From Alphaproteobacteria bacterium (GTDB lineage: Bacteria > Pseudomonadota > Alphaproteobacteria > Micavibrionales > Micavibrionaceae): a stretch of 64,000 nucleotides of DNA. The notes beneath the pieces are model-generated. The model did not search any database. It was not told the DNA's origin and worked only from the letters and a program-made list of their open reading frames with translations. The position numbers were made by a program, and so were the translations under genes. The stretch is taken from assembly GCA_002690045.1 (NCBI GenBank), contig NZDE01000005.1, positions 54,402 to 118,401 of the forward strand. Reading direction: 5' to 3'. Below are positions 1 through 64,000 of the stretch, one piece after another; position 1 is the stretch's first letter, and each line of letters begins with the position of its first letter.

Positions 1-2
1 CG

Positions 3-1265
3 ATCAAAAGATTGATTAGCCCGACTGCTATCAAAACTTGCAACAGCTGCATCAAAGCCTAATCGCCAGTTCTGGTTTAACAAATACAGCATTCCAGCTT
101 TATAGGTGGTCTCTTTATCCGTTTGTTGATCTTGGCCGTATTTACGCTCTGTATATTCTATTCCGCCATCAAGATATAACCGGCTATATACCTCATAGCT
201 GCTCGTAAACGCATAGCGCGTCTCTACCTCACCCTGCACAATATCGTTATCTTGCGTAATCTCCCTGTCTATTTCTGCGCCTAATCGCCATTTTGGCGTC
301 AACGCATATTCAATCTCCGCGCCAAAATCAATGTCATCGAGAGCGATTAAACTTGGATCGTCATAGTCATTTTTAAAGTAACCGATGCCTATATTCGCAA
401 ATAAACGATCTTCATACGATGTTTCTAACCCGATAAAGCCACCTAGTTCAACGCTATCACGGTACACGCCAGAGAAACCTCCATTCACATAGTCGCGCCG
501 CTTATAACGGCTATCTTTAATATCTAAATTAGCGAACAGAATATGTTCGGCGCGCCCCCCTGCCCCGAGCGCAAGGTCATAGCGAAGTCCCAAACGTCCG
601 GAATATATTTGGCGGTCATTATCACGGTATATAACTGGAGCGCCTGTTATAAGCGTTTTACCATCATCATAAAATGCTTCATCATAACGCCCTGTAAGGT
701 TCAAAATCAGCCTATTAAACCGCCGCGTTAAACCTAATGACGCTCCACGCGACACAATCCCCAAAGGTTCTGCGGTTGCGCTTTGGCTAAGTGGCTCGCC
801 TCGTCGTACCGATGTTGAGTTATAATTAAATGAAAACGGCATAGACCAACGTGAATTAGCCGTATACGTGCCAGAAAAAACCAAATTATGATCTTCTGTA
901 TTTTCTCCATCAAAGCGTTTATAGCGCTCAACCGTAACATCAGCGCGTGTCGCCAGCTGTAGACCGCCATATTGTTTAAGGATTTTTATTGATGGTGTCA
1001 CCTTTGTCAAAAAATCATCTTGTCCATCATTCGGTTCGGCATAAACATTATCTGTATATATCTGCTTCAACGTTATGCTTGGGTAATAGGTAAATCCTTT
1101 ATAAACAAGTCCGTTAGGCGCGAAATCTGATGGGATGCCAGTTGTTTCTGGTGGTAAGAAAGCCCTCTTCTCTGCACGCAAAACACCCTGCGCCCAACTG
1201 TTTCCCGATAAACAGACACATAAATAGATAAACAGAGCAATCAAACGCAGCGAAGCAATCAACAT
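3..1265 (-). CDS. Outer-membrane beta-barrel protein, BBP2-like (partial, C-terminus outside window)
   Basis: The frame is open from an ATG at 1265 to the left edge (421 codons) with no stop, so the C-terminus lies outside the window. It starts with a signal peptide (hydrophobic stretch LIALFIYLCVCL, likely cleavage after SWA). After that come alternating aromatic and polar strands typical of a transmembrane beta-barrel, for example YKGFTYYPSITLKQIYTDN and repeated R/Y/D-rich strands. The N-terminal 'F-Y-P-S-I-x-L-x-x-I-Y-T-D-N-V' pattern resembles the putative beta-barrel porin 2 family, which is often found in exopolysaccharide clusters. The divergent O-antigen-ligase-like neighbour fits a role in polysaccharide export. 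Barrel topology is well supported; the exact family and substrate are inferred. Confidence 0.7.
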   Translation of the reverse strand, partial: MLIASLRLIALFIYLCVCLSGNSWAQGVLRAEKRAFLPPETTGIPSDFAPNGLVYKGFTYYPSITLKQIYTDNVYAEPNDGQDDFLTKVTPSIKILKQYGGLQLATRADVTVERYKRFDGENTEDHNLVFSGTYTANSRWSMPFSFNYNSTSVRRGEPLSQSATAEPLGIVSRGASLGLTRRFNRLILNLTGRYDEAFYDDGKTLITGAPVIYRDNDRQIYSGRLGLRYDLALGAGGRAEHILFANLDIKDSRYKRRDYVNGGFSGVYRDSVELGGFIGLETSYEDRLFANIGIGYFKNDYDDPSLIALDDIDFGAEIEYALTPKWRLGAEIDREITQDNDIVQGEVETRYAFTSSYEVYSRLYLDGGIEYTERKYGQDQQTDKETTYKAGMLYLLNQNWRLGFDAAVASFDSSRANQSFD

Positions 1266-1428
1266 AATAATAAACCAGAAAAAGCAGCAAGAATATGCTG
1301 TGTTCCCATGATAACCATAAACAGTATGTTATACAAATATTTATCGCCTATTACCTATTCCCGCTAGTCACGTACAAATTTTTATATTACCATCACGAAC
1401 ATCCAATAAACACAATCGACATAGCGCC

Positions 1429-2619
1429 ATGCAACACTTTGCTTTGCCTAAATTCATGTATATATCAATGTCAGGCTTAAAATTTTCGAGCCTGATACTT
1501 CAGCTATATTGTGTCTTATCTATTTTCTACGTTTACAAAAGCGGATACCCGCAGCCCGCAGATATATTAATTGCCGCTGCGATTGGCGTTGCGCTCATGT
1601 TCTTTGTGATGAAAAAGTCATGGGTTGTAACTTTACCAATAGCACTTGGGCTATTATTTGCGTTCTGTACATTCATCATAAATGTTACAAATTATGTTTT
1701 ATGGCCTGACAGGCAATTCATATTAAGCAGCCTATATTACATTTTTAATATGGGTATTTTTGCATTTAGTTACAGCTTATTCAAAAAAACCAAAGGAGAA
1801 CTCGCCCCCGCTTTGGTCACGGCTCTCATCATAGCTATTTGTTTAGAATGCATTTTTGTATTTATGCTTAATGCGAGTGAAAATGGACGCGCTATTGGCA
1901 CATTTAACAACCCTAATCAATTATCCTATTGGGCATTGTTAGTTTTTTGCCTTTTAGTTGCCCTACGCTACCCGCTAACGTTCAAGTGGTATGATTATGG
2001 GCTGATTGGTATCTTGTTCTTAATTGAAATGGAAAGTTTGTCTAAGGCGGCTTTAATTTCGTTCATGGTTGTCTTTATAAGTGTGGCTTTCACTCGTTTA
2101 GTAAATAATTTCGGGCGAGCTATCCTCATTATGATTTTCTTGGCATTAGTTAGCTTTGCCGTATTTAGTTTTGAAAGTATTACAGGTACAGTGGCAAATT
2201 TAGATAATATACAAAAGACAGTCACTCGTTTGGCTGAAATTGGTCAGGATAGTGATGATAATCTAGAAGCTCGCGGCTATAATCGCATCCCAGAAAATCC
2301 TCAGTTTTTAATCCTTGGCGCTGGTGAAGGTGGTTATGATCGCTTTACCGTTGGCGCATTTGAATTACATTCTGGTATTGCCACATTATTCTTTTCCTAT
2401 GGTATTAGCGGCATGGTCATATTTGGTTTCTTTTTACTCTCTATCTTATGGCGGCTCCCCCCTATTTTCTGGATACTCGTTTTTTCAATCATGCTTTATG
2501 GTCTGACACACCAAAATATCCGATTTAGTTTCTTCTGGTTATTTTTAGGCATTATTACAGCGGTTGGCGAGCTGAGAGCCACGAAGAAAGTGCAGAAATT
2601 ACCAAATAGTACGGTCTAA
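1429..2619 (+). CDS. O-antigen ligase/polymerase-like membrane protein
   Basis: A polytopic inner-membrane protein of up to 396 residues with about ten hydrophobic segments spread over its length and one larger loop (about residues 265-310, SDDNLEARGYNRIPENP...GAGEGGYDRF) between late helices. That layout is typical of the Wzy/WaaL (O-antigen ligase-like) superfamily, which polymerises or transfers surface glycans. Starts at 1456 and 1468 are also possible; none has a clear ribosome binding site. The 3' end overlaps the convergent repC-like gene by 21 bases. With the divergent outer-membrane barrel it looks like the edge of a polysaccharide locus. Family assignment rests on topology rather than a catalytic motif. 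Confidence 0.65.
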   Translation: MQHFALPKFMYISMSGLKFSSLILQLYCVLSIFYVYKSGYPQPADILIAAAIGVALMFFVMKKSWVVTLPIALGLLFAFCTFIINVTNYVLWPDRQFILSSLYYIFNMGIFAFSYSLFKKTKGELAPALVTALIIAICLECIFVFMLNASENGRAIGTFNNPNQLSYWALLVFCLLVALRYPLTFKWYDYGLIGILFLIEMESLSKAALISFMVVFISVAFTRLVNNFGRAILIMIFLALVSFAVFSFESITGTVANLDNIQKTVTRLAEIGQDSDDNLEARGYNRIPENPQFLILGAGEGGYDRFTVGAFELHSGIATLFFSYGISGMVIFGFFLLSILWRLPPIFWILVFSIMLYGLTHQNIRFSFFWLFLGIITAVGELRATKKVQKLPNSTV

Positions 2620-3636
2620 GAATAAGCATTGTTCAGCACTACATTTAATCAAAGCATTAAAATAAGCTTTAGGGTTGTATATCTTCGCTTTTTCGCGGGA
2701 TAGACCACATAAAACAATCAAAAACTGTAAAGATGCCGCTAATTTACCATTTAAACACTCAGAATAATGCCATTTATGCGCTGAAATACCACAATAATCA
2801 TAATTATCTTCTGCGAATTTAATTAATTCATCCCAATTTCTGAAACTTCTCTTCATACCCTGACGAGCTAAATAGCTATTAACACGGTTTAAAGTAATTT
2901 TATTTAAGCCCATATTTTGTAACTGTTTTATATTATTACTAAGTTTTGTAGACTCTTTGTGGACGACATTTTTGTCAACAATAGCTAAATTTTTATCGGC
3001 GACCTTGATAACTTTGTTCGATAGCTGCGTAAGGGTTCTTATAAAACTTTGCAATAAATCTGCACCTAAATTTGATCTAATCGCTGTCTTTAGGGCGGCC
3101 TCCTCTTCTGGTGTTACTTCAAATTGACTTAAATCTGCTGCGAATAATGTTTTGCGCAACTTGTGTACGCTATGTTTCAATGATGCCCAGGCACGTGCCT
3201 GGTGTTGTTTTTCATGCAGAGCATATTCTAACGCATCAATTTTCTCACATAGCGGGGCTAAATTAACGCCATAAGCGTTTATTAGCCGCCCATCTTTACT
3301 GCGCTGCCCGTAACGCTTATTGTTTGGGCTGTCTTGCCAATTTAGAACACCAGCTTCAAACAGTCGCTTTTCTATCCGCTGTATTTGTCGGACGGATAGC
3401 CCAAGATCAAATGCAGTTTTGTTTAAAGATTGATATACGATAGGCTGTGCGCCCTCTTCCCAATCAATGGAACGGGTAAAGGACATGTAATAATCAAGTA
3501 AATTTATCATTTGTGACGTAAATCCGCCGTAACGCCCTAAGCGTTTTACAAGTGTTAAGGCCATATAAGCCCGTTCGCGACTTCGCTGTTTATGGGGCAA
3601 AGCGCGTGCATTCGTCATGGTGCAATCTGTGGTCAT
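2599..3636 (-). CDS. repC: RepC-type plasmid replication initiator
   Basis: 345 residues. The N-terminal half carries the winged-helix pattern of RepC initiators of alphaproteobacterial repABC and repC replicons: IVYQSLNKTAFDLGLSVRQI, then RLFEAGVLNWQDSPNNKRYG and the 'INAYGVNLAPL' stretch, which matches the family's 'SPNGKRY...AFGFDLSPL' signature. The C-terminal half (about 225-345) is a second basic helical domain. RepC binds an origin that in known plasmids lies inside repC itself. The gene is slightly shorter than usual (about 400 residues) and has no repA/repB upstream. No ribosome binding site is visible before the ATG at 3636 or the alternative at 3618. A divergent small RNA gene overlaps the leader (see ncRNA), as in repABC control. 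Its 3' end overlaps the convergent membrane gene. Confidence 0.8.
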   Translation of the reverse strand: MTTDCTMTNARALPHKQRSRERAYMALTLVKRLGRYGGFTSQMINLLDYYMSFTRSIDWEEGAQPIVYQSLNKTAFDLGLSVRQIQRIEKRLFEAGVLNWQDSPNNKRYGQRSKDGRLINAYGVNLAPLCEKIDALEYALHEKQHQARAWASLKHSVHKLRKTLFAADLSQFEVTPEEEAALKTAIRSNLGADLLQSFIRTLTQLSNKVIKVADKNLAIVDKNVVHKESTKLSNNIKQLQNMGLNKITLNRVNSYLARQGMKRSFRNWDELIKFAEDNYDYCGISAHKWHYSECLNGKLAASLQFLIVLCGLSREKAKIYNPKAYFNALIKCSAEQCLFLDRTIW

Positions 3637-3684
3637 GTCTATTCATAAACGACGCAAAAAAGTGTTCGCAAAGCTAAAACAGGC

Positions 3685-3713
3685 TTGCGTTACCTCCCTC
3701 TTCTACATATAAT
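3685..3713 (+). promoter_or_regulatory. Sigma70-like promoter for the antisense RNA of repC
   Basis: TTGCGT (3685-3690), a 17-base spacer and a perfect TATAAT (3708-3713) on the strand opposite repC. The predicted start is near 3720, about 65 bases before a hairpin-T-tract terminator. This is the strongest promoter match noticed in the window. It points away from repC and into its leader region. Confidence 0.65.
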
Positions 3714-3719
3714 GAAGCT

Positions 3720-3785
3720 GTCAGACGAAATTATATTTCAGAGAGATGGCCTTTGTTGATGCAACAAGGGCTATTTTTCTTTTTG
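3720..3785 (+). ncRNA. Putative counter-transcribed RNA (inc-alpha-like) controlling repC
   Basis: A RNA of about 65 nt is predicted between the promoter at 3685-3713 and a factor-independent terminator. The terminator stem pairs 3748-3758 with 3762-3772 (GGCCTTTGTTG against CAACAAGGGCT, two wobbles, 3-base loop) and is followed by ATTTTTCTTTTT. It is transcribed from the strand opposite repC and is complementary to the untranslated leader just upstream of the repC start. That is the position, size and architecture of the ctRNA between repB and repC in repABC plasmids, which lowers RepC synthesis. The layout is seen directly; the function is inferred by analogy. Confidence 0.6.
3748..3783 (+). 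terminator. Hairpin terminator of the ctRNA
   Basis: Eleven-pair stem with a 3-base loop (3759-3761) and a T-rich tail 3773-3783. It serves the plus-strand RNA that starts near 3720. Confidence 0.65.
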
Positions 3786-4236
3786 GCGTGTTTTTTGCCT
3801 CCTTATACTGATATTCATTAAGCGAAAAGCTCGTGTGGTGATTCTCGTAATAGATTGGCGGATTCGTCGCCAAGAATCGTTGCGATCCTAGGAAACGTTA
3901 CCAAATGTTACCCGATGTTTCAAGTATACAGATGTAAACGTCTCGTGCTGCAGGGGTGTCGAAACACTTTTTATTATTTATTTGCAGTGGTTTATTTTGT
4001 TTTGTGTTTACAGGTGTTTCGCTTGGTGTTTATTTTTGCTTCCCTGTGTGTAACTATTTGTTTCTGGTTTTGTTTTTGTGGTGTTTTACTGTGTTTTGGG
4101 TGTGTAACGCAGTGTTTCTGGTAAACACTATTAATGTGTTTATTAAAACAATCGCAGGCTAGCTATTTCGAATCATCTTTGCTAAACTTTGTTTAGAAAA
4201 ATCAAAGATCAATGTGTAGGGGAACAGAGAGATACA
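3786..4236. other. Non-coding, GT-rich repeat zone: candidate origin or partition region
   Basis: About 450 bases without a credible gene. The left part has an inverted repeat TTGGCG/CGCCAA (3855-3860 and 3868-3873) interlocked with GATTC/GAATC (3861-3865 and 3874-3878). The right part is strongly T/G-skewed and holds seven direct GTGTTT copies (from 4004, 4014, 4026, 4081, 4091, 4112 and 4136) plus inverted copies near 3961 and 4123. Spacings are often near one or two helical turns. It lies between the repC leader and a KfrA-like gene, so an iteron, partition site or operator is plausible. The hydrophobic open frames here are by-products of the T-rich bias. Confidence 0.45.
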
Positions 4237-4794
4237 ATGAAGGTAAATCCAACAGAAGCCGCCCAAATCGCTGGCGTAACACGCAAGACCTTATATGCAG
4301 ACATGCAGAAAGGGACATTAAGTTACGAATTGACCGATAAAAAGAAACGTTTAATAAATGTCGCAGAATTGGAGCGTGTATACGGTACGCTCGCAAAGGA
4401 TGTTTCGGGAACAGAACAAAAAGAACTTTTTTCTTCCAAAGAGAATGAAGGAGAGAAGGGCGCGCCTTTAAATGATGCCGAAGCACAGGTTATGGCGGTG
4501 CGTTTAGAGTTCATGGAGAAAGAGCGCGAGAGAGAGCGTGCACAGTTAAATGAACAGATAGAGCATTTACGTTCTATGTTAAGCTCTGAACAGGAAGAGC
4601 GCCGCAAAATAACAGCGCTGCTTACGGATCAATCTTCTGAGCGTGAAAAACAAGGGCAGGCGCAAAAGCGCGCTGAAAGTGAACTGGATGTTCTGAAGCA
4701 AACGGTTCTTGAGTCGAAAAAACAAAACAGATCTATCTTTAAAGCGCTTAAAGATGAGCGTGAGAAGAGCTTCTGGCAAAAATTATTTGGTTAA
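4237..4794 (+). CDS. KfrA-like plasmid accessory protein: HTH plus long coiled coil
   Basis: The start ATG at 4237 gives 185 residues. Residues 1-50 form a helix-turn-helix that resembles MerR/excisionase or plasmid replication-associated DNA-binding domains (NPTEAAQIAGVTRKTLYADM, then a lysine-rich wing and a recognition helix). From about residue 75 to 175 the chain is rich in E, K, R and Q with few hydrophobics, which indicates a long coiled coil. It ends in FWQKLFG, a tail often seen in plasmid replication-associated DNA-binding proteins. It follows a repeat-rich intergenic zone downstream of divergent repC. Likely role: binding repeats for partition or copy control. This is inferred from architecture and context. 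Confidence 0.6.
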   Translation: MKVNPTEAAQIAGVTRKTLYADMQKGTLSYELTDKKKRLINVAELERVYGTLAKDVSGTEQKELFSSKENEGEKGAPLNDAEAQVMAVRLEFMEKERERERAQLNEQIEHLRSMLSSEQEERRKITALLTDQSSEREKQGQAQKRAESELDVLKQTVLESKKQNRSIFKALKDEREKSFWQKLFG

Positions 4795-4881
4795 ACCTTA
4801 TATTTTATTATATTTTTTGGTTAGTTTTTGCTAGCCTATGCATAACCGACATAATATAGCGTAACGAGGAGACTATTTTAG

Positions 4882-5172
4882 ATGTCTAAAGATTTAGTAC
4901 GTATCAGTGTGATGATTAGAACTGAACAATTGAACCAATTGCATGCACTTGATGTCAATATTAGTGGGTATATTCGTGATTTGATTGATGACCGTATCAG
5001 TAATGATACAATTGTTTTGTCGGTATCTAATGAAACTAAGAAACTCTATGATCAAGTTATTTCAAATTCAGGTCAAACTGACTTGGATTTAGAGCCATAT
5101 GTCGTGGATGCGCTCAAGGTTATGATAAAAGATAAAATCAAGTCTATGCAAAAGCTGCACGATAGTCTGTAA
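4882..5172 (+). CDS. Small ribbon-helix-helix-like protein, function unknown
   Basis: 96 residues, preceded by an AACGAGGAG ribosome binding site 9-14 bases before the ATG. Residues 5-35 (VRISVMIRTEQLNQL... then ISGYIRDLIDDRIS) look like one beta strand and two helices, the ribbon-helix-helix layout of CopG/CcdA-type DNA-binding proteins. The C-terminal half is helical and charged. No toxin-like partner lies beside it. Its place after the RepC/KfrA-like genes suggests a regulator or antitoxin-like member of the plasmid module. Its stop is two bases from the end of convergent trpA, and a 7-bp hairpin (5162-5178) spans both ends. Confidence 0.5.
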   Translation: MSKDLVRISVMIRTEQLNQLHALDVNISGYIRDLIDDRISNDTIVLSVSNETKKLYDQVISNSGQTDLDLEPYVVDALKVMIKDKIKSMQKLHDSL

Positions 5173-5174
5173 GA

Positions 5175-5978
5175 CTATAGCGCGTTTATAATTTCTTGCG
5201 TATGTGCGCTTAAAAGGGCAGGAGATAGCTTGCCCTCTTTGTATGAATCCTCGCAGAGTTTGATTATTTTTGACCCGATAATGACCCCATCGGCACCATT
5301 TTTTACCATATCCTGTGCATTCTGCGCTGTCGATATACCAAACCCCGCAATAGCCGGTAAAGCGAAATGGGCCTTAATTGTTTTGAATAGAGCCGCTAAA
5401 TTCTGATCATATTGATCTTGCATCCCTGTGATGCCCATTTTGGTCACTACATAAATAAAACCGCCTGCATACGGCGTAATCTTAGCGAAGCGCGATGCAT
5501 CAGACGTGGGCGCAACAATAAATACCATTTCTAGTCCCGCTTTTTGTGTGAGCGGGTATATATCTTCGGCATGTTCCGGCGGTAGGTCGGGGATGAGTAT
5601 GCCGTCAAGCCCAACGTTGGCGAGGGCTGTTAAGAATATGTCTGGTTTCTTCGCTAAAATAATGTTGTAGTAGGACATCAACGTTAGCGGGGTAGTGGGG
5701 GCGTATGAACGTATTTCTCTAATAAATGTAATGATCTGATCGACTTTGAAACCGTTATCAAGGGCGTGGTTGGCTGCGGCTTCAATGACAGGGCCATCAG
5801 CGACAGGGTCGCGAAAAGGAATGCCGATTTCAAGGCCGTCTGCGCCATTATCAATTAATGTCTTTGCTGCCGCAATTGACGCATCAAGGTCTGGATAGCC
5901 GATCAACACATAAGGCATATAAACAGCGTGCCCATTTTGAATTTTATCATGTATGTATTTATATCGTGTATTACTCAT
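5175..5978 (-). CDS. trpA: Tryptophan synthase alpha subunit
   Basis: 267 residues, the usual length. TrpA splits indole-3-glycerol phosphate into indole and glyceraldehyde 3-phosphate and channels indole to TrpB. The TIM-barrel signature [19 protein letters not shown] carries the catalytic Glu50 and Asp61. The phosphate-binding end GFGISTAQ and the [10 protein letters not shown] strand are also present. The start ATG overlaps the trpB stop by four bases (ATGA), which implies translational coupling. trpF is not adjacent, and the pair lies directly beside a plasmid-type replication module. Confidence 0.97.
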
Positions 5979-7174
5979 TCGCTATGTTCTTTCTTATACG
6001 CCATAATATGCTGAAGGTCTTTATCGCCGCGACCAGAGAGGTTGACGAGTATATGACTACCTTTATGCTCTGCGGCTGATTTCTTTGCCTGTGCAAGCGC
6101 GTGTGCGCTTTCTAGCGCGGGTAAGATGCCTTCGGCAGCAGAAAGGTCATAAAACGCCTCTACGGCCTCTGCATCAGTTATTGCGTAATATTGCGCGCGG
6201 CCTATATCACGCAAATAGGCATGTTCTGGGCCCACAAGAGGATAATCAAGTCCCGCAGATATGCTATGCGTTTCAAATATTTGTCCGTCTTCATCTTGCA
6301 GAGCAAGGCTGCTCATGCCGTGTAATACGGCGTGTGTGCCCTTAACCAGAACTGCGCCATGTTTATTGCTTTCTAGGCCTTCACCGCCAGGCTCTGCGCC
6401 AATTAATTGAACGTCTTTATCATCAATAAAGCTTTGGAACAGGCCAATTGCATTTGACCCGCCGCCGACGCAGGCGATAGCCATATCAGGCAATTTGCTC
6501 ATCATATCAAGGCATTGGGCGCGGGCTTCTATGCCAATAGGCTTGTGAAAATAACGCACAAGTGTAGGGAAGGGGTGCGGCCCTGCAGCTGTGCCTAATA
6601 GGTAATGCGTTGTCTCACAGCTCGCGATCCAGTCGCGCAATGCTTCGTTAATAGCGTCTTTAAGTGTCGCGCTGCCACTTTCAACGGCAATCACTTCCGC
6701 GCCAAGGATTTTCATGCGTTCAACATTCGGGGCTTGACGTGCGACGTCAACGGCGCCCATATAAACGGTGCAAGGGAGGTTCATTTTGGCGCAGGCCATA
6801 GCGGTCGCTACACCATGCTGACCCGCACCGGTTTCGGCTATAATGCGGGTTTTGCCCATTTTCTTTGCAAGCAGGGCTTGGCCAAGGGCGTTATTCGTCT
6901 TATGCGCGCCGCCATGCATTAAATCTTCGCGTTTTAGGTAAATATGCGCCCCATATTGCGCGGATAAATTCTCCGCATAATAAAGCGGGGTAGGGCGGCC
7001 GCCCCAATGATGCATAATGTATTGAAATTCTTTGTTAAATGTATCGTCATGTTCATATTTACGAAAGGCTTGACGTAATTCTTCCAATATTGGTATTAAG
7101 GCTTCCGGAGAATATTGCCCGCCATAACGGCCAAAAAAGCCGCGATCATCATTTATTTGTTCATGTGATGCCAC
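5975..7174 (-). CDS. trpB: Tryptophan synthase beta subunit
   Basis: 399 residues. TrpB is a PLP enzyme that condenses indole with serine to tryptophan in the alpha2beta2 complex. The PLP lysine is Lys92 in [14 protein letters not shown]. The glycine-rich phosphate loop [10 protein letters not shown] and the N-terminal [15 protein letters not shown] motif are intact. It is the first gene of a trpB-trpA operon with a 4-base overlap. Upstream bases 7175-7325 separate it from the divergent dus gene; no attenuator or leader peptide was recognised. Confidence 0.97.
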
Positions 7175-7325
7175 AATATATACCCTCTATTAAATTCATG
7201 GATCATATTTAACGAGAGAGTAGGGAAGGGGTCAAGTTCTATTTAGAGATTGGAGTCATTATGCTTCCCATTTTGATGATAAATATGTATAACGGCTTTG
7301 AAGAAATGAGATGAGAAAATAATTT

Positions 7326-8303
7326 ATGGCGATAACGCTTGGACATATTGAAATTACTGACCCTGTATTCCTCGCACCGATGTCCGGTGTGACGGATTTG
7401 CCGTTCAGGCGTTTAGTGCGGCGCTTTGGCGCAGGGCTTGTGTTCTCAGAAATGATTGCAAGCCGCGCTATGGTTGAACATGTTAAAGGCTCAAAACGTA
7501 TCCAAGAAGACCGCCTTGATGAAACGCCTTTCGCACTACAGCTTGCTGGTTGCGAACCTGAGGTAATGGCTGAAGCTGCTAAAATTTGTGTGGCGCGCGG
7601 CGCGCCCCTAATTGATATTAATTTTGGCTGCCCTGTAAAGAAAATCGTCAACAAAATGGGCGGTTCAGCGTTGATGAAGGATGAGCCCCTAGCTTTTGAT
7701 ATTATGCAAGCGGTATGTGAGGCTGTGGATGTGCCTGTAAGTGTGAAAATGCGCCTTGGCTGGGATGATGATAATAAAAACGCGCCGAAAATGGCTGAAT
7801 TGGCGGCAGATGCCGGCATTAAGATGATCACAGTGCATGGACGCACACGATGTCAGCTCTACCAAGGGCAGGCGGATTGGGCGGCTGTACGCCCCGTAAA
7901 GGAAGCTGTGGACTTACCGGTTATTGTAAATGGGGATATTAAAACGGCGGACGATGCGCGCACGGCCTTGGCGCAATCGGGGGCTGATGGTGTTATGGTT
8001 GGGCGTGCTTGCTATGGTAAGCCATGGAAGATAAAGGCTTTATCACAAGCATTATCTGCTGCGCATGATGGTGGGTCATTTGAACCGAATATGCACCAGA
8101 AGAAAGAAACCATTCTTGATCATTATAAGGATATAATTGATTATTATGGTGAGAACCAAGGCGTGAAGATTGGGCGCAAGCATATTTCGTGGTACGTTAA
8201 AGACCTGCCAGATGCTGCGTTGTTTCGTAAAAAAGTTAATACGATCAATGAATCGCAAGCGGTATGCGCGGAAATTGATTTATTTTTTGATGCGCTACGC
8301 TAA
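7326..8303 (+). CDS. dusB: tRNA-dihydrouridine synthase, DusB type
   Basis: 325 residues. FMN-dependent enzyme that reduces uridine to dihydrouridine in the tRNA D-loop. Seen: N-terminal [21 protein letters not shown], the catalytic cysteine Cys102 in [19 protein letters not shown], the FMN/tRNA contact MRLGWDD, then [16 protein letters not shown] and the phosphate-binding VNGDI...[13 protein letters not shown]. In many alphaproteobacteria dusB precedes ntrBC; here it stands alone, with terB-like gene convergent 5 bases away. Confidence 0.93.
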
Positions 8304-8308
8304 CGCGT

Positions 8309-8827
8309 TTAATCCATTAAATCTATACCGAAATGGAGAAAGAGGTTATCAATTAGCGTTGATAACAAGCCTTCGGGGCGTCTACCATCCTGCGCTAGCT
8401 CATGTGCGGTCATATCTTGGGCAACCTCTTTTGTGATACTGGATTTTATTTCTTCTATATTCAAACCGTCTGTTAATTTGATATGTAGCTTCTCAAGCAA
8501 ATCAGCTTCATTTGGATCTAAATTGCCATCTTTATGTGCGAGTAGGCGCGCAAAATAAGTGACTTGGGCGCGGTAAGCTGGGTCGTTGACATGCGAAAGC
8601 ATCTCAAAACAGTCTTGTGGCGCGGAAAGGTCAGAGATAAGTAATATATAGTTATCTTGAGAAAGGCCTGCTCGTTCGCGCATATTATCGAATATATAGG
8701 TTAGGTATTTGCGCTCTTCATCATGTACTAGGCCATCGCTATGGGCCATGGTGATGATACAGCGCCACATATAGAGCTTACTGATGTTAAAACTGTCTTG
8801 GGCTGGTTTAAGTGTATCGCGGCTCAT
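8309..8827 (-). CDS. TerB-like (tellurite-resistance/DjlA-family) protein
   Basis: 172 residues with an all-helical TerB fold signature: an acidic-histidine pattern MAHSDGLVHDEERKYL in the first repeat and LLAHKDGNLDPNEADLLEKL in the second. TerB-like domains bind metal ions at such conserved Asp/Glu sites. Many single-domain copies have no proven role in tellurite resistance. There is no signal peptide, so it is probably cytosolic. It stands alone between convergent dus and an upstream terminator. The family call is fair; the biological role is unknown. Confidence 0.7.
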   Translation of the reverse strand: MSRDTLKPAQDSFNISKLYMWRCIITMAHSDGLVHDEERKYLTYIFDNMRERAGLSQDNYILLISDLSAPQDCFEMLSHVNDPAYRAQVTYFARLLAHKDGNLDPNEADLLEKLHIKLTDGLNIEEIKSSITKEVAQDMTAHELAQDGRRPEGLLSTLIDNLFLHFGIDLMD

Positions 8828-8893
8828 ATTCTTCCCCTAACTGATCTAAGCTGAAAGAAATTTTATCACATTAAAGGTTAATGATCTATGATC

Positions 8894-8919
8894 AAAAAAA
8901 CGCCGCAATTTGCGGCGTT
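8894..8919 (-). terminator. Strong palindromic terminator after the anchored acidic protein gene
   Basis: Stem AACGCCGCAA (8899-8908) with TTGCGGCGTT (8910-8919). Read on the minus strand it is followed by a run of seven T residues (complement of 8894-8900). It ends the gene at 8948-9658. Confidence 0.8.
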
Positions 8920-8947
8920 TTGTATGTTTAATGTTACTATATTTAGG

Positions 8948-9658
8948 TTATTTGATTGTATATAAATAATCTAAATGCGCTTTAGCGAGCGGGTGACCGT
9001 TGTCATTTGCTTCGCTTAGCATTTTTTCAGCTAGATCTAGATCGGCAGTGTCCATGCCTAAACCATGAAGGGACTGATAGCCAATGCTGTGTGCGGCTTG
9101 TACGTTGCTGTCCATATCGTAAGATGCTTGGAAAAACTGGTTTGCCAAAGCGTCATTTTCTGTTGTTTTAATGCCGTTAGCTAGGTTATGACCAATATCT
9201 TTGGTCGCTTGTGAGGCGACTTTAACATTGTCTGATTGAATGCGTTTAACTTCATCCGCAAAAACATCCGTAAGGCCAAGGCTTTCAAGAAGTGTAAGCA
9301 CTTCTTCTGGGCTATCAACGATTGTGTCTAGAACAGGTGGCTCTTCTACAGGCTCTTCAATCACATCATCTGCATTGTCGCCAGGAATGACGATTGTGTT
9401 GCTTTCCGCGTCATAATTTTCTGTATCAGCCTCTGGTGCGGTTTCAACCTGTTCAATGACATTGTCTTGGTTATCGACTTTGTCCGTATCAGCTTTATCC
9501 GAGTTCCAAAGACCTGCTGCTGTAATGCCGCCGATAAGCACAAGCGCGCCTGCAGCTCCAGTAATTGCGACTTTGTTCTTTGACCACAATGATTTGAACC
9601 ATGAGGTGATCTTATTATCTGTTGCTGTTTGCTGTTGTTCTTGTTCCGTATTGCTCAT
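8948..9658 (-). CDS. Single-pass membrane protein with acidic linker and Sel1-like C-terminus
   Basis: 236 residues. A short cytosolic polar N-terminus (about 1-30) precedes one transmembrane segment (about 31-50, VAITGAAGALVLIGGITAAGLW). A very acidic low-complexity stretch follows (about 52-115, rich in D, E and P). The C-terminal 60 residues (QAAHSIGYQSLHGLGM...AEKMLSEANDNGHPLAKAHLDYLY) look like one or two Sel1/TPR-like helical repeats, usually protein-interaction modules. A clear terminator follows. Topology is evident from the sequence; the function is not known. Confidence 0.6.
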   Translation of the reverse strand: MSNTEQEQQQTATDNKITSWFKSLWSKNKVAITGAAGALVLIGGITAAGLWNSDKADTDKVDNQDNVIEQVETAPEADTENYDAESNTIVIPGDNADDVIEEPVEEPPVLDTIVDSPEEVLTLLESLGLTDVFADEVKRIQSDNVKVASQATKDIGHNLANGIKTTENDALANQFFQASYDMDSNVQAAHSIGYQSLHGLGMDTADLDLAEKMLSEANDNGHPLAKAHLDYLYTIK

Positions 9659-9725
9659 AACAAAACTCCCTATATAAATTATGGGCGGATTATAGGCGGT
9701 GTTTATTGTTATGTCAAACTTTTAT

Positions 9726-11048
9726 TCATGCGCAAGCTTTATGCTGTGACATCGCATAGTTTAAAGCTTGATCCAAATCAGCGATAATGTCACGGACATC
9801 CTCAATACCAATGGACAGACGAATTGTTTCAGGGCGCGTGCCTGCAGCTGTCTTCTGTTCATCAGTTAATTGAGAGTGCGTTGTTGACGCAGGGTGAATA
9901 AGTAAGCTGCGAGTATCTCCAATATTTGCAAGGTGAGAGAAAAGCTTCACATTATTGACCATATCCACGGCTGCGTCATATCCACCTTTAATGCCAAAGG
10001 TCATTACAGCGCTACACATGCCGTCTTTCATATATTTTTGGCCATTTTTATAGGATACATGCGAAGGTAGCCCCGCATAGCTTACCCAATCAACACCAGC
10101 ATGATTTGTTAGAAACTCAGCGACTTGTTGTGCGTTCTTAGAATGTTTTTCCATGCGGAGACCTAGTGTTTCAAGCCCCATAACGGTTAAGTAAGCATTT
10201 AGCGGCTGCTGATTCATGCCTAAATCACGTAGGCCTACAGCGTGGGTGTGCATGCAGAATGCTTTTTCGCCGAACATATCCGCAAAAACGGCGTTATCAT
10301 AAGCAGGTTCAGGCATTGCAAGCGTAGGATATTTCTCAGGCTCTTTTTTCCAGTTGAAATTACCGCCATCAACAATTGCGCCGCCCATTGCATTGCCATG
10401 ACCGCTTAGATACTTCGTTGTGGAATAGCTAACCAAATGTGCGCCGTAATCAAGCGGACGGCAGAGCGCGGGCGTACCGATTGTGTTATCAACGGCGAAT
10501 ACAATGTTATGTTCTTCGGCAATTTTGGCGATTGCTTCATAGTCAACAATCACATTTTCAGGGTTTGTTGGGCTTTCAACGAATATAACTTTTGTTTTAT
10601 CCGTGATTGCGCGCTTGAAGTTATTAGGGTCTGTTGGGTCAACAAAGGTGCCTTCCCAGTTAAAAGCGCGCTTAAATTGATAACGAAGCTGCGCTAAAGT
10701 ACCGCCATAAAGCTTTGATGCGGCGACAAAGTGGTCACCATGGCTAAGTAGGGTAAAGAACATTAGCATCTGCGCGGATATACCAGACGATGTACATGTT
10801 GCGCCAACACCGCCATCTAATGCGGCAAGCTTTTCTTCTAACGCACTAACGGTTGGGTTTGTTAGTCGTGAATAAACATAGCCTGCCTTGCGGAGGTGGA
10901 ATATATCAGCCGCGTCTTCAATATTAGGGAAGCTATAAGCAGAAGTCTGATGAATTGGAATAGTCCGAGCACCCGTTGTTGGGTCACTGCCACAACCTGC
11001 ATGAATGGATAAGGTGTCAAAATTTAAAGTTCTATCAGACTCTGACAT
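9726..11048 (-). CDS. metY: O-acetylhomoserine aminocarboxypropyltransferase (sulfhydrylase)
   Basis: 440 residues from the ATG at 11048; an upstream ATG at 11063 would add five. The inner start is preferred because GGGGAA lies 8 bases before it. A PLP enzyme of the Cys/Met metabolism family, it makes homocysteine (or methionine) from O-acetylhomoserine and sulfide. Seen: TLSIHAGCGSDPTTGARTIP, YSRLTNPTV and the PLP lysine Lys212 in SYSTTKYLSGHGNAMGG. The C-terminal SRSL-type substrate motif appears as DTRSLLIHPASTTHSQL. The length near 430-440 favours MetY over MetB/MetZ. No SAM riboswitch was recognised in the 117 bases to the divergent Hpt gene. Confidence 0.92.
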   Translation of the reverse strand: MSESDRTLNFDTLSIHAGCGSDPTTGARTIPIHQTSAYSFPNIEDAADIFHLRKAGYVYSRLTNPTVSALEEKLAALDGGVGATCTSSGISAQMLMFFTLLSHGDHFVAASKLYGGTLAQLRYQFKRAFNWEGTFVDPTDPNNFKRAITDKTKVIFVESPTNPENVIVDYEAIAKIAEEHNIVFAVDNTIGTPALCRPLDYGAHLVSYSTTKYLSGHGNAMGGAIVDGGNFNWKKEPEKYPTLAMPEPAYDNAVFADMFGEKAFCMHTHAVGLRDLGMNQQPLNAYLTVMGLETLGLRMEKHSKNAQQVAEFLTNHAGVDWVSYAGLPSHVSYKNGQKYMKDGMCSAVMTFGIKGGYDAAVDMVNNVKLFSHLANIGDTRSLLIHPASTTHSQLTDEQKTAAGTRPETIRLSIGIEDVRDIIADLDQALNYAMSQHKACA

Positions 11049-11165
11049 GGTATGATTCCCCATAAGATGTTATAATTTTAAAAGAAAGTAGCATATTTTA
11101 TTCTGATGTTTGATTAAAAATGATGTTGCCATGCATCATAAATGTATAACTGTAAGGAGCGTGCG

Positions 11166-11501
11166 ATGACGGTTTTAGATTTGAGCGGAATGCGTGCTTA
11201 TCTTGATGGTGGTATAGAAGAAGAACGTGAGATTATTGCTGTGTTTGTATCCAAAGCGGAGCAAGATCTAAATGCAATAGCAGCGGCCTGCGCCGCACAG
11301 GATGAGCATGAATGGCGAGAAGCCTGCCATTCATTAAAAGGTAGCGCAGCATTGCTTGGTGCAGAGATTTTGCGTGAGGCGTGTTTTAAAGGTGAAAAGA
11401 CCCAGGATGTGGCGCCAGAGACATTAGAATCCATTAAGAATGAAATAAATGCAGCGCATAAGGATGTGGTGCAAGCATTAAGAGAGGAGGGGCTCTGTTA
11501 G
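11166..11501 (+). CDS. Stand-alone histidine phosphotransfer (Hpt) protein
   Basis: 111 residues from ATG 11166, chosen because AAGGAG sits six bases upstream; an ATG at 11142 has no such site. One Hpt four-helix bundle with the phosphorylatable His55 in ACHSLKGSAALLGAEIL. Such proteins pass phosphate between the receiver of a hybrid kinase and a downstream response regulator. The only hybrid kinase in the window is at 16282, and single receivers lie at 29818 and 39357, so it could link them. Which pair it serves cannot be told from the sequence. A bidirectional terminator follows. Confidence 0.8.
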   Translation: MTVLDLSGMRAYLDGGIEEEREIIAVFVSKAEQDLNAIAAACAAQDEHEWREACHSLKGSAALLGAEILREACFKGEKTQDVAPETLESIKNEINAAHKDVVQALREEGLC

Positions 11502-11530
11502 ATGTTTCTCTTTTGCGTTAGCCCGCAATA

Positions 11531-11558
11531 AAAAACCCCTCTATGCAGAGGGGTTTTT
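11531..11558. terminator. Bidirectional terminator between hpt and the TonB receptor gene
   Basis: Perfect stem AAAAACCCCTCT (11531-11542) with AGAGGGGTTTTT (11547-11558), loop ATGC. T-runs on both strands suit the convergent genes on either side. Confidence 0.85.
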
Positions 11559-11580
11559 CTTTAGAATTAGTCTTTATGAA

Positions 11581-13566
11581 TTAAAATTCATATTTCGCGC
11601 GAAGGAAGATTTGGCTATCAACTTCTTCACCTGCTGCAGACTGCTCGTTTTCACCTAATACAGCTTGGCCGTTTAGTGACAATGTTAAGCCATCAAATTT
11701 AGAAGGTGAATACGCAATTTTGGCATCGACGATAACATCAGGGTCAATGCTACGTGTCTCGGAAGTAGATGCTGTAATATCAACGGCTTGTTTGAAGTCA
11801 GATTCATATGCTGCAAAAACGTCAAATGCCCATTCTTCAGTTGGTGAGTAACCTAAGTTTAATTTCACCATATGGTCAGAATGCTGTCTTTCAAAATTTG
11901 TGCCTGTTGTGCTAATCAAGTCATCTTCAATTTCTGAATATGAGTAGTTGACGCCCCAACGGATGCCGCCATCTGTCAAGCCTTCAAGACCAGCCTCGAA
12001 ACCATAAACTTCCGAATCTCCAACGTTATCGTAATATGAAAGCGTTGTTGAAATGGCACGTGTGCTTTGCATTTCTTCGATATACTGGTAGAACGCACCA
12101 AGTTTGAACTTACCGTTAATGCTACTTAACTGACGTTCATAGCCTAGCTGGTAGTCAAAAATACTTGAAACTTCAATAGTCGGGTCACCATATAAAGATG
12201 CGGCACCAGGTATAACTGTCGAAAGTTCAAATGTGCTTGGCAGATCGACACCTTTAGCAAACGTTAGGCGCAATGTGTCGATGTCTGTTGGCTTGTATAC
12301 CAAACCTAAGTTATAACCAAACTCATCATAGCTGTTTTGATATTGTTCTGGGTTAAATGGACTTGCTTGATAGCCAAGAGTACCAGGATCAAAATCAGTT
12401 TCCACATGGTCGTATCTCAACGCAATACTACTGGAAAGTTTGTCACTAATATTCCAGTACCATAAGCCGCTAAGCGAGCCAATGTTAAGGGTTTCTTCGC
12501 TCGCGGTACCAAGGCCGACAATAGTCATATCTGCCGTATTTGTACGGAACTCACTAGCTAGACGAACTGTATGGCTAGTGCCAATTTTGAACGTGTCGCT
12601 CAGCTGTAGAACTGTAACATCGTTTTCGAAGTTGAAAGTGCCTGCGGCACCTTTATATTCTGATTCAAAGGCGTTTCTGTACATTGTAAAATCAACAATG
12701 CCCCAATCGGTATCAGAGTTTAGGTTTGCGCGGACGGACTTATTATCAGTGTCTCGACCATATACAGTATCAAATACGTCTTTTTGATTTTCATCGACAA
12801 CACCGCTGCTTGCTTCAAAACGCATTTGTGTTTTGTCATTAAGCTGCAAAGCTGCATCCATATTGAAGCGACGAACATATACCTCATCGCGAAGAGATGT
12901 AATCGCGCTGTTCACATTGTTATCGTCTTCATCTATTTTAGTACTTGCGCCTGAAATACGTAGGCCGAATTTGTCTTCGTTCTGCCATGTGTAAACACCA
13001 GAGCCACGTGTGTAACTGTTAATGCCGGCGTCGCCTTCAACAAGATCAATGTCATCATATAATGGGTTAACGGTCACAATATTTACAACACCTGATGTAG
13101 CGTTAAAGCCAAATAATGCAGTGTTCGGGCCACGTACAATTTCAATTTGACGAATTTCGTTTAGTTCGACGGGAATCGCTGACCAGTTAACTAGGCCAAA
13201 GTAGTCTTCAAATACCTGACGACCATTCACGAGCACGAGTAGGCGCTCATTCATTGCAGAGTTGTAGCCACGAACACCTACTGAGTATTCAGTCGATGTA
13301 TTTTGACGAACAGATACGCCAGCATAATGACGTAGAATGTCAGGAATTGCACGGGCTGGATAACGTGCGATATCTTCTGCTGATATGATTGTCATATCAA
13401 GCGGTGCGTCTGATGCGCGCATTGGTGAGCCGTTTGCAGATGTTGTGACAGGCTCGCCAAACATTTCCTGCATAACGCCGTAATTCAAGCTTTGCGCTTG
13501 TGCTTGTGGTGCTGCGAACGCACCTAATGCACAAATAGCGGCTGCTGAAAATAAAAACTTTTTCAT
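11581..13566 (-). CDS. TonB-dependent outer-membrane receptor
   Basis: 661 residues. Signal peptide MKKFLFSAAAICALGAFAAP with cleavage near AQA. A plug domain follows (about 50-165: LDMTIISAEDIARYPARAIP, then VSVRQNTSTEYSVGVRGYN, GRQVFEDYFG and IEIVRGPNTALFGFNATSGV). The remainder is a beta-barrel ending in the aromatic C-terminal strand FLRAKYEF. It takes up a ligand using TonB energy; the ligand cannot be named. No clear TonB box was found. It follows a YfiR-like gene on the same strand and lies opposite a chemoreceptor and hybrid kinase. Related groupings suggest that receptor and YfiR feed a signalling pathway. The start has AGGAGAT six bases upstream. Confidence 0.92.
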   Translation of the reverse strand: MKKFLFSAAAICALGAFAAPQAQAQSLNYGVMQEMFGEPVTTSANGSPMRASDAPLDMTIISAEDIARYPARAIPDILRHYAGVSVRQNTSTEYSVGVRGYNSAMNERLLVLVNGRQVFEDYFGLVNWSAIPVELNEIRQIEIVRGPNTALFGFNATSGVVNIVTVNPLYDDIDLVEGDAGINSYTRGSGVYTWQNEDKFGLRISGASTKIDEDDNNVNSAITSLRDEVYVRRFNMDAALQLNDKTQMRFEASSGVVDENQKDVFDTVYGRDTDNKSVRANLNSDTDWGIVDFTMYRNAFESEYKGAAGTFNFENDVTVLQLSDTFKIGTSHTVRLASEFRTNTADMTIVGLGTASEETLNIGSLSGLWYWNISDKLSSSIALRYDHVETDFDPGTLGYQASPFNPEQYQNSYDEFGYNLGLVYKPTDIDTLRLTFAKGVDLPSTFELSTVIPGAASLYGDPTIEVSSIFDYQLGYERQLSSINGKFKLGAFYQYIEEMQSTRAISTTLSYYDNVGDSEVYGFEAGLEGLTDGGIRWGVNYSYSEIEDDLISTTGTNFERQHSDHMVKLNLGYSPTEEWAFDVFAAYESDFKQAVDITASTSETRSIDPDVIVDAKIAYSPSKFDGLTLSLNGQAVLGENEQSAAGEEVDSQIFLRAKYEF

Positions 13567-13602
13567 TTTAAAAATCTCCTAGAAAAATCCTATATAATGC
13601 GA

Positions 13603-14130
13603 TTATTGTTCTGTGATCATCATGCGGAATGCGGAACCGAATGATACGCCAGTTGAGCCTGCTGCGGCTGAGCTGACTTTTATATCAACTTTTGGTTCGC
13701 TTTTAACAACCATTACACAGTTGCTGGCATTCAAACAGTTGTCATGTGTTGATACTGTAATGACACCTTTAGAGCTGACGGCGCTGAATATAGAGCCTTG
13801 TGCACCTTCAGTCCCTTGTGTGAAGTATAATACCGGGTAGTTAGAGCCTGATGCTGCGCCACTTGATACTTTCTCTCCAACGAGATTAATTTTCCCAGAT
13901 GCAAGCCCACCACCAATTAAACCGACGATTTCGTCAGCTTCAGCAGAGGATGCGGCATTGCCAGAATCAGTGACGATGCCAATTTTAACATCACCACTAG
14001 GGCCGTTTTCGATGAATCCTAAGGCACGCCCTAATATCTGCATGTCTTTTTGGGAAGCGGCTTGTGCGCCAGGCGTTGCGGCAAGCAAGCCCAATGCAAT
14101 AAGCATAGTTTTTAAATAATGTTTCTTCAC
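13603..14130 (-). CDS. YfiR-like periplasmic protein (DUF4154)
   Basis: 175 residues with signal peptide MKKHYLKTMLIALGLLAATPGAQA. The mature part fits the YfiR/DUF4154 pattern: an early phrase on mode of action (VKIGIVTDSGNAAS), a central VLYFTQGTEG, then GVITVSTHDNCLNASNCVMVV and the terminal FGSAFRMMITEQ. Two cysteines in DNCLNASNC could form a disulfide, as in redox-sensitive YfiR. YfiR proteins bind and restrain membrane signalling proteins. Here the gene is 36 bases upstream of a TonB receptor gene on the same strand and divergent from a chemoreceptor and a hybrid kinase, so a linked sensory role is likely. The family call is reasonable; the partner is inferred. Confidence 0.65.
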   Translation of the reverse strand: MKKHYLKTMLIALGLLAATPGAQAASQKDMQILGRALGFIENGPSGDVKIGIVTDSGNAASSAEADEIVGLIGGGLASGKINLVGEKVSSGAASGSNYPVLYFTQGTEGAQGSIFSAVSSKGVITVSTHDNCLNASNCVMVVKSEPKVDIKVSSAAAGSTGVSFGSAFRMMITEQ

Positions 14131-14224
14131 TTTAACCTCGTGTTATTACTTAATTCGGAAATAAAATAATTTTGCAAAAGCGTAACGCATTAAATGATTC
14201 GTGTAAATAGGGCGGCTTCACATC

Positions 14225-14245
14225 ATACAATTTAAATTATTGTAT
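14225..14245. promoter_or_regulatory. Operator-like inverted repeat between yfiR-like and chemoreceptor genes
   Basis: Perfect arms ATACAAT (14225-14231) and ATTGTAT (14239-14245) around a 7-base AT spacer. It lies about 95 bases before the yfiR-like start and 180 before the chemoreceptor start in a 295-base, very AT-rich divergent region. It could bind a dimeric regulator; none can be named. Confidence 0.35.
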
Positions 14246-14425
14246 AGTTTAGTGTTCATATTTAGCTAAGACTTGTTTAATAATTATGATATAAAATAAT
14301 TATAAACATGTTTGATTTAATTAATTTTTTGTTTAATCTTGTTTGTTATATTAGTAGAAACTTTATTTCATTTTCGCTTATATTTGCCTAAGAATTAGGT
14401 GGTGGTATATTTTCAGGAGTACTTC

Positions 14426-16276
14426 ATGTTTCATAAATTGAAAGTTCAAAACTGGCCGTTCGCTCTAAAATTCGGTTTTCCTATAATTCTATTGTTCGTG
14501 AGTATTTTAGTCTTGGGCTATAGCGCAATGAATGTTAACGAGCGCATGACGGTCTCTAAAGCAGATTTGTTCAAAGGGCTGAATGATAATACGGCGACTA
14601 TTGAGCAATTGGCAGCGACAACAAATGAAATTGTGAATGTCAATTTCAGTTCAGCGCTTGATTTGTCAAGAATTATTGAGAAGGCTGTGAATTTGAATTC
14701 TGCGTTTTATAATTTGCTGACAGAACAAGCAGCAGGTTCAAATGATAGTGCATCTAGCGTCATGTTAACTTTAATTGAAGATGCAAGAGATCTAAAAAAG
14801 TCTTTAGAAACGTATAAAGAAAAATATCCAACTAATGGGCAAACAAGTGCCGATATTGATAAAGTCATCAAAAGTATTCAGGCGAACTATATTGGCAATA
14901 ATGAAGATGGAATATTTAATATTGCGTCTTCAATGATGGCTTTAGACATAGGGTTTGTTTTAGGTAATTTAGATAAATATAATGCAACATACCAAGACCT
15001 TATAAAATTGGTTCAAAACATGCGTGACGAAGCTGTAGATAATTCGAAAAATGCTGCTTCAGAAAGTGTATACGCAACAAATAAGGCAAAAGAAATGAGC
15101 CTGGATACACAGCAAAAGTCAAAAGAGGCCAGTGCAGAAGTTGAGCGTTTTATGAAACAATCTGCAATATTGAGTGTTATTTTGGTCGTAATTTCGCTTG
15201 CTGTGTCTGTATTGATCGCCAAGTTTACTATTAGTTCGGTACGAACGATTGCTGCGGCAACTGATAGTTTGGCAAAGGGTGAAACAGACATTGATATTGA
15301 AGCGCTTCACCGCAATGATGAATTGAACGCAATTGTTCGTGCGTTGGAGATATTTAAGCGTAACGCACTTGGTTTGGTTGAAATGCAAGAAACGCAAGAA
15401 GCTGAGCGTCACCGTAACGAAGCGGAAAAACGTAAAACTATGCAAGACCTTGCAAATCGTTTTGAAGAATCTGTACAAACGATTGTTGATAAAATCAGTA
15501 ATGATTTGGAAAACATGGAAAGCAGTGCGGCGGATATGGGTCAGAAAATGGGCAGTTCGCAATCACAGGCCTCGCAAGTTGAGAATAATATGACTGTGAC
15601 GCGTAATGAAATGGAAGAAGTTGCAAACTCTACAAAAGAGCTTGCGGAGTCTATTCAGGAAATTAGTCGCCAGATTTCAAATTCTAGTGGTATAGCGCGC
15701 AATGCAGTGAATGAAGCTGAAAGCACAAGTGCAGCCTTTGAAAATCTTGCTAATATGGCTGTTGAAATTGGTGATGTTATTCAGTTCATCGTACAAATAG
15801 CTGAACAGACCAACCTATTGGCGCTGAACGCGACGATTGAATCTGCACGCGCAGGTGAGGCGGGTAAAGGATTTGCTGTTGTTGCTAACGAGGTTAAAAC
15901 CTTGGCTACACAGACGACGCAAGCCGCTGAGAAAATCGAAGACCAAATTCGTGCAATTCAGAGCGCGACAAAGTCATCCGTGGAATCTATAAACGGTATC
16001 GCGAAAGTTATTCATGAGCTGAATGATATTTCGACAACTATTTCCGCAGCTGTCGAAGAGCAAACGAGCGTAACGCAGCAAATCGCTGGTGTGGTAACTA
16101 ATACCGTGAGTGTTGCATCCAACACAGTAAGCGAGATTCAGAACGTTAACCAGACAATTGTATCGGCAGGGACATCCGCGAGCAAAATGACCGAGGACAC
16201 ATTGCGGTTAAGTGAAGAGGCTGCGAATTTGTCAACATCGGTAGAGAGCTTCTTGAAACATGTGCGTGATGCTTAA
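14426..16276 (+). CDS. Methyl-accepting chemotaxis protein
   Basis: 616 residues from ATG 14426; AGGAG seven bases upstream decides this over the ATG at 14399. Topology: TM1 about 17-37, a periplasmic helical domain of about 200 residues without a Cache signature, TM2 about 250-272, HAMP about 273-330 ([22 protein letters not shown]), then a long coiled coil with the chemoreceptor hairpin tip ([20 protein letters not shown], ending [10 protein letters not shown]). It would signal through CheA/CheW. It is followed five bases later by a hybrid kinase gene, suggesting co-transcription, and is divergent from a yfiR-like/TonB receptor pair. No C-terminal receptor-methylase pentapeptide is visible. 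Confidence 0.93.
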
Positions 16277-16281
16277 TTAAT

Positions 16282-18642
16282 ATGCAAGGGGGGGAGGTAA
16301 GCTTGCGTAAACGTTCATATTTTTACATTCTAGCGATATTAATATCCGGATTCCTCTTGTCCGGATATTGCTATGTGAAAATTAGTTTATATGAACGGCA
16401 GAAAAATGATGAAGCTTTATCTAGCCAAGCACGTAATATAGCAAATGAATTTCAGAAGTTTCTTTTAAATAAATATAATACGCTGCGTTATATGAAGGCG
16501 TATTTCTATGCTTATGAAGATATAGGCTTATCCGAATTTGAGTTGTTCTCAACAAGTATTCTATTGTTTGAGCCGGATATTGATAGTCTGTTATTTGTTC
16601 TTGAGCTTGATACGTCGGCATATACTGATTATGCGCAATATTATGAGAGCACATACGCAAAAGTGCCACCACCATTAGATAATACAAAAGACGGAGACCG
16701 TCTTTATGTTGCGCATTATGTGAAGTCTTTTGCTGAGGCGCCACAAAAGACAGGAGAAAATGTAGCGAATAATCCACGTATCTATGATGCGTTAAGGGGC
16801 GCATTTGAAGACACAGCGCCAAAAATGGTATTTCTGGATCCGGCTGAGATGCAAGGGACGCATAACGTGTATATTGTCGATCCGCTATTTAGTATAGATA
16901 AAAATACACAGACGATAAAAGATCGTATTCATATCGCTAACTATTTTGCAGAGCATGGCTATATTTTTATGGGGTTAGATCTGCATAAATTTATTAAAAA
17001 TCAAGATCAACTTTTATCCCAGGGGTTATGCTTAACGTTAAGTTATAAGCATCAGGGCGGTTTTAATACACTTTTTGATTCCCAGCAAGAGTGCAACGGC
17101 CAAGCAGCACAATCTGAATATGATATTGATTTTTCTCTGTTCGGTGTGGATTGGCATCTGGCATTTGCGCCACGTGGAAATGAAGCTGTAGCCTATATTT
17201 GGCAGAAATATTTCGTGCTATATGGTGGTATGATATTCAGCATTCTTATTGCTGCATATTTTTATATTATTCTGTGGCAGCGCGCGCAGGAGCGCATCGC
17301 ACAGCGTAAGCTAAACGAAGAAATAGCAAAAAAAGAACAACTTAATCTGCAGATGCAGGATTATACAGACAAGCTAGAATTAGCACGTTTGCAGCAAATG
17401 GACATTTATCGTTCTTTGCAAGAAGAGAAATTGAAAGCTGAACAGGCAAATAAGACCAAGTCGGACTTCCTGGCCAATATGTCGCATGAATTAAGAACGC
17501 CTTTAAATAGTATAATTGGTATCGCTAAAATTATCAGGGAAGATGTAGAGGATAAGCCCGAAACACTCGAAATGGTTGATATTCTCGAATCAGCATCACA
17601 GGCTCTACTAGACATCGTGAATGATATTTTGGACTTGTCGAAAATCGAGGCGGGTAAAGTTCAGCTTGAATGTATTGATTTTGATATGAAAGATATTATT
17701 AACAATGTAACCGCTTCTTTGAAGCCAATTGCGGATAGAAAAGGGCTATATTTAAATACAAAATTTAATCAGAATGAATTCCCTTTACTTAAAGGTGATC
17801 CTTTGCGTGTAAGTAGGATTCTGATGAACCTTATTGGTAATGCTGTAAAGTATACGGTTGAGGGCGGCGTCACAACTGTAATTGATTATACAATTGAGAA
17901 TAACGAGAAGCTTATTCTTCACTGCTCCGTTTCAGATACTGGCATAGGCATAAGTAAAGATAAAGTTAGTCATATCTTTGAAAAGTTCACGCAAGCGGAT
18001 GACACCACAACACGGACATTTGGAGGCACAGGACTTGGCCTTACGATTACGCAAGACTTGCTTAATATGATGGGCGGCTTTATCAAAGTCGATAGCGTGG
18101 AAGGGCTTGGCTCGACCTTTTCATTTGATCTTCCTATACGGCTCTCTGAGCATGATGCCGATGAACAACTGCCTGCCACGCATGTAATATATGAAGCTAA
18201 TGGGGATGGGCAAACAGATTTTGAGGCGCGTGTTAAAAATGCACGTATTCTAGTCGTTGAGGATAATGAATTTAATGTGATTTTGATCCGAAAATTCTTG
18301 AAGAAGATTGGATTTACTGACGCGGTCTACGCAAAAGATGGTGCAGAGGGAGTTGATGCTGTTCGCAATGAAGCGCCTTTTGACATAGTATTAATGGATT
18401 GTCATATGCCTGTGAAAAGTGGCTATGCTGCAACAGAAGAGATACGTGCATTAGAAGCGGATACCAACGGTGCTGTAGAAAATGTACCAATTATTGCCCT
18501 AACTGCAGATGCTATGGTCGGCGTAAAGGAAAAATGTTTAAAATCTGGTATGAATGATTATCTTTCTAAGCCTGTAGATTTTAAAGATTTGCGGGCGGTA
18601 ATCAAGAAGTGGCTCATGTACGATAAACGCGATGCGGCATAA
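16282..18642 (+). CDS. CHASE-domain hybrid histidine kinase with receiver
   Basis: Up to 786 residues. TM1 (about 13-32), a periplasmic CHASE-like sensor (about 45-300), TM2 (about 310-335), and a coiled coil (about 335-395). HisKA follows, with His402 in FLANMSHELRTPLNSIIG. The HATPase region has N (LMNLIGNAVKYT), G1 (DTGIGIS) and G2 (GGTGLGLTI) boxes. A receiver is at about 650-780 with Asp706 in VLMDCHMPVKSG and Lys in YLSKPVDF. The ATG at 16282 is followed by a run of seven G residues; a TTG at 16303, five bases after GGGGAGG, may be the real start. An Hpt partner exists at 11166. Confidence 0.92.
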   Translation: MQGGEVSLRKRSYFYILAILISGFLLSGYCYVKISLYERQKNDEALSSQARNIANEFQKFLLNKYNTLRYMKAYFYAYEDIGLSEFELFSTSILLFEPDIDSLLFVLELDTSAYTDYAQYYESTYAKVPPPLDNTKDGDRLYVAHYVKSFAEAPQKTGENVANNPRIYDALRGAFEDTAPKMVFLDPAEMQGTHNVYIVDPLFSIDKNTQTIKDRIHIANYFAEHGYIFMGLDLHKFIKNQDQLLSQGLCLTLSYKHQGGFNTLFDSQQECNGQAAQSEYDIDFSLFGVDWHLAFAPRGNEAVAYIWQKYFVLYGGMIFSILIAAYFYIILWQRAQERIAQRKLNEEIAKKEQLNLQMQDYTDKLELARLQQMDIYRSLQEEKLKAEQANKTKSDFLANMSHELRTPLNSIIGIAKIIREDVEDKPETLEMVDILESASQALLDIVNDILDLSKIEAGKVQLECIDFDMKDIINNVTASLKPIADRKGLYLNTKFNQNEFPLLKGDPLRVSRILMNLIGNAVKYTVEGGVTTVIDYTIENNEKLILHCSVSDTGIGISKDKVSHIFEKFTQADDTTTRTFGGTGLGLTITQDLLNMMGGFIKVDSVEGLGSTFSFDLPIRLSEHDADEQLPATHVIYEANGDGQTDFEARVKNARILVVEDNEFNVILIRKFLKKIGFTDAVYAKDGAEGVDAVRNEAPFDIVLMDCHMPVKSGYAATEEIRALEADTNGAVENVPIIALTADAMVGVKEKCLKSGMNDYLSKPVDFKDLRAVIKKWLMYDKRDAA

Positions 18643-18751
18643 TATTCTTTTGGTTTTTCTTTTTTTAATTGGGCACATTTGCCTTGACATAATTTTCCTG
18701 TATCGTTACGTTCTCTAAAGAATAAAAATAATATATTAAACAGGGAACAGA

Positions 18752-20920
18752 ATGATGTCAGTATCTGCTTTGACAGCCGAACAGGCTGCGAATCCGCTTA
18801 TTAATCCACCAAAAACGAAATTTAATATGCCTGCTTGGGACAAAATTAAACCTGAGCATTTTGAACCGGCTATTGAATGGGCAATAGAAAAAGCTTATGC
18901 TCAAATTGAGGAGATTAAAGCGGTTTCATTGGGTGACGCCAATTATGAGAATATTATCGAGGCGTATGAATTCACTGGCCAAGATATCGGCCGTATTGTG
19001 TCTGTCCTATCTTATTACACGAATAACGCCATTACAGATGAGCTCGTTGATATCGAAGTTGAACAAGGTGCGAAGCTATCTGAATTTTCGGCTAAAGTTG
19101 GTACAGATGTTGATCTTTATGAGCGTATTAAGAAAGTCGCAAAAAGTGATGCACCAATGAATGACGTGCAGCGCCGTCTAACAGATAAAGCGTTTAAGGG
19201 TTTTGAAGAAGGCCCATTATCTTTGGGCGCCGAAGATCAAAAGAAATATCTTGAACTGCAAAATGAACTTTCACGCAAAACCGCGCAATTTGGTAAAAAC
19301 ATTAAAAACCACATGGACCCGTCACATAAGTATGGTTTGAAAGTTGTTGTGCCAAAGGCTGAAATTGCAACGCGCCTTGCTGGTGTTAGCGCGGACGCTT
19401 TAAAACCGTTCACTGATGAAGCGACGGGGGATGTAATCATCGGCGCGCTACCTGAATCAATGGACATTCTAGAACAATGCCAAAACCGCGAAACCCGTAA
19501 GGCGATCCACACGAATTGGACTGGCCGCGGTAACATTGGCGCGTTAAACAATGATGCCCTAGCCAGTGATATTCACCACTTGAAACAGCAACAAGCACAG
19601 CTTTTTGGTTATGACACGGTCGTTGATGCGACGATCCGTCCAGATAAGCGGGCGGCAGGTACGCCAGATAACGTTTTGAACATCTTACACCGCATCCGCG
19701 ACGTTGCGTTCCGGGCGAGTAAAGATATCTATGACAAAATTTTGGTTGAAGCGGCGGCTGATGGTATCACAACTTATGATGCCGATGCAGACGATGCAGC
19801 GCGTCTTTGCCCATGGGATTTGGCTTATTACGCTAATATCGTGAATAAAAAAGCGGGCGGCATCGACCCAGAAGAAGAGAAAAAATATTTTGATGTTCCT
19901 GTCGTGATGGAGGGGCTTAAGCGTTCAATGAAACGCCGCTTCGGTTTGGTGCTTGAAGAAACAAAAGACTTCAAAATGCCGCATGAAGACATGCAGGTCT
20001 TCTACTCGAAAAAACCATCAGGTGAAGTTGACGGTATCTTCATTGTTGACCTTTACCAACGTACAACAAAACGTGGTGGTGCATGGATGGATCAAATGCG
20101 CCCAGCAGGTATGGTTGACGGTGAATGGCAAGTGCCGATCACGCTTGTGAATTGTAACTACGGCGTTGATAAAAAATCACAGCTGATTTCATTTGATAGT
20201 GTTGAAACGCTTTACCACGAATTTGGTCACGGTGCACATGGCCACTTCAGTCAGAAAACACCGTATCAGAGTCTAAACTCGATTAACATCTCATGGGATG
20301 CGGTTGAGCTGCCATCACAGTTTAACGAAGTTTTTGCAGGCCTACGTCGTCACTTCAACAGCTATGCGCGTCATGCTGAGACTAACGCTAAAATGCCGAA
20401 AAAGCTTTACGACAAGCTAACGGAAACTAAGCCGAGCTTACAACTCTTGCGTCAAAATGAATTTGGTATGCTTGATTTGGAATTATATTCTAATCCAAAT
20501 AAAATTTCATCGATGACGGCCTTTAACAAAGCGGCCTTTGACCGTACACAGTTAATCGCCAATAAGACGGACAACGTGATGGTTAACCAATTCTCGCACA
20601 TTATTAGCGGCGGTTATTCATCAGGCTATTACAGCTATGTTTATGCCGATTTCATGGTGTCAGCGATGGAAGACTTGTTTGAAAAGCACGGCCAGAAAGC
20701 CGTTAACGCCTTCAAACGTGAATTTGTATCTATCGGCTGTTTGAAAACAGCATCTGAAGCATTTGATAATATTTACCGTGCTTTGGGTGAGCCTGTGCAG
20801 CCATTGTCACCTGATGGTTATTTGCGTAAAAACGGCTACGGCAAATATTTGGATGCCGCTGATGCCGAAGGCACAAGTGGCCCAAATGTGCCATTTAGCT
20901 TTGATTTTAAGCGCCCATAA
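18752..20920 (+). CDS. M3-family zinc oligopeptidase / peptidyl-dipeptidase
   Basis: 722 residues. Zinc metallopeptidase of the thimet oligopeptidase family (OpdA/Dcp group), which clears short peptides. The zinc site is HEFGHGAHG, with His489, Glu490 and His493, and the third ligand Glu lies in the helix SWDAVELPSQFNEVF. The N-terminal helical half and the C-terminal PLSPDGYLRKNGYGKYLDAADAE-like end match full length. No signal peptide, so cytosolic. The OpdA versus Dcp subtype was not resolved. A strong terminator follows 27 bases downstream. Confidence 0.93.
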   Translation: MMSVSALTAEQAANPLINPPKTKFNMPAWDKIKPEHFEPAIEWAIEKAYAQIEEIKAVSLGDANYENIIEAYEFTGQDIGRIVSVLSYYTNNAITDELVDIEVEQGAKLSEFSAKVGTDVDLYERIKKVAKSDAPMNDVQRRLTDKAFKGFEEGPLSLGAEDQKKYLELQNELSRKTAQFGKNIKNHMDPSHKYGLKVVVPKAEIATRLAGVSADALKPFTDEATGDVIIGALPESMDILEQCQNRETRKAIHTNWTGRGNIGALNNDALASDIHHLKQQQAQLFGYDTVVDATIRPDKRAAGTPDNVLNILHRIRDVAFRASKDIYDKILVEAAADGITTYDADADDAARLCPWDLAYYANIVNKKAGGIDPEEEKKYFDVPVVMEGLKRSMKRRFGLVLEETKDFKMPHEDMQVFYSKKPSGEVDGIFIVDLYQRTTKRGGAWMDQMRPAGMVDGEWQVPITLVNCNYGVDKKSQLISFDSVETLYHEFGHGAHGHFSQKTPYQSLNSINISWDAVELPSQFNEVFAGLRRHFNSYARHAETNAKMPKKLYDKLTETKPSLQLLRQNEFGMLDLELYSNPNKISSMTAFNKAAFDRTQLIANKTDNVMVNQFSHIISGGYSSGYYSYVYADFMVSAMEDLFEKHGQKAVNAFKREFVSIGCLKTASEAFDNIYRALGEPVQPLSPDGYLRKNGYGKYLDAADAEGTSGPNVPFSFDFKRP

Positions 20921-20946
20921 GCGTCTATAAACGCGTATTTTTATCG

Positions 20947-20982
20947 CGCTCTGTCTGGTTACCTCTGGACAGAGCGTTTTTT
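20947..20982 (+). terminator. Terminator after the M3 peptidase gene
   Basis: Stem CGCTCTGTC (20947-20955) with GACAGAGCG (20968-20976), followed by six T residues. Confidence 0.8.
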
Positions 20983-21032
20983 ATTGCTATCTTTCTATAG
21001 GCAATATTAATGACAAGAAGAGAAAGACGAAT

Positions 21033-21797
21033 ATGTTAGCCGTTGTTTCCCCTGCCAAAAAATTAAAATTTTCAGATGACATGCCTGTTGGCAATACCTC
21101 ACAGCCATTGTTCAAAGAAGAAATTGTAGGGCTTGTGTCTATTTTGAAGAAGAAATCATCAGCGGATCTTATGGGGCTAATGAGCATTTCCGAGAAATTA
21201 GGGCAGCTTAATTTTGAGCGTTATCAGAATTTTTCGAGCAGTTTTGACGCTGAAACGGCGCGCCCTGCCGCATTTCTGTTTCAGGGGGATACTTATGTTG
21301 GCCTTAAGGCGGATACGTTTTCGGATGATGACCTTGCTTACGCGCAGGATCATTTTGCGATCCTCTCTGGTCTCTATGGTGTTTTACGCCCGTTAGATCT
21401 TATGCAGCCTTACCGTTTGGAAATGGGTACAAAACTCGCTAATGATAATGGCGAAGACCTGTATGATTTTTGGCAGGGTAAGTTGACAGCACATATTCAA
21501 AATGTGCTGAAGGATCACAAAAATCCATATATCATTAATCTAGCGTCCAATGAATATATTAAGGCGCTTGATGCAAAGGCCTTTGGTGACAAGTTTATTA
21601 CCTGTCATTTCAAAGAAAATAAAAACGGCCAGTTAAAAACGATAGGCCTTATGGCGAAGCGGGCACGCGGGACTATGGCGCGTTATATTATTCAAAACCG
21701 TATTGATACGCCAGAAGCCCTCAAAAATTTTACGGAAGATGGCTATACATACCAAGCAGATTTATCAGATACACAAAACTTTGTATTTGTGCGCTAA
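21033..21797 (+). CDS. yaaA: YaaA-family peroxide-stress / DNA-binding protein
   Basis: 254 residues, full family length. YaaA (DUF328) lowers free iron and limits oxidative DNA damage in E. coli. Family landmarks: the N-terminal VVSPAKKLKF, the central FLFQGDTYVGLKADTFSDDDLAYAQ, LSGLYGVLRPLDLMQPYRLEMG, then INLASNEYIKAL and the C-terminal KRARGTMARYIIQNRI. It is followed 15 bases later by the nucleotidyltransferase gene, so the two are probably co-transcribed although functionally unrelated. Confidence 0.93.
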   Translation: MLAVVSPAKKLKFSDDMPVGNTSQPLFKEEIVGLVSILKKKSSADLMGLMSISEKLGQLNFERYQNFSSSFDAETARPAAFLFQGDTYVGLKADTFSDDDLAYAQDHFAILSGLYGVLRPLDLMQPYRLEMGTKLANDNGEDLYDFWQGKLTAHIQNVLKDHKNPYIINLASNEYIKALDAKAFGDKFITCHFKENKNGQLKTIGLMAKRARGTMARYIIQNRIDTPEALKNFTEDGYTYQADLSDTQNFVFVR

Positions 21798-21812
21798 AGA
21801 AGGAACAAAAGT

Positions 21813-22340
21813 ATGTTATCAAAAGACCGCGTGAAAGCGCCCAAAGATTTGGCTGAAATCATTGATACAGAAAAAGCCGCTGGCCAAAAAGTCGTATTCA
21901 CCAATGGCATTTTTGACTTTGTTCATGCAGGCCATTTGGAATATTTGGAAAAGGCACGCAGCCTTGGCGATATGTTGGTCATCGCGATTAATAGTGACAC
22001 ATCGACGTCGCGCATCAAAGGGCCATCCCGCCCAATCAACAAACAAGCGGATCGCGCACAGATATTGGCAGGCCTACGCTGCGTTGATTATGTGACGATT
22101 TTCGACCAAGACACGCCAACAGAAATTCTGGACATCCTCAAACCGTCTATCCATGCCAAAGGCGGTGATTACGACCCCGAAAAAATGCCCGAAACCCCAA
22201 CCGTCCGCAAAAACGGCGGCGAAGTGGTCATCATCCCCCTAAAAGACGGCTATTCAAATTCAAAACAATTCGAAAAAATCCAAGACACCAAAGACGACAA
22301 ATTCGAACGCCCCGACTGGCTTGCCGGTGCACAGAAATAA
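21813..22340 (+). CDS. rfaE2: Heptose-1-phosphate adenylyltransferase-like (RfaE2/HldE C-domain)
   Basis: 175 residues, equivalent to the nucleotidyltransferase domain of HldE as a separate protein. It would transfer AMP to D-glycero-beta-D-manno-heptose 1-phosphate in ADP-heptose synthesis for LPS. The cytidylyltransferase fold motif VFTNGIFDFVHAGHLEYLE (variant of GxFDxxHxGH), the INSD phrase and IHAKGGDYDPEKMPE are present. The C-terminal IPLKDGYSNSKQFEKIQD carries the product-site S/N residues, close to the usual 'GYSTT' phrase. No heptose kinase partner is nearby. The exact sugar substrate is inferred. Confidence 0.85.
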   Translation: MLSKDRVKAPKDLAEIIDTEKAAGQKVVFTNGIFDFVHAGHLEYLEKARSLGDMLVIAINSDTSTSRIKGPSRPINKQADRAQILAGLRCVDYVTIFDQDTPTEILDILKPSIHAKGGDYDPEKMPETPTVRKNGGEVVIIPLKDGYSNSKQFEKIQDTKDDKFERPDWLAGAQK

Positions 22341-23375
22341 TTAAACAACAAGTGCGCGCTGTTCATCCATGCCCATGGTGATGATGTAAGGGTCATCTTT
22401 TTGGCGGGCTTGGAAGTCAGCTTTGTTGTGCATGCCTTGCCAGCCTATGTCGATTAGGCATTGCGCGACTGCGCCGCCGAGCGTTGTGCCGGGGCCAAGA
22501 ATGATAATGTTGTCAGGGGCGTATTCTTTGACGCTGACCTGTACGGCGCGGGTGAAGTCGTAATAATCATTGACTTGATGGCCGAATGTGTAATTGAAAA
22601 TTTCTTCATCTACTGTGGCATAAGGTCGCCATGTGTGACCGCGCCCGTCAATTAACGGGGTGTGCGGGTTATCAAACATGGATGCATCAAAAATATCGAA
22701 TGCTTTTTCGCTTATTGGGCGCTGTAGCGGCGTGTGGAATGCGGCGTGGTTCGGCAGGATAAGTGGGAAACGGTCTTGCAGCGGCGGCAGCGTATCTTTT
22801 AGCGCCTGAAGCGCGGCGGCATTACCGCCAAAGACCATCATGCCGCCAAGCATGATAGAGATATATAAATCATGTTCAGGGCGGGCGTTAATGTCTTTGA
22901 TGAGGGATAGGAGGTGCTGTTTTTGGTCTTCTTGCACTTCCCAATTATCATTGATAAACGGATAAATCATTTGCCCACCAATCAGCGCGTCCTGCATCAA
23001 TGTACCCATGGTGTTAATCAGGTGCAGCGCACCCGCAAACGGCAATGCACCGGCGCAGGCAAGGGCAATATACCACCCCATAGAATTACCCGTTACGCAG
23101 GCAATATCGTATTTGTCACGGTTAATGGATAGAAAGTCTGCATAGGCGCAGCCATAGATCAGTGGTGATGCATTATCGCCGCGCGTATGGTTTTTGATGG
23201 AATAAACCTCCGCGCTATCAAGGGCGGATATGGGAGATTGACCTTGTGTTTCACGGTAGGCGTCAATTTCATCCATTAAATGCTGTTTATCCGCGTGATG
23301 ACGGGCGAAATAGCCAAGCTCTGGCTTGTTATATGTGCCGCGGCCGGGGGCAATGACAAGGGCGCGTTTTTTCAT
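22341..23375 (-). CDS. FabD-like acyltransferase (ACP S-malonyltransferase family)
   Basis: 344 residues. The nucleophile elbow is TGNSMGWY (GxSxG form with Ser in NSMG) and the second catalytic residue is the His in LPNHAAFHTPLQ. Both belong to the malonyl/acyl-CoA:ACP transacylase fold. Compared with FabD the N-terminal phrase is APGRGTYNKPELGYF rather than FPGQGSQ, so substrate specificity may differ. The start overlaps the stop of the upstream fused E1 dehydrogenase gene by four bases, which implies joint function: moving an acyl group produced by an oxo-acid dehydrogenase. That link is inferred. Confidence 0.75.
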   Translation of the reverse strand: MKKRALVIAPGRGTYNKPELGYFARHHADKQHLMDEIDAYRETQGQSPISALDSAEVYSIKNHTRGDNASPLIYGCAYADFLSINRDKYDIACVTGNSMGWYIALACAGALPFAGALHLINTMGTLMQDALIGGQMIYPFINDNWEVQEDQKQHLLSLIKDINARPEHDLYISIMLGGMMVFGGNAAALQALKDTLPPLQDRFPLILPNHAAFHTPLQRPISEKAFDIFDASMFDNPHTPLIDGRGHTWRPYATVDEEIFNYTFGHQVNDYYDFTRAVQVSVKEYAPDNIIILGPGTTLGGAVAQCLIDIGWQGMHNKADFQARQKDDPYIITMGMDEQRALVV

Positions 23376-25612
23376 GCGCTTTTCTTTCTTTTATTGGATT
23401 TTGTGATGCTTGTTGCAGCGTCAATAATCTTGTCAACGCTTGGCAGGGTTGATGCATAAGCCTTACCGAGAGGGATGAAGCAGTCCGTTGCTGTAACGCG
23501 CTTCATGGGCGGCAGGGCATCCATGTTTTCATAGAGCTTCGTCATAATCTCTTCGCTTAATGACGCTGTTTCGCGGCATTCATCGACAGCCAGAATAGCA
23601 TCACAATGCGCAGCGGCGGCGCACACCGCATCAACATTCATCGGGCCAAGCCAGCGCAGGTCAATAATGCGGATGTTTAGGTCGTGGTCGGCTTTTAAGG
23701 CCTTTTCTGCCTTACGTGAGAGGTAATAACCATTGCCATAGGTGATGATGCATAAATCTTTACCTGTGCCATGGGTATGAATATCCCCTAGTTTAATTTC
23801 CGCATCGTCATCAGGGGCGGGATAATCAAACGCCCAGCCCGCGTCTTTTTCATCGTCCAGATCACGAGTCATATAAAGGGCGATGGGCTCAAGGAACGCG
23901 ACTATGCGCTGTTCTTCATTCGCAAGGCGAACGGCTTCACGCATCATCAGCACGGCATCGCGCCCATTTGATGGGCAGGCGATAATCAACCCTGGAATAT
24001 CACGCAAAACGGCAATGGCATTATCATTGTGGAAATGGCCGCCAAAGCCGCGCTGATAGGGCAGGCTAGCAATGCGGATAATCATTGGGTTTGTATATTG
24101 CCCTTTGGAGAAGAAACTAAGCGTGGCGGCTTCGCCGCGCAATTGGTCTTCGGCGTTATGCAGATAAGCAAGGAACTGAATTTCAACAATCGGCAGGAAG
24201 TTGTTTTGCGCAAGGCCAATACCAAGGCCAAGGATAGATTGCTCATCAAGTAATGTATTAATAACGCGGTTACCGCCAAAGCGTTTATGTAGTTTCGCGG
24301 TCACGTTATAAACGCCGCCTTTGGGGCCAACATCTTCACCCGCAAGGATGATATGGTCATGTTCTAACATCAAATCATGCAGCGCCCAGTTGAGCAGCCG
24401 CGCCATATGTTGTGGCTGCGCCATTAATTTAAAATCGCTGCCAAAACTTTCTGCGCGCTCAGTTTCGCTGACATTATTATTACCCATGCGCAACTCATCA
24501 CTTTTATGCGGCGGGATTATGGTGCTGGCCACGGCTTCGGCCTCTAATAATTTCGGCTGTAATACGGCTTGCTGCGATGCCGCTTCTATCCGCATTGCGG
24601 TATCTTCATAAAGCTTTAGAATTGTATCAGCATCCATAATGCCGTTTTCAATCAGCAGTGCCGCACTTTGGAGGAGGGGGTCTTTCGATTCAATCGCTTC
24701 TATCTCCGCATTCTCCATATAGGCATGCGGCGCATCTGCCCCTGCATGACCATAAAGGCGCACACATTCAAAATGCAGAAAGGCTGGTTTTTGTTCATTA
24801 CGGACATAGGCCTGCGCTTCTAATGCTGTTTGGTATGTTTCGATCAGGTTTAACCCATTACAGCGGAAATATTTGATATGCGGATGATGTTCATAGTTAG
24901 AGCGCACCCAATTACGCGGCGTCGGTGTTGAAATGCCAATGCCATTATCCTCACAGACGAATAATAACGGCAGCGCCGCGCCGCGATAACTTGCCCATGC
25001 GGCGCTGTTAATTGCGCCTTGCGCCGTGGAATGGTTCAAAGACGCATCACCAAAGCTGCAAACGGCAATCGCACGCGGGTCAAATATGGGTTTATTCTTT
25101 AACTTTCGGCTCAGGCCAATACTAAACGCCGTGCCGACCGCTTTAGGAAGGTGCGAAGCAATTGTGCTGGTCTGCGGCGGGATGTTTAGTGTTTTGCTGC
25201 CCAGAACTTTGTGGCGCCCGCCTGATATGGGGTCATTTTCTGCGGCGCAGAAGCTTAGCAGCATGTCCCAAAGCGGCGTTTCCCCTGCATGTTTTGTGCT
25301 GCGCTGAATAAGGAATGCCGCATCACGATAATGTAAAAAGGCAGGGTCCTTTAAGGGGAGCGCTTCGGCCACGGCGGCAAGCCCTTCATGGCCGGAACTG
25401 CCAATCGTATAAAACCCTTCGCCCATGCCTTGCAGCACGCGGGCATAAAGGTCTAAACGGCGGCTCAAGATTTGTGATTCGAATAAGGTGACGAGTTTTT
25501 CACCTCGCAGCGCCGTTCCATCAAGCCGCGCCGCGCCGATAATATCGGGCAGGCTACGCGCTCCTAGGCTTTGTATAAAGTTTTCATGGACGACTTGGCT
25601 GCGATCTTTCAT
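23372..25612 (-). CDS. Fused alpha-beta E1 2-oxo acid dehydrogenase (thiamine diphosphate)
   Basis: 746 residues that join what are usually two subunits. Residues about 25-370 are E1-alpha: GSSGHEGLAAVAEAL, FLHYRDAAFLIQRS, and the thiamine diphosphate phrase CSFGDASLNHST... with the following N in EDNGIGIST. Residues about 400-735 are E1-beta: AGEDVGPKGGVYNVTAKLHK, LLDEQSILGLGIGLAQ, GFGGHFHNDNAIA and RWLGPMNVDAV. Such enzymes decarboxylate branched-chain or related 2-oxo acids and pass the acyl to a lipoyl E2. No E2 or E3 gene is in the window. It is translationally coupled to an acyltransferase and divergent from an amino acid dehydrogenase. Confidence 0.87.
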   Translation of the reverse strand: MKDRSQVVHENFIQSLGARSLPDIIGAARLDGTALRGEKLVTLFESQILSRRLDLYARVLQGMGEGFYTIGSSGHEGLAAVAEALPLKDPAFLHYRDAAFLIQRSTKHAGETPLWDMLLSFCAAENDPISGGRHKVLGSKTLNIPPQTSTIASHLPKAVGTAFSIGLSRKLKNKPIFDPRAIAVCSFGDASLNHSTAQGAINSAAWASYRGAALPLLFVCEDNGIGISTPTPRNWVRSNYEHHPHIKYFRCNGLNLIETYQTALEAQAYVRNEQKPAFLHFECVRLYGHAGADAPHAYMENAEIEAIESKDPLLQSAALLIENGIMDADTILKLYEDTAMRIEAASQQAVLQPKLLEAEAVASTIIPPHKSDELRMGNNNVSETERAESFGSDFKLMAQPQHMARLLNWALHDLMLEHDHIILAGEDVGPKGGVYNVTAKLHKRFGGNRVINTLLDEQSILGLGIGLAQNNFLPIVEIQFLAYLHNAEDQLRGEAATLSFFSKGQYTNPMIIRIASLPYQRGFGGHFHNDNAIAVLRDIPGLIIACPSNGRDAVLMMREAVRLANEEQRIVAFLEPIALYMTRDLDDEKDAGWAFDYPAPDDDAEIKLGDIHTHGTGKDLCIITYGNGYYLSRKAEKALKADHDLNIRIIDLRWLGPMNVDAVCAAAAHCDAILAVDECRETASLSEEIMTKLYENMDALPPMKRVTATDCFIPLGKAYASTLPSVDKIIDAATSITKSNKRKKSA

Positions 25613-25742
25613 AGCGAAATTTTATCACTCTGTTACCCCCTTGTATAGAGGGCGGGTCGCATGAGTTATGCTGCTCTGCAAATTTACTTAGGGCGGGGGG
25701 CGGCCTATAATTTGTGCCCAGATTCGTATTTAGGAGGGATAT

Positions 25743-26981
25743 ATGGCGTCAGCAGCAATTGAAATAACCAGTCAGGAAGATTTCCTAATACATTATAATG
25801 ATTTTAAAGCGCGCTTTGCGCGGATGCAGCCTGAAAAAGAAGTCATTGTCCGTGACCCTGAAATGGATGTTGAAGGTTATGTAGTTATTTGGAATACGGG
25901 TATTAGTAAGGATGGCCCACTTGGTCGCTGCGGCAAAGGCGGAACGCGTATTACGAAAGACTTAAGCTTAGAGGATGTGCGCCGTTTGTCCCGCGCGATG
26001 GCAGAAAAAAATGCAGCAGCAGGATTGCCACTTGGCGGCGCAAAATCAGGCCTAAAGGCGGATCCAAACGCGCCAGATTACGAAGCAAAATTCAAACGTT
26101 TTGCTGAGCTGTGTCGTCCGTTGCTCCATGAACATGGCGGCATTTTTGGTGGGTTCGGTTACGACATTGGCGGCAAGCCGCCATATAACGCGTTATGGGC
26201 ATGTGAAGCGCTTGGCTCAACGCGCAGCTTTACGGGCAAGCCCGTTGATATGGGCGGGACGGATTACGATAAAGAAGGCATTGCTGGCCTTGGCGTAGCA
26301 GTGGCGGGTAAAGTGATGCTTACATATCATGGGGTAGGCGTATCTGCTGCTAGTTTCGCTGTGCAAGGGCTCGGCGCAATGGGCGCAGCGGTGACGCGTT
26401 ATTTTTCTGAATTTGGTGGGAATCTAAAGGTACTTTCTGACCCGAAATATAAAGGCGCTTGGCGTTTCCATGATACGGCGTCACCAGAGATGATTGCGGC
26501 GTTAACAACACAGGATTTCGAAGCCGTTAATGCACTGCTGCCAAAAGAAGCTACGCATTTAGGGGAAGATTGCTTTGAAGCACTTTATCAAGATGTGGAT
26601 GTTGTGTTCCCTTGTGCGATGGAAGATGCCATTACTGCAGAAAATGCACCTAAAATTCAGGCGCGCTTTGTTTGTGAAGGGGCGAACAACCCTACAACGG
26701 AAGAGGCGCATGAAATTTTATTCACCCGTGGCATTCACGCTGTGCCAGATATTATTGCCAATCCGGGCGGGATTATTGCAGCTTTTGTCGAGTTAACGTC
26801 AAATGTTGATAATGAAGAAAACGCCAAAAACCGTACGAAGGTTGAAGAAGCCAAGCGTCAAACGATTGAAAAAGTCACAGCATCGACCACAGCCTTCCTT
26901 GATTTGGTTAAGCAAGTCGCCGCACCTGCCGATAAAGTCGGTGACTTTATTGCATGGCGCAATATTCTCTATGGGGTTTAA
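25743..26981 (+). CDS. Glu/Leu/Phe/Val-type amino acid dehydrogenase
   Basis: 412 residues, closer to glutamate dehydrogenase (about 410-420) than leucine dehydrogenase (about 360). It would oxidatively deaminate an amino acid to its 2-oxo acid, or the reverse. Catalytic region LPLGGAKSGLKADPN (lysine in the GGxKxG phrase), then GGFGYDIGGKPPYNALWACEALGST, and the Rossmann motif VQGLGAMGAAVTRYFSE. The LPLGGAKSGLKAD variant is not the classical GDH 'PLGGGKGG', so the substrate is unresolved. A strong ribosome binding site TAGGAGG lies before ATG. The divergent fused E1 and downstream acyl-CoA dehydrogenase fit an amino acid catabolism set. Confidence 0.85.
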   Translation: MASAAIEITSQEDFLIHYNDFKARFARMQPEKEVIVRDPEMDVEGYVVIWNTGISKDGPLGRCGKGGTRITKDLSLEDVRRLSRAMAEKNAAAGLPLGGAKSGLKADPNAPDYEAKFKRFAELCRPLLHEHGGIFGGFGYDIGGKPPYNALWACEALGSTRSFTGKPVDMGGTDYDKEGIAGLGVAVAGKVMLTYHGVGVSAASFAVQGLGAMGAAVTRYFSEFGGNLKVLSDPKYKGAWRFHDTASPEMIAALTTQDFEAVNALLPKEATHLGEDCFEALYQDVDVVFPCAMEDAITAENAPKIQARFVCEGANNPTTEEAHEILFTRGIHAVPDIIANPGGIIAAFVELTSNVDNEENAKNRTKVEEAKRQTIEKVTASTTAFLDLVKQVAAPADKVGDFIAWRNILYGV

Positions 26982-27033
26982 GTCCTTAATTTGATACAAT
27001 CATTCGCGTAAATTAATAAGAATAGGAATAAAA

Positions 27034-28218
27034 ATGTCATCAGCTACTTATCACTGGGAAGATCCATTATTGTTAGACAGCCTTCTGACCGAAGAAGAGC
27101 GCGCTATTCGCGATATGGCGCGTAGCTATGCGCAAGATAAGTTACAGCCACGCGTTCTGAAAGCCTATCGTGATGATTATTTTGACCCAGATATTTTAAA
27201 GGAAATGGGCCATTTAGGGTTGCTTGGCCCAACATTACCCGTTGAATATGGCTGCGCAGGAGCAAGTTATGTTGCGTATGGCTTGATAACGCGTGAAATT
27301 GAACGTGTGGATTCAGGCTATCGTTCTGCGATGTCTGTGCAGTCCTCACTTGTCATGTTCCCGATTTATAAATGGGGCAGCGAAGAACAGCGCCAGAAAT
27401 ACCTGCCGAAACTAGCATCGGGCGAATATGTCGGCTGTTTTGGGCTAACTGAACCAGATGCAGGGTCAGACCCCGCAGGTATGAAAACTCGCGCCGTAAA
27501 AACCGCTAATGGCTATAAAATTAGCGGCAGCAAAATGTGGATCAGTAATTCACCAATCGCTGATGTGTTTGTTGTGTGGGCGAAGTCTGACGCGCATGAC
27601 GGTAAAATTAAAGGCTTCGTTCTTGAAAAAGGCATGAAAGGTTTATCCGCGCCATCTATTGAAGGAAAATTATCCCTACGCGCATCTATAACGGGTGAAA
27701 TTGTTATGGATGAGGTTGAAGTAGGCGAAGAGCATTTATTGCCAAATGCAAGTGGCCTAAAAGGCCCATTTGAATGTCTGAACCGTGCACGTTACGGTAT
27801 CTCATGGGGATCAATGGGCGCGGCGGAATATTGCTTCCACGCAGCGCGTCAATATACGCTCGACCGCCACCAATTTGGTAAGCCACTGGCACAAACACAG
27901 CTTATTCAAAAGAAACTGGCCGATATGCAAACGGAAATTGCCCTTGGATTGCAGGCATCACTGCAAGTTGGGCGCATTATGGATCATGGCGATTTCGCGC
28001 CAGAGATTATTTCTATGGTCAAACGTAATAACTGCGGCAAAGCTTTGGATATCGCCCGTCAGGCGCGTGATATGCATGGCGGTAACGGCATTGCCGATGA
28101 ATTTCATGTGATGCGCCATATGTGTAACCTTGAATCAGTGAACACATATGAAGGCACACATGATGTACATGCGCTTATTCTTGGGCGCGCAATAACGGGT
28201 CTACAGGCATTTTTCTAG
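27034..28218 (+). CDS. gcdH: Acyl-CoA dehydrogenase, glutaryl-CoA dehydrogenase-like
   Basis: 394 residues. FAD enzyme of the acyl-CoA dehydrogenase family. FAD/substrate signatures [18 protein letters not shown] and [20 protein letters not shown] are present. The catalytic glutamate sits in [19 protein letters not shown], the position and wording of glutaryl-CoA dehydrogenases (lysine/tryptophan breakdown). The C-terminal [19 protein letters not shown] also matches. It is 52 bases after the amino acid dehydrogenase gene, so a shared transcript is likely. The last 44 bases overlap the convergent symporter gene. Confidence 0.88.
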
Positions 28219-29656
28219 GTAACAGAAACGCACAGCCATAATACAGAACAAAGGAAAGGCATGTTGGAATAAAGCCAACATGTAAAGCAGGCCATGGATA
28301 TTGGCCTTGCGCCTTTAATATGCCCAGTATCGCCATAGCCGCGCAGCCGCCAATTATAGATAGATATGCGCCAATTGTCGTGCGTCTCCCCCATGAGAAA
28401 CTTAGAAATGTAGGCACAAGAATAGCCGCAATCGCGCCAGAATAGAGCGCCAAATCCGTCATATAACGCGGTGGGTTTAGGCCGATGATGAACGCGCCGC
28501 CTAAAATTAACGCCATAATCCCCTTGGACAATAATACTTGATGCGAATGGTCAATCTTCATAAATGGGCGGATCATATCACGCGTCGTAATTTGCCCGAT
28601 GGATATGAGCAAGCTATCAGCCGTCGACATCGCCGCGCCCAATGCACCCATGATCATGAAGCCCGCAAGTATCGCGCCGAGCGCCCCAATCAAGCCAATA
28701 TCTTTAAAAATTTGTCCCATAACCATATTAGGGTTTAGGCCATCGCCATAGTGAATATAAGCAAAACCGCCAAGGATTACAGCAAGGACAAGTGTAATGA
28801 TGCGGCCAATAACGGTGCCGCACACCATAATATTTATGTCGCTCTCTTGTTTCGCCATAATCGCGCGGGTGAGCAAATGCGGCTGAATAAACACACCTGC
28901 TGTAACAACGGCCATAGTCAAAATCATTGGCCATTGGAACTGCCCTTTAGCCCCTGGAGGTATAAAATGAAGGGGAGATTGCGTGTGTAAATCTTTAAAT
29001 AACTCTGCAACCGAGAAATCAAAATGATAAGAGAGAAAAATCACGCCAAAAAGCATCCCGATGATAATAGCGATAAGCTGTATAAAATCCGTATAGGCCA
29101 CTGCGCGCATACCGCCGAGGAATAGATAGATTAGCACAATGCCCATCATCGCCCCTACGCCAGTTAGGTAGTCAATGCGTCCATCTGAATAGGAATCTAT
29201 AAACGCGCCAATGCCAACAAGCTGTAAGGCAACATAAGGAAGAAGCGATGCGGCAAAAACAAGCGCCAGCAAAAAACCAAGTTTACGAGAATTATACGTA
29301 TTACTAATCACTTCAATAGGTGAGAATATACGTCCATCGCATGCAGCGCGGTGGAGCTTTTTGCCAATAATGATGAGTAGGGCTAAGCCTATCAAGTCGG
29401 TAAACCCAATGAAGTAGAGCCCACTTAACCCATGAGCATACATTAAAGCGGGCAGACCAATGATTGAGAATGTGCTGAATAAACTGGCGACATAGGTGCA
29501 TGTTAATACAAGTGGGTGCAGCGTTTTGCTCGCCAGAAAAAATTCATTAATCCCAGGCATGACGCAATGTGTTGATTTATATCGCGCATATAAAACAAAG
29601 CCTAATATGGCGATAAAATAAGCCGCGACTAACCCTAGGATTATATGTATATGCAT
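28175..29656 (-). CDS. Sodium:solute symporter family protein
   Basis: 493 residues with about 13 hydrophobic segments across the whole length, the SSS-family pattern (PutP, MctP, ActP). Family landmarks include the N-terminal [44 protein letters not shown] and the mid-protein [17 protein letters not shown]. It imports a solute with Na+; a carboxylic acid or amino acid is plausible but not shown. The 3' end overlaps the convergent acyl-CoA dehydrogenase gene by 44 bases, so the final coding parts are antisense to each other. No partner subunit gene is adjacent. Confidence 0.85.
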
Positions 29657-29817
29657 AATAACCGTGCCATAAAAAGTATTTTTTATAATGTATTATCAAT
29701 TAGTTATTGATATAACACAGTCACTACCTATCGTCAAAGCCTGTCTTGTAGAGAATTCTTAAGCTTTTGTTTACTCAATACAGACAGAATCTTACATGGG
29801 TATATTAGTTTCTGTTA

Positions 29818-30372
29818 ATGGATTTTAGGTATATGAATAATCATTCTTACAAAGTATTACTAGTTGACGATAGCCAAACGGACTATCTATTAGCTGCCCA
29901 TTATTTGGAAGAATATAAAATAAGCAGCTTTGATGTGGATTGGGCAAGCAGTTACCGTGAAGGCCTAAATAAAGCATTATCACAAGATTATGATTTTTGT
30001 TTGTTTGATTATCGTCTGGGTATGGATAATGGTATGCATTTAGCTAAACAGTTGCGTGAGCAAGGGTTTGAGAAACCTATATTGTTATATTCTGGTGAAG
30101 GCCTAGCGAAAATATCAGTAAACGAAGATTTCGAGCTTCTCTCAGGCTATGTTTCTAAGAACAATTTATCAACGGAAACAATTATGGCCAGCGTGAAAGA
30201 TGCAATCAGCGGCTTGGACTCAAAATATGTGTCGAGGGACTATAAGCGTAAGGGACATAAACATAAAAAGCGTAGAGGACTTATATTCAGAAAATGGGTC
30301 ACAAAAATTTTCTGTGATCCAGATTATATTAATATCAATGATAACTATTTCCACCGCGACTTGTTTAAGTAA
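29818..30372 (+). CDS. Response regulator with basic C-terminal tail
   Basis: 184 residues, or 179 from ATG 29833, which has an AGG six bases upstream. A receiver domain covers about 8-128: acidic pair Asp17/Asp18 in LLVDDSQTDY, phosphoacceptor Asp64 in CLFDYRLGMDNG, conserved Lys114 in YVSKNNL. The last 50 residues hold a short very basic run (RDYKRKGHKHKKRRGL) instead of a recognised output domain. The tail could bind nucleic acid or membrane; that is speculation. It stands alone; an Hpt protein and a hybrid kinase elsewhere could phosphorylate it. Confidence 0.8.
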   Translation: MDFRYMNNHSYKVLLVDDSQTDYLLAAHYLEEYKISSFDVDWASSYREGLNKALSQDYDFCLFDYRLGMDNGMHLAKQLREQGFEKPILLYSGEGLAKISVNEDFELLSGYVSKNNLSTETIMASVKDAISGLDSKYVSRDYKRKGHKHKKRRGLIFRKWVTKIFCDPDYININDNYFHRDLFK

Positions 30373-30645
30373 CCTGAGTTAAGCGTAATAAACTGCGTCC
30401 CTGTGCTATAGCTAAGTTTACTTTTTTTAGAATTCTTTATATAGTTTAACGGATGTGGCAGCTCCACCGCCTCTATATTTTGGATTGTTAGCTTTTTTAA
30501 ATTATAATTCTCTTATGTTAACCTAAAGGTAATGTTTTCCATAGTATATTATTCTTTGTGAGTGAGTGTAGGGTGTGAGGCGTAAATTGCGTCAAGGTTC
30601 ATCTGTACATTTCTGTGTAAAATTGCATTATATTAAGGTGGTTCT
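30373..30645. other. Intergenic region before the N-acyltransferase gene
   Basis: 273 AT-rich bases. I see no open frame, RNA gene or strong hairpin. A weak inverted repeat AACCT-AA-AGGTA lies near 30519-30530. AAGGTGG at 30636-30642 is the ribosome binding site of the next gene. Confidence 0.4.
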
Positions 30646-31467
30646 ATGGGAAGATTAGCACGTCTGTCCCGGCAGCCCGTTATTGGGCCTGTCGCACGCA
30701 ACGTTATGGGGTATATGGTCAATCGTGAAGCTGCGAAAATCGCGGAGCATTTTGCAAACTATATTCAGCCAACAATAGCCAAAGTACAGCACGAAAAAAA
30801 TGAAGCATATAACATTCGTCATCAAGTATATTGTCAGGAGTTAAAGTTTGAGCCAGAAAAGAAAGACGGCCTGGAAGTCGACTCTTTTGATGGCCATGCT
30901 ATTCACTGCCTTATGCGTCATAAACAATCTGGACAGGCAATGGGGACGGTAAGGGTGGTCACCCCACAAGAAGAACATCATTTATTACCGTTAGAAGTTC
31001 ATTGTTCAGATTTTATTGATGACGGTAAAATGAACCCTTCACGTTTTGAGCGGGAGGAAATATGTGAGATCTCTCGTTTAGCTGTGCCAGCGTGCTTTCG
31101 CCGCCGCCGTACAGATAAATTTGAAGGTGCGGCGACGGGCGCGATCAATATAGAAAGCTATTCTGATGATGAAATGCGCTGTATGCCGTTTATTGCGATT
31201 GGCCTATATTTAGGGGCAGCATCCATTGCGGTGCATCGTGATATTCATCATGCTTTTGCGATGATGGAACCAAGGTTGGCGCGCAGTATGCGTTTTGTTG
31301 GAATAGATTTTGAGCAAATTGGCGAGGCGCGTGATTATCATGGTTTACGTGCACCATATTACATCTCACTTGACCGTTTAAACGCGGGTATTAAGCCGGG
31401 GCTTAATAAGTTGTATCGCTGTGTGTCAGATCAATTATGTGAGGCGGTGGCGGAGCTTCAATTGTAA
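30646..31467 (+). CDS. N-acyl amino acid synthase-like GNAT (PEP-CTERM/exosortase-associated acyltransferase type)
   Basis: 273 residues. The conserved core runs YNIRHQVYCQELKFEP, then GHAIHCLMRHKQSGQAMGTVRVV and EICEISRLAVPACFRRRR, the wording of the FeeM / autoinducer-synthase-like acyltransferase group that joins acyl chains from ACP to amino acids. A region of about 20 N-terminal residues precedes it without a signal peptide. The AAGGTGG site upstream supports the start. The next gene, a ThiF-like adenylating protein, begins 117 bases downstream, and a nitroreductase-like gene follows further on. Those partners occur together in MoeY-type systems. The product is not known; an N-acyl amino acid is inferred. 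Confidence 0.72.
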   Translation: MGRLARLSRQPVIGPVARNVMGYMVNREAAKIAEHFANYIQPTIAKVQHEKNEAYNIRHQVYCQELKFEPEKKDGLEVDSFDGHAIHCLMRHKQSGQAMGTVRVVTPQEEHHLLPLEVHCSDFIDDGKMNPSRFEREEICEISRLAVPACFRRRRTDKFEGAATGAINIESYSDDEMRCMPFIAIGLYLGAASIAVHRDIHHAFAMMEPRLARSMRFVGIDFEQIGEARDYHGLRAPYYISLDRLNAGIKPGLNKLYRCVSDQLCEAVAELQL

Positions 31468-31583
31468 AGTTCTAGAATGAGATAGATTACGTGCATGCTT
31501 TGATATATCATGCAGAATGTCAATATAGCGGCGCGTTGAGAAATCTGGAGCGCTTCTGTAATTCTAAAGTATATGCAGGTGTC

Positions 31584-32438
31584 ATGTTTGATTACAACAA
31601 AGCGTTTTCCCGTAACATTGGGTGGATAACCACCGAAGAACTCACTGCGTTACGCGCGAAAAAAGTGGCGATTGCGGGTGCGGGCGGTGTAGGTGGTGAA
31701 CATTTGATTACGCTAACACGGCTGGGAATTGGGCGCTTCTCAATTGCTGACTTTGATGTGTTTGAGGTTCATAATTTCAACCGCCAAGCTGGCGCGTTTA
31801 TGTCGACTATTGATCAACCAAAAATAGACGTTATGGCACGTATGGCACAGGACATTAACCCTGAACTGGATTTGACGGTCTTTGATGAAGGGATTAATGA
31901 GACGAATATTGACGCTTTTTTAGATGGCGTGGATTTATACGTTGATAGCCTTGATTTCTTTGCCTTAGATGCACGCAAGCTAGTCTTTACCAAGTGTACG
32001 GAAAAGAAAATCCCGATTATTACGGCGGCGCCGGTTGCCATGGGCTGCGCCTTTCTATGTTTTATGCCAGGGCAGATGACCCCTGAAGAATATTTTCGCT
32101 TAAATGATGCCAAAACGGAGGATGATGCCTTTATTCGATTTTTAATTGGGTTATCTCCAGCGATGTTGCAACAGAACTGTTTGGTAGATGAAACGGCGAT
32201 GAATTTTGTGGCGCGTAAAGCGCCATCTACGCCGATGGGTATAAAATTATGCGCGGGTATCGCGGGGAGTTATGCGCTTAAAATTCTGTTGGGTAGGGGG
32301 CAGGTTTGTGTGGCGCCACATGGCCTTCATTTTGATGCATATAAAAATAAGTTTAAGAAAACATGGCGACCTTGGGGCAATAGGAATCCGCTGCAAAAAC
32401 TTTTGTTTAAAATGGTGCAATCGAAATTGCCCAAATAA
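31584..32438 (+). CDS. ThiF/E1-like adenylating protein (MoeY N-half type)
   Basis: 284 residues from ATG 31584, preceded by GCAGGTG; a farther in-frame ATG at 31491 would add 31 poorly conserved residues. The E1 fold is shown by the nucleotide-binding AIAGAGGVGGEHLITLTRLG, the acidic strand ADFDVFEVHNFNRQAG (Asp and Asn-Arg-Gln of ThiF/MoeB) and VDSLDFFALDARKLVF. The zinc-binding cysteine pairs of MoeB/ThiF are absent and no obvious sulfur-accepting cysteine stands in the usual loop. The opening YNKAFSRNIGWIT is like ThiF parts of ThiF-nitroreductase fusions (MoeY/Rv1355c type). It would activate a carboxylate with ATP; the substrate is unknown. Confidence 0.78.
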   Translation: MFDYNKAFSRNIGWITTEELTALRAKKVAIAGAGGVGGEHLITLTRLGIGRFSIADFDVFEVHNFNRQAGAFMSTIDQPKIDVMARMAQDINPELDLTVFDEGINETNIDAFLDGVDLYVDSLDFFALDARKLVFTKCTEKKIPIITAAPVAMGCAFLCFMPGQMTPEEYFRLNDAKTEDDAFIRFLIGLSPAMLQQNCLVDETAMNFVARKAPSTPMGIKLCAGIAGSYALKILLGRGQVCVAPHGLHFDAYKNKFKKTWRPWGNRNPLQKLLFKMVQSKLPK

Positions 32439-32520
32439 CGCGCTTTGGTTTTGACTCGTTTTCAACGCTGTGCTACACCCTATTATATAAAATATAAAAA
32501 TACATAAACAGGGAAATCAG

Positions 32521-33849
32521 ATGAAAACGCCAACGGATATTTTTAACCGTCTTGAAGACATTCATAAAACAGCCAAAGCAAAAGGTGCGGATGGCGTTGT
32601 TGCGTCTTATACATCTACACAATCGCGTGAAGTGAGTGTCAGCCGCGATGAAATAGAGCGTGTTGAGCAGCCAGAAGACAGCGCCTTTTCAGTCGTTGTC
32701 TATCTAGGACAGAAAACAGGCTCTGTTTCCATTGGCTCGGCGCGCCCTGAAATTATTGAACAATGTATTGATCAGGCGATCTTTAATGCAAAAATGCAGC
32801 CAGATGACCCTTACATTATGATGCTTGATCCGTCCGAACTGCCACAAAGCTATGCGCAGCTTGATAGCGTTGACCCTGTCGCGCCAGATATGGATGCGTT
32901 ATTGGGGCGCGCAACAACGGCGTCTATGGCTGCAATGGACGGTCATAAGAAAATTGTTCTGGCTGAAGGCAAGGCGGGGTGGAGCAATGATGCGCGATAT
33001 ATATTGTCATCTAATGGTTTCTCTGCCGTAGAAGAAAGTACAGTACATTATGTTCAAGCTAATGCGGTGGCGCTAGAAAATGGGGCACAGCAAGTGTCTT
33101 ATGGTCATGATGCGCAAATTTATGCGGAGGATTTAAAGGCTGCAGATGCCATCGGGCTTAAGGCAGCGAAAGGTGCAATTGCGCGCCTGTCACCACGTAA
33201 AATTGCCGCGCAAACCGTGCCGGTCGTGTTTAAACATGGTGTTGCATCGGGGCTGATTGGTCATTTTGTGAAGGCTATGTATGGCACGTCTGTATTGCGC
33301 AGAGAGTCCTTTTTGGCAGGTAAACTGGATCAACAGGTATTCGCACCGAATTTATCTATTATAGAAGACCCGCTATTGCCGCGCGGACTAGGTTCATATG
33401 CATTTGATGGTGAAGGTATAGCCGCACAAAAACATAATTTCGTGGAAGATGGTGTTTTAAAAATGTGGCTGTTTGGTAGCTATGGTGCGCGCAAATTTAA
33501 TGATGAAATGGGCACGAATTATAAATCAACTGGCCATGCTAATGTTCGCCCATATTATTACATGGAAGGCGGCACAAAAACGCCTAAAGAAATGATCGCC
33601 GAAGTACAAAACGGCTTTTATATCACTAGCCTGATGAACCTAAAAGTTAACCCGTTTGATGGTAGTTTCACATCACCCGCAAGTGGTTTCTGGATTGAAA
33701 ATGGTGAAATTGCTTATCCAGTTGAGGGGGCATCAATTGGTGGTAATTTACTCGATGTCTTTAATAATGTGGAGGCGGCGAATAATGTAAACCGTCGTAA
33801 GCATGTCCATATACCAACACTACGTATTGATCAATTTAAAGTAGGTTAA
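32521..33849 (+). CDS. tldE: TldE/PmbA-type subunit of the TldD-TldE protease
   Basis: 442 residues, the usual length. TldE pairs with TldD to form a metalloprotease that trims unfolded or modified peptides (microcin B17 leader removal, CcdA turnover in E. coli). TldE itself lacks the metal motif, as here. Landmarks: GADGVVASYTSTQSREVSVS, the strand VPVVFKHGVASGLIGHFV, LGSYAFDGEGIAAQKHNFVE, YYMEGGTKTPKEMI, and the C-terminal PFDGSFTSPASGFWIENGE. The leader sequence AACAGGGAAATCA before its ATG is nearly repeated before tldD. Both halves of the protease are present, separated by one gene and on opposite strands. Confidence 0.9.
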   Translation: MKTPTDIFNRLEDIHKTAKAKGADGVVASYTSTQSREVSVSRDEIERVEQPEDSAFSVVVYLGQKTGSVSIGSARPEIIEQCIDQAIFNAKMQPDDPYIMMLDPSELPQSYAQLDSVDPVAPDMDALLGRATTASMAAMDGHKKIVLAEGKAGWSNDARYILSSNGFSAVEESTVHYVQANAVALENGAQQVSYGHDAQIYAEDLKAADAIGLKAAKGAIARLSPRKIAAQTVPVVFKHGVASGLIGHFVKAMYGTSVLRRESFLAGKLDQQVFAPNLSIIEDPLLPRGLGSYAFDGEGIAAQKHNFVEDGVLKMWLFGSYGARKFNDEMGTNYKSTGHANVRPYYYMEGGTKTPKEMIAEVQNGFYITSLMNLKVNPFDGSFTSPASGFWIENGEIAYPVEGASIGGNLLDVFNNVEAANNVNRRKHVHIPTLRIDQFKVG

Positions 33850-33873
33850 ATATCGAGTTCTAGGGGGGGGAAT

Positions 33874-34638
33874 GTGTTTTTCAGAATTATTTTAGGTGTC
33901 CTATGCTTGAACATGTTTACCTCTGTGGTGCAGTACGCCTGCGCAGAGGATAGGGTGTACCGCATCGGTGTAGAGGCTGGGAATTATGGGCCTTATCATT
34001 TTGATGATGGTGGCGCTTATAAAGGATTTCTCCCCGATATTGTAAATCGTTTTGCTGTTGATTTAGGCTATCAGGTGGAATATGTCGCGTTGCCTGTAAA
34101 TCGGTTGAATCATGCTTTAGTTACAGGGCAGATTGATATACGTATGCCAGATAACCCAAATTGGTATGTTAATGAGAAATCTGCACATAATGTGCATTAT
34201 AGTAAAACGATTATTTCATCCAGAGCTGGCTTAAATGTTTTCTTGGAATATAAAACAGCGGATATAAAGACAATAGGTATGATCCTTGGCTTTAACCCGA
34301 TTGAATATCAAGAGGATCTGGATGGTGGTCACTATGATTTGATTGCGGCGCGCGATGTAGAAGGTGTTTTGCGAATGGGCATATTGAATCGTGTTGATGC
34401 TGTGTATGGTGATTACAACGTGTTCCAAAGTACATTGCGCCGAATGGGGGAGGATCCTCATCAACTTATTTTTAAAGAAAACTATCGATATTCAGAGCAT
34501 GACTATCAACTGTCAACCATAACTGAAAAGGCTTTTCTTAATGCATTTGATGCATGGTTACAGCAAAGTCAGGATGTAGTCACAGAACTCAAAAGGCAGC
34601 ACAGCTTTTCTGTTTCTGAGGATGTGCTACCGCAATAA
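33874..34638 (+). CDS. Periplasmic solute-binding-type protein (SBP family 3-like)
   Basis: 254 residues from a GTG start at 33874, four bases after a run of eight G residues that would serve as a strong ribosome binding site. Signal peptide to about residue 24 (hydrophobic FRIILGVLCLNMF, cleavage near CA-ED). The mature part follows the family 3 extracellular binding protein pattern: YGPYHFDDGGAYKGFLPDIV, then AVDLGYQVEYVALP and LNHALVTGQIDIRMPD. No permease or ATPase gene is nearby, so it may be an orphan sensor or binding domain rather than a transporter part. It lies between tldE and convergent tldD. Confidence 0.7.
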   Translation: MFFRIILGVLCLNMFTSVVQYACAEDRVYRIGVEAGNYGPYHFDDGGAYKGFLPDIVNRFAVDLGYQVEYVALPVNRLNHALVTGQIDIRMPDNPNWYVNEKSAHNVHYSKTIISSRAGLNVFLEYKTADIKTIGMILGFNPIEYQEDLDGGHYDLIAARDVEGVLRMGILNRVDAVYGDYNVFQSTLRRMGEDPHQLIFKENYRYSEHDYQLSTITEKAFLNAFDAWLQQSQDVVTELKRQHSFSVSEDVLPQ

Positions 34639-34641
34639 TTC

Positions 34642-36081
34642 TTAGCCTAAACCGTCAATCTTTAGACCATCCATACGGACAGTAGGTTGCCCTACGCCGA
34701 CAGGGACCTGTTGGCCACTTTTACCGCACATACCAATACCGCTGTCGAGGCTGCTATCGTTACCTGCCATAATCACATTATTCATCGCTTCTGGGCCGTT
34801 GCCTTGCACGGTCATGTCTTTGATCGGGTGGTTGTAATTTACCTTACCGTTTTCAATTAGATAGGCTTCTGTTACGGCAAAGTTAAATTTACCAGTTGTT
34901 GTGTTGACACTGCCGCCAGACATGCCCGCGACGTAAACGCCATGATCTACAGATGCGATGACCTCTTCGGGGGCATATTCGCCATTTGTCATGATGGTAT
35001 TGGTCATGCGCGGCATTGGACGTTCGTTATAAGCTTCGCGGCGGCCATTACCTGTGATCTCCGCGCCCATAAGGCGGGCATTAAGCTGGTCTTGCATATA
35101 GCCAACTAGAATTCCGTCTTCGATCAACACATTCTTGCGTGTTTTGAAGCCTTCATCATCATAATTCAGTGAGCCGCGGCGGCCGTCTATATTGCCTTGG
35201 TCAATAATCGTAACGCCTTTTGACGCCACACGTTGCCCGATTTTTCCGGCATAAACGGATTTGTTCTTGCGGTTTGCATCGCCCTCAAGGCCGTGGCCGA
35301 CCGCTTCGTGGATCATAACAGCAGGCCAACCAGGTGCCATTACAATAGGGACACTACATGCGTTCATTGGTACGGCGTTTAAAGCCACAATTGCTTGACG
35401 GTAGGCTTCATCTGCTGCGTGGTGGATGCTTACTTCGTTGAACAATTCTTTGTAGCCATAACGTCCGCCGAAACTAAAGCCGCGTTCTACAGTCTTGCCG
35501 TCTTGTTCCATCTTAACTTGGACACCGAAACGGGTAAGAGGACGTAAATCGGCGACGCGATGACCATCCGCACGGATGATCTGCACCGCTTGAAATTCTG
35601 CGCTCGCGGAAATAGATACATCAATGATATGACTATCCTTGCTGCGTATATATTGGTCAAGATCCGTTAAAATTTGAATTTTATCCGCGTTATCCATTTC
35701 AAGGATAGGGTTCTGTGTATCATATAACGGACGAATGACGCGTTGGCGCGGCACAATAATATTTGCATCATGACCGTGTGTATGAATGGCACGGACGGCT
35801 TTTGCAGCGTTTTGTAGCGCGGCCATGTCAAGGCGTCCACTACTTGCAAAGCCTTCTTTATCATCTGAAATAAAGCGCAAGCCAAAGCCTTCTGACACAC
35901 TTAGTGGGGATGACTTTAAACGTCCTTCATAGAATGAAAAACTTTCTGCCCAACTTTGTTCCAAGAACAATTCACCGCCATGTGAACCCTGAAGTGAAGA
36001 TGTAACAAGCTGTTTGACTTTTGGTTTGTTAAGATCGGTTTCGCTGAAAAACAGCCGATCCGTTACGGCAAGCGGACGCAT
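34642..36081 (-). CDS. tldD: TldD metalloprotease subunit
   Basis: 479 residues, full length. The catalytic HExxxH motif is present as MIHEAVGHGLEGDANRK, with the third ligand expected in the C-terminal GKSGQQVPVGVGQPTV region that contains the conserved Cys-Gly-Lys phrase. Other family phrases: LFLEQSWAESFSFYEGRL, GFGLRFISDDKEGFASS and MTNTIMTNGEYAPEEVIASV. It forms the active TldD-TldE heterodimer with the product of 32521. Its stop is three bases from the stop of the convergent binding-protein gene. The flanking adenylating, acylating and nitroreductase-like genes suggest peptide or amino acid derivative processing. Confidence 0.93.
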   Translation of the reverse strand: MRPLAVTDRLFFSETDLNKPKVKQLVTSSLQGSHGGELFLEQSWAESFSFYEGRLKSSPLSVSEGFGLRFISDDKEGFASSGRLDMAALQNAAKAVRAIHTHGHDANIIVPRQRVIRPLYDTQNPILEMDNADKIQILTDLDQYIRSKDSHIIDVSISASAEFQAVQIIRADGHRVADLRPLTRFGVQVKMEQDGKTVERGFSFGGRYGYKELFNEVSIHHAADEAYRQAIVALNAVPMNACSVPIVMAPGWPAVMIHEAVGHGLEGDANRKNKSVYAGKIGQRVASKGVTIIDQGNIDGRRGSLNYDDEGFKTRKNVLIEDGILVGYMQDQLNARLMGAEITGNGRREAYNERPMPRMTNTIMTNGEYAPEEVIASVDHGVYVAGMSGGSVNTTTGKFNFAVTEAYLIENGKVNYNHPIKDMTVQGNGPEAMNNVIMAGNDSSLDSGIGMCGKSGQQVPVGVGQPTVRMDGLKIDGLG

Positions 36082-36226
36082 TATTGATTTCCCTGTTCAT
36101 ATATATTTTTTATTTTCTATATTAGTAACAGATTATCGCCGCTATGCAAGATCATAATGTGAATTTTTACAATCAACCTTCGGCTTAAGTTAATAATAAA
36201 TAAAATTTTGTTTGTTACCGTGATAA

Positions 36227-36823
36227 GTGTGGTTTTATGACGTTATGCTGTGGGGGCAAATGTATTTCCTAAAAATATTATTGTGTATATCTATGCTGTT
36301 GGTTGTCAGTAACACCGCACTTGCGGCGATGAGTATTGATGATGCATATGCTGCTATCCCTAAAGATCGGGTAACTTATGATCCGGCGCGTTCCAAGCTT
36401 GATGATTATCATCAGCAGTATTTTGACGCATTGTTCGGTTTGGTGGATGGCGCTGTGGTCATTCGCGTTGAATTATTGGATAAAATGCAAAATAGAAAAA
36501 ACTATGACATTAGTTATTACCGTGATTTTTATAACATTATCATTGATGATATCGCGAGCTTACCAGCCCCTTATGATATTTATCAGACGCAGAATCTGAT
36601 AATAGGCGCGTTGCGCGATCAGTGGCGTTTTTTTGAAGAATGGCATGCCGCGCAAGGATATGCGCGTGAAGGGTTCATGAACTATAGCAGCCATCCCGCT
36701 GTTCGCCAGTCTAGCATGAAATTAATTCAGGCTTATAACACTTATATGCAAAAGTTTCCACGTGAATCAAGTTACAATAAGAAGGCGTTCTATACGCATT
36801 TATGTGCGTTGGATTTTATATAA
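36227..36823 (+). CDS. Secreted protein of unknown function
   Basis: Up to 198 residues from a GTG at 36227; ATG 36260 (187 residues) is more likely since it directly opens a signal peptide, MYFLKILLCISMLLVV with cleavage near ALA. The mature part is helical and rich in Tyr, Trp and charged residues (YDPARSKLDDYHQQYFDALF, DQWRFFEEWHAAQGY, PRESSYNKKAFYTHLC). I recognise no family or active-site pattern. It runs directly into the nitroreductase-like gene (the stop lies 18 bases before that gene's likely start), so the two are probably co-transcribed and may act on one pathway. Confidence 0.55.
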   Translation: MWFYDVMLWGQMYFLKILLCISMLLVVSNTALAAMSIDDAYAAIPKDRVTYDPARSKLDDYHQQYFDALFGLVDGAVVIRVELLDKMQNRKNYDISYYRDFYNIIIDDIASLPAPYDIYQTQNLIIGALRDQWRFFEEWHAAQGYAREGFMNYSSHPAVRQSSMKLIQAYNTYMQKFPRESSYNKKAFYTHLCALDFI

Positions 36824-36840
36824 AAGGGTATAGCTGGAAA

Positions 36841-37917
36841 ATGAAAATGACGGAAGAATGGCGCGCAATTCTGGGTAAGGCCATATGGGCGGCAAGCGGC
36901 GATAATGCGCAGCCATGGTCGGTAAATATTTTGTCAGAAGATCGTGTTGTTGTACATTTAGCGACTGAGAAGCAGAATGTTTATAATTTAGTGCCTATTC
37001 CTGATTGGATTTCTTTGGGTATGTTCATCGAAAATATGTCCTTGGCCACGGCGGGATTAGGAAAGCGCATCGATACAGAAATGATCGATGATTATCAAAT
37101 ACAAGTAGATTTAGTCCCTGAAAATGATCTTGTCATTAACCCGATAAGCAAATTTATTGAATCGCGTTCGGTTAACCGCCTATCGTATAAACGTGATCAG
37201 ATCGCTGCACAAACAAAGCACAAGCTGGCAGCGTTGTTTGATGAAGATATGGAGCTGCATTGGTTTGATACAGATAAAAAACGTTTTCAAATTGCACGGG
37301 CTATTATGCGGTCGACGGACTTGCGTTTGCGTATGGAAGAAACATATCAAATTCATAAAAATATGCTTGATTGGGAAAACGCACAAAGCCATGATGGGCT
37401 GCCTATAGAGTCTATAGGCTTGTCAGCGTTTAGTGCGAAGTCACTAAAATGGCTATTAGCAAATGAGCGCCGAAATAATCGCGTAATGAAACTGCCGGGC
37501 GCAACTATATTTACGCAGATTGAACTGGATTTAATTCCAGCTATGCTTTGCGGCGCGCATTTTATTGCATCATTTAAGCCTGATATGCGCCCGCACCCAC
37601 AGGCGGTAGATTATGTGCGTGCAGGCCGCGCTATGCAGCGGTTTTGGTTAACGCTAACGCAGGAACATTTGTGTATGCAGCCATGGTATATTGTTTTTAT
37701 GTTTTCACTTTATGTCGAACGGGGGATGTTTTTTACTACGCAACATGACCGTGCGCAGAAGCTTTATAAACACTTTACGCAGCAGATCACTGCGCCTGAG
37801 AATATAAGTGTCAATCATATGTTCTTTACTGGGCGCGTAGGCGTGCCAAATAAGAACCCTAAGGGACGGTCATTGCGTAAACCACTAGATAGCTTTATTA
37901 TTGATGACGGTTTATGA
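36841..37917 (+). CDS. Nitroreductase-like flavoprotein (MoeY C-half type)
   Basis: 358 residues from ATG 36841; an in-frame ATG at 36802 would overlap the previous gene. The nitroreductase FMN motif opens the protein as [15 protein letters not shown] (Arg/Ser-x-Gly-Asn-x-Gln-Pro-Trp). Later come [14 protein letters not shown] and the C-terminal phosphate-binding [20 protein letters not shown], typical of the family's GRP..K..GRS end. The length and the long middle helical insert match the nitroreductase half of ThiF-nitroreductase fusions. A separate ThiF-like gene lies 4.4 kb upstream. Reaction unknown; oxidation or reduction of an activated amino acid derivative is an inference. Confidence 0.72.
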
Positions 37918-37930
37918 CCGTTTTTATTTG
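37907..37930 (+). terminator. Small terminator overlapping the nitroreductase-like stop codon
   Basis: Stem ACGGT (37907-37911) with ACCGT (37917-37921) around TTATG, followed by TTTTATTTG. The stop codon TGA lies in the loop and right arm. The stem is short, so efficiency is uncertain. Confidence 0.4.
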
Positions 37931-37978
37931 CTTATAGTTTTTTTATTTAATTTTTTTCATCACAAGCAGGAGTTCGCC

Positions 37979-39343
37979 ATGGATATGTCAGAAGAGCAAA
38001 CCAGAATATTCCAAGACAGATTACGTTTTTTAAATATTAACGAGGATGTGAGAAATGATTTGCGCGCGATTGAGCCTATTATCTCGCAAGATTTGAGTGC
38101 GGTACTGACAGAGTTTTATGAGCTGATTGGTGAATGGCCTGAGTTGAATAAATTTTTTGCTGATCAAGCGCAGAAAGACCACGCAAAAGGCGCACAAGAA
38201 AAACACTGGGCGACTATTGTGCAAGGTAATTTTGATGACACATACCATCAATCTGTTCTTCGCGTCGGTAATGTCCATAACAGAATTGGGTTAGAGCCGC
38301 GCTGGTATATTGGTGGCTATGCCGTGCTAATGTGCGGTATTGTTGACCGTATATTGGATCAAAACTTAGGCGGTAAATTCGGGAAAGGTGATCGCCTCGA
38401 ACGCTGCAAAAGCCAGATTAAAGCCTTTATAAAAGCGTCTTTGTTAGATATGGACATGGCGATTTCAACTTACTTTGATGAAGGTAAGAAAGATATGGAG
38501 CGGACTATGCAACGCTTGGGAGATGAATTTGATCAAAATATTTCAAGCTTTATACAAACGCTTGTAGCCGCTACGGGGGAGCTAGGCTCGACATCGAAAA
38601 ATATGAGGGACCTTGCTGAAAACAGTAAGGATAAAGCGGGACAATTACAGCAAGCATCGGATAGCGCCACAGAAAATGTTAATAGTGTTGCAGGTGCATC
38701 GGAAGAAATGTCAGCGTCGATAAATGAGATTAATGGTCAGGTTGTGAATGCGACTAAGATTACAGCCGATGCAGTTGTTGAGGCAAAGCAAGCGAGCGTG
38801 GCTATTAGCGAACTAAAAGGCGCGTCTGAAACAATCGGGCAAGTTATTGGTTTGATCCAAGATATTGCAGAGCAGACAAATTTACTTGCGCTGAATGCGA
38901 CGATTGAGGCTGCGCGCGCGGGGGATGCGGGCAAGGGCTTTGCGGTTGTCGCAAGTGAGGTTAAATCGCTTGCTGCTCAGACAGCTAAAGCTACGGAAGA
39001 TATTCGAGAACAAATTCTTGCGATGCAAGGGGGGACAGATAAAACAGTGGTGGCAATTGAAGGCGTGGCGAAAACGATTGACCAAATTAGCGAGATTACC
39101 ACTACAATGTCCGCAGCAATGGAAGAACAATCCGCCGCAATGCGTGAAATTGTTCAGAACACACAATCGGCTGCAGAAAAAACAAACCAATCTAGTGGCT
39201 ATGTTGGTATTGTGTACAATAATAGTGATGAAACATTGAACTACTCCGTCAGCGTTAATGATGCAGCTAATGATTTAGCTGATCGTACGGAAAAACTGCG
39301 CGGTGTGGTTGAGGTATTTTTAGCGAATTTCAAAGCATCGTAA
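37979..39343 (+). CDS. Globin-coupled methyl-accepting chemotaxis protein (HemAT-like)
   Basis: 454 residues from ATG 37979, with AGGAG eight bases upstream; upstream in-frame starts lack one. Residues about 10-165 form a sensor globin with the proximal haem ligand His100 in [18 protein letters not shown]. No transmembrane helices are present, so it is a soluble oxygen sensor. The rest is the coiled-coil signalling domain: [12 protein letters not shown] and the hairpin tip [20 protein letters not shown] followed by [10 protein letters not shown]. It would report O2 to CheA/CheW. A single-domain receiver follows 13 bases after its stop, so the two are likely co-transcribed. Confidence 0.93.
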
Positions 39344-39356
39344 GAAAGGATGTATA

Positions 39357-39719
39357 ATGGTTAAATGTTTAGTAGTTGATGATGTTGAGCTGACACGTAT
39401 GACTACGGAACACGTGCTTGAAAAGATGGGCATGGAAGCTGTTTTGAGCGTGGATCTTGATGATGCCAAACATGCGCTTAGCCGAGGCGGATTAATCGCT
39501 GTATTATTGGATTGCCATATTGGCAAAGAAGATGGGTTTGGGTTGTTAGAATTTATTCGCAATGAATATAGCTCTTTGCCAGTCATTATGTTCAGTGGTG
39601 TTGATATAGCATCGAAAAAACAGAAAGCCATGAATCTTGGGGCGACGGATTTCCTTGAGAAACCCACGACCGTTGAAAAAATAGCCCAATGTTTCAAGAA
39701 ACATGGGCTATTGCCTTAA
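39357..39719 (+). CDS. Single-domain response regulator
   Basis: 120 residues, one receiver domain only: Asp8/Asp9 in LVVDDVELTR, phosphoacceptor Asp52 in LLDCHIGKEDGFG, Ser80 and Lys102 (FLEKPTT). Thirteen bases separate it from the globin-coupled chemoreceptor gene, so a CheY-like or phosphate-sink role in that oxygen-response pathway is plausible. An AAGGATG ribosome binding site precedes the ATG. The last 33 coding bases form a strong stem-loop that works as terminator for the convergent gene. Confidence 0.85.
   Translation: MVKCLVVDDVELTRMTTEHVLEKMGMEAVLSVDLDDAKHALSRGGLIAVLLDCHIGKEDGFGLLEFIRNEYSSLPVIMFSGVDIASKKQKAMNLGATDFLEKPTTVEKIAQCFKKHGLLP
39675..39712 (-). terminator. Terminator for the FMN reductase gene, embedded in the receiver gene
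   Basis: A 15-bp stem pairs 39680-39695 (one bulged A) with 39698-39712: AATAGCCC-A-ATGTTTC against GAAACAT-GGGCTATT, loop AA. On the minus strand it is followed by a run of T residues (complement of 39675-39681). It lies inside the 3' coding end of the convergent response regulator. Confidence 0.7.
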
Positions 39720-39729
39720 TTCGTATAAG

Positions 39730-40311
39730 TTAGCTATTTTGTTTAAGCGCCTGCGTGGTTGATACAAGCTGGCGAATGGTGTTTTGTAGCATCTTTGTTA
39801 AGTTCTCATCTTTGAGCGTGCCGTCTTCTTCAAAGGCAGTGAATCCTGACGCAACAGCGACTTGCGCAGGCACAACATGTACCATGATGTTGCTCAGCAT
39901 CATGCGCAGTGGTACTAATCCGCGCAGGCCGCCAAGCGCGCCAGGGGCAACTGCGCCCAAAGCGGCGACTTTATTGCGGTAAGCGGATAGGCTTTCTTCA
40001 TTTTCCGTGTGTGGACGGGAAATCCAGTCTAAGGTGTTTTTCAATAATGGCGCGATAGAGCTGTTATATTCTGGTGCGGCGATGAAAAAACCATCATGCG
40101 CCCAGAAAAGTTCCTTAAGGGCTATAGCCTTTTCTGGTAAGCCGGATTCTGCTTCTAAGTCTCCATCATAAATAGGCATGGGAAAATCTTTTAAGTCAAT
40201 ATAGGTGACTTCTGCGCCTTCTTGTTCCGCTATGTTTGCGGCAAGCTGTGCGAGCTTCTTATTGGTTGAATCTTTACGGGCGCTGCCAGATAGGAAAAGG
40301 AGTTTTGTCAT
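39730..40311 (-). CDS. NADPH-dependent FMN reductase family protein
   Basis: 193 residues of the flavodoxin-like NAD(P)H:FMN/quinone reductase family (ArsH/ChrR/YieF group). The phosphate loop is LFLSGSARKDSTNKKLAQLA; the isoalloxazine-contact region is IAAPEYNSSIAPLLKNTLDWISRP and the C-terminal APGALGGLRGLVPLRMMLSN phrase follows. It would reduce quinones or free flavin by two electrons and protect against redox stress. It is followed by no gene on its strand; the pirin-like gene upstream is 42 bases away on the same strand. Confidence 0.88.
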   Translation of the reverse strand: MTKLLFLSGSARKDSTNKKLAQLAANIAEQEGAEVTYIDLKDFPMPIYDGDLEAESGLPEKAIALKELFWAHDGFFIAAPEYNSSIAPLLKNTLDWISRPHTENEESLSAYRNKVAALGAVAPGALGGLRGLVPLRMMLSNIMVHVVPAQVAVASGFTAFEEDGTLKDENLTKMLQNTIRQLVSTTQALKQNS

Positions 40312-40352
40312 GTTGGTTTGCTTTCTTGTTATGGGTTGTATCTATAAATTCG

Positions 40353-41066
40353 TTAATTTGTTTGCTCAGGAACTTCAATAATAAGTATTTCGCTGCCCTC
40401 GTTTGCGGTGAGGGTTATTGCGGCAATATCTGTGATTTCCGCGCCGTCCCCAGATTGTAGTGTGTGTGTATCATTAATTATAATTTCTCCATATGAAACA
40501 AGTAAATATGATTGATTTTTAATGTTATGGTTCAGCGATTTTCCGCGATTAATCCGTCCGCCATAGATGCGTGCATTTTGATGAATAAATAGGGCTTTTT
40601 TGTCTTCATCTTCCGAAAACCCTGAAACGAGTAATGGGAGCTCATTCTTAACTGAAGACTTAGGAAATTCTTTCTGTGCCCAACGTGGTTCTACATTCTG
40701 CTTATTTGGGGCAATCCATATTTGATAAAGTTTCGTTTCTTCGCTTTCAAGGTTATATTCTGAATGATATATACCGCTGCCCGCACTCATCACCTGCATA
40801 TTACCCGCCCCTGTGCGGCCTTTATTACCTTTGGAGTCTGTATGTGTGATGGCGCCTTGCCGAACGTAAGTGATAATTTCCATGTTTTCATGGGGGTGCG
40901 TGTCGAAACCTGCACCTGCTTTGATGATATCATCATTAATTACGCGCAGCGCACCAAAGCCTGTTCGTGCTGGATTATAGTAGCGCGCAAAGCTGAAATG
41001 ATAACGCGCATCTAGCCATTGATAATTATGGTGTCCTAAACTTTCATACGGTATGTGCTTAATCAT
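40353..41066 (-). CDS. Pirin family protein (quercetinase-like bicupin)
   Basis: 237 residues from the ATG at 41066, chosen for the GAAAGG eight to nine bases upstream; ATG 41087 would add seven. A double cupin: metal ligands in the N-terminal cupin lie in GFDTHPHENMEIITYVRQGAITHTDS (His, His, Glu and a later His-Ser-Glu in GIYHSEYN). Landmarks FGALRVINDDIIKAGAGF and QVMSAGSGIYHSE are typical. Some members (YhhW) oxidise quercetin; others are regulators. It lies just upstream of an FMN reductase gene on the same strand, so the two may respond together to quinones or flavonoids. That link is inferred. Confidence 0.88.
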   Translation of the reverse strand: MIKHIPYESLGHHNYQWLDARYHFSFARYYNPARTGFGALRVINDDIIKAGAGFDTHPHENMEIITYVRQGAITHTDSKGNKGRTGAGNMQVMSAGSGIYHSEYNLESEETKLYQIWIAPNKQNVEPRWAQKEFPKSSVKNELPLLVSGFSEDEDKKALFIHQNARIYGGRINRGKSLNHNIKNQSYLLVSYGEIIINDTHTLQSGDGAEITDIAAITLTANEGSEILIIEVPEQTN

Positions 41067-41165
41067 GTATACGCCTTTCTGCTTCATGTAAGTTCAGTAT
41101 GGCACGCATTGTATGTATTGATAATATGCTTGTGGGTAACTTTATTGTTTCCAAAATGGAAGCAA

Positions 41166-42347
41166 TTATTGACCAGGCTTTACAGAGGCACGTCGACTAG
41201 CGAGCAGCAATATGGCTATACCTACAACAGCAGATAATAAAGAGCCCGTGAGGACACCAAGTCTAACAGCTGTGATGTTCTCAACGTGGTTAAAAGCAAG
41301 CGTACCAATGAATAAGCTCATGGTGAATCCTATGCCGGTTAATAAAGATAAGCCGTAGAAATGTAACCATGTTACGCCATTTGGCAATTTGCATATGCCG
41401 ACCAGTCGGGCGAGATAGGTGAAGACAAAAACCCCAAGTTGTTTGCCGACGAAAAGGCCAAGAATAATACCGACGGTAATAGGGTCCATGAAGGTGTCAA
41501 GGGTAATGCCTTTAAAAGATAAACCCGCATTGACGAAGGCGAATAGGGGGATAACTGCGAACACCACCCATGGGTGAAGTGCATGTTCCATGACTTTTAA
41601 AGGAGACAGGCCATGTTCGTTCTGAACGCGTAGCGGAATAATCAGCCCTAACGCCACGCCCGCCAATGTCGCATGAACACCAGATTTGAGCACACAAGCC
41701 CATATAAACAACCCGATCATAGCATAGGGGCCAAGACGTGTAACACCGAGCCTGTTTAACGCAAAGGCGAAAGCAAGCCCCGCGCCAGCAAGTGATAGCG
41801 CATAGAGTGATGTATCATCTGTATAGAATAGCGCAATGATAATGATAGCGGCGAGATCATCAATGATGGCAATGGCAACGAGGCACACTTTCAAAGCATT
41901 AGGGACACGATTTCCTAAAAGGGTTAATACACCCAATGCGAAGGCGATGTCCGTAGCTGCGGGAATAGCCCAGCCACTAATTGTGTCAGGATTACCCATG
42001 TTAAAGGCCGCATATATCAAAGCAGGCATAATCACGCCGCCGATGGCTGCAATAAGGGGGAGTGCTAACTGGCTTGGTTTTGATAGATGCCCTTTTAAGA
42101 CTTCACGTTTGATTTCCAAACCAACCAATAAAAAGAAGACCGCCATTAAGCCATCATTGATCCAAAGTAATAAAGGCTTATCAATTTTGAATGTGCCTAT
42201 TCTTAGGGTAACTGGCGTGTCTTTTATGGCATCGTATAGCGTATAAAGCGCGGTGTTCTCCATGACTAGGGCAAGCACAGTGGCGCCAAGAAGCAAAATG
42301 CCGGGGGCGAGTTTTGAATGAAAAAATGCGGTTATAAACTGGATCAT
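41166..42347 (-). CDS. nhaA: Na+/H+ antiporter NhaA
   Basis: 393 residues, full length with about 12 membrane segments. NhaA exports Na+ in exchange for H+. The transport-site aspartates lie in VCLVAIAIIDDLAAIIIIAL, and the family phrases AIPAATDIAFALGVL, FFLLVGLEIKREVLKGHLS and TGIGFTMSLFIGTLAF are all present. It reflects life in saline or alkaline conditions. The start is 15 bases downstream of the end of the amidohydrolase gene on the same strand, so it may be co-transcribed. Confidence 0.96.
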   Translation of the reverse strand: MIQFITAFFHSKLAPGILLLGATVLALVMENTALYTLYDAIKDTPVTLRIGTFKIDKPLLLWINDGLMAVFFLLVGLEIKREVLKGHLSKPSQLALPLIAAIGGVIMPALIYAAFNMGNPDTISGWAIPAATDIAFALGVLTLLGNRVPNALKVCLVAIAIIDDLAAIIIIALFYTDDTSLYALSLAGAGLAFAFALNRLGVTRLGPYAMIGLFIWACVLKSGVHATLAGVALGLIIPLRVQNEHGLSPLKVMEHALHPWVVFAVIPLFAFVNAGLSFKGITLDTFMDPITVGIILGLFVGKQLGVFVFTYLARLVGICKLPNGVTWLHFYGLSLLTGIGFTMSLFIGTLAFNHVENITAVRLGVLTGSLLSAVVGIAILLLASRRASVKPGQ

Positions 42348-42362
42348 GATGAGCTCGTATAT

Positions 42363-43604
42363 TTATGCGGTGGCAAGTTTAAGTGTTGTGTTAAGCAGGA
42401 CGTTTACGCCTTTCTCAATATCACGCCAACTTGTCCACTCTTTTGGTGAATGGCTAATTCCCCCAACGCTTGGGACAAAAATCAGGCCAGCTTCTGTAAC
42501 ATCACACATAAATTGTGTGTCATGCCCTGCGCCGCTTGGCATGCGCTTATATGAGAAATCTAAAGCTTTGCAGGTCTCTTCGATAATGTCGCACATCTTG
42601 GTGCTGCACTGTTTCGGCTCTAACCAGCTGTTTTCGTCATATTCGAACATTAATCCCTTTTCACGGGCAATAGAGGATAGCACTTTTCGGCAAGATTGGC
42701 CAAGATTGTTTAATATTTCTGGTTTAAGGTCACGCCCAGAAAGCGAGAACTCAACAGCGCCTGGTACAATGTGACAGAAACCTGGGTAAACTTCCGCCTT
42801 ACCAATGGTTAGGCGGCTTATGTCTGAACCATCTTCAGAAATAATACGCGGGAATTCATGCGCAAAATCACATAGCCCTAGAAAGGCATCTTTACGCTGA
42901 TCCATTGGTGTTGTCCCTGAATGGTTGGGCTCACCAATTAAGCGAACTGTCCAGTCAAATACACCTGTGATCCCCTCTACAATGCCAATGGATATATTGG
43001 CATTATCAAGCACAGGGCCTTGTTCAATATGTATCTCAAGAAAGGCTTTAATTGTATGTGGCTCTCGATAAGCATTCAGCGCATCCATGGGGTCTAACCC
43101 AAGGGCTTTCATTTCATCTTTTAAATAGATGCCGTTTATATCGGTTACCGATTCAATCCAGTCACGGTCGATCAGGCCGCACATAGACTGCACACCGAAC
43201 ATACCGCCAAAACGGCCTTCTTCTTCGCTAAAGCCGATGACTTCAATAGGCGTATCAATGGTGATGTTTTGATCTTTTATTGTGCGGATACATTCTAGGC
43301 CCGCCAGAACGCCTAAGGTGCCATCAAACATGCCGCCATTTGGTACGGAATCAAGGTGAGAGCCAAGAACAATGGCAGGCTTGTTAGGGGCGCCATAACG
43401 GCATATCACATTACATGCGCCATCCATATATGGTTCTAGCCCAACGGCGCGACATTGTTCCATAAACCATAGGCGCCCATCATAATCTTCACGGCTTAAC
43501 CCTTGGCGCGTAACGCCATGTGTGTCTTCATCGTAGCCGATTTTGCTTAAGCTAAGAATGTCGTTTTTAAGGCGGTTAATATCAATATTATATGTGGCAT
43601 TCAT
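42363..43604 (-). CDS. M20-family amidohydrolase (N-carbamoyl amino acid / allantoate type)
   Basis: 413 residues. Metal ligands follow the allantoate amidohydrolase / N-carbamoyl-L-amino acid hydrolase pattern: His and Asp in VLGSHLDSVPNGGMFDG, catalytic Glu in IGFSEEEGRFGGMFG, His in AFLEIHIEQGPVLD and the C-terminal His in SGAGHDTQFM. It would hydrolyse an N-carbamoyl or ureido group and release ammonia and CO2. The dimer-domain phrase GEPNHSGTTPMDQRKDAF is intact. No other purine or pyrimidine catabolic gene lies nearby, so the substrate stays open. Confidence 0.87.
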   Translation of the reverse strand: MNATYNIDINRLKNDILSLSKIGYDEDTHGVTRQGLSREDYDGRLWFMEQCRAVGLEPYMDGACNVICRYGAPNKPAIVLGSHLDSVPNGGMFDGTLGVLAGLECIRTIKDQNITIDTPIEVIGFSEEEGRFGGMFGVQSMCGLIDRDWIESVTDINGIYLKDEMKALGLDPMDALNAYREPHTIKAFLEIHIEQGPVLDNANISIGIVEGITGVFDWTVRLIGEPNHSGTTPMDQRKDAFLGLCDFAHEFPRIISEDGSDISRLTIGKAEVYPGFCHIVPGAVEFSLSGRDLKPEILNNLGQSCRKVLSSIAREKGLMFEYDENSWLEPKQCSTKMCDIIEETCKALDFSYKRMPSGAGHDTQFMCDVTEAGLIFVPSVGGISHSPKEWTSWRDIEKGVNVLLNTTLKLATA

Positions 43605-43797
43605 ATGAAATACGTATTCTTTTTTGTCGTTTTGTCTAGGGATAATATCATAGTTATGCGTTAAGGTGTAGGGGAGCCGTCGTATAAGCTATGATCAGAT
43701 AGAAAGATGGATCTTTTTACTTAAAGTAACTCTTATAAACATATATAAGTAATGTCGCGAGCTTAGAAAACATTAACGTTTATAGGGGGTGACGCGT
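43605..43797. other. Divergent intergenic region before the YchJ-like gene
   Basis: 193 bases. No open frame, RNA gene or strong hairpin is seen. TAGGGGGTGA at its right end supplies the ribosome binding site of the next gene. Confidence 0.35.
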
Positions 43798-44193
43798 ATG
43801 AATAAAAAGGCATGTATCTGTGGTAAAACAAAACCTTTCGCCGATTGTTGTGGTCGATTTTTATCGGGTGCGGCAACGCCGAAAACACCAGAACAATTAA
43901 TGCGGTCGCGTTATGCGGCATACGCATTAGGTGGGTATGGAGAATATTTAATGTCTACGTGGCTGCCTATTTCTGTTTATGGGCTATCGTCTGCCGAGTT
44001 GTCAGAAAAGACATTAGATTGGCAACGTTTAGAGGTGATAGCTTCGTCTCAACAAGGTGATAAAGGGGTTGTGGAGTTCAAAGCATGGTATAGGCGTGCA
44101 CCTAATTTAGATGATCTGGATTTCATGCATGAAGCATCAGATTTTGTACGTATTAAATCGCAGTGGTTTTATGTGGGTGCTCAAACGCAATAA
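43798..44193 (+). CDS. YchJ-like protein with SEC-C zinc motif
   Basis: 131 residues from ATG 43798, 6-10 bases after AGGGGGTGA; an upstream GTG at 43789 is also in frame. The N-terminal SEC-C-type zinc site has the cysteines of ACICGKTKPFADCCGRFLSG, and the family phrase TPEQLMRSRYAAYALGGYGEYLMSTW follows. The C-terminal half (GVVEFKAWYR... WFYVG) matches the NTF2-like fold of UPF0225/YchJ proteins. The function is unproven in the family. It is the only gene of a short plus-strand unit between an amidohydrolase and a convergent chemoreceptor gene. Confidence 0.85.
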   Translation: MNKKACICGKTKPFADCCGRFLSGAATPKTPEQLMRSRYAAYALGGYGEYLMSTWLPISVYGLSSAELSEKTLDWQRLEVIASSQQGDKGVVEFKAWYRRAPNLDDLDFMHEASDFVRIKSQWFYVGAQTQ

Positions 44194-44232
44194 TGATGTT
44201 TGCGTTCGAGCAATATACAAAGAAACTTGCCT

Positions 44233-45909
44233 TTAAGCTTTCTGTATATCGTTAATAAATACACTGATACTATCTTTTAATGCTTTTGAGCGTACCGCAA
44301 GGTCGTCGGCCACTTGACTAACGCCTTCTGATGATTTTTGTGTCTGCATAGTTGCGGCGCTAACATCATCAATGTTTTTAACAACGACATTTGTACCATT
44401 TGAGGCCTCGGCAACATTTCGTGATATTTCTTGTGTTGCCTGGGTTTGTTCTTCCATTGCCGCGGCGATGGATGTCATACCTTCGTTAAGTTGTTCAATT
44501 GATACGGCGATTTTGTTGATAAAATCAACGGCATCTTTTGTGTCGGCTTGAATGCGATCAACTTGTTCTTTGACTTGCTCCGTTGCAGAGGCTGTTTCGC
44601 CGGCAAGATGCTTAACCTCGTTCGCAACAACGGCAAAGCCTTTACCAGCATCGCCCGCGCGTGCGGATTCAATTGTTGCGTTCAAGGCAAGTAAGTTGGT
44701 TTGTTCAGCAATGTCTGTAATTAATTGAATAACATTGCCAATTTGATTTGCGGAACTTTCAAGAATACGCATTTTTTCAACGGTGTTTTTGGTTATATCC
44801 TTGGCATCAAATGCAAGCTTATTCGTATTGTTAAGCTGTTGGCTTATTTCTGCGATTGATGCGGTAAGCTCTTCAGATGCTGCAGCAACATTCTCAACAT
44901 TAGCGCCTGCGCTCTGTGCTGTAGACGCAACTTCTTGTGATAGTCTATTTGTGTTATCGGCTATCCCTGACATTTCAATAGCTGTTTGCTTCATATTATT
45001 GGTTGCAAGCTCTAGTGCTTCAGTTACTTGGCTGGATTCACCTTTGAATATATCAACGATTTTCTCGATATGTTTTGCGCGCTCAATTATGATCTGGTCG
45101 TTCTTTGCTTGTTCAGCTTGCAGCTTCTCGTTCTCTATGCCGCTATCTCGAAATGTTTCTAAGGCACTGGCAAGCTGGCCAATCTCATCTTTCCTTTCAG
45201 CGCCGACGATGGAAACATCCCAAACTTTATCAATCAGTTTGTTCGTGACGTTAACTAAAGTGCGCAAAGGGTTAGATACTGTTCTGACAACAAAAGACAG
45301 GGCAAAGATAACCGTTGCAACCATAAATAATACACCAGCAATTGTTGTCATCATTGTAAAGTCCATTGAAGACTTTAATACGGCGGCTTTCTCGGCAGAG
45401 ATTGCTTTGACTTTCTCTAGAACATTTTCAAACTCAGTGTCTATACTTCGCCAAAGAGCAATATTCTCAGGTGATGTTTCATATAACCTTGCGACATCCA
45501 CGGTGTATGGCGATAACATATTCTTTAACTGTGGTTGCGCTATGTTTGTTTCATGTTGCGCTAATAGTTTGTCAACATTCTCAAGGTTTTCGAGAAGCGT
45601 TTCTTCGTGAATGCTTTGCTTCGCTTCTCCTATAAGCTCATGAACGTCAGCGTTGTATGCTTTATATGCTTCTCTTTGATCAAGGTCTCCTGAATTTAGA
45701 AACAATGCTAAAGCCTGATGCATCAGGACACTTTTATTGGATATAGTCAGCAATAGCTCCTCATCATGCCGGACTTGTTCCATGGCAAGTACGGCATTAT
45801 TTGAATTATTGGCTGAATACAGGATAGAGCCACCAGTAATTACATTGATGAGGAGTAATGTTCCAAAAGAGATTAATAGCTTTGTTTTAATATTTACATT
45901 CTCGAGCAT
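44233..45909 (-). CDS. Methyl-accepting chemotaxis protein with four-helix-bundle sensor
   Basis: 558 residues from ATG 45909; a GTG at 45918 is in frame just upstream. TM1 is about 8-30, followed by a periplasmic helical sensor (MCP_N/4HB-like, about 35-185), TM2 (about 190-215), HAMP (about 215-265, [19 protein letters not shown]) and the signalling coiled coil with [20 protein letters not shown] and [17 protein letters not shown]. The gene 57 bases upstream on the same strand encodes a secreted sensor-like protein, which may bind the ligand for this receptor. No C-terminal methylase-docking motif is evident. Confidence 0.92.
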
Positions 45910-45966
45910 AGCCTGCACCTATCTGTATTATTTATTGTTATGATTATTCAAGAATTAAAAAATGTT

Positions 45967-46572
45967 TTAAATACTTGCTCTGCGTTCTAATTCAGACAGA
46001 TTTATTTCAACTGTCACTGCGCCTATAACTTGCGCATTGGCGGCGTCGGCAATTGACAAATTCACCTGAACACGCCAGATGCCAAGTTTATCATCATATT
46101 CAGGATCGTCTATAAAAACCGCGCCAACACCACGCGGATATGTTTTTTGGAACTTGCCTTCATCGCCCTGCCAGAAATCTGATGAAATGTTACTTTGCCC
46201 AACATTTAAGCCATTTTTGTCCATAACAAACATCTCAGAATATAGGCCTATAGAATGAGCCTGTATGCGTGTTAAGTACGAAGATAGCGGGTTTGATAAT
46301 ACGGCAGAAATTAATGGTTTTTCGTCTGCTTTAGTTTCGCTGCGCCATTTCTTATCCAGTGCATCAATATCATCTTGAGAGAGATTGTTATATTTGATGT
46401 TCTGGTTTTTTATCGAAGCGCGCACGATTTCTGTATTAATAAAATCACGGATATTGGAAATGATTTCATTGTCGATTAGGCTTTTGGACGGTTGTGCATA
46501 TGCGGGGTTAATGGCTGTAATAAGCAAAATGCAACATAGAAGAGTAGACAGTTTCGTTTGAATATAAGTCAT
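45967..46572 (-). CDS. Secreted Cache/PDC-like sensor protein
   Basis: 201 residues with signal peptide MTYIQTKLSTLLCCILLITA (cleavage near AYA-QP). No second membrane segment, so it is a free periplasmic protein. The mature region resembles an sCache/PDC domain: an N-terminal helix (NEIISNIRDFINTEIVRASI), a core strand pair YSEMFVMDKNGLNVGQSNIS, then DFWQGDEGKFQKTYP and a C-terminal IWRVQVNLSIADAANAQVIG with VTVEINLSEL. Such sequences usually sit inside membrane sensors. A stand-alone copy before a chemoreceptor gene suggests a soluble ligand-binding partner. The Cache call rests on pattern similarity. Confidence 0.65.
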   Translation of the reverse strand: MTYIQTKLSTLLCCILLITAINPAYAQPSKSLIDNEIISNIRDFINTEIVRASIKNQNIKYNNLSQDDIDALDKKWRSETKADEKPLISAVLSNPLSSYLTRIQAHSIGLYSEMFVMDKNGLNVGQSNISSDFWQGDEGKFQKTYPRGVGAVFIDDPEYDDKLGIWRVQVNLSIADAANAQVIGAVTVEINLSELERRASI

Positions 46573-46826
46573 AAGAAATAGTCCTTATTCATTTGTTTTT
46601 AAAAAGATATATAAAAATACTTTAAATTAACATACACTAATAAACCATCATATCATGTTATAAGTTAATGTTCTATAAATATAATATATATGACTTATTC
46701 GGATGAAGTAAAAATTCTCAGCAGAACGTGTCCTGTATTTTTTACGCGTTTTGTCTTAAATGCACTTGCAAATGTTACAACATAACACTACAACAGACTC
46801 ATTATTTTAAAAAATGGAGATGTGTT
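46573..46826. other. Divergent intergenic region with operator-like site
   Basis: 254 AT-rich bases between the secreted sensor gene and the CooC-like operon. It holds the Zur-box-like repeat described separately (46773-46787) and the ribosome binding site TGGAGATG before 46827. No gene is seen. Confidence 0.5.
46773..46787. promoter_or_regulatory. Zur-box-like inverted repeat upstream of the CooC-like operon
   Basis: TGTTACAACATAACA. The arms TGTTA and TAACA have the same 5-base spacing as the known Zur consensus TGTTATANTATAACA and differ from it at only two inner positions. It lies 40 bases before the operon's first start codon, where repressor binding would block transcription. A near-perfect Zur box stands before the transporter operon at 56415-56429. 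Zur control of the CooC-like operon is inferred from these matches. Confidence 0.5.
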
Positions 46827-47954
46827 ATGCCTGTAGCTGTTGTTGGTGGCGCTGGCTCTGACGGTAAAACTACTGTTCTTGAGCTTGTTTCTAAATATTT
46901 AGTTGTTAATGGTGATGAACCATTAATTATTGATGCAAACCCTGACCAAAACTTAGCGAGCTTCTTAGGGCTTCCGGCTGGTGATGAAGCAAAGCTGCCA
47001 GAGATTTGTGAGCATTGGGAAGATATTCGCGACCATCTAGAAGGACAAAACCCAGATTATCCGAATAAAGATTTTGTTGTCGATACGTCGCCTTTGACAA
47101 AAAATTCAGCGCGATGGAAGGCGGGGGACGTTCAAGACCATATCATCAACACATATACAGCCGCGCATGAAGGTATGCGTTTAATGCGCACTGGTACATA
47201 TGAAGCGAAAGATATTGGTGCAGGCTGTCTGCATGATAAAATAGGCACGCTGACATTTCTGCTGAATCATATGGATGACGGTATGCATGGCGAAGATCGC
47301 GTAACATTTGTTGATAACGCACATGGGCGTGATGCATTCGGTACGCCGCTTTATGCGCAAGGTGACTTGATTATTGTTGTCGCGCGCCCCGAAAAAAAGT
47401 CGATTGATATAATGCTCGATTATTTAAAAATGGCGGATCAGGTAGAACAAGATATTGGCCATAAGATTAATGTTGCCGTGATTGGCAACCGTTTTAGTAC
47501 TGATGCAGATATTTTTGAAGCGCAAGAAAAAATATTTAAAGAGCTCGCTGGAGATCGCTATATTGCGGCGCTTCAGAATGATGAAGCGTTAGAGCGCGGC
47601 CTTAATGCCGAATTAGCTGGTTTGGTACGTACAGGTTTTAATATAGCGGCAAATGATGGGCGCGCTATTCTTGATAATATAGAGTTGTCAAACACAGGCC
47701 CAAGACTAGATCAGTTAAGCGCACATAACATTGCGGCGTTAGAAGATATTGCAAATGCAGTGAAAAATGCTGATCGTGTACCTGAACGTCGCGTTGAATG
47801 GAATGCGCTGTGTCTTGGGCGCGCAGAGTATCTTGATAAATTGGTTGATCCGTCCGTTCGTAAGCAGAAATCTGACTTCGTGCCTGATCAACATAAGCAT
47901 GGCCCATCTTGTGGTCACCATCATCATAAACACGGCCCAGGCTGTAAACATTAA
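46827..47954 (+). CDS. CooC/MinD-like ATPase with His/Cys-rich C-terminal tail
   Basis: 375 residues from ATG 46827, 8-12 bases after GGAGA; longer in-frame extensions look non-coding. SIMIBI-class P-loop at residues 7-16 (GGAGSDGKTT). The second position of the 'GKGGxGKT' motif, normally the signature lysine that reaches across the dimer, is alanine here. The strand LIIDANPDQNLASFLGLP matches the CooC DxDxxxxLxxxLG phrase. A C-x-H motif (Cys134, His136; IGAGCLHDKIG) stands where CooC has its Cys-x-Cys metal site. The tail from about 355 (HGPSCGHHHHKHGPGCKH) is a likely Ni/Zn/Co-binding arm. It is 27 bases from its sister ATPase. Metal insertion is inferred; no target enzyme is adjacent. Confidence 0.8.
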   Translation: MPVAVVGGAGSDGKTTVLELVSKYLVVNGDEPLIIDANPDQNLASFLGLPAGDEAKLPEICEHWEDIRDHLEGQNPDYPNKDFVVDTSPLTKNSARWKAGDVQDHIINTYTAAHEGMRLMRTGTYEAKDIGAGCLHDKIGTLTFLLNHMDDGMHGEDRVTFVDNAHGRDAFGTPLYAQGDLIIVVARPEKKSIDIMLDYLKMADQVEQDIGHKINVAVIGNRFSTDADIFEAQEKIFKELAGDRYIAALQNDEALERGLNAELAGLVRTGFNIAANDGRAILDNIELSNTGPRLDQLSAHNIAALEDIANAVKNADRVPERRVEWNALCLGRAEYLDKLVDPSVRKQKSDFVPDQHKHGPSCGHHHHKHGPGCKH

Positions 47955-47981
47955 TATTATAATTAGGGAAGGATTTAGAGT

Positions 47982-48962
47982 ATGCGTATGGCATTTTGCG
48001 GTAAAGGCGGAAGCGGTAAATCAACATTATCATCATTAGTTGCGCGTTACATGGCGTATAAGAACATGCCTGTTTTGATCATTGATGGCGATATCAATCA
48101 GCATCTAGGTCACGCCCTCGGATTTGAAGAATCTGCATTAACTGCTCAGCCTAAAATGGGTGTGGATTCTAAATTATTGATGAACACAATTGTTGGTAAA
48201 AATCCGCGCGTTAAGTCAGCAGACTTTCTTACAGAATCTACACCTGCTGGTCGGGGCTCTGGTTTTGTTTACTTTGATCAGCCATCACCAGTTTACGATC
48301 ATTATCAAATGGAAAAAGACGGCGTTCGATTTATGGCTGTCGGCAGCCATGAGGAAGAAGAAATTGGCACGACATGCTTCCATAAGTTTACGGGTATTTT
48401 TGGCATGTTCCTTAACCACTTTATTGACCGTGACGATCAGGTTTTAATTGGTGATATGTGTGCAGGTGCGGATCCATTTGCATCATCTGGTTTGGCATCA
48501 CGCTTTGATGGCATTTTCCTAGTGGTTGAGCCAACCCTTAAATCAACGGGCGTTTACGACCAATGCATCAAATATGCAGAACCTTACGGCACTAAGATTT
48601 TTGTGATTGGTAACAAGGTTGAAGACGAGGCTGACGAAGCCTTTATCAAAGAACGTATTGGCGATGACCTTATTGCGTGTTTTGGCAAATCTAAATACGT
48701 AAGAAATTTAGAAAAAGGCATCTTCGCACCAATCTCTGAACTTGAAGACGAAAACAAGGCTGTGCTTGATACAATTCTTGAAAAAGCATCTATGCTTAAA
48801 CGTGATTGGGCACAATATCAGGCTATTGGCATGAAGTTCCATAAGCAGGCCGCAGAAGGTTGGGCAAATGCCATGTATGGCGTTGATATGATGGATCAAT
48901 TCGACCCTGAATTTTCTTATGAAGATGTAATGGTGGATACAAAAATGGACAAGGCCGCTTAA
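47982..48962 (+). CDS. CooC/MinD-like ATPase, second copy
   Basis: 326 residues. Deviant Walker A FCGKGGSGKSTL keeps the signature lysine (Lys8) that the upstream copy lacks. The switch-like phrase LIIDGDINQHLGHALGF, a Cys-x-His motif (Cys132, His134; EIGTTCFHKFTG) parallel to that of the upstream copy, and DMCAGADPFASSGL complete the pattern. The base-recognition strand LVVEPTLKSTGVYDQC follows. Together the two products could act as a heterodimer with one complete and one altered ATP site. The next gene, a cysteine desulfurase, starts three bases after the stop. Class assignment is solid; the metal or cofactor target is unknown. Confidence 0.82.
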   Translation: MRMAFCGKGGSGKSTLSSLVARYMAYKNMPVLIIDGDINQHLGHALGFEESALTAQPKMGVDSKLLMNTIVGKNPRVKSADFLTESTPAGRGSGFVYFDQPSPVYDHYQMEKDGVRFMAVGSHEEEEIGTTCFHKFTGIFGMFLNHFIDRDDQVLIGDMCAGADPFASSGLASRFDGIFLVVEPTLKSTGVYDQCIKYAEPYGTKIFVIGNKVEDEADEAFIKERIGDDLIACFGKSKYVRNLEKGIFAPISELEDENKAVLDTILEKASMLKRDWAQYQAIGMKFHKQAAEGWANAMYGVDMMDQFDPEFSYEDVMVDTKMDKAA

Positions 48963-48965
48963 TTA

Positions 48966-50153
48966 ATGTCAAACAGCCCCACCATATATATGGATTATGC
49001 CGCAACCACGCCGATGGATAAGCGTGTGGTTGATGCAATGTCGCCATGGTGGGGTGATTTTGTTGGTAATGCGTCTTCACTGCAAAATGCGCATGGTCAA
49101 ATGGCTAAACGTGCTATAGATAAAGCGCAAAATCAGATAGCTGATGCTATTGGCGCAGATAAAGATGAAATCATCTTCACCTCTGGTGCGACGGAAGCCA
49201 ATAATATGGTGCTGCTTGGTTTAGCTGAACACCTAAAGTCAGAAGGTAGAACGCATATCGTTACATCTAAAACAGAACATGCGTCTGTTTTAATGCCTGC
49301 TATGCAGTTAATGCGCACAGGCTTTGATGTTGCTTTCTCAACATTACTCCCGTGTGGGATGGCAGATGGCAAAGATGTTTTAGCTGCGCTAAACGAAAAT
49401 ACAGGTCTTGTATCCATTCAAGCTGTAAATAATGAAACAGGCGTTATTAACCCGTTAGATGAAGTTAAGGCAGGTCTTATGGGTACTGACATCTTGTTTC
49501 ATTGTGATGCTGCACAGGCATTAGGCAAAGCGCCGTTTAATGTAAAAGACACGGGCGTTGATTTTGCAACGCTTTCAGCGCACAAAGTCTATGGCCCGCA
49601 AGGTATAGGCGCGCTTTATGTTCGCCGTGAAGTACAGTCATATTTGAAACCGCTTGTTTATGGCGGAGGGCAGCAAGGCGGTTTACGGTCGGGTACATTG
49701 CCGACAGCTTTAATTGTTGGTTTTGGCGAAGCTTGTGCGATAGCAGTGGCAGAACAAAGCGCCGATAAACAACGATTTGAAAACTATCACCAAATAATCC
49801 GTAGCGCGCTCGATAAGGCACAAGTTACATATAAAATTAATGGTCACGACCATGGCAAAGATAGCACACTTTGGCGCGTCCCGAACATAATGAATATTTG
49901 CTTTGAAGGTGTTGAAAACGAGTGGCTTTTAGAAGCTATCCAAGGTTTTGCCTTCTCAACAGGCTCGGCCTGTTCGGCAAACGGGAATAAGACTTCACAT
50001 GTATTGGAAGCAATTGGTTGCACAGCTACAGAAGTTAACAGTTCCATACGTTTATCCTTTGGGCGTATGACTACCGAACAAGAAATACAGCGTGTAGCGA
50101 CCGAACTTGCACAGGTCGTATCAAGCTTACAAGAACTAACACAAGCAGCATAA
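48966..50153 (+). CDS. Cysteine desulfurase (NifS/IscS family)
   Basis: 395 residues. PLP enzyme that takes sulfur from cysteine as a persulfide. Seen: N-terminal YMDYAATTPMDKRVVDAM, TSGATEANNMVLLG, TSKTEHASVL, the PLP lysine in TLSAHKVYGPQGIGALYVRR, and the catalytic cysteine loop FSTGSACSANGNKTSHVLEA. The loop length and GSACS wording favour the IscS/NifS group I. It is 3 bases after the second ATPase gene and 10 before the decarboxylase-like gene, so it acts within this operon. No IscU, NifU or SUF scaffold gene is nearby, which is unusual for a dedicated Fe-S desulfurase. Confidence 0.92.
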   Translation: MSNSPTIYMDYAATTPMDKRVVDAMSPWWGDFVGNASSLQNAHGQMAKRAIDKAQNQIADAIGADKDEIIFTSGATEANNMVLLGLAEHLKSEGRTHIVTSKTEHASVLMPAMQLMRTGFDVAFSTLLPCGMADGKDVLAALNENTGLVSIQAVNNETGVINPLDEVKAGLMGTDILFHCDAAQALGKAPFNVKDTGVDFATLSAHKVYGPQGIGALYVRREVQSYLKPLVYGGGQQGGLRSGTLPTALIVGFGEACAIAVAEQSADKQRFENYHQIIRSALDKAQVTYKINGHDHGKDSTLWRVPNIMNICFEGVENEWLLEAIQGFAFSTGSACSANGNKTSHVLEAIGCTATEVNSSIRLSFGRMTTEQEIQRVATELAQVVSSLQELTQAA

Positions 50154-50163
50154 GGAGTATGTC

Positions 50164-51675
50164 ATGTCAAATGCAGTTCAGCAGATTATAGAACAAGACA
50201 ATACAACAAAACTGTCATTGCCACCGGTCATTAACCCAATTACGGAAGCATTCATTGATCGTAATCCAGATATGATTTTTGATTTGGTTGATGCTTTTGG
50301 TTCGCCTTTAAACCTTATCTTTCCGCAGATGATTGACCGTAATATTGCGGCATTTAAAGAGGTTTATAAGAAAAACAACTTATCAGGCCAAATATACTTC
50401 ACCAGTAAGCCTAATAAATCCGTGTCGATTATGCGTCAGGCATCGACCAATGACGTTAATATTGATGTATCATCAGAAAAGGCGCTCCACACCGTCCTCT
50501 CATGCGGATTCAGACCGGAGCGCATCGAGTGTACAGGACCCAAAAATTTAGATTATTTATCCTTAGCCGTACAGCAAGGCGTCACCATTAATGCAGATAA
50601 TTTAACAGAGCTACAACAAGCAATCGAGATTAAGAAAAGCCTTGGCCTACAAGAAAAATTACGTGTTTTTGTGCGCCTGTCAGGCTTTAACTCTCCGCGC
50701 GTTAAATTTACGTCACAGGACGGTACGTTCGGCGTTCATGTTAATAAAGCGCCTGAGATTTTTGCTTTTCTTAAGGCGAATATAGAAGACCTTGATTTCC
50801 AAGGCTTCGCTTATTACTGGAGTAGCGCAAGCGAAGAACAGCGTATTGTTGCGCTAGAAAACGCACTTGAACTGACAATTGAAGCAATAGAACAAGGCCT
50901 AAATCCTAAGGGTCTGAATATTGGCGGAGGCTTCCACATTCAATATGCGAAAGACCGCAAAGAATGGATGCGCTATGTGGATCAAGTAAAGGAATCTTTA
51001 CTTGCGCTTGGCGGTAGTGAACTGACTTGGAATAATAACGGTCTGGGCTTCCGTAATGAAGGCGGCTTGATTAAAGGCGCAGCGAATTATGTGGATCACC
51101 ATATGCCAAAAACAAGCGCCGAAGACTTTGACCATATGATCAACTTGCCGCTCCCCGCGTTCGATGGCATGAGCGCCGCGCAAATCCTAAGCGATAGCTT
51201 GTTAGAATTATATATAGAGCCGGGCAGGGCATTACTTGACCAGTTAGGTGTCACGATTGGCCGCGTAAATTTCACGAAAAAATCTGTCAATGGCGAAACC
51301 ATGGTTGCATTGGACATGAACCGATCAAACCTGCATTCAACACACCAGAAACTACTAACAGACCCAATTATATTTCATAAGGATCCGTCAAAATGTAAGC
51401 CATGCCCTGAAGGCGTTTATTATTACGGTAATCTATGCGTGTCATATGACATTATCACATATAATAAAACCTTCCCTGATTTGCTGCCTGAGCCGGGTGA
51501 TCTGGTGATGTTCATAAATACCGCGCCTTATATTATGGACTTTATTGAATCAAACACACTGCACCAAGAAACAGGCAAAAAAATAACGATTATTGAACAG
51601 GAAGATCGTTTCCGCTGGTTCACGGATGAGAAGTATAAACCTGTTATTCAAAAATACTTAAATAAAGGAGCGTAA
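50164..51675 (+). CDS. Fold-type III PLP decarboxylase-like enzyme (Y4yA/SbnH/LysA-type)
   Basis: 503 residues, longer than diaminopimelate decarboxylase (about 420). The PLP lysine is in IYFTSKPNKS, the phosphate loop in KGLNIGGGFHIQYAK and the catalytic cysteine near the C-terminus in CPEGVYYYGNLCVSYDII. Together they define the Orn/DAP decarboxylase fold. Additional sections (about 285-320 and 400-430, including CKPCPEG) are outside the core family. The next gene encodes a cysteine-synthase-like enzyme. From memory, a similar pair occurs in rhizobia (Y4yA with Y4xP) and in staphyloferrin B synthesis (SbnA with SbnH). The substrate is unknown; a cysteine- or diaminopropionate-derived acid is a guess. 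Confidence 0.75.
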   Translation: MSNAVQQIIEQDNTTKLSLPPVINPITEAFIDRNPDMIFDLVDAFGSPLNLIFPQMIDRNIAAFKEVYKKNNLSGQIYFTSKPNKSVSIMRQASTNDVNIDVSSEKALHTVLSCGFRPERIECTGPKNLDYLSLAVQQGVTINADNLTELQQAIEIKKSLGLQEKLRVFVRLSGFNSPRVKFTSQDGTFGVHVNKAPEIFAFLKANIEDLDFQGFAYYWSSASEEQRIVALENALELTIEAIEQGLNPKGLNIGGGFHIQYAKDRKEWMRYVDQVKESLLALGGSELTWNNNGLGFRNEGGLIKGAANYVDHHMPKTSAEDFDHMINLPLPAFDGMSAAQILSDSLLELYIEPGRALLDQLGVTIGRVNFTKKSVNGETMVALDMNRSNLHSTHQKLLTDPIIFHKDPSKCKPCPEGVYYYGNLCVSYDIITYNKTFPDLLPEPGDLVMFINTAPYIMDFIESNTLHQETGKKITIIEQEDRFRWFTDEKYKPVIQKYLNKGA

Positions 51676-51677
51676 CT

Positions 51678-52985
51678 ATGATCGTAGAACGCATGACTGA
51701 TTTAATTGGTGACACACCACTTTTGAAAATCCCTGCTGAAGTTACGGGGCTAAAGAATATTGACCTATACGGTAAACTTGAACTTATGAATCCTTTCGGC
51801 TCAGTGAAAGACCGTATTGCATGGCATATGATAAAAGATGATATCGAAGATATGGCTGCAAAAGGGCAAACTATTTTTGAAAACTCTAGTGGCAATACAG
51901 CCAAAGCCATCTGCGCCATCGCGGCAAGTTACGGCGTACCGTTCAAATTGGTGAGTGCCATTGCCAAGGTCAAAGAAACCAAAGATCTGTTGCGCATGTT
52001 AGGGGCAGATATTGAAGAATTTGCCGCAGCAAGCGATTGTTTTGATCCAAACGACCCAAACGACCCGCAATATTTGATTGAAAAAGCTGTCCGTGAAACA
52101 GGCGGCGACATCTACTTTACATCTCAATTTACGAATGAGAAGAACCCAGAAATACACGAGCAAACAACGGCGCAAGAAGTCTTAGCTGATATTGGCCGCG
52201 TTGATTATTTTGTTAGTGGTTTAGGTACGACAGGCTCAACATTAGGTATGACCCGTGCATTTCGTAAGAATAACCCTGATTGTACCTGTATTGGCCTGAC
52301 ATCCACAAAAGGGGAGTTTGTACCAGGCATCCGTTCACTTGACCAAATGTGGGAATCTGGCCTGTACCAGCGTGACAATTATGCAGATGTGGTGACTGTA
52401 AGCGAGAAAGGCGCATTAGAAGCAATGTTTACCCTGAACCGCCAGCTTGGCTTGCTTTGCGGCCCATCGGCAGGGGCGAATTATCAGGGCGCTATTGATT
52501 ATCTGAAGACAATTGATGAGACACTAACTGAACGCAAGAACGCTGTCTTTATCGTTTGTGATCGTGTTGAATGGTACATGTCTTATATATCAGAACGTTA
52601 CCCTGAATTGTTCGGTGAAAAACCAAAACCAGACTCACTGTTTAATTTTGACTTTGATAGTGCTGATAACGCGCCATTATTACAGGCAGAGGACTTACAA
52701 AACTGGCAACAAGAACATAACCCAGTTGTTATTGATGTGCGCTCATCAATTGCGTATCGTATTAATCATATTGATGGCGCGATCAACATGCCGATTGAGA
52801 TGTTTGAGAAACTGATAGATAGTAACTCACCATTTCCGAAGGAGCGCCCAATATTGCTTGTTTGTGCTGTAGGTGAAAAAACAACGCGCCATGCGGCTTA
52901 TTTGAACGCCCGTGGCTACGATGCGCGTTCACTAGACGGCGGCATGATGGCGCTTAAAGCGCTGAATATGCAGAAAGCGGCATGA
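51678..52985 (+). CDS. Cysteine synthase-like enzyme fused to a rhodanese domain
   Basis: 435 residues. Residues 1-320 are a fold-II PLP enzyme of the CysK/SbnA group: Lys of FGSVKDRIAWHMI forms the Schiff base, FENSSGNTAKAICAIAASYG binds the carboxylate, GLGTTGSTLGMTRAFRKN holds the phosphate and GPSAGANYQGAI closes the site. Residues 335-435 are a rhodanese module (VVIDVRSSIAYRINHIDGAINMP) with a persulfide cysteine in LLVCAVGEKTTRHA. Its loop starts like the catalytic CxxxxR loop but lacks a final Arg. The fusion could make a cysteine-like product and carry its sulfur. It is 2 bases after the decarboxylase-like gene. The usual CysK N-terminus is shortened. Confidence 0.85.
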   Translation: MIVERMTDLIGDTPLLKIPAEVTGLKNIDLYGKLELMNPFGSVKDRIAWHMIKDDIEDMAAKGQTIFENSSGNTAKAICAIAASYGVPFKLVSAIAKVKETKDLLRMLGADIEEFAAASDCFDPNDPNDPQYLIEKAVRETGGDIYFTSQFTNEKNPEIHEQTTAQEVLADIGRVDYFVSGLGTTGSTLGMTRAFRKNNPDCTCIGLTSTKGEFVPGIRSLDQMWESGLYQRDNYADVVTVSEKGALEAMFTLNRQLGLLCGPSAGANYQGAIDYLKTIDETLTERKNAVFIVCDRVEWYMSYISERYPELFGEKPKPDSLFNFDFDSADNAPLLQAEDLQNWQQEHNPVVIDVRSSIAYRINHIDGAINMPIEMFEKLIDSNSPFPKERPILLVCAVGEKTTRHAAYLNARGYDARSLDGGMMALKALNMQKAA

Positions 52986-53136
52986 TGATGGGCAAAATTC
53001 CCCGCCCTATGTGTATGCCTTTATAGGGTGGTAATCTTTCACCCCATAAGATTTCGATTTTTCTAGGTAAAAATGCAGTGATACACTATAAACGTATCTC
53101 TGTTGCAATATAACCTTGAGAAGGTAGACAATAAAT

Positions 53137-53811
53137 TTGGTCGCGCTAAAACAACTTGCCGAAACGAGCGGCGGGAATATCTCGGATGAAACGCTTTTTA
53201 GGCTCATCGCAGAAGATCTGGAAACTCAAGGTTACAGTATACGGCATGGCGCGCTTCCTGATGATATAGCAAATGCTTTATTTTTATATCAGCAAGATTT
53301 AAACGCGAACAAATATGCGAAAGCGGGCATTGGGCGCGGCAATGACTTCCTAAAAAACAAGTTTGTGCGTACAGACGAGATATGCTGGATTACAGGAGAG
53401 TCTGAAGCTGGGCGCATGTGGGTTGATTGGTCGTCAAAACTACAGAGATTTTTGAACCAAAAACTGTTCTTGGGACTGTTCTCATTTGAAAGTCATTTCG
53501 CACATTATCCGCCAGGGGCTTACTATAAAAGACATTATGATGCGTTTCGTGGTGAGACCAATAGAGTTCTATCCGTTGTGACCTATTTAAACCCGTCATG
53601 GGGTCAGAATGATGGAGGGGAACTCGTTATATATCAAGATGAGCACGATCATGAGGGCGTCAAGGTTGCGCCTGCGTTCGGCACAATTGTTGTGTTTCTG
53701 AGCGAAGAGTTCCCACATGAGGTTTTACCTGCAACAAGAGACCGATATTCCGTAGCAGGCTGGTTCCGCGTTAATACGTCAATCAATAACAATATTGATC
53801 CACCACGCTAG
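53137..53811 (+). CDS. 2-oxoglutarate/Fe(II)-dependent prolyl-4-hydroxylase-like dioxygenase
   Basis: 224 residues from a TTG start at 53137; no ATG or GTG gives the full domain and no strong ribosome binding site is visible. The 2OG oxygenase core has the iron triad: His and Asp in YYKRHYDAFRGE, the distal His in EEFPHEVLPATRDRYSV, and the 2OG-binding Arg four to ten residues later (DRYSVAGWFR). The phrase LSVVTYLNPSWGQNDGGELVIY is typical of bacterial prolyl hydroxylases (SM-20-like). It follows the CooC-like operon by 151 bases on the same strand, but its own upstream sequence makes membership uncertain. Confidence 0.82.
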   Translation: MVALKQLAETSGGNISDETLFRLIAEDLETQGYSIRHGALPDDIANALFLYQQDLNANKYAKAGIGRGNDFLKNKFVRTDEICWITGESEAGRMWVDWSSKLQRFLNQKLFLGLFSFESHFAHYPPGAYYKRHYDAFRGETNRVLSVVTYLNPSWGQNDGGELVIYQDEHDHEGVKVAPAFGTIVVFLSEEFPHEVLPATRDRYSVAGWFRVNTSINNNIDPPR

Positions 53812-53824
53812 GCACATATCTATT

Positions 53825-54382
53825 TTATTTAACGATAGTGGCGCCTCTTAAGCGATAGAACACATTATATTCATCGTCCTTATAGACGAGCTCTAATTTA
53901 CCGCTGAGATTCACAGGGTCATACTGAAACTCTATTGCGCCTTCAGTATGCACTTCTATGATAAGGTTTGGTTTTACGTGGTAGTGAAAAGGACAGCTTA
54001 AAGGGAAGGGGCCAAGCAAGAATAACGCTTTGCCGTCTTGTTCACCAATTGGAAACAAAAAGCCTTGTATAATAATATCTTGTCCATCTAAGGCTTTTAG
54101 CTCATCAGTGAATTCTGGGCGCACGCCGCTCCATTCAATGCCGTCTGCATCTTCATAGCTATAGGGTATTTGCGCGGTACGTCCAAATACTGCCCATTCT
54201 GTTCCGCCTTCTGGAATAGTGACAAACTCATCAATGCTCTCGATAATTTCTTCTTGTGTATATTGTGCCGTGCTTTCAATTGGCGTCGTTTCATATCCGA
54301 ATGCTTTGGTTATGAATGTCCCTGTGTCTGACATTTTGGTGTGTGAAAGAGGGTGGCTTGGGTCTTTAGATTTAGGCGCCAT
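53825..54382 (-). CDS. DUF3299-like lipid/metal-uptake accessory protein
   Basis: 185 residues from ATG 54382. In-frame upstream codons continue to an ATC at 54457, eight bases after GGAG; that reading gives a complete signal peptide (KKTLVNIFKTSCVFAVLLII), so translation may start there (see findings). The core follows the DUF3299 pattern: DGQDIIIQGFLFPIGEQDG, then FLLGPFPLSCPFHYHVKPN and VHTEGAIEF. Such proteins occur with Zur-regulated MacB-like transporters. It is the last gene of the operon with the permease at 54471 and the ATPase at 55757, which supports a role in zinc uptake. The precise task is unknown. Confidence 0.7.
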   Translation of the reverse strand: MAPKSKDPSHPLSHTKMSDTGTFITKAFGYETTPIESTAQYTQEEIIESIDEFVTIPEGGTEWAVFGRTAQIPYSYEDADGIEWSGVRPEFTDELKALDGQDIIIQGFLFPIGEQDGKALFLLGPFPLSCPFHYHVKPNLIIEVHTEGAIEFQYDPVNLSGKLELVYKDDEYNVFYRLRGATIVK

Positions 54383-54470
54383 GAAAGGCGTCGCTATTAT
54401 TAATAATACAGCGAAGACGCAGCTAGTCTTAAAAATATTAACCAGTGTTTTCTTGATGTCGTATACTCCG

Positions 54471-55760
54471 TTATGGTCGTGTGGATAGCTGCTTTATAAT
54501 ATCAATATTGGCGGCACGTATCGCGGGGACAAGTGCTGCCATGACACCAGCAATAAAAATGATTACGATAAAGGTCGCGGTCATATAAGTCATAGTAAAT
54601 TGTGCGCCGCTTGCTTGTAAAGGTGCAATCGCATGGCATAGTGCGTTAAAGCCGAATATGCCAGCAAGCCCCCCGACACAAAGCCCTGCGGTTGTTATGA
54701 CAGCGCCTTCAGCCAAGATAATCTTGATAATTCTTGTTTTTGTGTAACCAATAGCCCTTAACACGGCTAGATCACCTGACCTGTTTTCTAAACTGCCTGC
54801 TAGGCCGCTAAATATACTTAATGCGGCAATGACAATAACGAAGAAAGATAATGTCGTGAAGCTTTCAACGCCAATGCCTAGAGCCGCAGAAAGGCGCGCG
54901 GTTTCTAGTGCAGGGTTAGCCGCCAGCAGCGCTGAATTTTTATTAATTGTCCGCGGTAAATTAATATTCGCGATCGGGGTCTTTGTTTTGATTAATATAG
55001 CCGTAATTTCGGATGGGCTATGTATAGATTCGGTATGGTTGTGGTTATGCCCCGCATGCTCATCTTGGTGTCCATGTTCGTCATGATGGCCATGATGAGC
55101 ATCATGATCATGGGCGGCATGCTCGTCTTCGGAACTGTGGTCGAGATGGATATCGTCTTGACCATGAACATCCAAAACGGAATTAACAGATGTGAGTATT
55201 AAACGATCCAGAACCGTGCCTGATGGTTTAAGTTTGCCAACTACAGTATAGGGATGATTGTCATGTTGATGGTTATGGCCTGATAAACCATGTGCGCCAA
55301 TAAAGTGATTATCAACATTCAGGGGGACCGCTGCACCTACGACAACTTCATATTTATCCTGCCACGCGCGCCCAGTCATAATCTCAGCCTTGTAATGCTG
55401 TATATAGCTGTGCGACGTACCGACAATTCGATGGCCTTTCCAGCTGTCGCCCAAAGCAAGCGGTATAGCGTGTTTAACGTGCGGATGTTTCATCCATTTC
55501 TGCGCTTCTCTAAACGGAATATTTCCTGTTGGTACATCGATATGATAAATAGACGATAAGACAAGTTGGAGTGGGCTGCCTTTCGCACCAATAACGATGT
55601 CTATGTTTTTTCCGTCTGTTGTTAGCCGTGAATGAATATGATGCCCGAATTGGGTGATAATAATCACAAGCGTCACGCCTAGTGCCGTCAATAGTACGGA
55701 TAAGAAGACATTCAGCCAGCGGTTCTTTAATGAACTTGTAATAAGTTGAAAATCATTCAT
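54471..55760 (-). CDS. MacB/FtsX-like ABC transporter permease with His-rich loop
   Basis: 429 residues. TM1 about 16-38, a large periplasmic domain (about 40-290), and three further membrane segments (about 300-325, 350-375, 390-415), the FtsX/MacB/LolC arrangement. The periplasmic part holds a histidine run at residues 199-247 (for example HAAHDHDAHHGHHDEHGH) beside GHNHQHDNHP at 161-170, a likely zinc-collecting arm. Its start overlaps the stop of the ATPase gene by four bases. Zur-regulated operons of this type (for example ZrgABCDE of Vibrio) import zinc, so zinc uptake is the favoured role. Confidence 0.88.
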   Translation of the reverse strand: MNDFQLITSSLKNRWLNVFLSVLLTALGVTLVIIITQFGHHIHSRLTTDGKNIDIVIGAKGSPLQLVLSSIYHIDVPTGNIPFREAQKWMKHPHVKHAIPLALGDSWKGHRIVGTSHSYIQHYKAEIMTGRAWQDKYEVVVGAAVPLNVDNHFIGAHGLSGHNHQHDNHPYTVVGKLKPSGTVLDRLILTSVNSVLDVHGQDDIHLDHSSEDEHAAHDHDAHHGHHDEHGHQDEHAGHNHNHTESIHSPSEITAILIKTKTPIANINLPRTINKNSALLAANPALETARLSAALGIGVESFTTLSFFVIVIAALSIFSGLAGSLENRSGDLAVLRAIGYTKTRIIKIILAEGAVITTAGLCVGGLAGIFGFNALCHAIAPLQASGAQFTMTYMTATFIVIIFIAGVMAALVPAIRAANIDIIKQLSTRP

Positions 55761-56380
55761 CGGCCGACCTCCAAAACTGTATCAAAGCGTTCTTTTATAC
55801 GCGCGTCATGTGTGGCAGCAATGATAGATGCGCCTGTCACCTTGGCTTGTTCAAAGATTAGGTTCATAACATGATCGGCATTTTTGTCGTCTAAGGCAGA
55901 TGTAGGCTCATCCGCAAAAATGACGGATGGTTTATTCGCAAGCGCACGCGCGATTGCTACCCTTTGCGCCTGTCCATGGCTAAGGTCTTTGGCTTTTTGG
56001 TGCGAAAATTCTGATAAGTCTAAAGCATTAAGCAAAAAGTCGATGTGGCCCCTGTCTTTGTTGTGCTGCGCTAAGCTAATGTTTTGCAGCGCAGTTAAAT
56101 GCCCAATGAGATTAAGTTTTTGGAAGATAAAACCGAAATTACTGGCTCTTAAATGGTCTAACTGTTTGGCGGATAACTGCGTATAGCTTTGACCATTGAA
56201 GATAATATCACCGGCGGTTATGGGCATTAAGCCTGAAATCAAGTTTAACAATGTCGATTTACCGCAGCCTGACGGTCCAATAAGAAGCAGGTGCTTATGA
56301 TTATCGATCTCCAGTAAGCTAGGGATCAATTCAGCTTGGGTAAAGTTGTCATGCATCAAATTTTGTATTTGGAAAAGCAT
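55757..56380 (-). CDS. LolD/MacB-like ABC transporter ATP-binding protein
   Basis: 207 residues. Walker A LLLIGPSGCGKSTLLN (residues 35-42), Q-loop in FGFIFQKLNLIGHL, signature LSHGQAQRVAIARAL, Walker B VIFADEPTSALDDKN and H-loop AATHDARI are intact. It drives the neighbouring FtsX-type permease. It is first in its operon, with a Zur box 35 bases before the start codon. The permease and DUF3299-like genes follow with overlap or short spacing. Confidence 0.9.
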   Translation of the reverse strand: MLFQIQNLMHDNFTQAELIPSLLEIDNHKHLLLIGPSGCGKSTLLNLISGLMPITAGDIIFNGQSYTQLSAKQLDHLRASNFGFIFQKLNLIGHLTALQNISLAQHNKDRGHIDFLLNALDLSEFSHQKAKDLSHGQAQRVAIARALANKPSVIFADEPTSALDDKNADHVMNLIFEQAKVTGASIIAATHDARIKERFDTVLEVGR

Positions 56381-56414
56381 ATTTAGAAGCTTCTTAATTG
56401 TTAAACTTAATGAC

Positions 56415-56429
56415 TGTTATAATATAACA
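56415..56429. promoter_or_regulatory. Zur box before the zinc-uptake ABC operon
   Basis: TGTTATAATATAACA, identical to the E. coli Zur consensus TGTTATANTATAACA. It is centred about 42 bases upstream of the ATPase start and between divergent transcription units. A zinc-repressed operon with a His-rich permease fits. The match is seen directly; regulation by Zur is inferred. Confidence 0.8.
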
Positions 56430-56592
56430 ACATATTTTATCAAGTGTAATCACATGCAAAGAATAAAACTGCGTTTACTTGATTTTTTTCTTCATACCTT
56501 TACTTATGTGCGCATATAAGTGAAAATTCTTTCACATTTAGTGGATAATCAACGAACCACAATAAATTAATACAATGTAGCCCGAACAATAG

Positions 56593-57753
<1,161 letters not shown>

Positions 57754-57776
57754 TCACCTTTAAACTGGAGAAAAAC

Positions 57777-58646
57777 GTGTTGGAGCTTTTGAAAAAGAAC
57801 AAGGTTTTTGATGGTTGGCATGAGCAATATACCCATGCCTCCCAAACATTAAATTGCAAAATGCGTTTTTCTATTTATCTGCCCCCACAGGCAGATGCAC
57901 AACAACCCGTCCCTGTTTTATATTGGTTATCAGGCCTGACCTGTACCGATGAAAACTTCATGCAGAAGGCTGGTGTTTTTCAGGCCGCAGCTCAACATGG
58001 TATTGCGGTCGTCGCGCCAGATACAAGCCCGCGCGGTGATGATGTAGCGGATGATGATGGTTATGATTTAGGAAAAGGTGCTGGGTTTTATGTCGATGCG
58101 GTTGAACCGCCATGGAAAGAGCATTATCAAATGTATAGCTACATAACGAAAGAGCTTTCCATGTTAATAGAAAGCTCTTTTCCTGTGTCTGATGTTAGGT
58201 CTATTTCAGGGCACAGTATGGGCGGCCATGGGGCGCTAACAATTGGTTTGAAAAATCAAGATGCCTACCGTTCAATATCTGCGTTTAGCCCTATATGTAA
58301 CCCGATAAATTGCCCTTGGGGGAAGAAAGCTTTTACAGCTTATCTAGGCGAAGAAACGAATATTTGGAAACAATATGATGCCTGCGAGATCATTAAACAC
58401 ACCAAAGTAACACGACCAGTTCTTGTTGATCAGGGGACTCAGGATGAATTCCTCTTAGAACAGCTCCATCCAGAAGCGCTAGAGCAAGTAGCCACAGCGC
58501 AAGGCGCTGATATAACTATTCGTTACCAACCCGATTATGACCATAGCTATTTCTTTATAGCTAGCTTCATAAGCGAACATATCAAGTTCCACGCCCAGAA
58601 TATGGCCATCACTGATGTGCAAGTTACACTGAATCCTGTTTTGTGA
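57777..58646 (+). CDS. frmB: S-formylglutathione hydrolase
   Basis: 289 residues, starting at a GTG (57777) with CTGGAG upstream; a TTG is the next codon. Serine esterase of the EstD/FGH family that splits S-formylglutathione to formate and glutathione. Nucleophile elbow ISGHSMGGHGALTIGL, catalytic Asp in VLVDQGTQDEFL and catalytic His in YDHSYFFIASF complete the triad. It is adjacent to frmA and probably co-transcribed. Confidence 0.94.
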   Translation: MLELLKKNKVFDGWHEQYTHASQTLNCKMRFSIYLPPQADAQQPVPVLYWLSGLTCTDENFMQKAGVFQAAAQHGIAVVAPDTSPRGDDVADDDGYDLGKGAGFYVDAVEPPWKEHYQMYSYITKELSMLIESSFPVSDVRSISGHSMGGHGALTIGLKNQDAYRSISAFSPICNPINCPWGKKAFTAYLGEETNIWKQYDACEIIKHTKVTRPVLVDQGTQDEFLLEQLHPEALEQVATAQGADITIRYQPDYDHSYFFIASFISEHIKFHAQNMAITDVQVTLNPVL

Positions 58647-58719
58647 TTTAGCACTATATTAATAAAGCCTATAAAAACAGCCTAAATTTCTATTTCCTTC
58701 ATATCTTACAATAAGATAG

Positions 58720-59554
58720 GGGTAGTGTCGCAAAATTTAACTAAGCTTGAGAACGCCCTCTAAACACGGTTTATCTCACCGTAGCCAAGCGATAAAACTG
58801 CTCTGCTGGCGACAGGTTTTGATCTCTATACTTTATAAATTGTAGTTGTTTCTTCTTAATCATATTCATCAGTTCAATTCCCGCTAACGTCCTTGACGCA
58901 GTATGCATTTTCCTGAAGGACCCCATGGGGTTAGTAATGCGTTTAATATGACGATGATCTTGCTCAACAACATTGTTGAGATACTTAACCTGCCGGATGA
59001 GAAACGGCCGCTTGCCTGTCAGCCATCCAGGCTTATTAAAGCTTTCTAACGCGGCCATATTAGCGCCGCTCTTATCTATATTGATACGTAGTGGTCTCCT
59101 ATTAGACAAGAAGGCTTTTCGGAAGAAAGCTCTAGCTGCCGCTTTGTCGCGTCTCTTTGAGACCATAAATTCCACTGTTGCGCCGTATTTATCAACGGCA
59201 CGGTAAAGGTAATACCATTTCCCTTTAATCTTGATATAGGTTTCATCCATGCGCCAGCTCCGGTGAATAGGGCGCTTATACTTTCTAGCCTTCTTGTCAA
59301 GAAGAGGGGCGTAATGCAGCACCCAGCGGTTAAGCGTCGCGTGATCAATATCAAAGCCGCGCTCGGCCATCATCTCCTCAATATTGCGATAGCTGAGTGC
59401 ATATGCAACGTACCAACGAACACATTGCAGAATGATGAATTTGGGATAGTGACGGCCAGAGAAAGAGATCATGGGAAGCTCCTATTGCAAGACAGGGCCA
59501 TTATACCTTAAAATCAAATATAATTTGAGAGTGTTAAACTTTGCGACACTACCC
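58720..59554 (-). mobile_element. IS6-family insertion sequence (about 835 bp)
   Basis: Terminal inverted repeats GGGTAGTGTCGCAAA (left, from 58720) and its complement ending at 59554, matching over about 22 bases with one mismatch. One transposase gene lies inside and fills the element. Bases flanking the ends (TAAGATAG left, GAAAACCG right) are not a direct repeat, so no 8-bp target duplication is left. IS6 elements move by forming cointegrates, and recombination between copies removes one flank. The right end cuts into a regulator gene. Confidence 0.8.
58771..59472 (-). CDS. IS6-family transposase
   Basis: 233 residues, full length for this family. An N-terminal helix-turn-helix (RNIEEMMAERGFDIDHATLNRWV) precedes the DDE domain: Asp76 in SWRMDETYIK, Asp133 in INIDKSGANM and Glu170 in NNVVEQDHRHIK. 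All three catalytic residues are intact, so it may be active. Reads minus, between the inverted repeats of the element. Confidence 0.92.
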   Translation of the reverse strand: MISFSGRHYPKFIILQCVRWYVAYALSYRNIEEMMAERGFDIDHATLNRWVLHYAPLLDKKARKYKRPIHRSWRMDETYIKIKGKWYYLYRAVDKYGATVEFMVSKRRDKAAARAFFRKAFLSNRRPLRINIDKSGANMAALESFNKPGWLTGKRPFLIRQVKYLNNVVEQDHRHIKRITNPMGSFRKMHTASRTLAGIELMNMIKKKQLQFIKYRDQNLSPAEQFYRLATVR

Positions 59555-59800
59555 GAAAACCGATTAACGGTTGAGAGACTCAAAGACTGTGCCGATGTTT
59601 TGGGCGTTTCTATGAATTACTTCTTCATCGATAAAAATGGCCCTTTCAATACCGAGGATAATGAGCTTCTTCAGCTTGTAAGCGAATTTTACAGCGTTCC
59701 GAGTGACGTCAGAGTTGAATTTTTAGCTTTAGTGCGAAAACTCCGGCAGTTTTCGCAGCAATATCAAAATTCCTATAGTGAAGTGGAGGAGACTGATTGA
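59555..59800 (+). pseudogene. 3' remnant of an XRE-type regulator cut by the IS
   Basis: Open frame from the IS end to TGA at 59800. Its first part, PENRLTVERLKDCADVLGVSMNYF, is the end of a helix-turn-helix of the XRE/Cro kind (helix 4 to linker), followed by an acidic C-terminal tail. The N-terminal recognition helix lies on the far side of the IS and has been lost, so it should not bind DNA. The stop codon overlaps the next start by one base (TGATG), implying that the following gene was translationally coupled to the regulator. Confidence 0.65.
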
Positions 59801-60267
59801 TGAATGTCATAAAGTATACAATTTCAGCTCTTCTGGCTGTATTCGTTTTAAGTCCTTCCTCTGGCTATTCTGCCAGCCAAGACGCTTGTGCGATTTGGAT
59901 ATGTTTGCCAGGAGGGTTTCCATCAGGATGCAGCGGTGCTTACAGCGAATTTAAAAAACGTATCAAAAAGGGCAGAGATCCGCTTCCAAGGCTATCGTCA
60001 TGTACGACCGGCCCAAATGGAGAAAAGGTAGATGGTCATTATCAGCTTGGATATGAGAGGTTTGAGCCATGCGATGATGGTTATGTTCTGCGTGAACGAT
60101 CGCAGGGATATAGAGCTATTGAGGGAGCTTGTTACAGGCAATTCTGTGCGCCGTCACAATTTCAGGATAATTCAAGCTGTCAAAACTATACTGCGGTTTT
60201 AAGGCCTAAGCCATATTACGTGAAAATGTGGGTGAATGGTGATTATTTGGGGCAATATTTTTATTAG
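59800..60267 (+). CDS. Secreted cysteine-rich protein, unknown function
   Basis: 155 residues from ATG 59800, overlapping the stop of the truncated regulator. Signal peptide MNVIKYTISALLAVFVLSPS (cleavage near SGYS). The mature part holds eight cysteines: CAIWICLPGGFPSGCSG, LSSC, EPC, ACYRQFC and SSCQNY, so several disulfides are expected in the periplasm. I recognise the opening CAIWICLPGGFPSGCS as a phrase seen in proteins on alphaproteobacterial mobile elements, but no function. It sits between an IS remnant and a metal-efflux operon. Confidence 0.55.
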   Translation: MNVIKYTISALLAVFVLSPSSGYSASQDACAIWICLPGGFPSGCSGAYSEFKKRIKKGRDPLPRLSSCTTGPNGEKVDGHYQLGYERFEPCDDGYVLRERSQGYRAIEGACYRQFCAPSQFQDNSSCQNYTAVLRPKPYYVKMWVNGDYLGQYFY

Positions 60268-60328
60268 AAATTAGCAATGCTGAGTTTAATTGTTGATTTA
60301 GTAACTCTTCAGTGATAATGTGATCACT

Positions 60329-60646
60329 ATGAGCAAGTTTATTTTACTATTTACAGCATTTACTATGATCGTCTCCGTGACGGTCTGCGCTTCGCATGCT
60401 GCTCATGCCAGTGTTGATACGGACACGGAAATCTCCATAAGCGTTGATGCCGACAGCTCAGAGGATACCTCCCTGGGCAGTAATGGCTGCGATATGTCTT
60501 GCGGAGGATGTTGTATCCATCATGCTATTGACACTTCTCACAGCAACAACCTAGCCTCTGCAGGTCAAGGAAAGCCGCTTATGCCCGATACCACTCTGTT
60601 TGTATCGGATGTTATTTACGGCCTCAAACGCCCTCCCAGATCATAA
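60329..60646 (+). CDS. Small secreted Cys/His-rich protein upstream of czcC
   Basis: 105 residues from ATG 60329 (a GTG at 60320 is also in frame). Signal peptide MSKFILLFTAFTMIVSVTVC, then an acidic, Ser/Asp-rich section (DTDTEISISVDADSSEDTS) and the motif CDMSCGGCCIHHAI, which could bind a soft metal. Small secreted proteins before CzcCBA-type efflux genes (CzcI-like) are known; this assignment is only by position and composition. Confidence 0.5.
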   Translation: MSKFILLFTAFTMIVSVTVCASHAAHASVDTDTEISISVDADSSEDTSLGSNGCDMSCGGCCIHHAIDTSHSNNLASAGQGKPLMPDTTLFVSDVIYGLKRPPRS

Positions 60647-60780
60647 TTATATAAGGCGTAGTGTATCCGCTTTTTGGCTAACGCCATAAGCGGGGCAATT
60701 TTACGACCTTATTTCTCAAGACTGCGCTTTGAGCCTAAGCGCCGCCTTACCCCCTTATTGACTCAAAAAAGGAAAACACG

Positions 60781-62064
60781 ATGAAAAAACTACTCTATAC
60801 TTCTGCGTTGGCTGTTCTTTTGTGGCAACCGACACTCGCTGGAGCCGAGACGCTGGATAAACAGGCGGCACTCCAGAGAGCTTTGCAGAACAACCCGACC
60901 TATAAGGCGGCGCTGGCGAATATTGATGCGGCGGACGGATCACGCCTTCAGGCCTCTTTACCACCGAACCCCGATGCCGTTTTTGAGATTGAAAACTTCG
61001 CCGGAGAGGATGAAAATGAAGGTTTTGACGGCGCTGAACTCACACTTGGCATTGAGCAAACAATTGAGATGGGCGGCAAGCGTAGCAACCGCACCAAGGT
61101 TGCCGATTTTTCATTTCAAATATCAAAAGAACAAGCCAAAGCGCAAGCCTTAAGTCTTCTGGCGGAAACCGAATATGCTTTTATTCGCGTGGCGGTGGCG
61201 CAGGAGCGCATGGCACTGGCCGATAAGCGCCTTGATTTGGCCGATAAAACCCACAGCATCGTTAAAAAACGCATTGGCGCTGCAAAAGCAGCAGACATTC
61301 AACACACCAAAGCCGATATTGAACGGGCAGCGGCAGAAGTTGAAAAGCGTAAAACGCAAAAGGAACTGGTGACGGCACAGAATGATCTGGCGCGGTTGCT
61401 GGGGGTTATGGATGCGTCCGGTCTTGATATTGAAACCGATTTAGGCGCATTGCCCGATCTGATTGAGAAGCAAGCGCTTCTCGATGCTTTAAAAAATGCC
61501 CCGCAATCACAGGCACAGGAATTTGCCAAAATGCAAGCGCGATCGTCTCTTGATTTGGCGCGATCGCAGGGCGTTCCTGATCCGACCTTTGGTCTGGGTG
61601 TCCGGCGTTTTAATGAAAATGACAGCACGGCTCTGGTCGCGAGCCTGTCCTTTCCCATCCCCGTTTTTAACCGCAATCAGGGCGGCATTGCCGAAGCCAA
61701 GGCCAATATGATCAAGGCCGATGCGCAAAGCTATGCTGCCGGATTGTCTTTACGGCAATCCGCAATTCAGGCATGGGAAAGCCTCGCTTCCTCACTGGAA
61801 GAAACCAGCCGTTATCAGAACGAGATTATTCCAAGCGCACGTAAAGCTTACAGCCAAGCCGATGACGGATATGGACGCGGTGCTTTTACGTTTCTGGATC
61901 TGCTTGATGCGCAGCGCACTTTGTATGAAGTGCAGGAAGCGCGTCTGGACAGCCTGTTAAGCGTTTATGAAGCCAAGGCACAAACCGATTTTCTGATGGG
62001 AACGCATAAGCCTCTTATCGAAAAGCTCTCTCAAGCACATATGAAAGGACAAACCAATGAATAG
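60781..62064 (+). CDS. czcC: Outer-membrane efflux channel protein (CzcC-type TolC family)
   Basis: 427 residues. Signal peptide MKKLLYTSALAVLLWQ with cleavage near LAGA-ET. The TolC double repeat follows: long helical hairpins (AALQRALQNNPTYKAALANI and SLRQSAIQAWESLASSLEET) and two hairpin strands (GLGVRRFNENDSTALVASL, VFNRNQGGIAEAKA). It forms the outer-membrane exit duct of the CzcCBA pump. Its end overlaps czcB by eight bases. Confidence 0.9.
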   Translation: MKKLLYTSALAVLLWQPTLAGAETLDKQAALQRALQNNPTYKAALANIDAADGSRLQASLPPNPDAVFEIENFAGEDENEGFDGAELTLGIEQTIEMGGKRSNRTKVADFSFQISKEQAKAQALSLLAETEYAFIRVAVAQERMALADKRLDLADKTHSIVKKRIGAAKAADIQHTKADIERAAAEVEKRKTQKELVTAQNDLARLLGVMDASGLDIETDLGALPDLIEKQALLDALKNAPQSQAQEFAKMQARSSLDLARSQGVPDPTFGLGVRRFNENDSTALVASLSFPIPVFNRNQGGIAEAKANMIKADAQSYAAGLSLRQSAIQAWESLASSLEETSRYQNEIIPSARKAYSQADDGYGRGAFTFLDLLDAQRTLYEVQEARLDSLLSVYEAKAQTDFLMGTHKPLIEKLSQAHMKGQTNE

Positions 62065-63205
62065 AAAATATTTAACACTTGTAGTCATGGGGCTTGCGCT
62101 ATTTGCGTGGCAACTGACACCAGTCATGATCGGCTCTGCAAAAGCGGAAACGGAATTCCATGACGATCACGGAGGCCATGACGAGCAAAAAGGCCACGGC
62201 CATGATGACGGGCATGAGCATGAAGATGGTCACGATGAAACCGATGGCGACGATCACAGCGATGATCATGCCGAGGATGGTGATTCACATGACGACCACG
62301 GGCATGATAGCCATGAAAAAGAAGACAGCCACGATGATCACGGCCATGGCGGTCATGATGATCATGGCGATGAACACGGCGAACATGAGGAAGGTAAAGC
62401 CGAAATTTCGCCCGATGCTGCCAAGTTGACAGGCATTCAGGTTCAACAGGCCGGATCTGCTCTTGTGGCGATGACAACGCCGCTGACCGGACGCATTACA
62501 CTGAATGAAAACACAACCGCCAATGTCCGCGCACGCTTTCCAGGCTTTGTGAAAGCTGTGCATGTTAATCTGGGCGATACAGTGACAAAAGGCCAGAAAC
62601 TGGCAACGGTTGAGAGCAATGAAAGCCTGAAAATCTATAGCGTCACCGCACCGATTGATGGTGTGATCCTAAGACGCGAAACCAATATTGGTGATGTTAC
62701 GGATGGCAAGGAGCTGTTCGTGATTGCTGACCTTTCAACGGTCTGGGCGAAATACCACATCTTCCCGCGTGATGTTGCCAATATTAAAAAAGGCCAGCCC
62801 GTGGTGGTGCATACATTGGATGAAAAAACGAGCCAGAACGCGCAAATCTCCATGCTGTTCCCGACCACCGATGCATTGAGCCAGACGGTGATTGCGATTG
62901 CAGAGCTTCCCAATGAAAACGGCGTGTGGCGACCAGGCATGACAATTGAAGGCGATATTAAGGTTGGTGAAAAACAGGCCGCTATCGCTGTACCGCGCGA
63001 TGCCCTTCAATTTATGGAAGACCAGCAAGTCGTGTTTGTAAAAAGTGGCAACACGTATGAACCACGCCCTGTGAGCGTGGGTATGACCGGAACGGATAAC
63101 GCCGAGATCACCTCCGGCCTGAAACGCGGCGAAACCTATGTGAGCGCCGGAAGCTTTGTCATTAAGGCCGATATCCTAAAAGGTACAGCCGCCCACGAAC
63201 ATTAA
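62057..63205 (+). CDS. czcB: RND efflux membrane fusion protein (CzcB-type) with His/Asp-rich N-terminus
   Basis: 382 residues. Signal peptide to about residue 30 (LVVMGLALFAWQL). Residues about 33-110 are extremely rich in His, Asp and Glu (for instance HDDHGGHDEQKGHGHDDGHE), a probable metal-collecting arm. Lipoyl and barrel parts follow: ITLNENTTANVRARFPGFVK, LGDTVTKGQKLATVESNES, YSVTAPIDGVILRRETNIG, then the membrane-proximal EDQQVVFVKSGNTYE and RGETYVSAGSFVIKAD. The fusion of His-rich head with CzcB is also known in other proteobacteria. It links CzcA to the outer-membrane channel. The start overlaps czcC by eight bases. Confidence 0.9.
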   Translation: MNRKYLTLVVMGLALFAWQLTPVMIGSAKAETEFHDDHGGHDEQKGHGHDDGHEHEDGHDETDGDDHSDDHAEDGDSHDDHGHDSHEKEDSHDDHGHGGHDDHGDEHGEHEEGKAEISPDAAKLTGIQVQQAGSALVAMTTPLTGRITLNENTTANVRARFPGFVKAVHVNLGDTVTKGQKLATVESNESLKIYSVTAPIDGVILRRETNIGDVTDGKELFVIADLSTVWAKYHIFPRDVANIKKGQPVVVHTLDEKTSQNAQISMLFPTTDALSQTVIAIAELPNENGVWRPGMTIEGDIKVGEKQAAIAVPRDALQFMEDQQVVFVKSGNTYEPRPVSVGMTGTDNAEITSGLKRGETYVSAGSFVIKADILKGTAAHEH

Positions 63206-63233
63206 ATCTCCCGCGATATAGAGGATACACCCA

Positions 63234-64000
63234 ATGCTTGAGAACATTATTAAACAATCAATCGCTCACAGATGGCTGGTTTTGATATCAGTCCTGGCGA
63301 TTTGCGCCCTTGGAATTTACAATTTTAACCGCCTGCCGATTGATGCCGTACCGGACATCACGAACGTGCAGGTGCAGATCAATACTGCAGCAGACGGGTA
63401 CTCCCCCCTAGAGGTTGAGCAGCGCATCACATTCCCCGTTGAAACCGTGCTGGCTGGCATACCGAAACTGGATTACACACGCTCCTTATCACGCTACGGC
63501 CTTTCACAAGTAACCGTGGTGTTTGAAGACGGCACTGACATATTCTTTGCGCGGCAACAAATTGCCGAACGCTTGCAGCAAATTAAAAGCGAAATCCCCG
63601 AAGGCTTAGAGCCAATCATGGGGCCAATCAGTACAGGGCTTGGTGAAATCTTTTTCTATACGGTTGAAGCCGAAGACGGCGCACTCAAAGAAGATGGAAC
63701 GGCCTATACGCCTATGGATCTTTTAACGGTACAAAACTGGATTATTGTGCCGCAACTTCGTAATCTTAAAGGCGTAGTCGAAGTCAACACGATTGGCGGC
63801 TATGAACAGCAATTCCACGTCCAACCCTACCCAGATCAGCTCCTGTCTTACGATTTAAGCATTCATGAAGTGATTGAAGCTCTGGAAGCCAATAATGACA
63901 ATGCCGGAGCCGGATATATCGAGCGCAACGGTGAACAATATCTGGTGCGCATCCCTGGGCAGGTTGAAGGGCTGGAGGATATCCGCAATATTATTGTGAC
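63234..64000 (+). CDS. czcA: RND heavy-metal efflux pump CzcA (partial, runs off the right edge)
   Basis: 255 codons lie in the window, the N-terminal quarter of a pump of about 1,040 residues. TM1 is about 14-34 (WLVLISVLAICALGIYNFN), and the porter phrase NRLPIDAVPDITNVQVQIN, SPLEVEQRITFPVETVLAG and GLGEIFFYTVE are CzcA-type. It exports divalent cations from periplasm or cytosol with proton motive force. GAGGATACACCCA precedes ATG 63234. Whether it prefers Co/Zn/Cd or Cu/Ag is not decidable from this part. Confidence 0.92.
   Translation, partial: MLENIIKQSIAHRWLVLISVLAICALGIYNFNRLPIDAVPDITNVQVQINTAADGYSPLEVEQRITFPVETVLAGIPKLDYTRSLSRYGLSQVTVVFEDGTDIFFARQQIAERLQQIKSEIPEGLEPIMGPISTGLGEIFFYTVEAEDGALKEDGTAYTPMDLLTVQNWIIVPQLRNLKGVVEVNTIGGYEQQFHVQPYPDQLLSYDLSIHEVIEALEANNDNAGAGYIERNGEQYLVRIPGQVEGLEDIRNIIV

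Follow-up and report, generated by a model that had tools for sequence, protein, structure and literature searches.

What brings two CooC-like ATPases into one operon with a cysteine desulfurase, a decarboxylase and a cysteine synthase fused to a rhodanese domain? We addressed this question for five genes, A to E, of a bacterium related to the predator Micavibrio, which lie within the 64-kb stretch of DNA analysed here (the window). On balance, the evidence favours a Zur-controlled operon that likely makes a small zinc chelator and whose two CooC-like ATPases would handle zinc.

The coordinates bear out the arrangement described in a sequence-only reading of this DNA, with five plus-strand genes separated by 27, 3, 10 and 2 bases (Table 1). 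The ribosome-binding site and operator-like repeat that it placed before the first gene correspond to a GGAG-type site close 5' of the ATG of gene A and to a sequence, TGTTACAACATAACA, that contains Zur-box half-sites; its five protein assignments likewise agree with the family matches. The start of gene A was placed at 46827 from homologues, and a GTG at 46728 was rejected. A 2OG-Fe(II) gene at 53137–53811 was considered as a sixth member and set aside, being unmatched in all 16 other stretches examined. A promoter scan gave 17 sites against 16.7 in shuffled sequences, with no excess, and terminator-like sites added nothing to the operon picture.

Table 1. Features of the operon and of the neighbouring ABC operon, in window coordinates
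Feature	Position	Strand	Description
Zur-box-like operator TGTTACAACATAACA	46773..46787		39 bases 5' of gene A ATG
Gene A	46827..47954	+	SIMIBI ATPase, CooC-like predicted fold
Gene B	47982..48962	+	CooC-like ATPase
Gene C	48966..50153	+	IscS/DndA-type cysteine desulfurase
Gene D	50164..51675	+	fold-III PLP decarboxylase, Y4yA family
Gene E	51678..52985	+	cysteine-synthase-like (PALP) + rhodanese fusion
DUF3299 protein (ZrgE/PA4066-like)	53825..54382	-	last gene of ABC operon
FtsX-family permease with His-rich loop	54471..55760	-	gene order same in relatives
ABC ATPase	55757..56380	-	DevA/LolD/MacB-type exporter models closest
Second Zur-box-like site	56415..56429		34 bases 5' of ABC ATPase

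The exact motif TGTTAN5TAACA occurs twice in the window, against 0.10 sites expected from shuffles, a count of two also being reached in 1 of 100 shuffles. With one mismatch allowed, the window holds 2 box sites against 2.85 expected, which is the level of chance, so that only exact boxes carry weight there. The count of the strict motif over the whole genome is stronger evidence: TGTTAYANNRTAACA occurs at five places in 2.88 Mb and its reversed control at none. These places include the region 5' of the operon with the genome's zur-like gene and a COG0523/DUF1826 pair. The zur-like gene (L026:6940–7428), itself behind a box, matches 7dh7 at 3.5e-29 (entry title 'Transcriptional regulator fur family'; Xanthomonas Zur) and 4mtd, 'Zinc uptake regulation protein', at 1.3e-23. 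The only other exact box in the window precedes the ABC ATPase gene. Read on the complementary strand it is TGTTATATTATAACA, which matches without a difference the core of a Zur site published for zrg of Vibrio parahaemolyticus. The box also lies 169 bases 5' of a divergent zinc-type alcohol dehydrogenase gene and could serve that gene as well. Fifteen further genomes that carry gene B hold 18 strict sites between them: 13 at this cluster, two at COG0523 genes and three without explanation. Five of these genomes have no strict site, and the reversed control matches in two (G002, three times; G043, once). One-mismatch boxes in three relatives (L033, L038 and L051) add weak support. These patterns suggest a strong link between the operon and zinc, which is very probably its metal, given the Zur-type boxes, the clustered zur-like and COG0523 genes, and the adjoining Zrg-like ABC genes.

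The permease of the ABC operon scores 49.2 bits with FtsX (cut-off 25.5) and, just above the cut-off of 27, 27.2 bits with MacB_PCD, and the exporter models closest to the ATPase all fall below their cut-offs. Next to the ABC operon, no gene for ZrgA (DUF2796) was recognised. The role of the Zrg/PA4063-4066 type is disputed, being given as zinc uptake or as metallophore export.

Gene B matches CbiA above the Pfam cut-off, and gene A, at 24.4 bits, lies slightly under the cut-off of 25.4. A CooC-like SIMIBI ATPase fold is assigned to A by its predicted structure, for which CooC1 is the top PDB match, and to B by sequence, CooC1 being its best relative among solved structures, with the metal-site loop aligned. 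Residues Cys134-x-His136 occur in A, together with a His/Cys-rich C-terminal tail, and Cys132-x-His134 in B, where CooC has Cys-x-Cys. The Cys-x-His motif is found in 27 of 27 aligned A proteins and 12 of 12 aligned B proteins, a histidine thus replacing the second cysteine of CooC in all 39. We infer that these ATPases handle zinc.

The product of C has an Aminotran_5 match, with DndA/IscS best among the NCBIfam models, below those models' cut-offs, and represents an extra desulfurase copy. The decarboxylase D matches Orn_Arg_deC_N and conserves Lys82 and Cys425 in all ten aligned sequences. It shares 27–31% identity over 85–92% of its length with Y4yA-annotated proteins (seven among the matches listed), and a relative 48% identical to it carries that name. 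The papers found on Y4yA concern rhizobial symbiosis or secretion and effector ligases. In metallophore-type clusters, members of the family have SbnA-like enzymes as partners.

In gene E, PALP and rhodanese domains are joined, and the PALP fold, the PLP-type lysine (Lys44) and a C-terminal rhodanese with its cysteine (Cys396) are all present, both residues being invariant in 50 of 50 aligned sequences. E is not an SbnA equivalog, since it scores 140.4 bits with the NCBIfam SbnA model, far under the cut-off of 349.95. A Foldseek search with its predicted model is headed by aspergillomarasmine A synthetase (8h4h and 8h4q), the sole entries to span model residues 1–434 among the 50 VIA rows listed. 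The Z values of these entries (36.1 and 35.9) are similar to those of cystathionine synthases (35.2 and 35.1), so that only coverage separates the two, and the full-length rmsd is 21 Å. Ligases of the aspergillomarasmine A synthetase/SbnA type form a C–N bond from O-phosphoserine, an activity that E may share.

Across genomes (loci L001–L005 were taken as repeats of other loci and counted once), the core of the cluster comprises B, D and E, with A, the desulfurase, a methyltransferase-like gene, the ABC genes and a zur-like gene as variable members. One candidate for the methyltransferase-like gene, L029:7282–8019 (+), was discarded on a poor alignment (14–21%) and a tblastn match that puts the gene on the opposite strand. 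The sequence-only reading had staked its five-gene unit on gene order being shared with other genomes. The unbroken A-B-C-D-E order was seen nowhere but in its own genome. L037 and L038, however, retain B-C-D-E, with A a few genes 5', and C-B-D-E occurs in L030, L031 and L036; the objection of no conservation therefore fails for the core. Six of 16 loci have the ABC genes within reach. Eight of the 16, three of them on contigs shorter than 7 kb, showed no desulfurase, which suggests that sulfur may be dispensable; among relatives, two different types of desulfurase fill this slot. B stands alone, without D and E, in L050, as does A in L035, and Streptomyces BHT-5-2 has a D-E-desulfurase set with B absent from the 25 kb examined and from the plasmid record; the ATPases and the enzymes may thus have separate jobs. 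A Nonomuraea relative of B (40%) has no recognised partner within 12 kb, and a weak B match in G584 was examined in the short locus L061 only.

Such separation is what one would expect if A and B served cytoplasmic zinc allocation with no secreted chelator, supplying client proteins while C, D and E made a thiol or diamine that buffers zinc inside the cell, or modified protein or RNA. We regard this as unlikely, though it has several points in its favour: the solitary B and A (L050 and L035) have a FUR-family gene or Zur-type box beside them, the same regulon contains COG0523, some members of which have been proposed as zinc chaperones inside the cell, and no TonB-dependent receptor with a strict box occurs in the host genome, so that no way back into the cell is seen for a chelator once secreted. 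Against it are the ABC, permease and DUF3299 genes that lie directly 3' of E in L032, L034, L037 and L038 and 3' of the enzyme genes in L040, and the D/E-type relatives that share a siderophore-type cluster with a gene for an exporter.

Less probable still is a zinc-sparing supply of sulfur, in which C and E would replace or boost cysteine or persulfide under zinc shortage and the ATPases would be chaperones of the same regulon. Cysteine made by such an E would be consumed by C, decarboxylase D would be left without a reason, the genome already carries a further cysteine-synthase-like gene along with two additional ones of desulfurase type, and cysteine synthases are, to our knowledge, not zinc enzymes. 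The idea draws on the cysteine-synthase-like character of E with its invariant rhodanese cysteine, on C being a desulfurase, and on the zinc-independent paralogues of Zur regulons described in PMC2770081. The kinship of both ATPases to CooC1 would suit insertion of nickel or of a metallo-sulfur cofactor, which we consider very improbable. The earlier remark that no CO dehydrogenase client adjoins the operon extends to the whole genome (98.85% complete), in which the Prismane/CODH family, PF03063, has 0 matches; the control search was positive in 5 of 14 genomes. This absence and the Cys-x-His motif led us to reject a nickel/CO dehydrogenase role. No client gene for the metallo-sulfur option was seen, and the Zur-type sites are not a link to nickel or CO. 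Of the first proposal, then, one functional unit concerned with a metal is supported, other genomes keeping it in part, and a metal-chelating small molecule from serine- or cysteine-type precursors stands as the most likely product, but a CooC-type nickel/CO dehydrogenase role is not supported.

The operon likely makes a small zinc-binding molecule and perhaps exports it. To judge from the sites, the zur-like gene and their conservation, Zur would occupy the 46773 and 56415 boxes when zinc is plentiful and keep both operons silent, and zinc starvation is predicted to switch the A-E operon on. E would add a nucleophile to the beta carbon of an activated serine, such as O-phosphoserine, as in SbnA or aspergillomarasmine A synthetase, and D would then take off a carboxyl group to leave a diamine- or aminopolycarboxylate-type ligand, two steps suggested by family and pairing. 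C may load persulfide onto Cys396 of the E rhodanese, bringing sulfur into the product or a precursor. The MacB/Zrg-type ABC proteins might export the ligand or else move zinc across the inner membrane. A and B would bind zinc through Cys-x-His, and A also through its tail, and pass it on with ATP, much as has been proposed for COG0523 GTPases. We more tentatively propose, as a possibility, a new zinc-acquisition system under Zur that combines paired CooC-lineage, ATP-driven Cys-x-His zinc chaperones with a new, sulfur-bearing bacterial relative of aspergillomarasmine. A Y4yA decarboxylase and a cysteine-synthase/rhodanese enzyme supplied with persulfide would make this compound, and a MacB/Zrg-type pump would export it.

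Zinc-starvation operons with unknown genes are one of the main places where new zinc chaperones and zincophores are found, and aspergillomarasmine-like chelators disarm metallo-beta-lactamases. If true, the proposal would offer a new bacterial route to scarce zinc, a non-nickel job for CooC-lineage ATPases, a family of aspergillomarasmine-like zinc chelators from bacteria, which would be of interest against metallo-beta-lactamases, and a function for the disputed Zrg/PA4063-4066-type ABC system. Literature searches did not find CooC-type ATPases, a persulfide route and an aspergillomarasmine-synthetase-like enzyme together, nor metallophore biosynthesis with desulfurase and rhodanese, rhizobactin with opine dehydrogenase, or anything for 8H4Q. 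A search combining Zur, zinc starvation, cysteine synthase and rhodanese gave Acinetobacter infection genes only, and one combining zincophore, EDDS and Zur general papers only. The M. aeruginosavorus genome paper mentions zinc once, for resistance genes, and PMC2770081 uses CooC as an outgroup.

Compared with known systems, A and B resemble CooC1 (3kje) in fold and P-loop, and B also in the aligned metal-site loop, but differ in having Cys-x-His rather than Cys-x-Cys, the His/Cys tail of A, a Zur-type site and a genome without a CO dehydrogenase match. Like the COG0523 zinc GTPase chaperones, they are metal-linked P-loop NTPases behind the same type of box; unlike these, they match CbiA/MinD-type models and not CobW, neither the N nor the C domain of COG0523/CobW being recognised. 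The ABC operon shares with ZrgABCDE/PA4063-PA4066 an ABC ATPase, an FtsX/MacB-type permease, a DUF3299 protein and a Zur-type box, but in several relatives its genes continue the ATPase/PLP operon. Relative to SbnA/Y4xP-Y4yA and to rhizobactin- or EDDS-type building, the rhodanese is fused and a desulfurase added here, and opine dehydrogenase and IucA/IucC genes are absent from the operon. Aspergillomarasmine A synthetase, a fungal enzyme whose product is a fungal zinc chelator, has the same two-domain PALP and rhodanese layout as E, and one of its crystals is with O-phosphoserine; the two proteins share 22–23% identity and differ in domain arrangement, and we know of no Zur control, ATPases, D or desulfurase associated with the fungal enzyme.

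Gene list and sequence agree with the sequence-only reading on the five genes of the operon, their order, strand and gaps, and Pfam and NCBIfam back its family calls: two CooC-like ATPases (A and B), a desulfurase (C), a fold-III decarboxylase-like enzyme (D) and a PALP-rhodanese protein (E). Comparison with homologues places the start of gene A at ATG 46827 rather than at the GTG of the ORF list. The 2OG-Fe(II) oxygenase gene that follows E has no match in the relatives' clusters read.

The operator repeat 5' of gene A is TGTTACAACATAACA. The exact pattern TGTTAN5TAACA occurs at two places in the 64 kb, before gene A and at the second box, against 0.10 expected from shuffles; with one mismatch allowed there are still two sites, against 2.85 expected. 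The second box also lies 169 bases ahead of a divergent zinc-type alcohol dehydrogenase gene, and its reverse complement reproduces exactly the core sequence of the published Zur site of V. parahaemolyticus zrgABCDE.

Coordinates of features in the window and, where a locus is named, in other contigs or genomes
Feature	Location	Strand	Description
Operon A-E	46827-52985	+	
Second box, TGTTATAATATAACA	56415		34 bases before the ABC operon
ABC operon		-	ABC ATPase; FtsX-family permease with MacB core domain and His-rich loop; DUF3299 protein
2OG-Fe(II) oxygenase gene	53137-53811	+	151 bases downstream of E
TonB-dependent receptor gene	about 11581-13566	-	no strict Zur-type box
Boxed small ORFs, own genome (contig C13)	L028:5356-5463 and 5622-6316		35 aa very Cys-rich ORF; 60 aa Cys-containing ORF; His-rich 166 aa protein
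Separate gene A (genome G068)	L035:7476-9345		own exact box; dienelactone-hydrolase-like gene directly 3'
Cys/His-containing upstream family	L038:10692-11450; L029:4769-6187; L030:11280-12320; L036:7849-9000		MCxxH start, CxMC motif
D, E and SufS-type desulfurase genes, Streptomyces sp. BHT-5-2	L063:11917-16108		consecutive

The whole of the organism's own genome (2.88 Mb in 23 contigs) has five sites that fit the stricter pattern TGTTAYANNRTAACA and none that fits the same pattern reversed as a control. Besides the two sites in the window, one lies between a COG0523 CobW gene and a DUF1826 gene, genes placed jointly in Zur-regulated clusters in PMC2770081. Another precedes two genes, one of them small and the other of the FUR family; the protein of this FUR-family gene gives hits to 7dh7 (3.5e-29) and to 4mtd, 'Zinc uptake regulation protein' (1.3e-23). 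The third adjoins the small ORFs on contig C13, which may form a small unit of metallothionein-like or zinc-transport type. The operon is very probably under Zur control, and we infer that zinc is the metal of the system.

A search with B gave matches in 12 of 143 relatives, in 5 of 385 genomes sampled from the class and in 2 of 398 sampled from the phylum, the own genome being counted in each. The cluster was read in 16 genomes (own, 11 relatives and four of the class), counts over which are not independent because G024 and G053 are closely related (B 95% alike). D is in the cluster in 15/16 and E in 14/16, one contig ending inside D; in L050, B stands without D or E within 19 kb. Only the own genome has an uninterrupted A-B-C-D-E. 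One to three other genes separate A from B-C-D-E in L037 and L038, and the order is C-B-D-E in L030, L031 and L036 and B-A-D-E in L039 and L040. Gene A belongs to the locus in six of the 16, and a seventh genome carries it at another place (L035), separate from C-B-D-E. By eye, at least 15 of 48 A proteins have a contig equal in stated length to that of a D or E protein among the 120 listed for each, at least eight of them with both; such equality merely hints at a shared contig.

Of these 16 loci, 11 have the exact pattern at the cluster and three (L033, L038, L051) only a one-mismatch version; L039 and L048 have neither there. The strict pattern gave 18 distinct sites across the 15 relatives, 13 at this cluster, two at COG0523 genes and three unexplained, and was absent from five of these genomes; its reversed control matched three times in G002 and once in G043. 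A FUR-family gene is in the locus in eight of 16 (Pfam-confirmed in L030, L032, L036, L037, L048 and L050; by BLAST in L031 and L038), and the ABC, permease and DUF3299 set is within reach in six. Upstream of the cluster in several relatives stands a Cys/His-containing family, in some fused to a His-rich membrane part; the members scanned match no Pfam model above its cut-off. It may be a further zinc component of this regulon.

Members of the A family are rare, with 48 proteins among the 7,989 candidates that were scored out of 5.8 billion. B matches the nickel-insertion ATPase CooC1 at 4e-22 by profile and A at 1.3e-4, and CooC1 is the first PDB match of the predicted model of A (mean pLDDT 85). 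Cys-x-Cys is the metal site of CooC. CooC1 has Cys-Tyr-Cys, whereas the B profile has Cys-Tyr-His at the same alignment position. Both residues of Cys-x-His are kept in all 27 aligned A proteins (of 48 found) and in all 12 aligned B proteins, an alignment that left out four class-search proteins and a weak match. In every aligned A protein the final 22 residues form a tail with between 2 and 11 His and one or two Cys. The kept Cys-x-His and, in A, this tail suggest that A and B would bind zinc, which they may also transfer.

In the window and in L030, L031, L036, L037 and L038, C is IscS/DndA-like; in L039, L040 and a Streptomyces record a SufS-type desulfurase takes its place (L031 and L038 typed by BLAST only, L039 and L040 via these genes as read in L003 and L005). 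Two distinct desulfurase types in one slot argue that persulfide is important where present. A methyltransferase-like gene on the opposite strand, between B and D, replaces the desulfurase in L029, L032, L033 and L034, and L040 has both. The own genome holds two further desulfurase-like genes and one further cysteine-synthase-like gene, which makes C and E additional copies. The D-E-desulfurase module exists beyond the Micavibrio group: the Streptomyces row, with no B in the 25 kb read around it, could belong to a natural product cluster. Among the matches listed, relatives of D and E extend to records of Bdellovibrionales or Pseudobdellovibrionaceae and of Melainabacteria/Obscuribacterales; other predators occur in these groups.

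A chelator-making role for the operon seems rather probable; the product would be a small chelator, perhaps containing sulfur, exported by the ABC proteins. No ZnuB-family match was found in the own genome (the control search was positive in 13 of 14 genomes), so another zinc route would be important. It speaks against a secreted zincophore that this genome has two TonB receptors scoring above the Pfam cut-off, one of them in the window, and that no strict box stands at either. As for the ABC proteins, published accounts treat Zrg as zinc uptake (PMC9817125) and argue that PA4063-4066 exports a metallophore (PMC11481552). Genes of this type lie directly 3' of the predicted ligand-making genes in five loci (L032, L034, L037, L038 and L040), which fits export without proving it.

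No account of CooC-lineage Cys-x-His ATPases that belong to a Zur-type regulon and are joined to an aspergillomarasmine-synthetase-like enzyme was found in the literature searched. Zur-controlled chelator operons, like zinc GTPases, are themselves known kinds of system.
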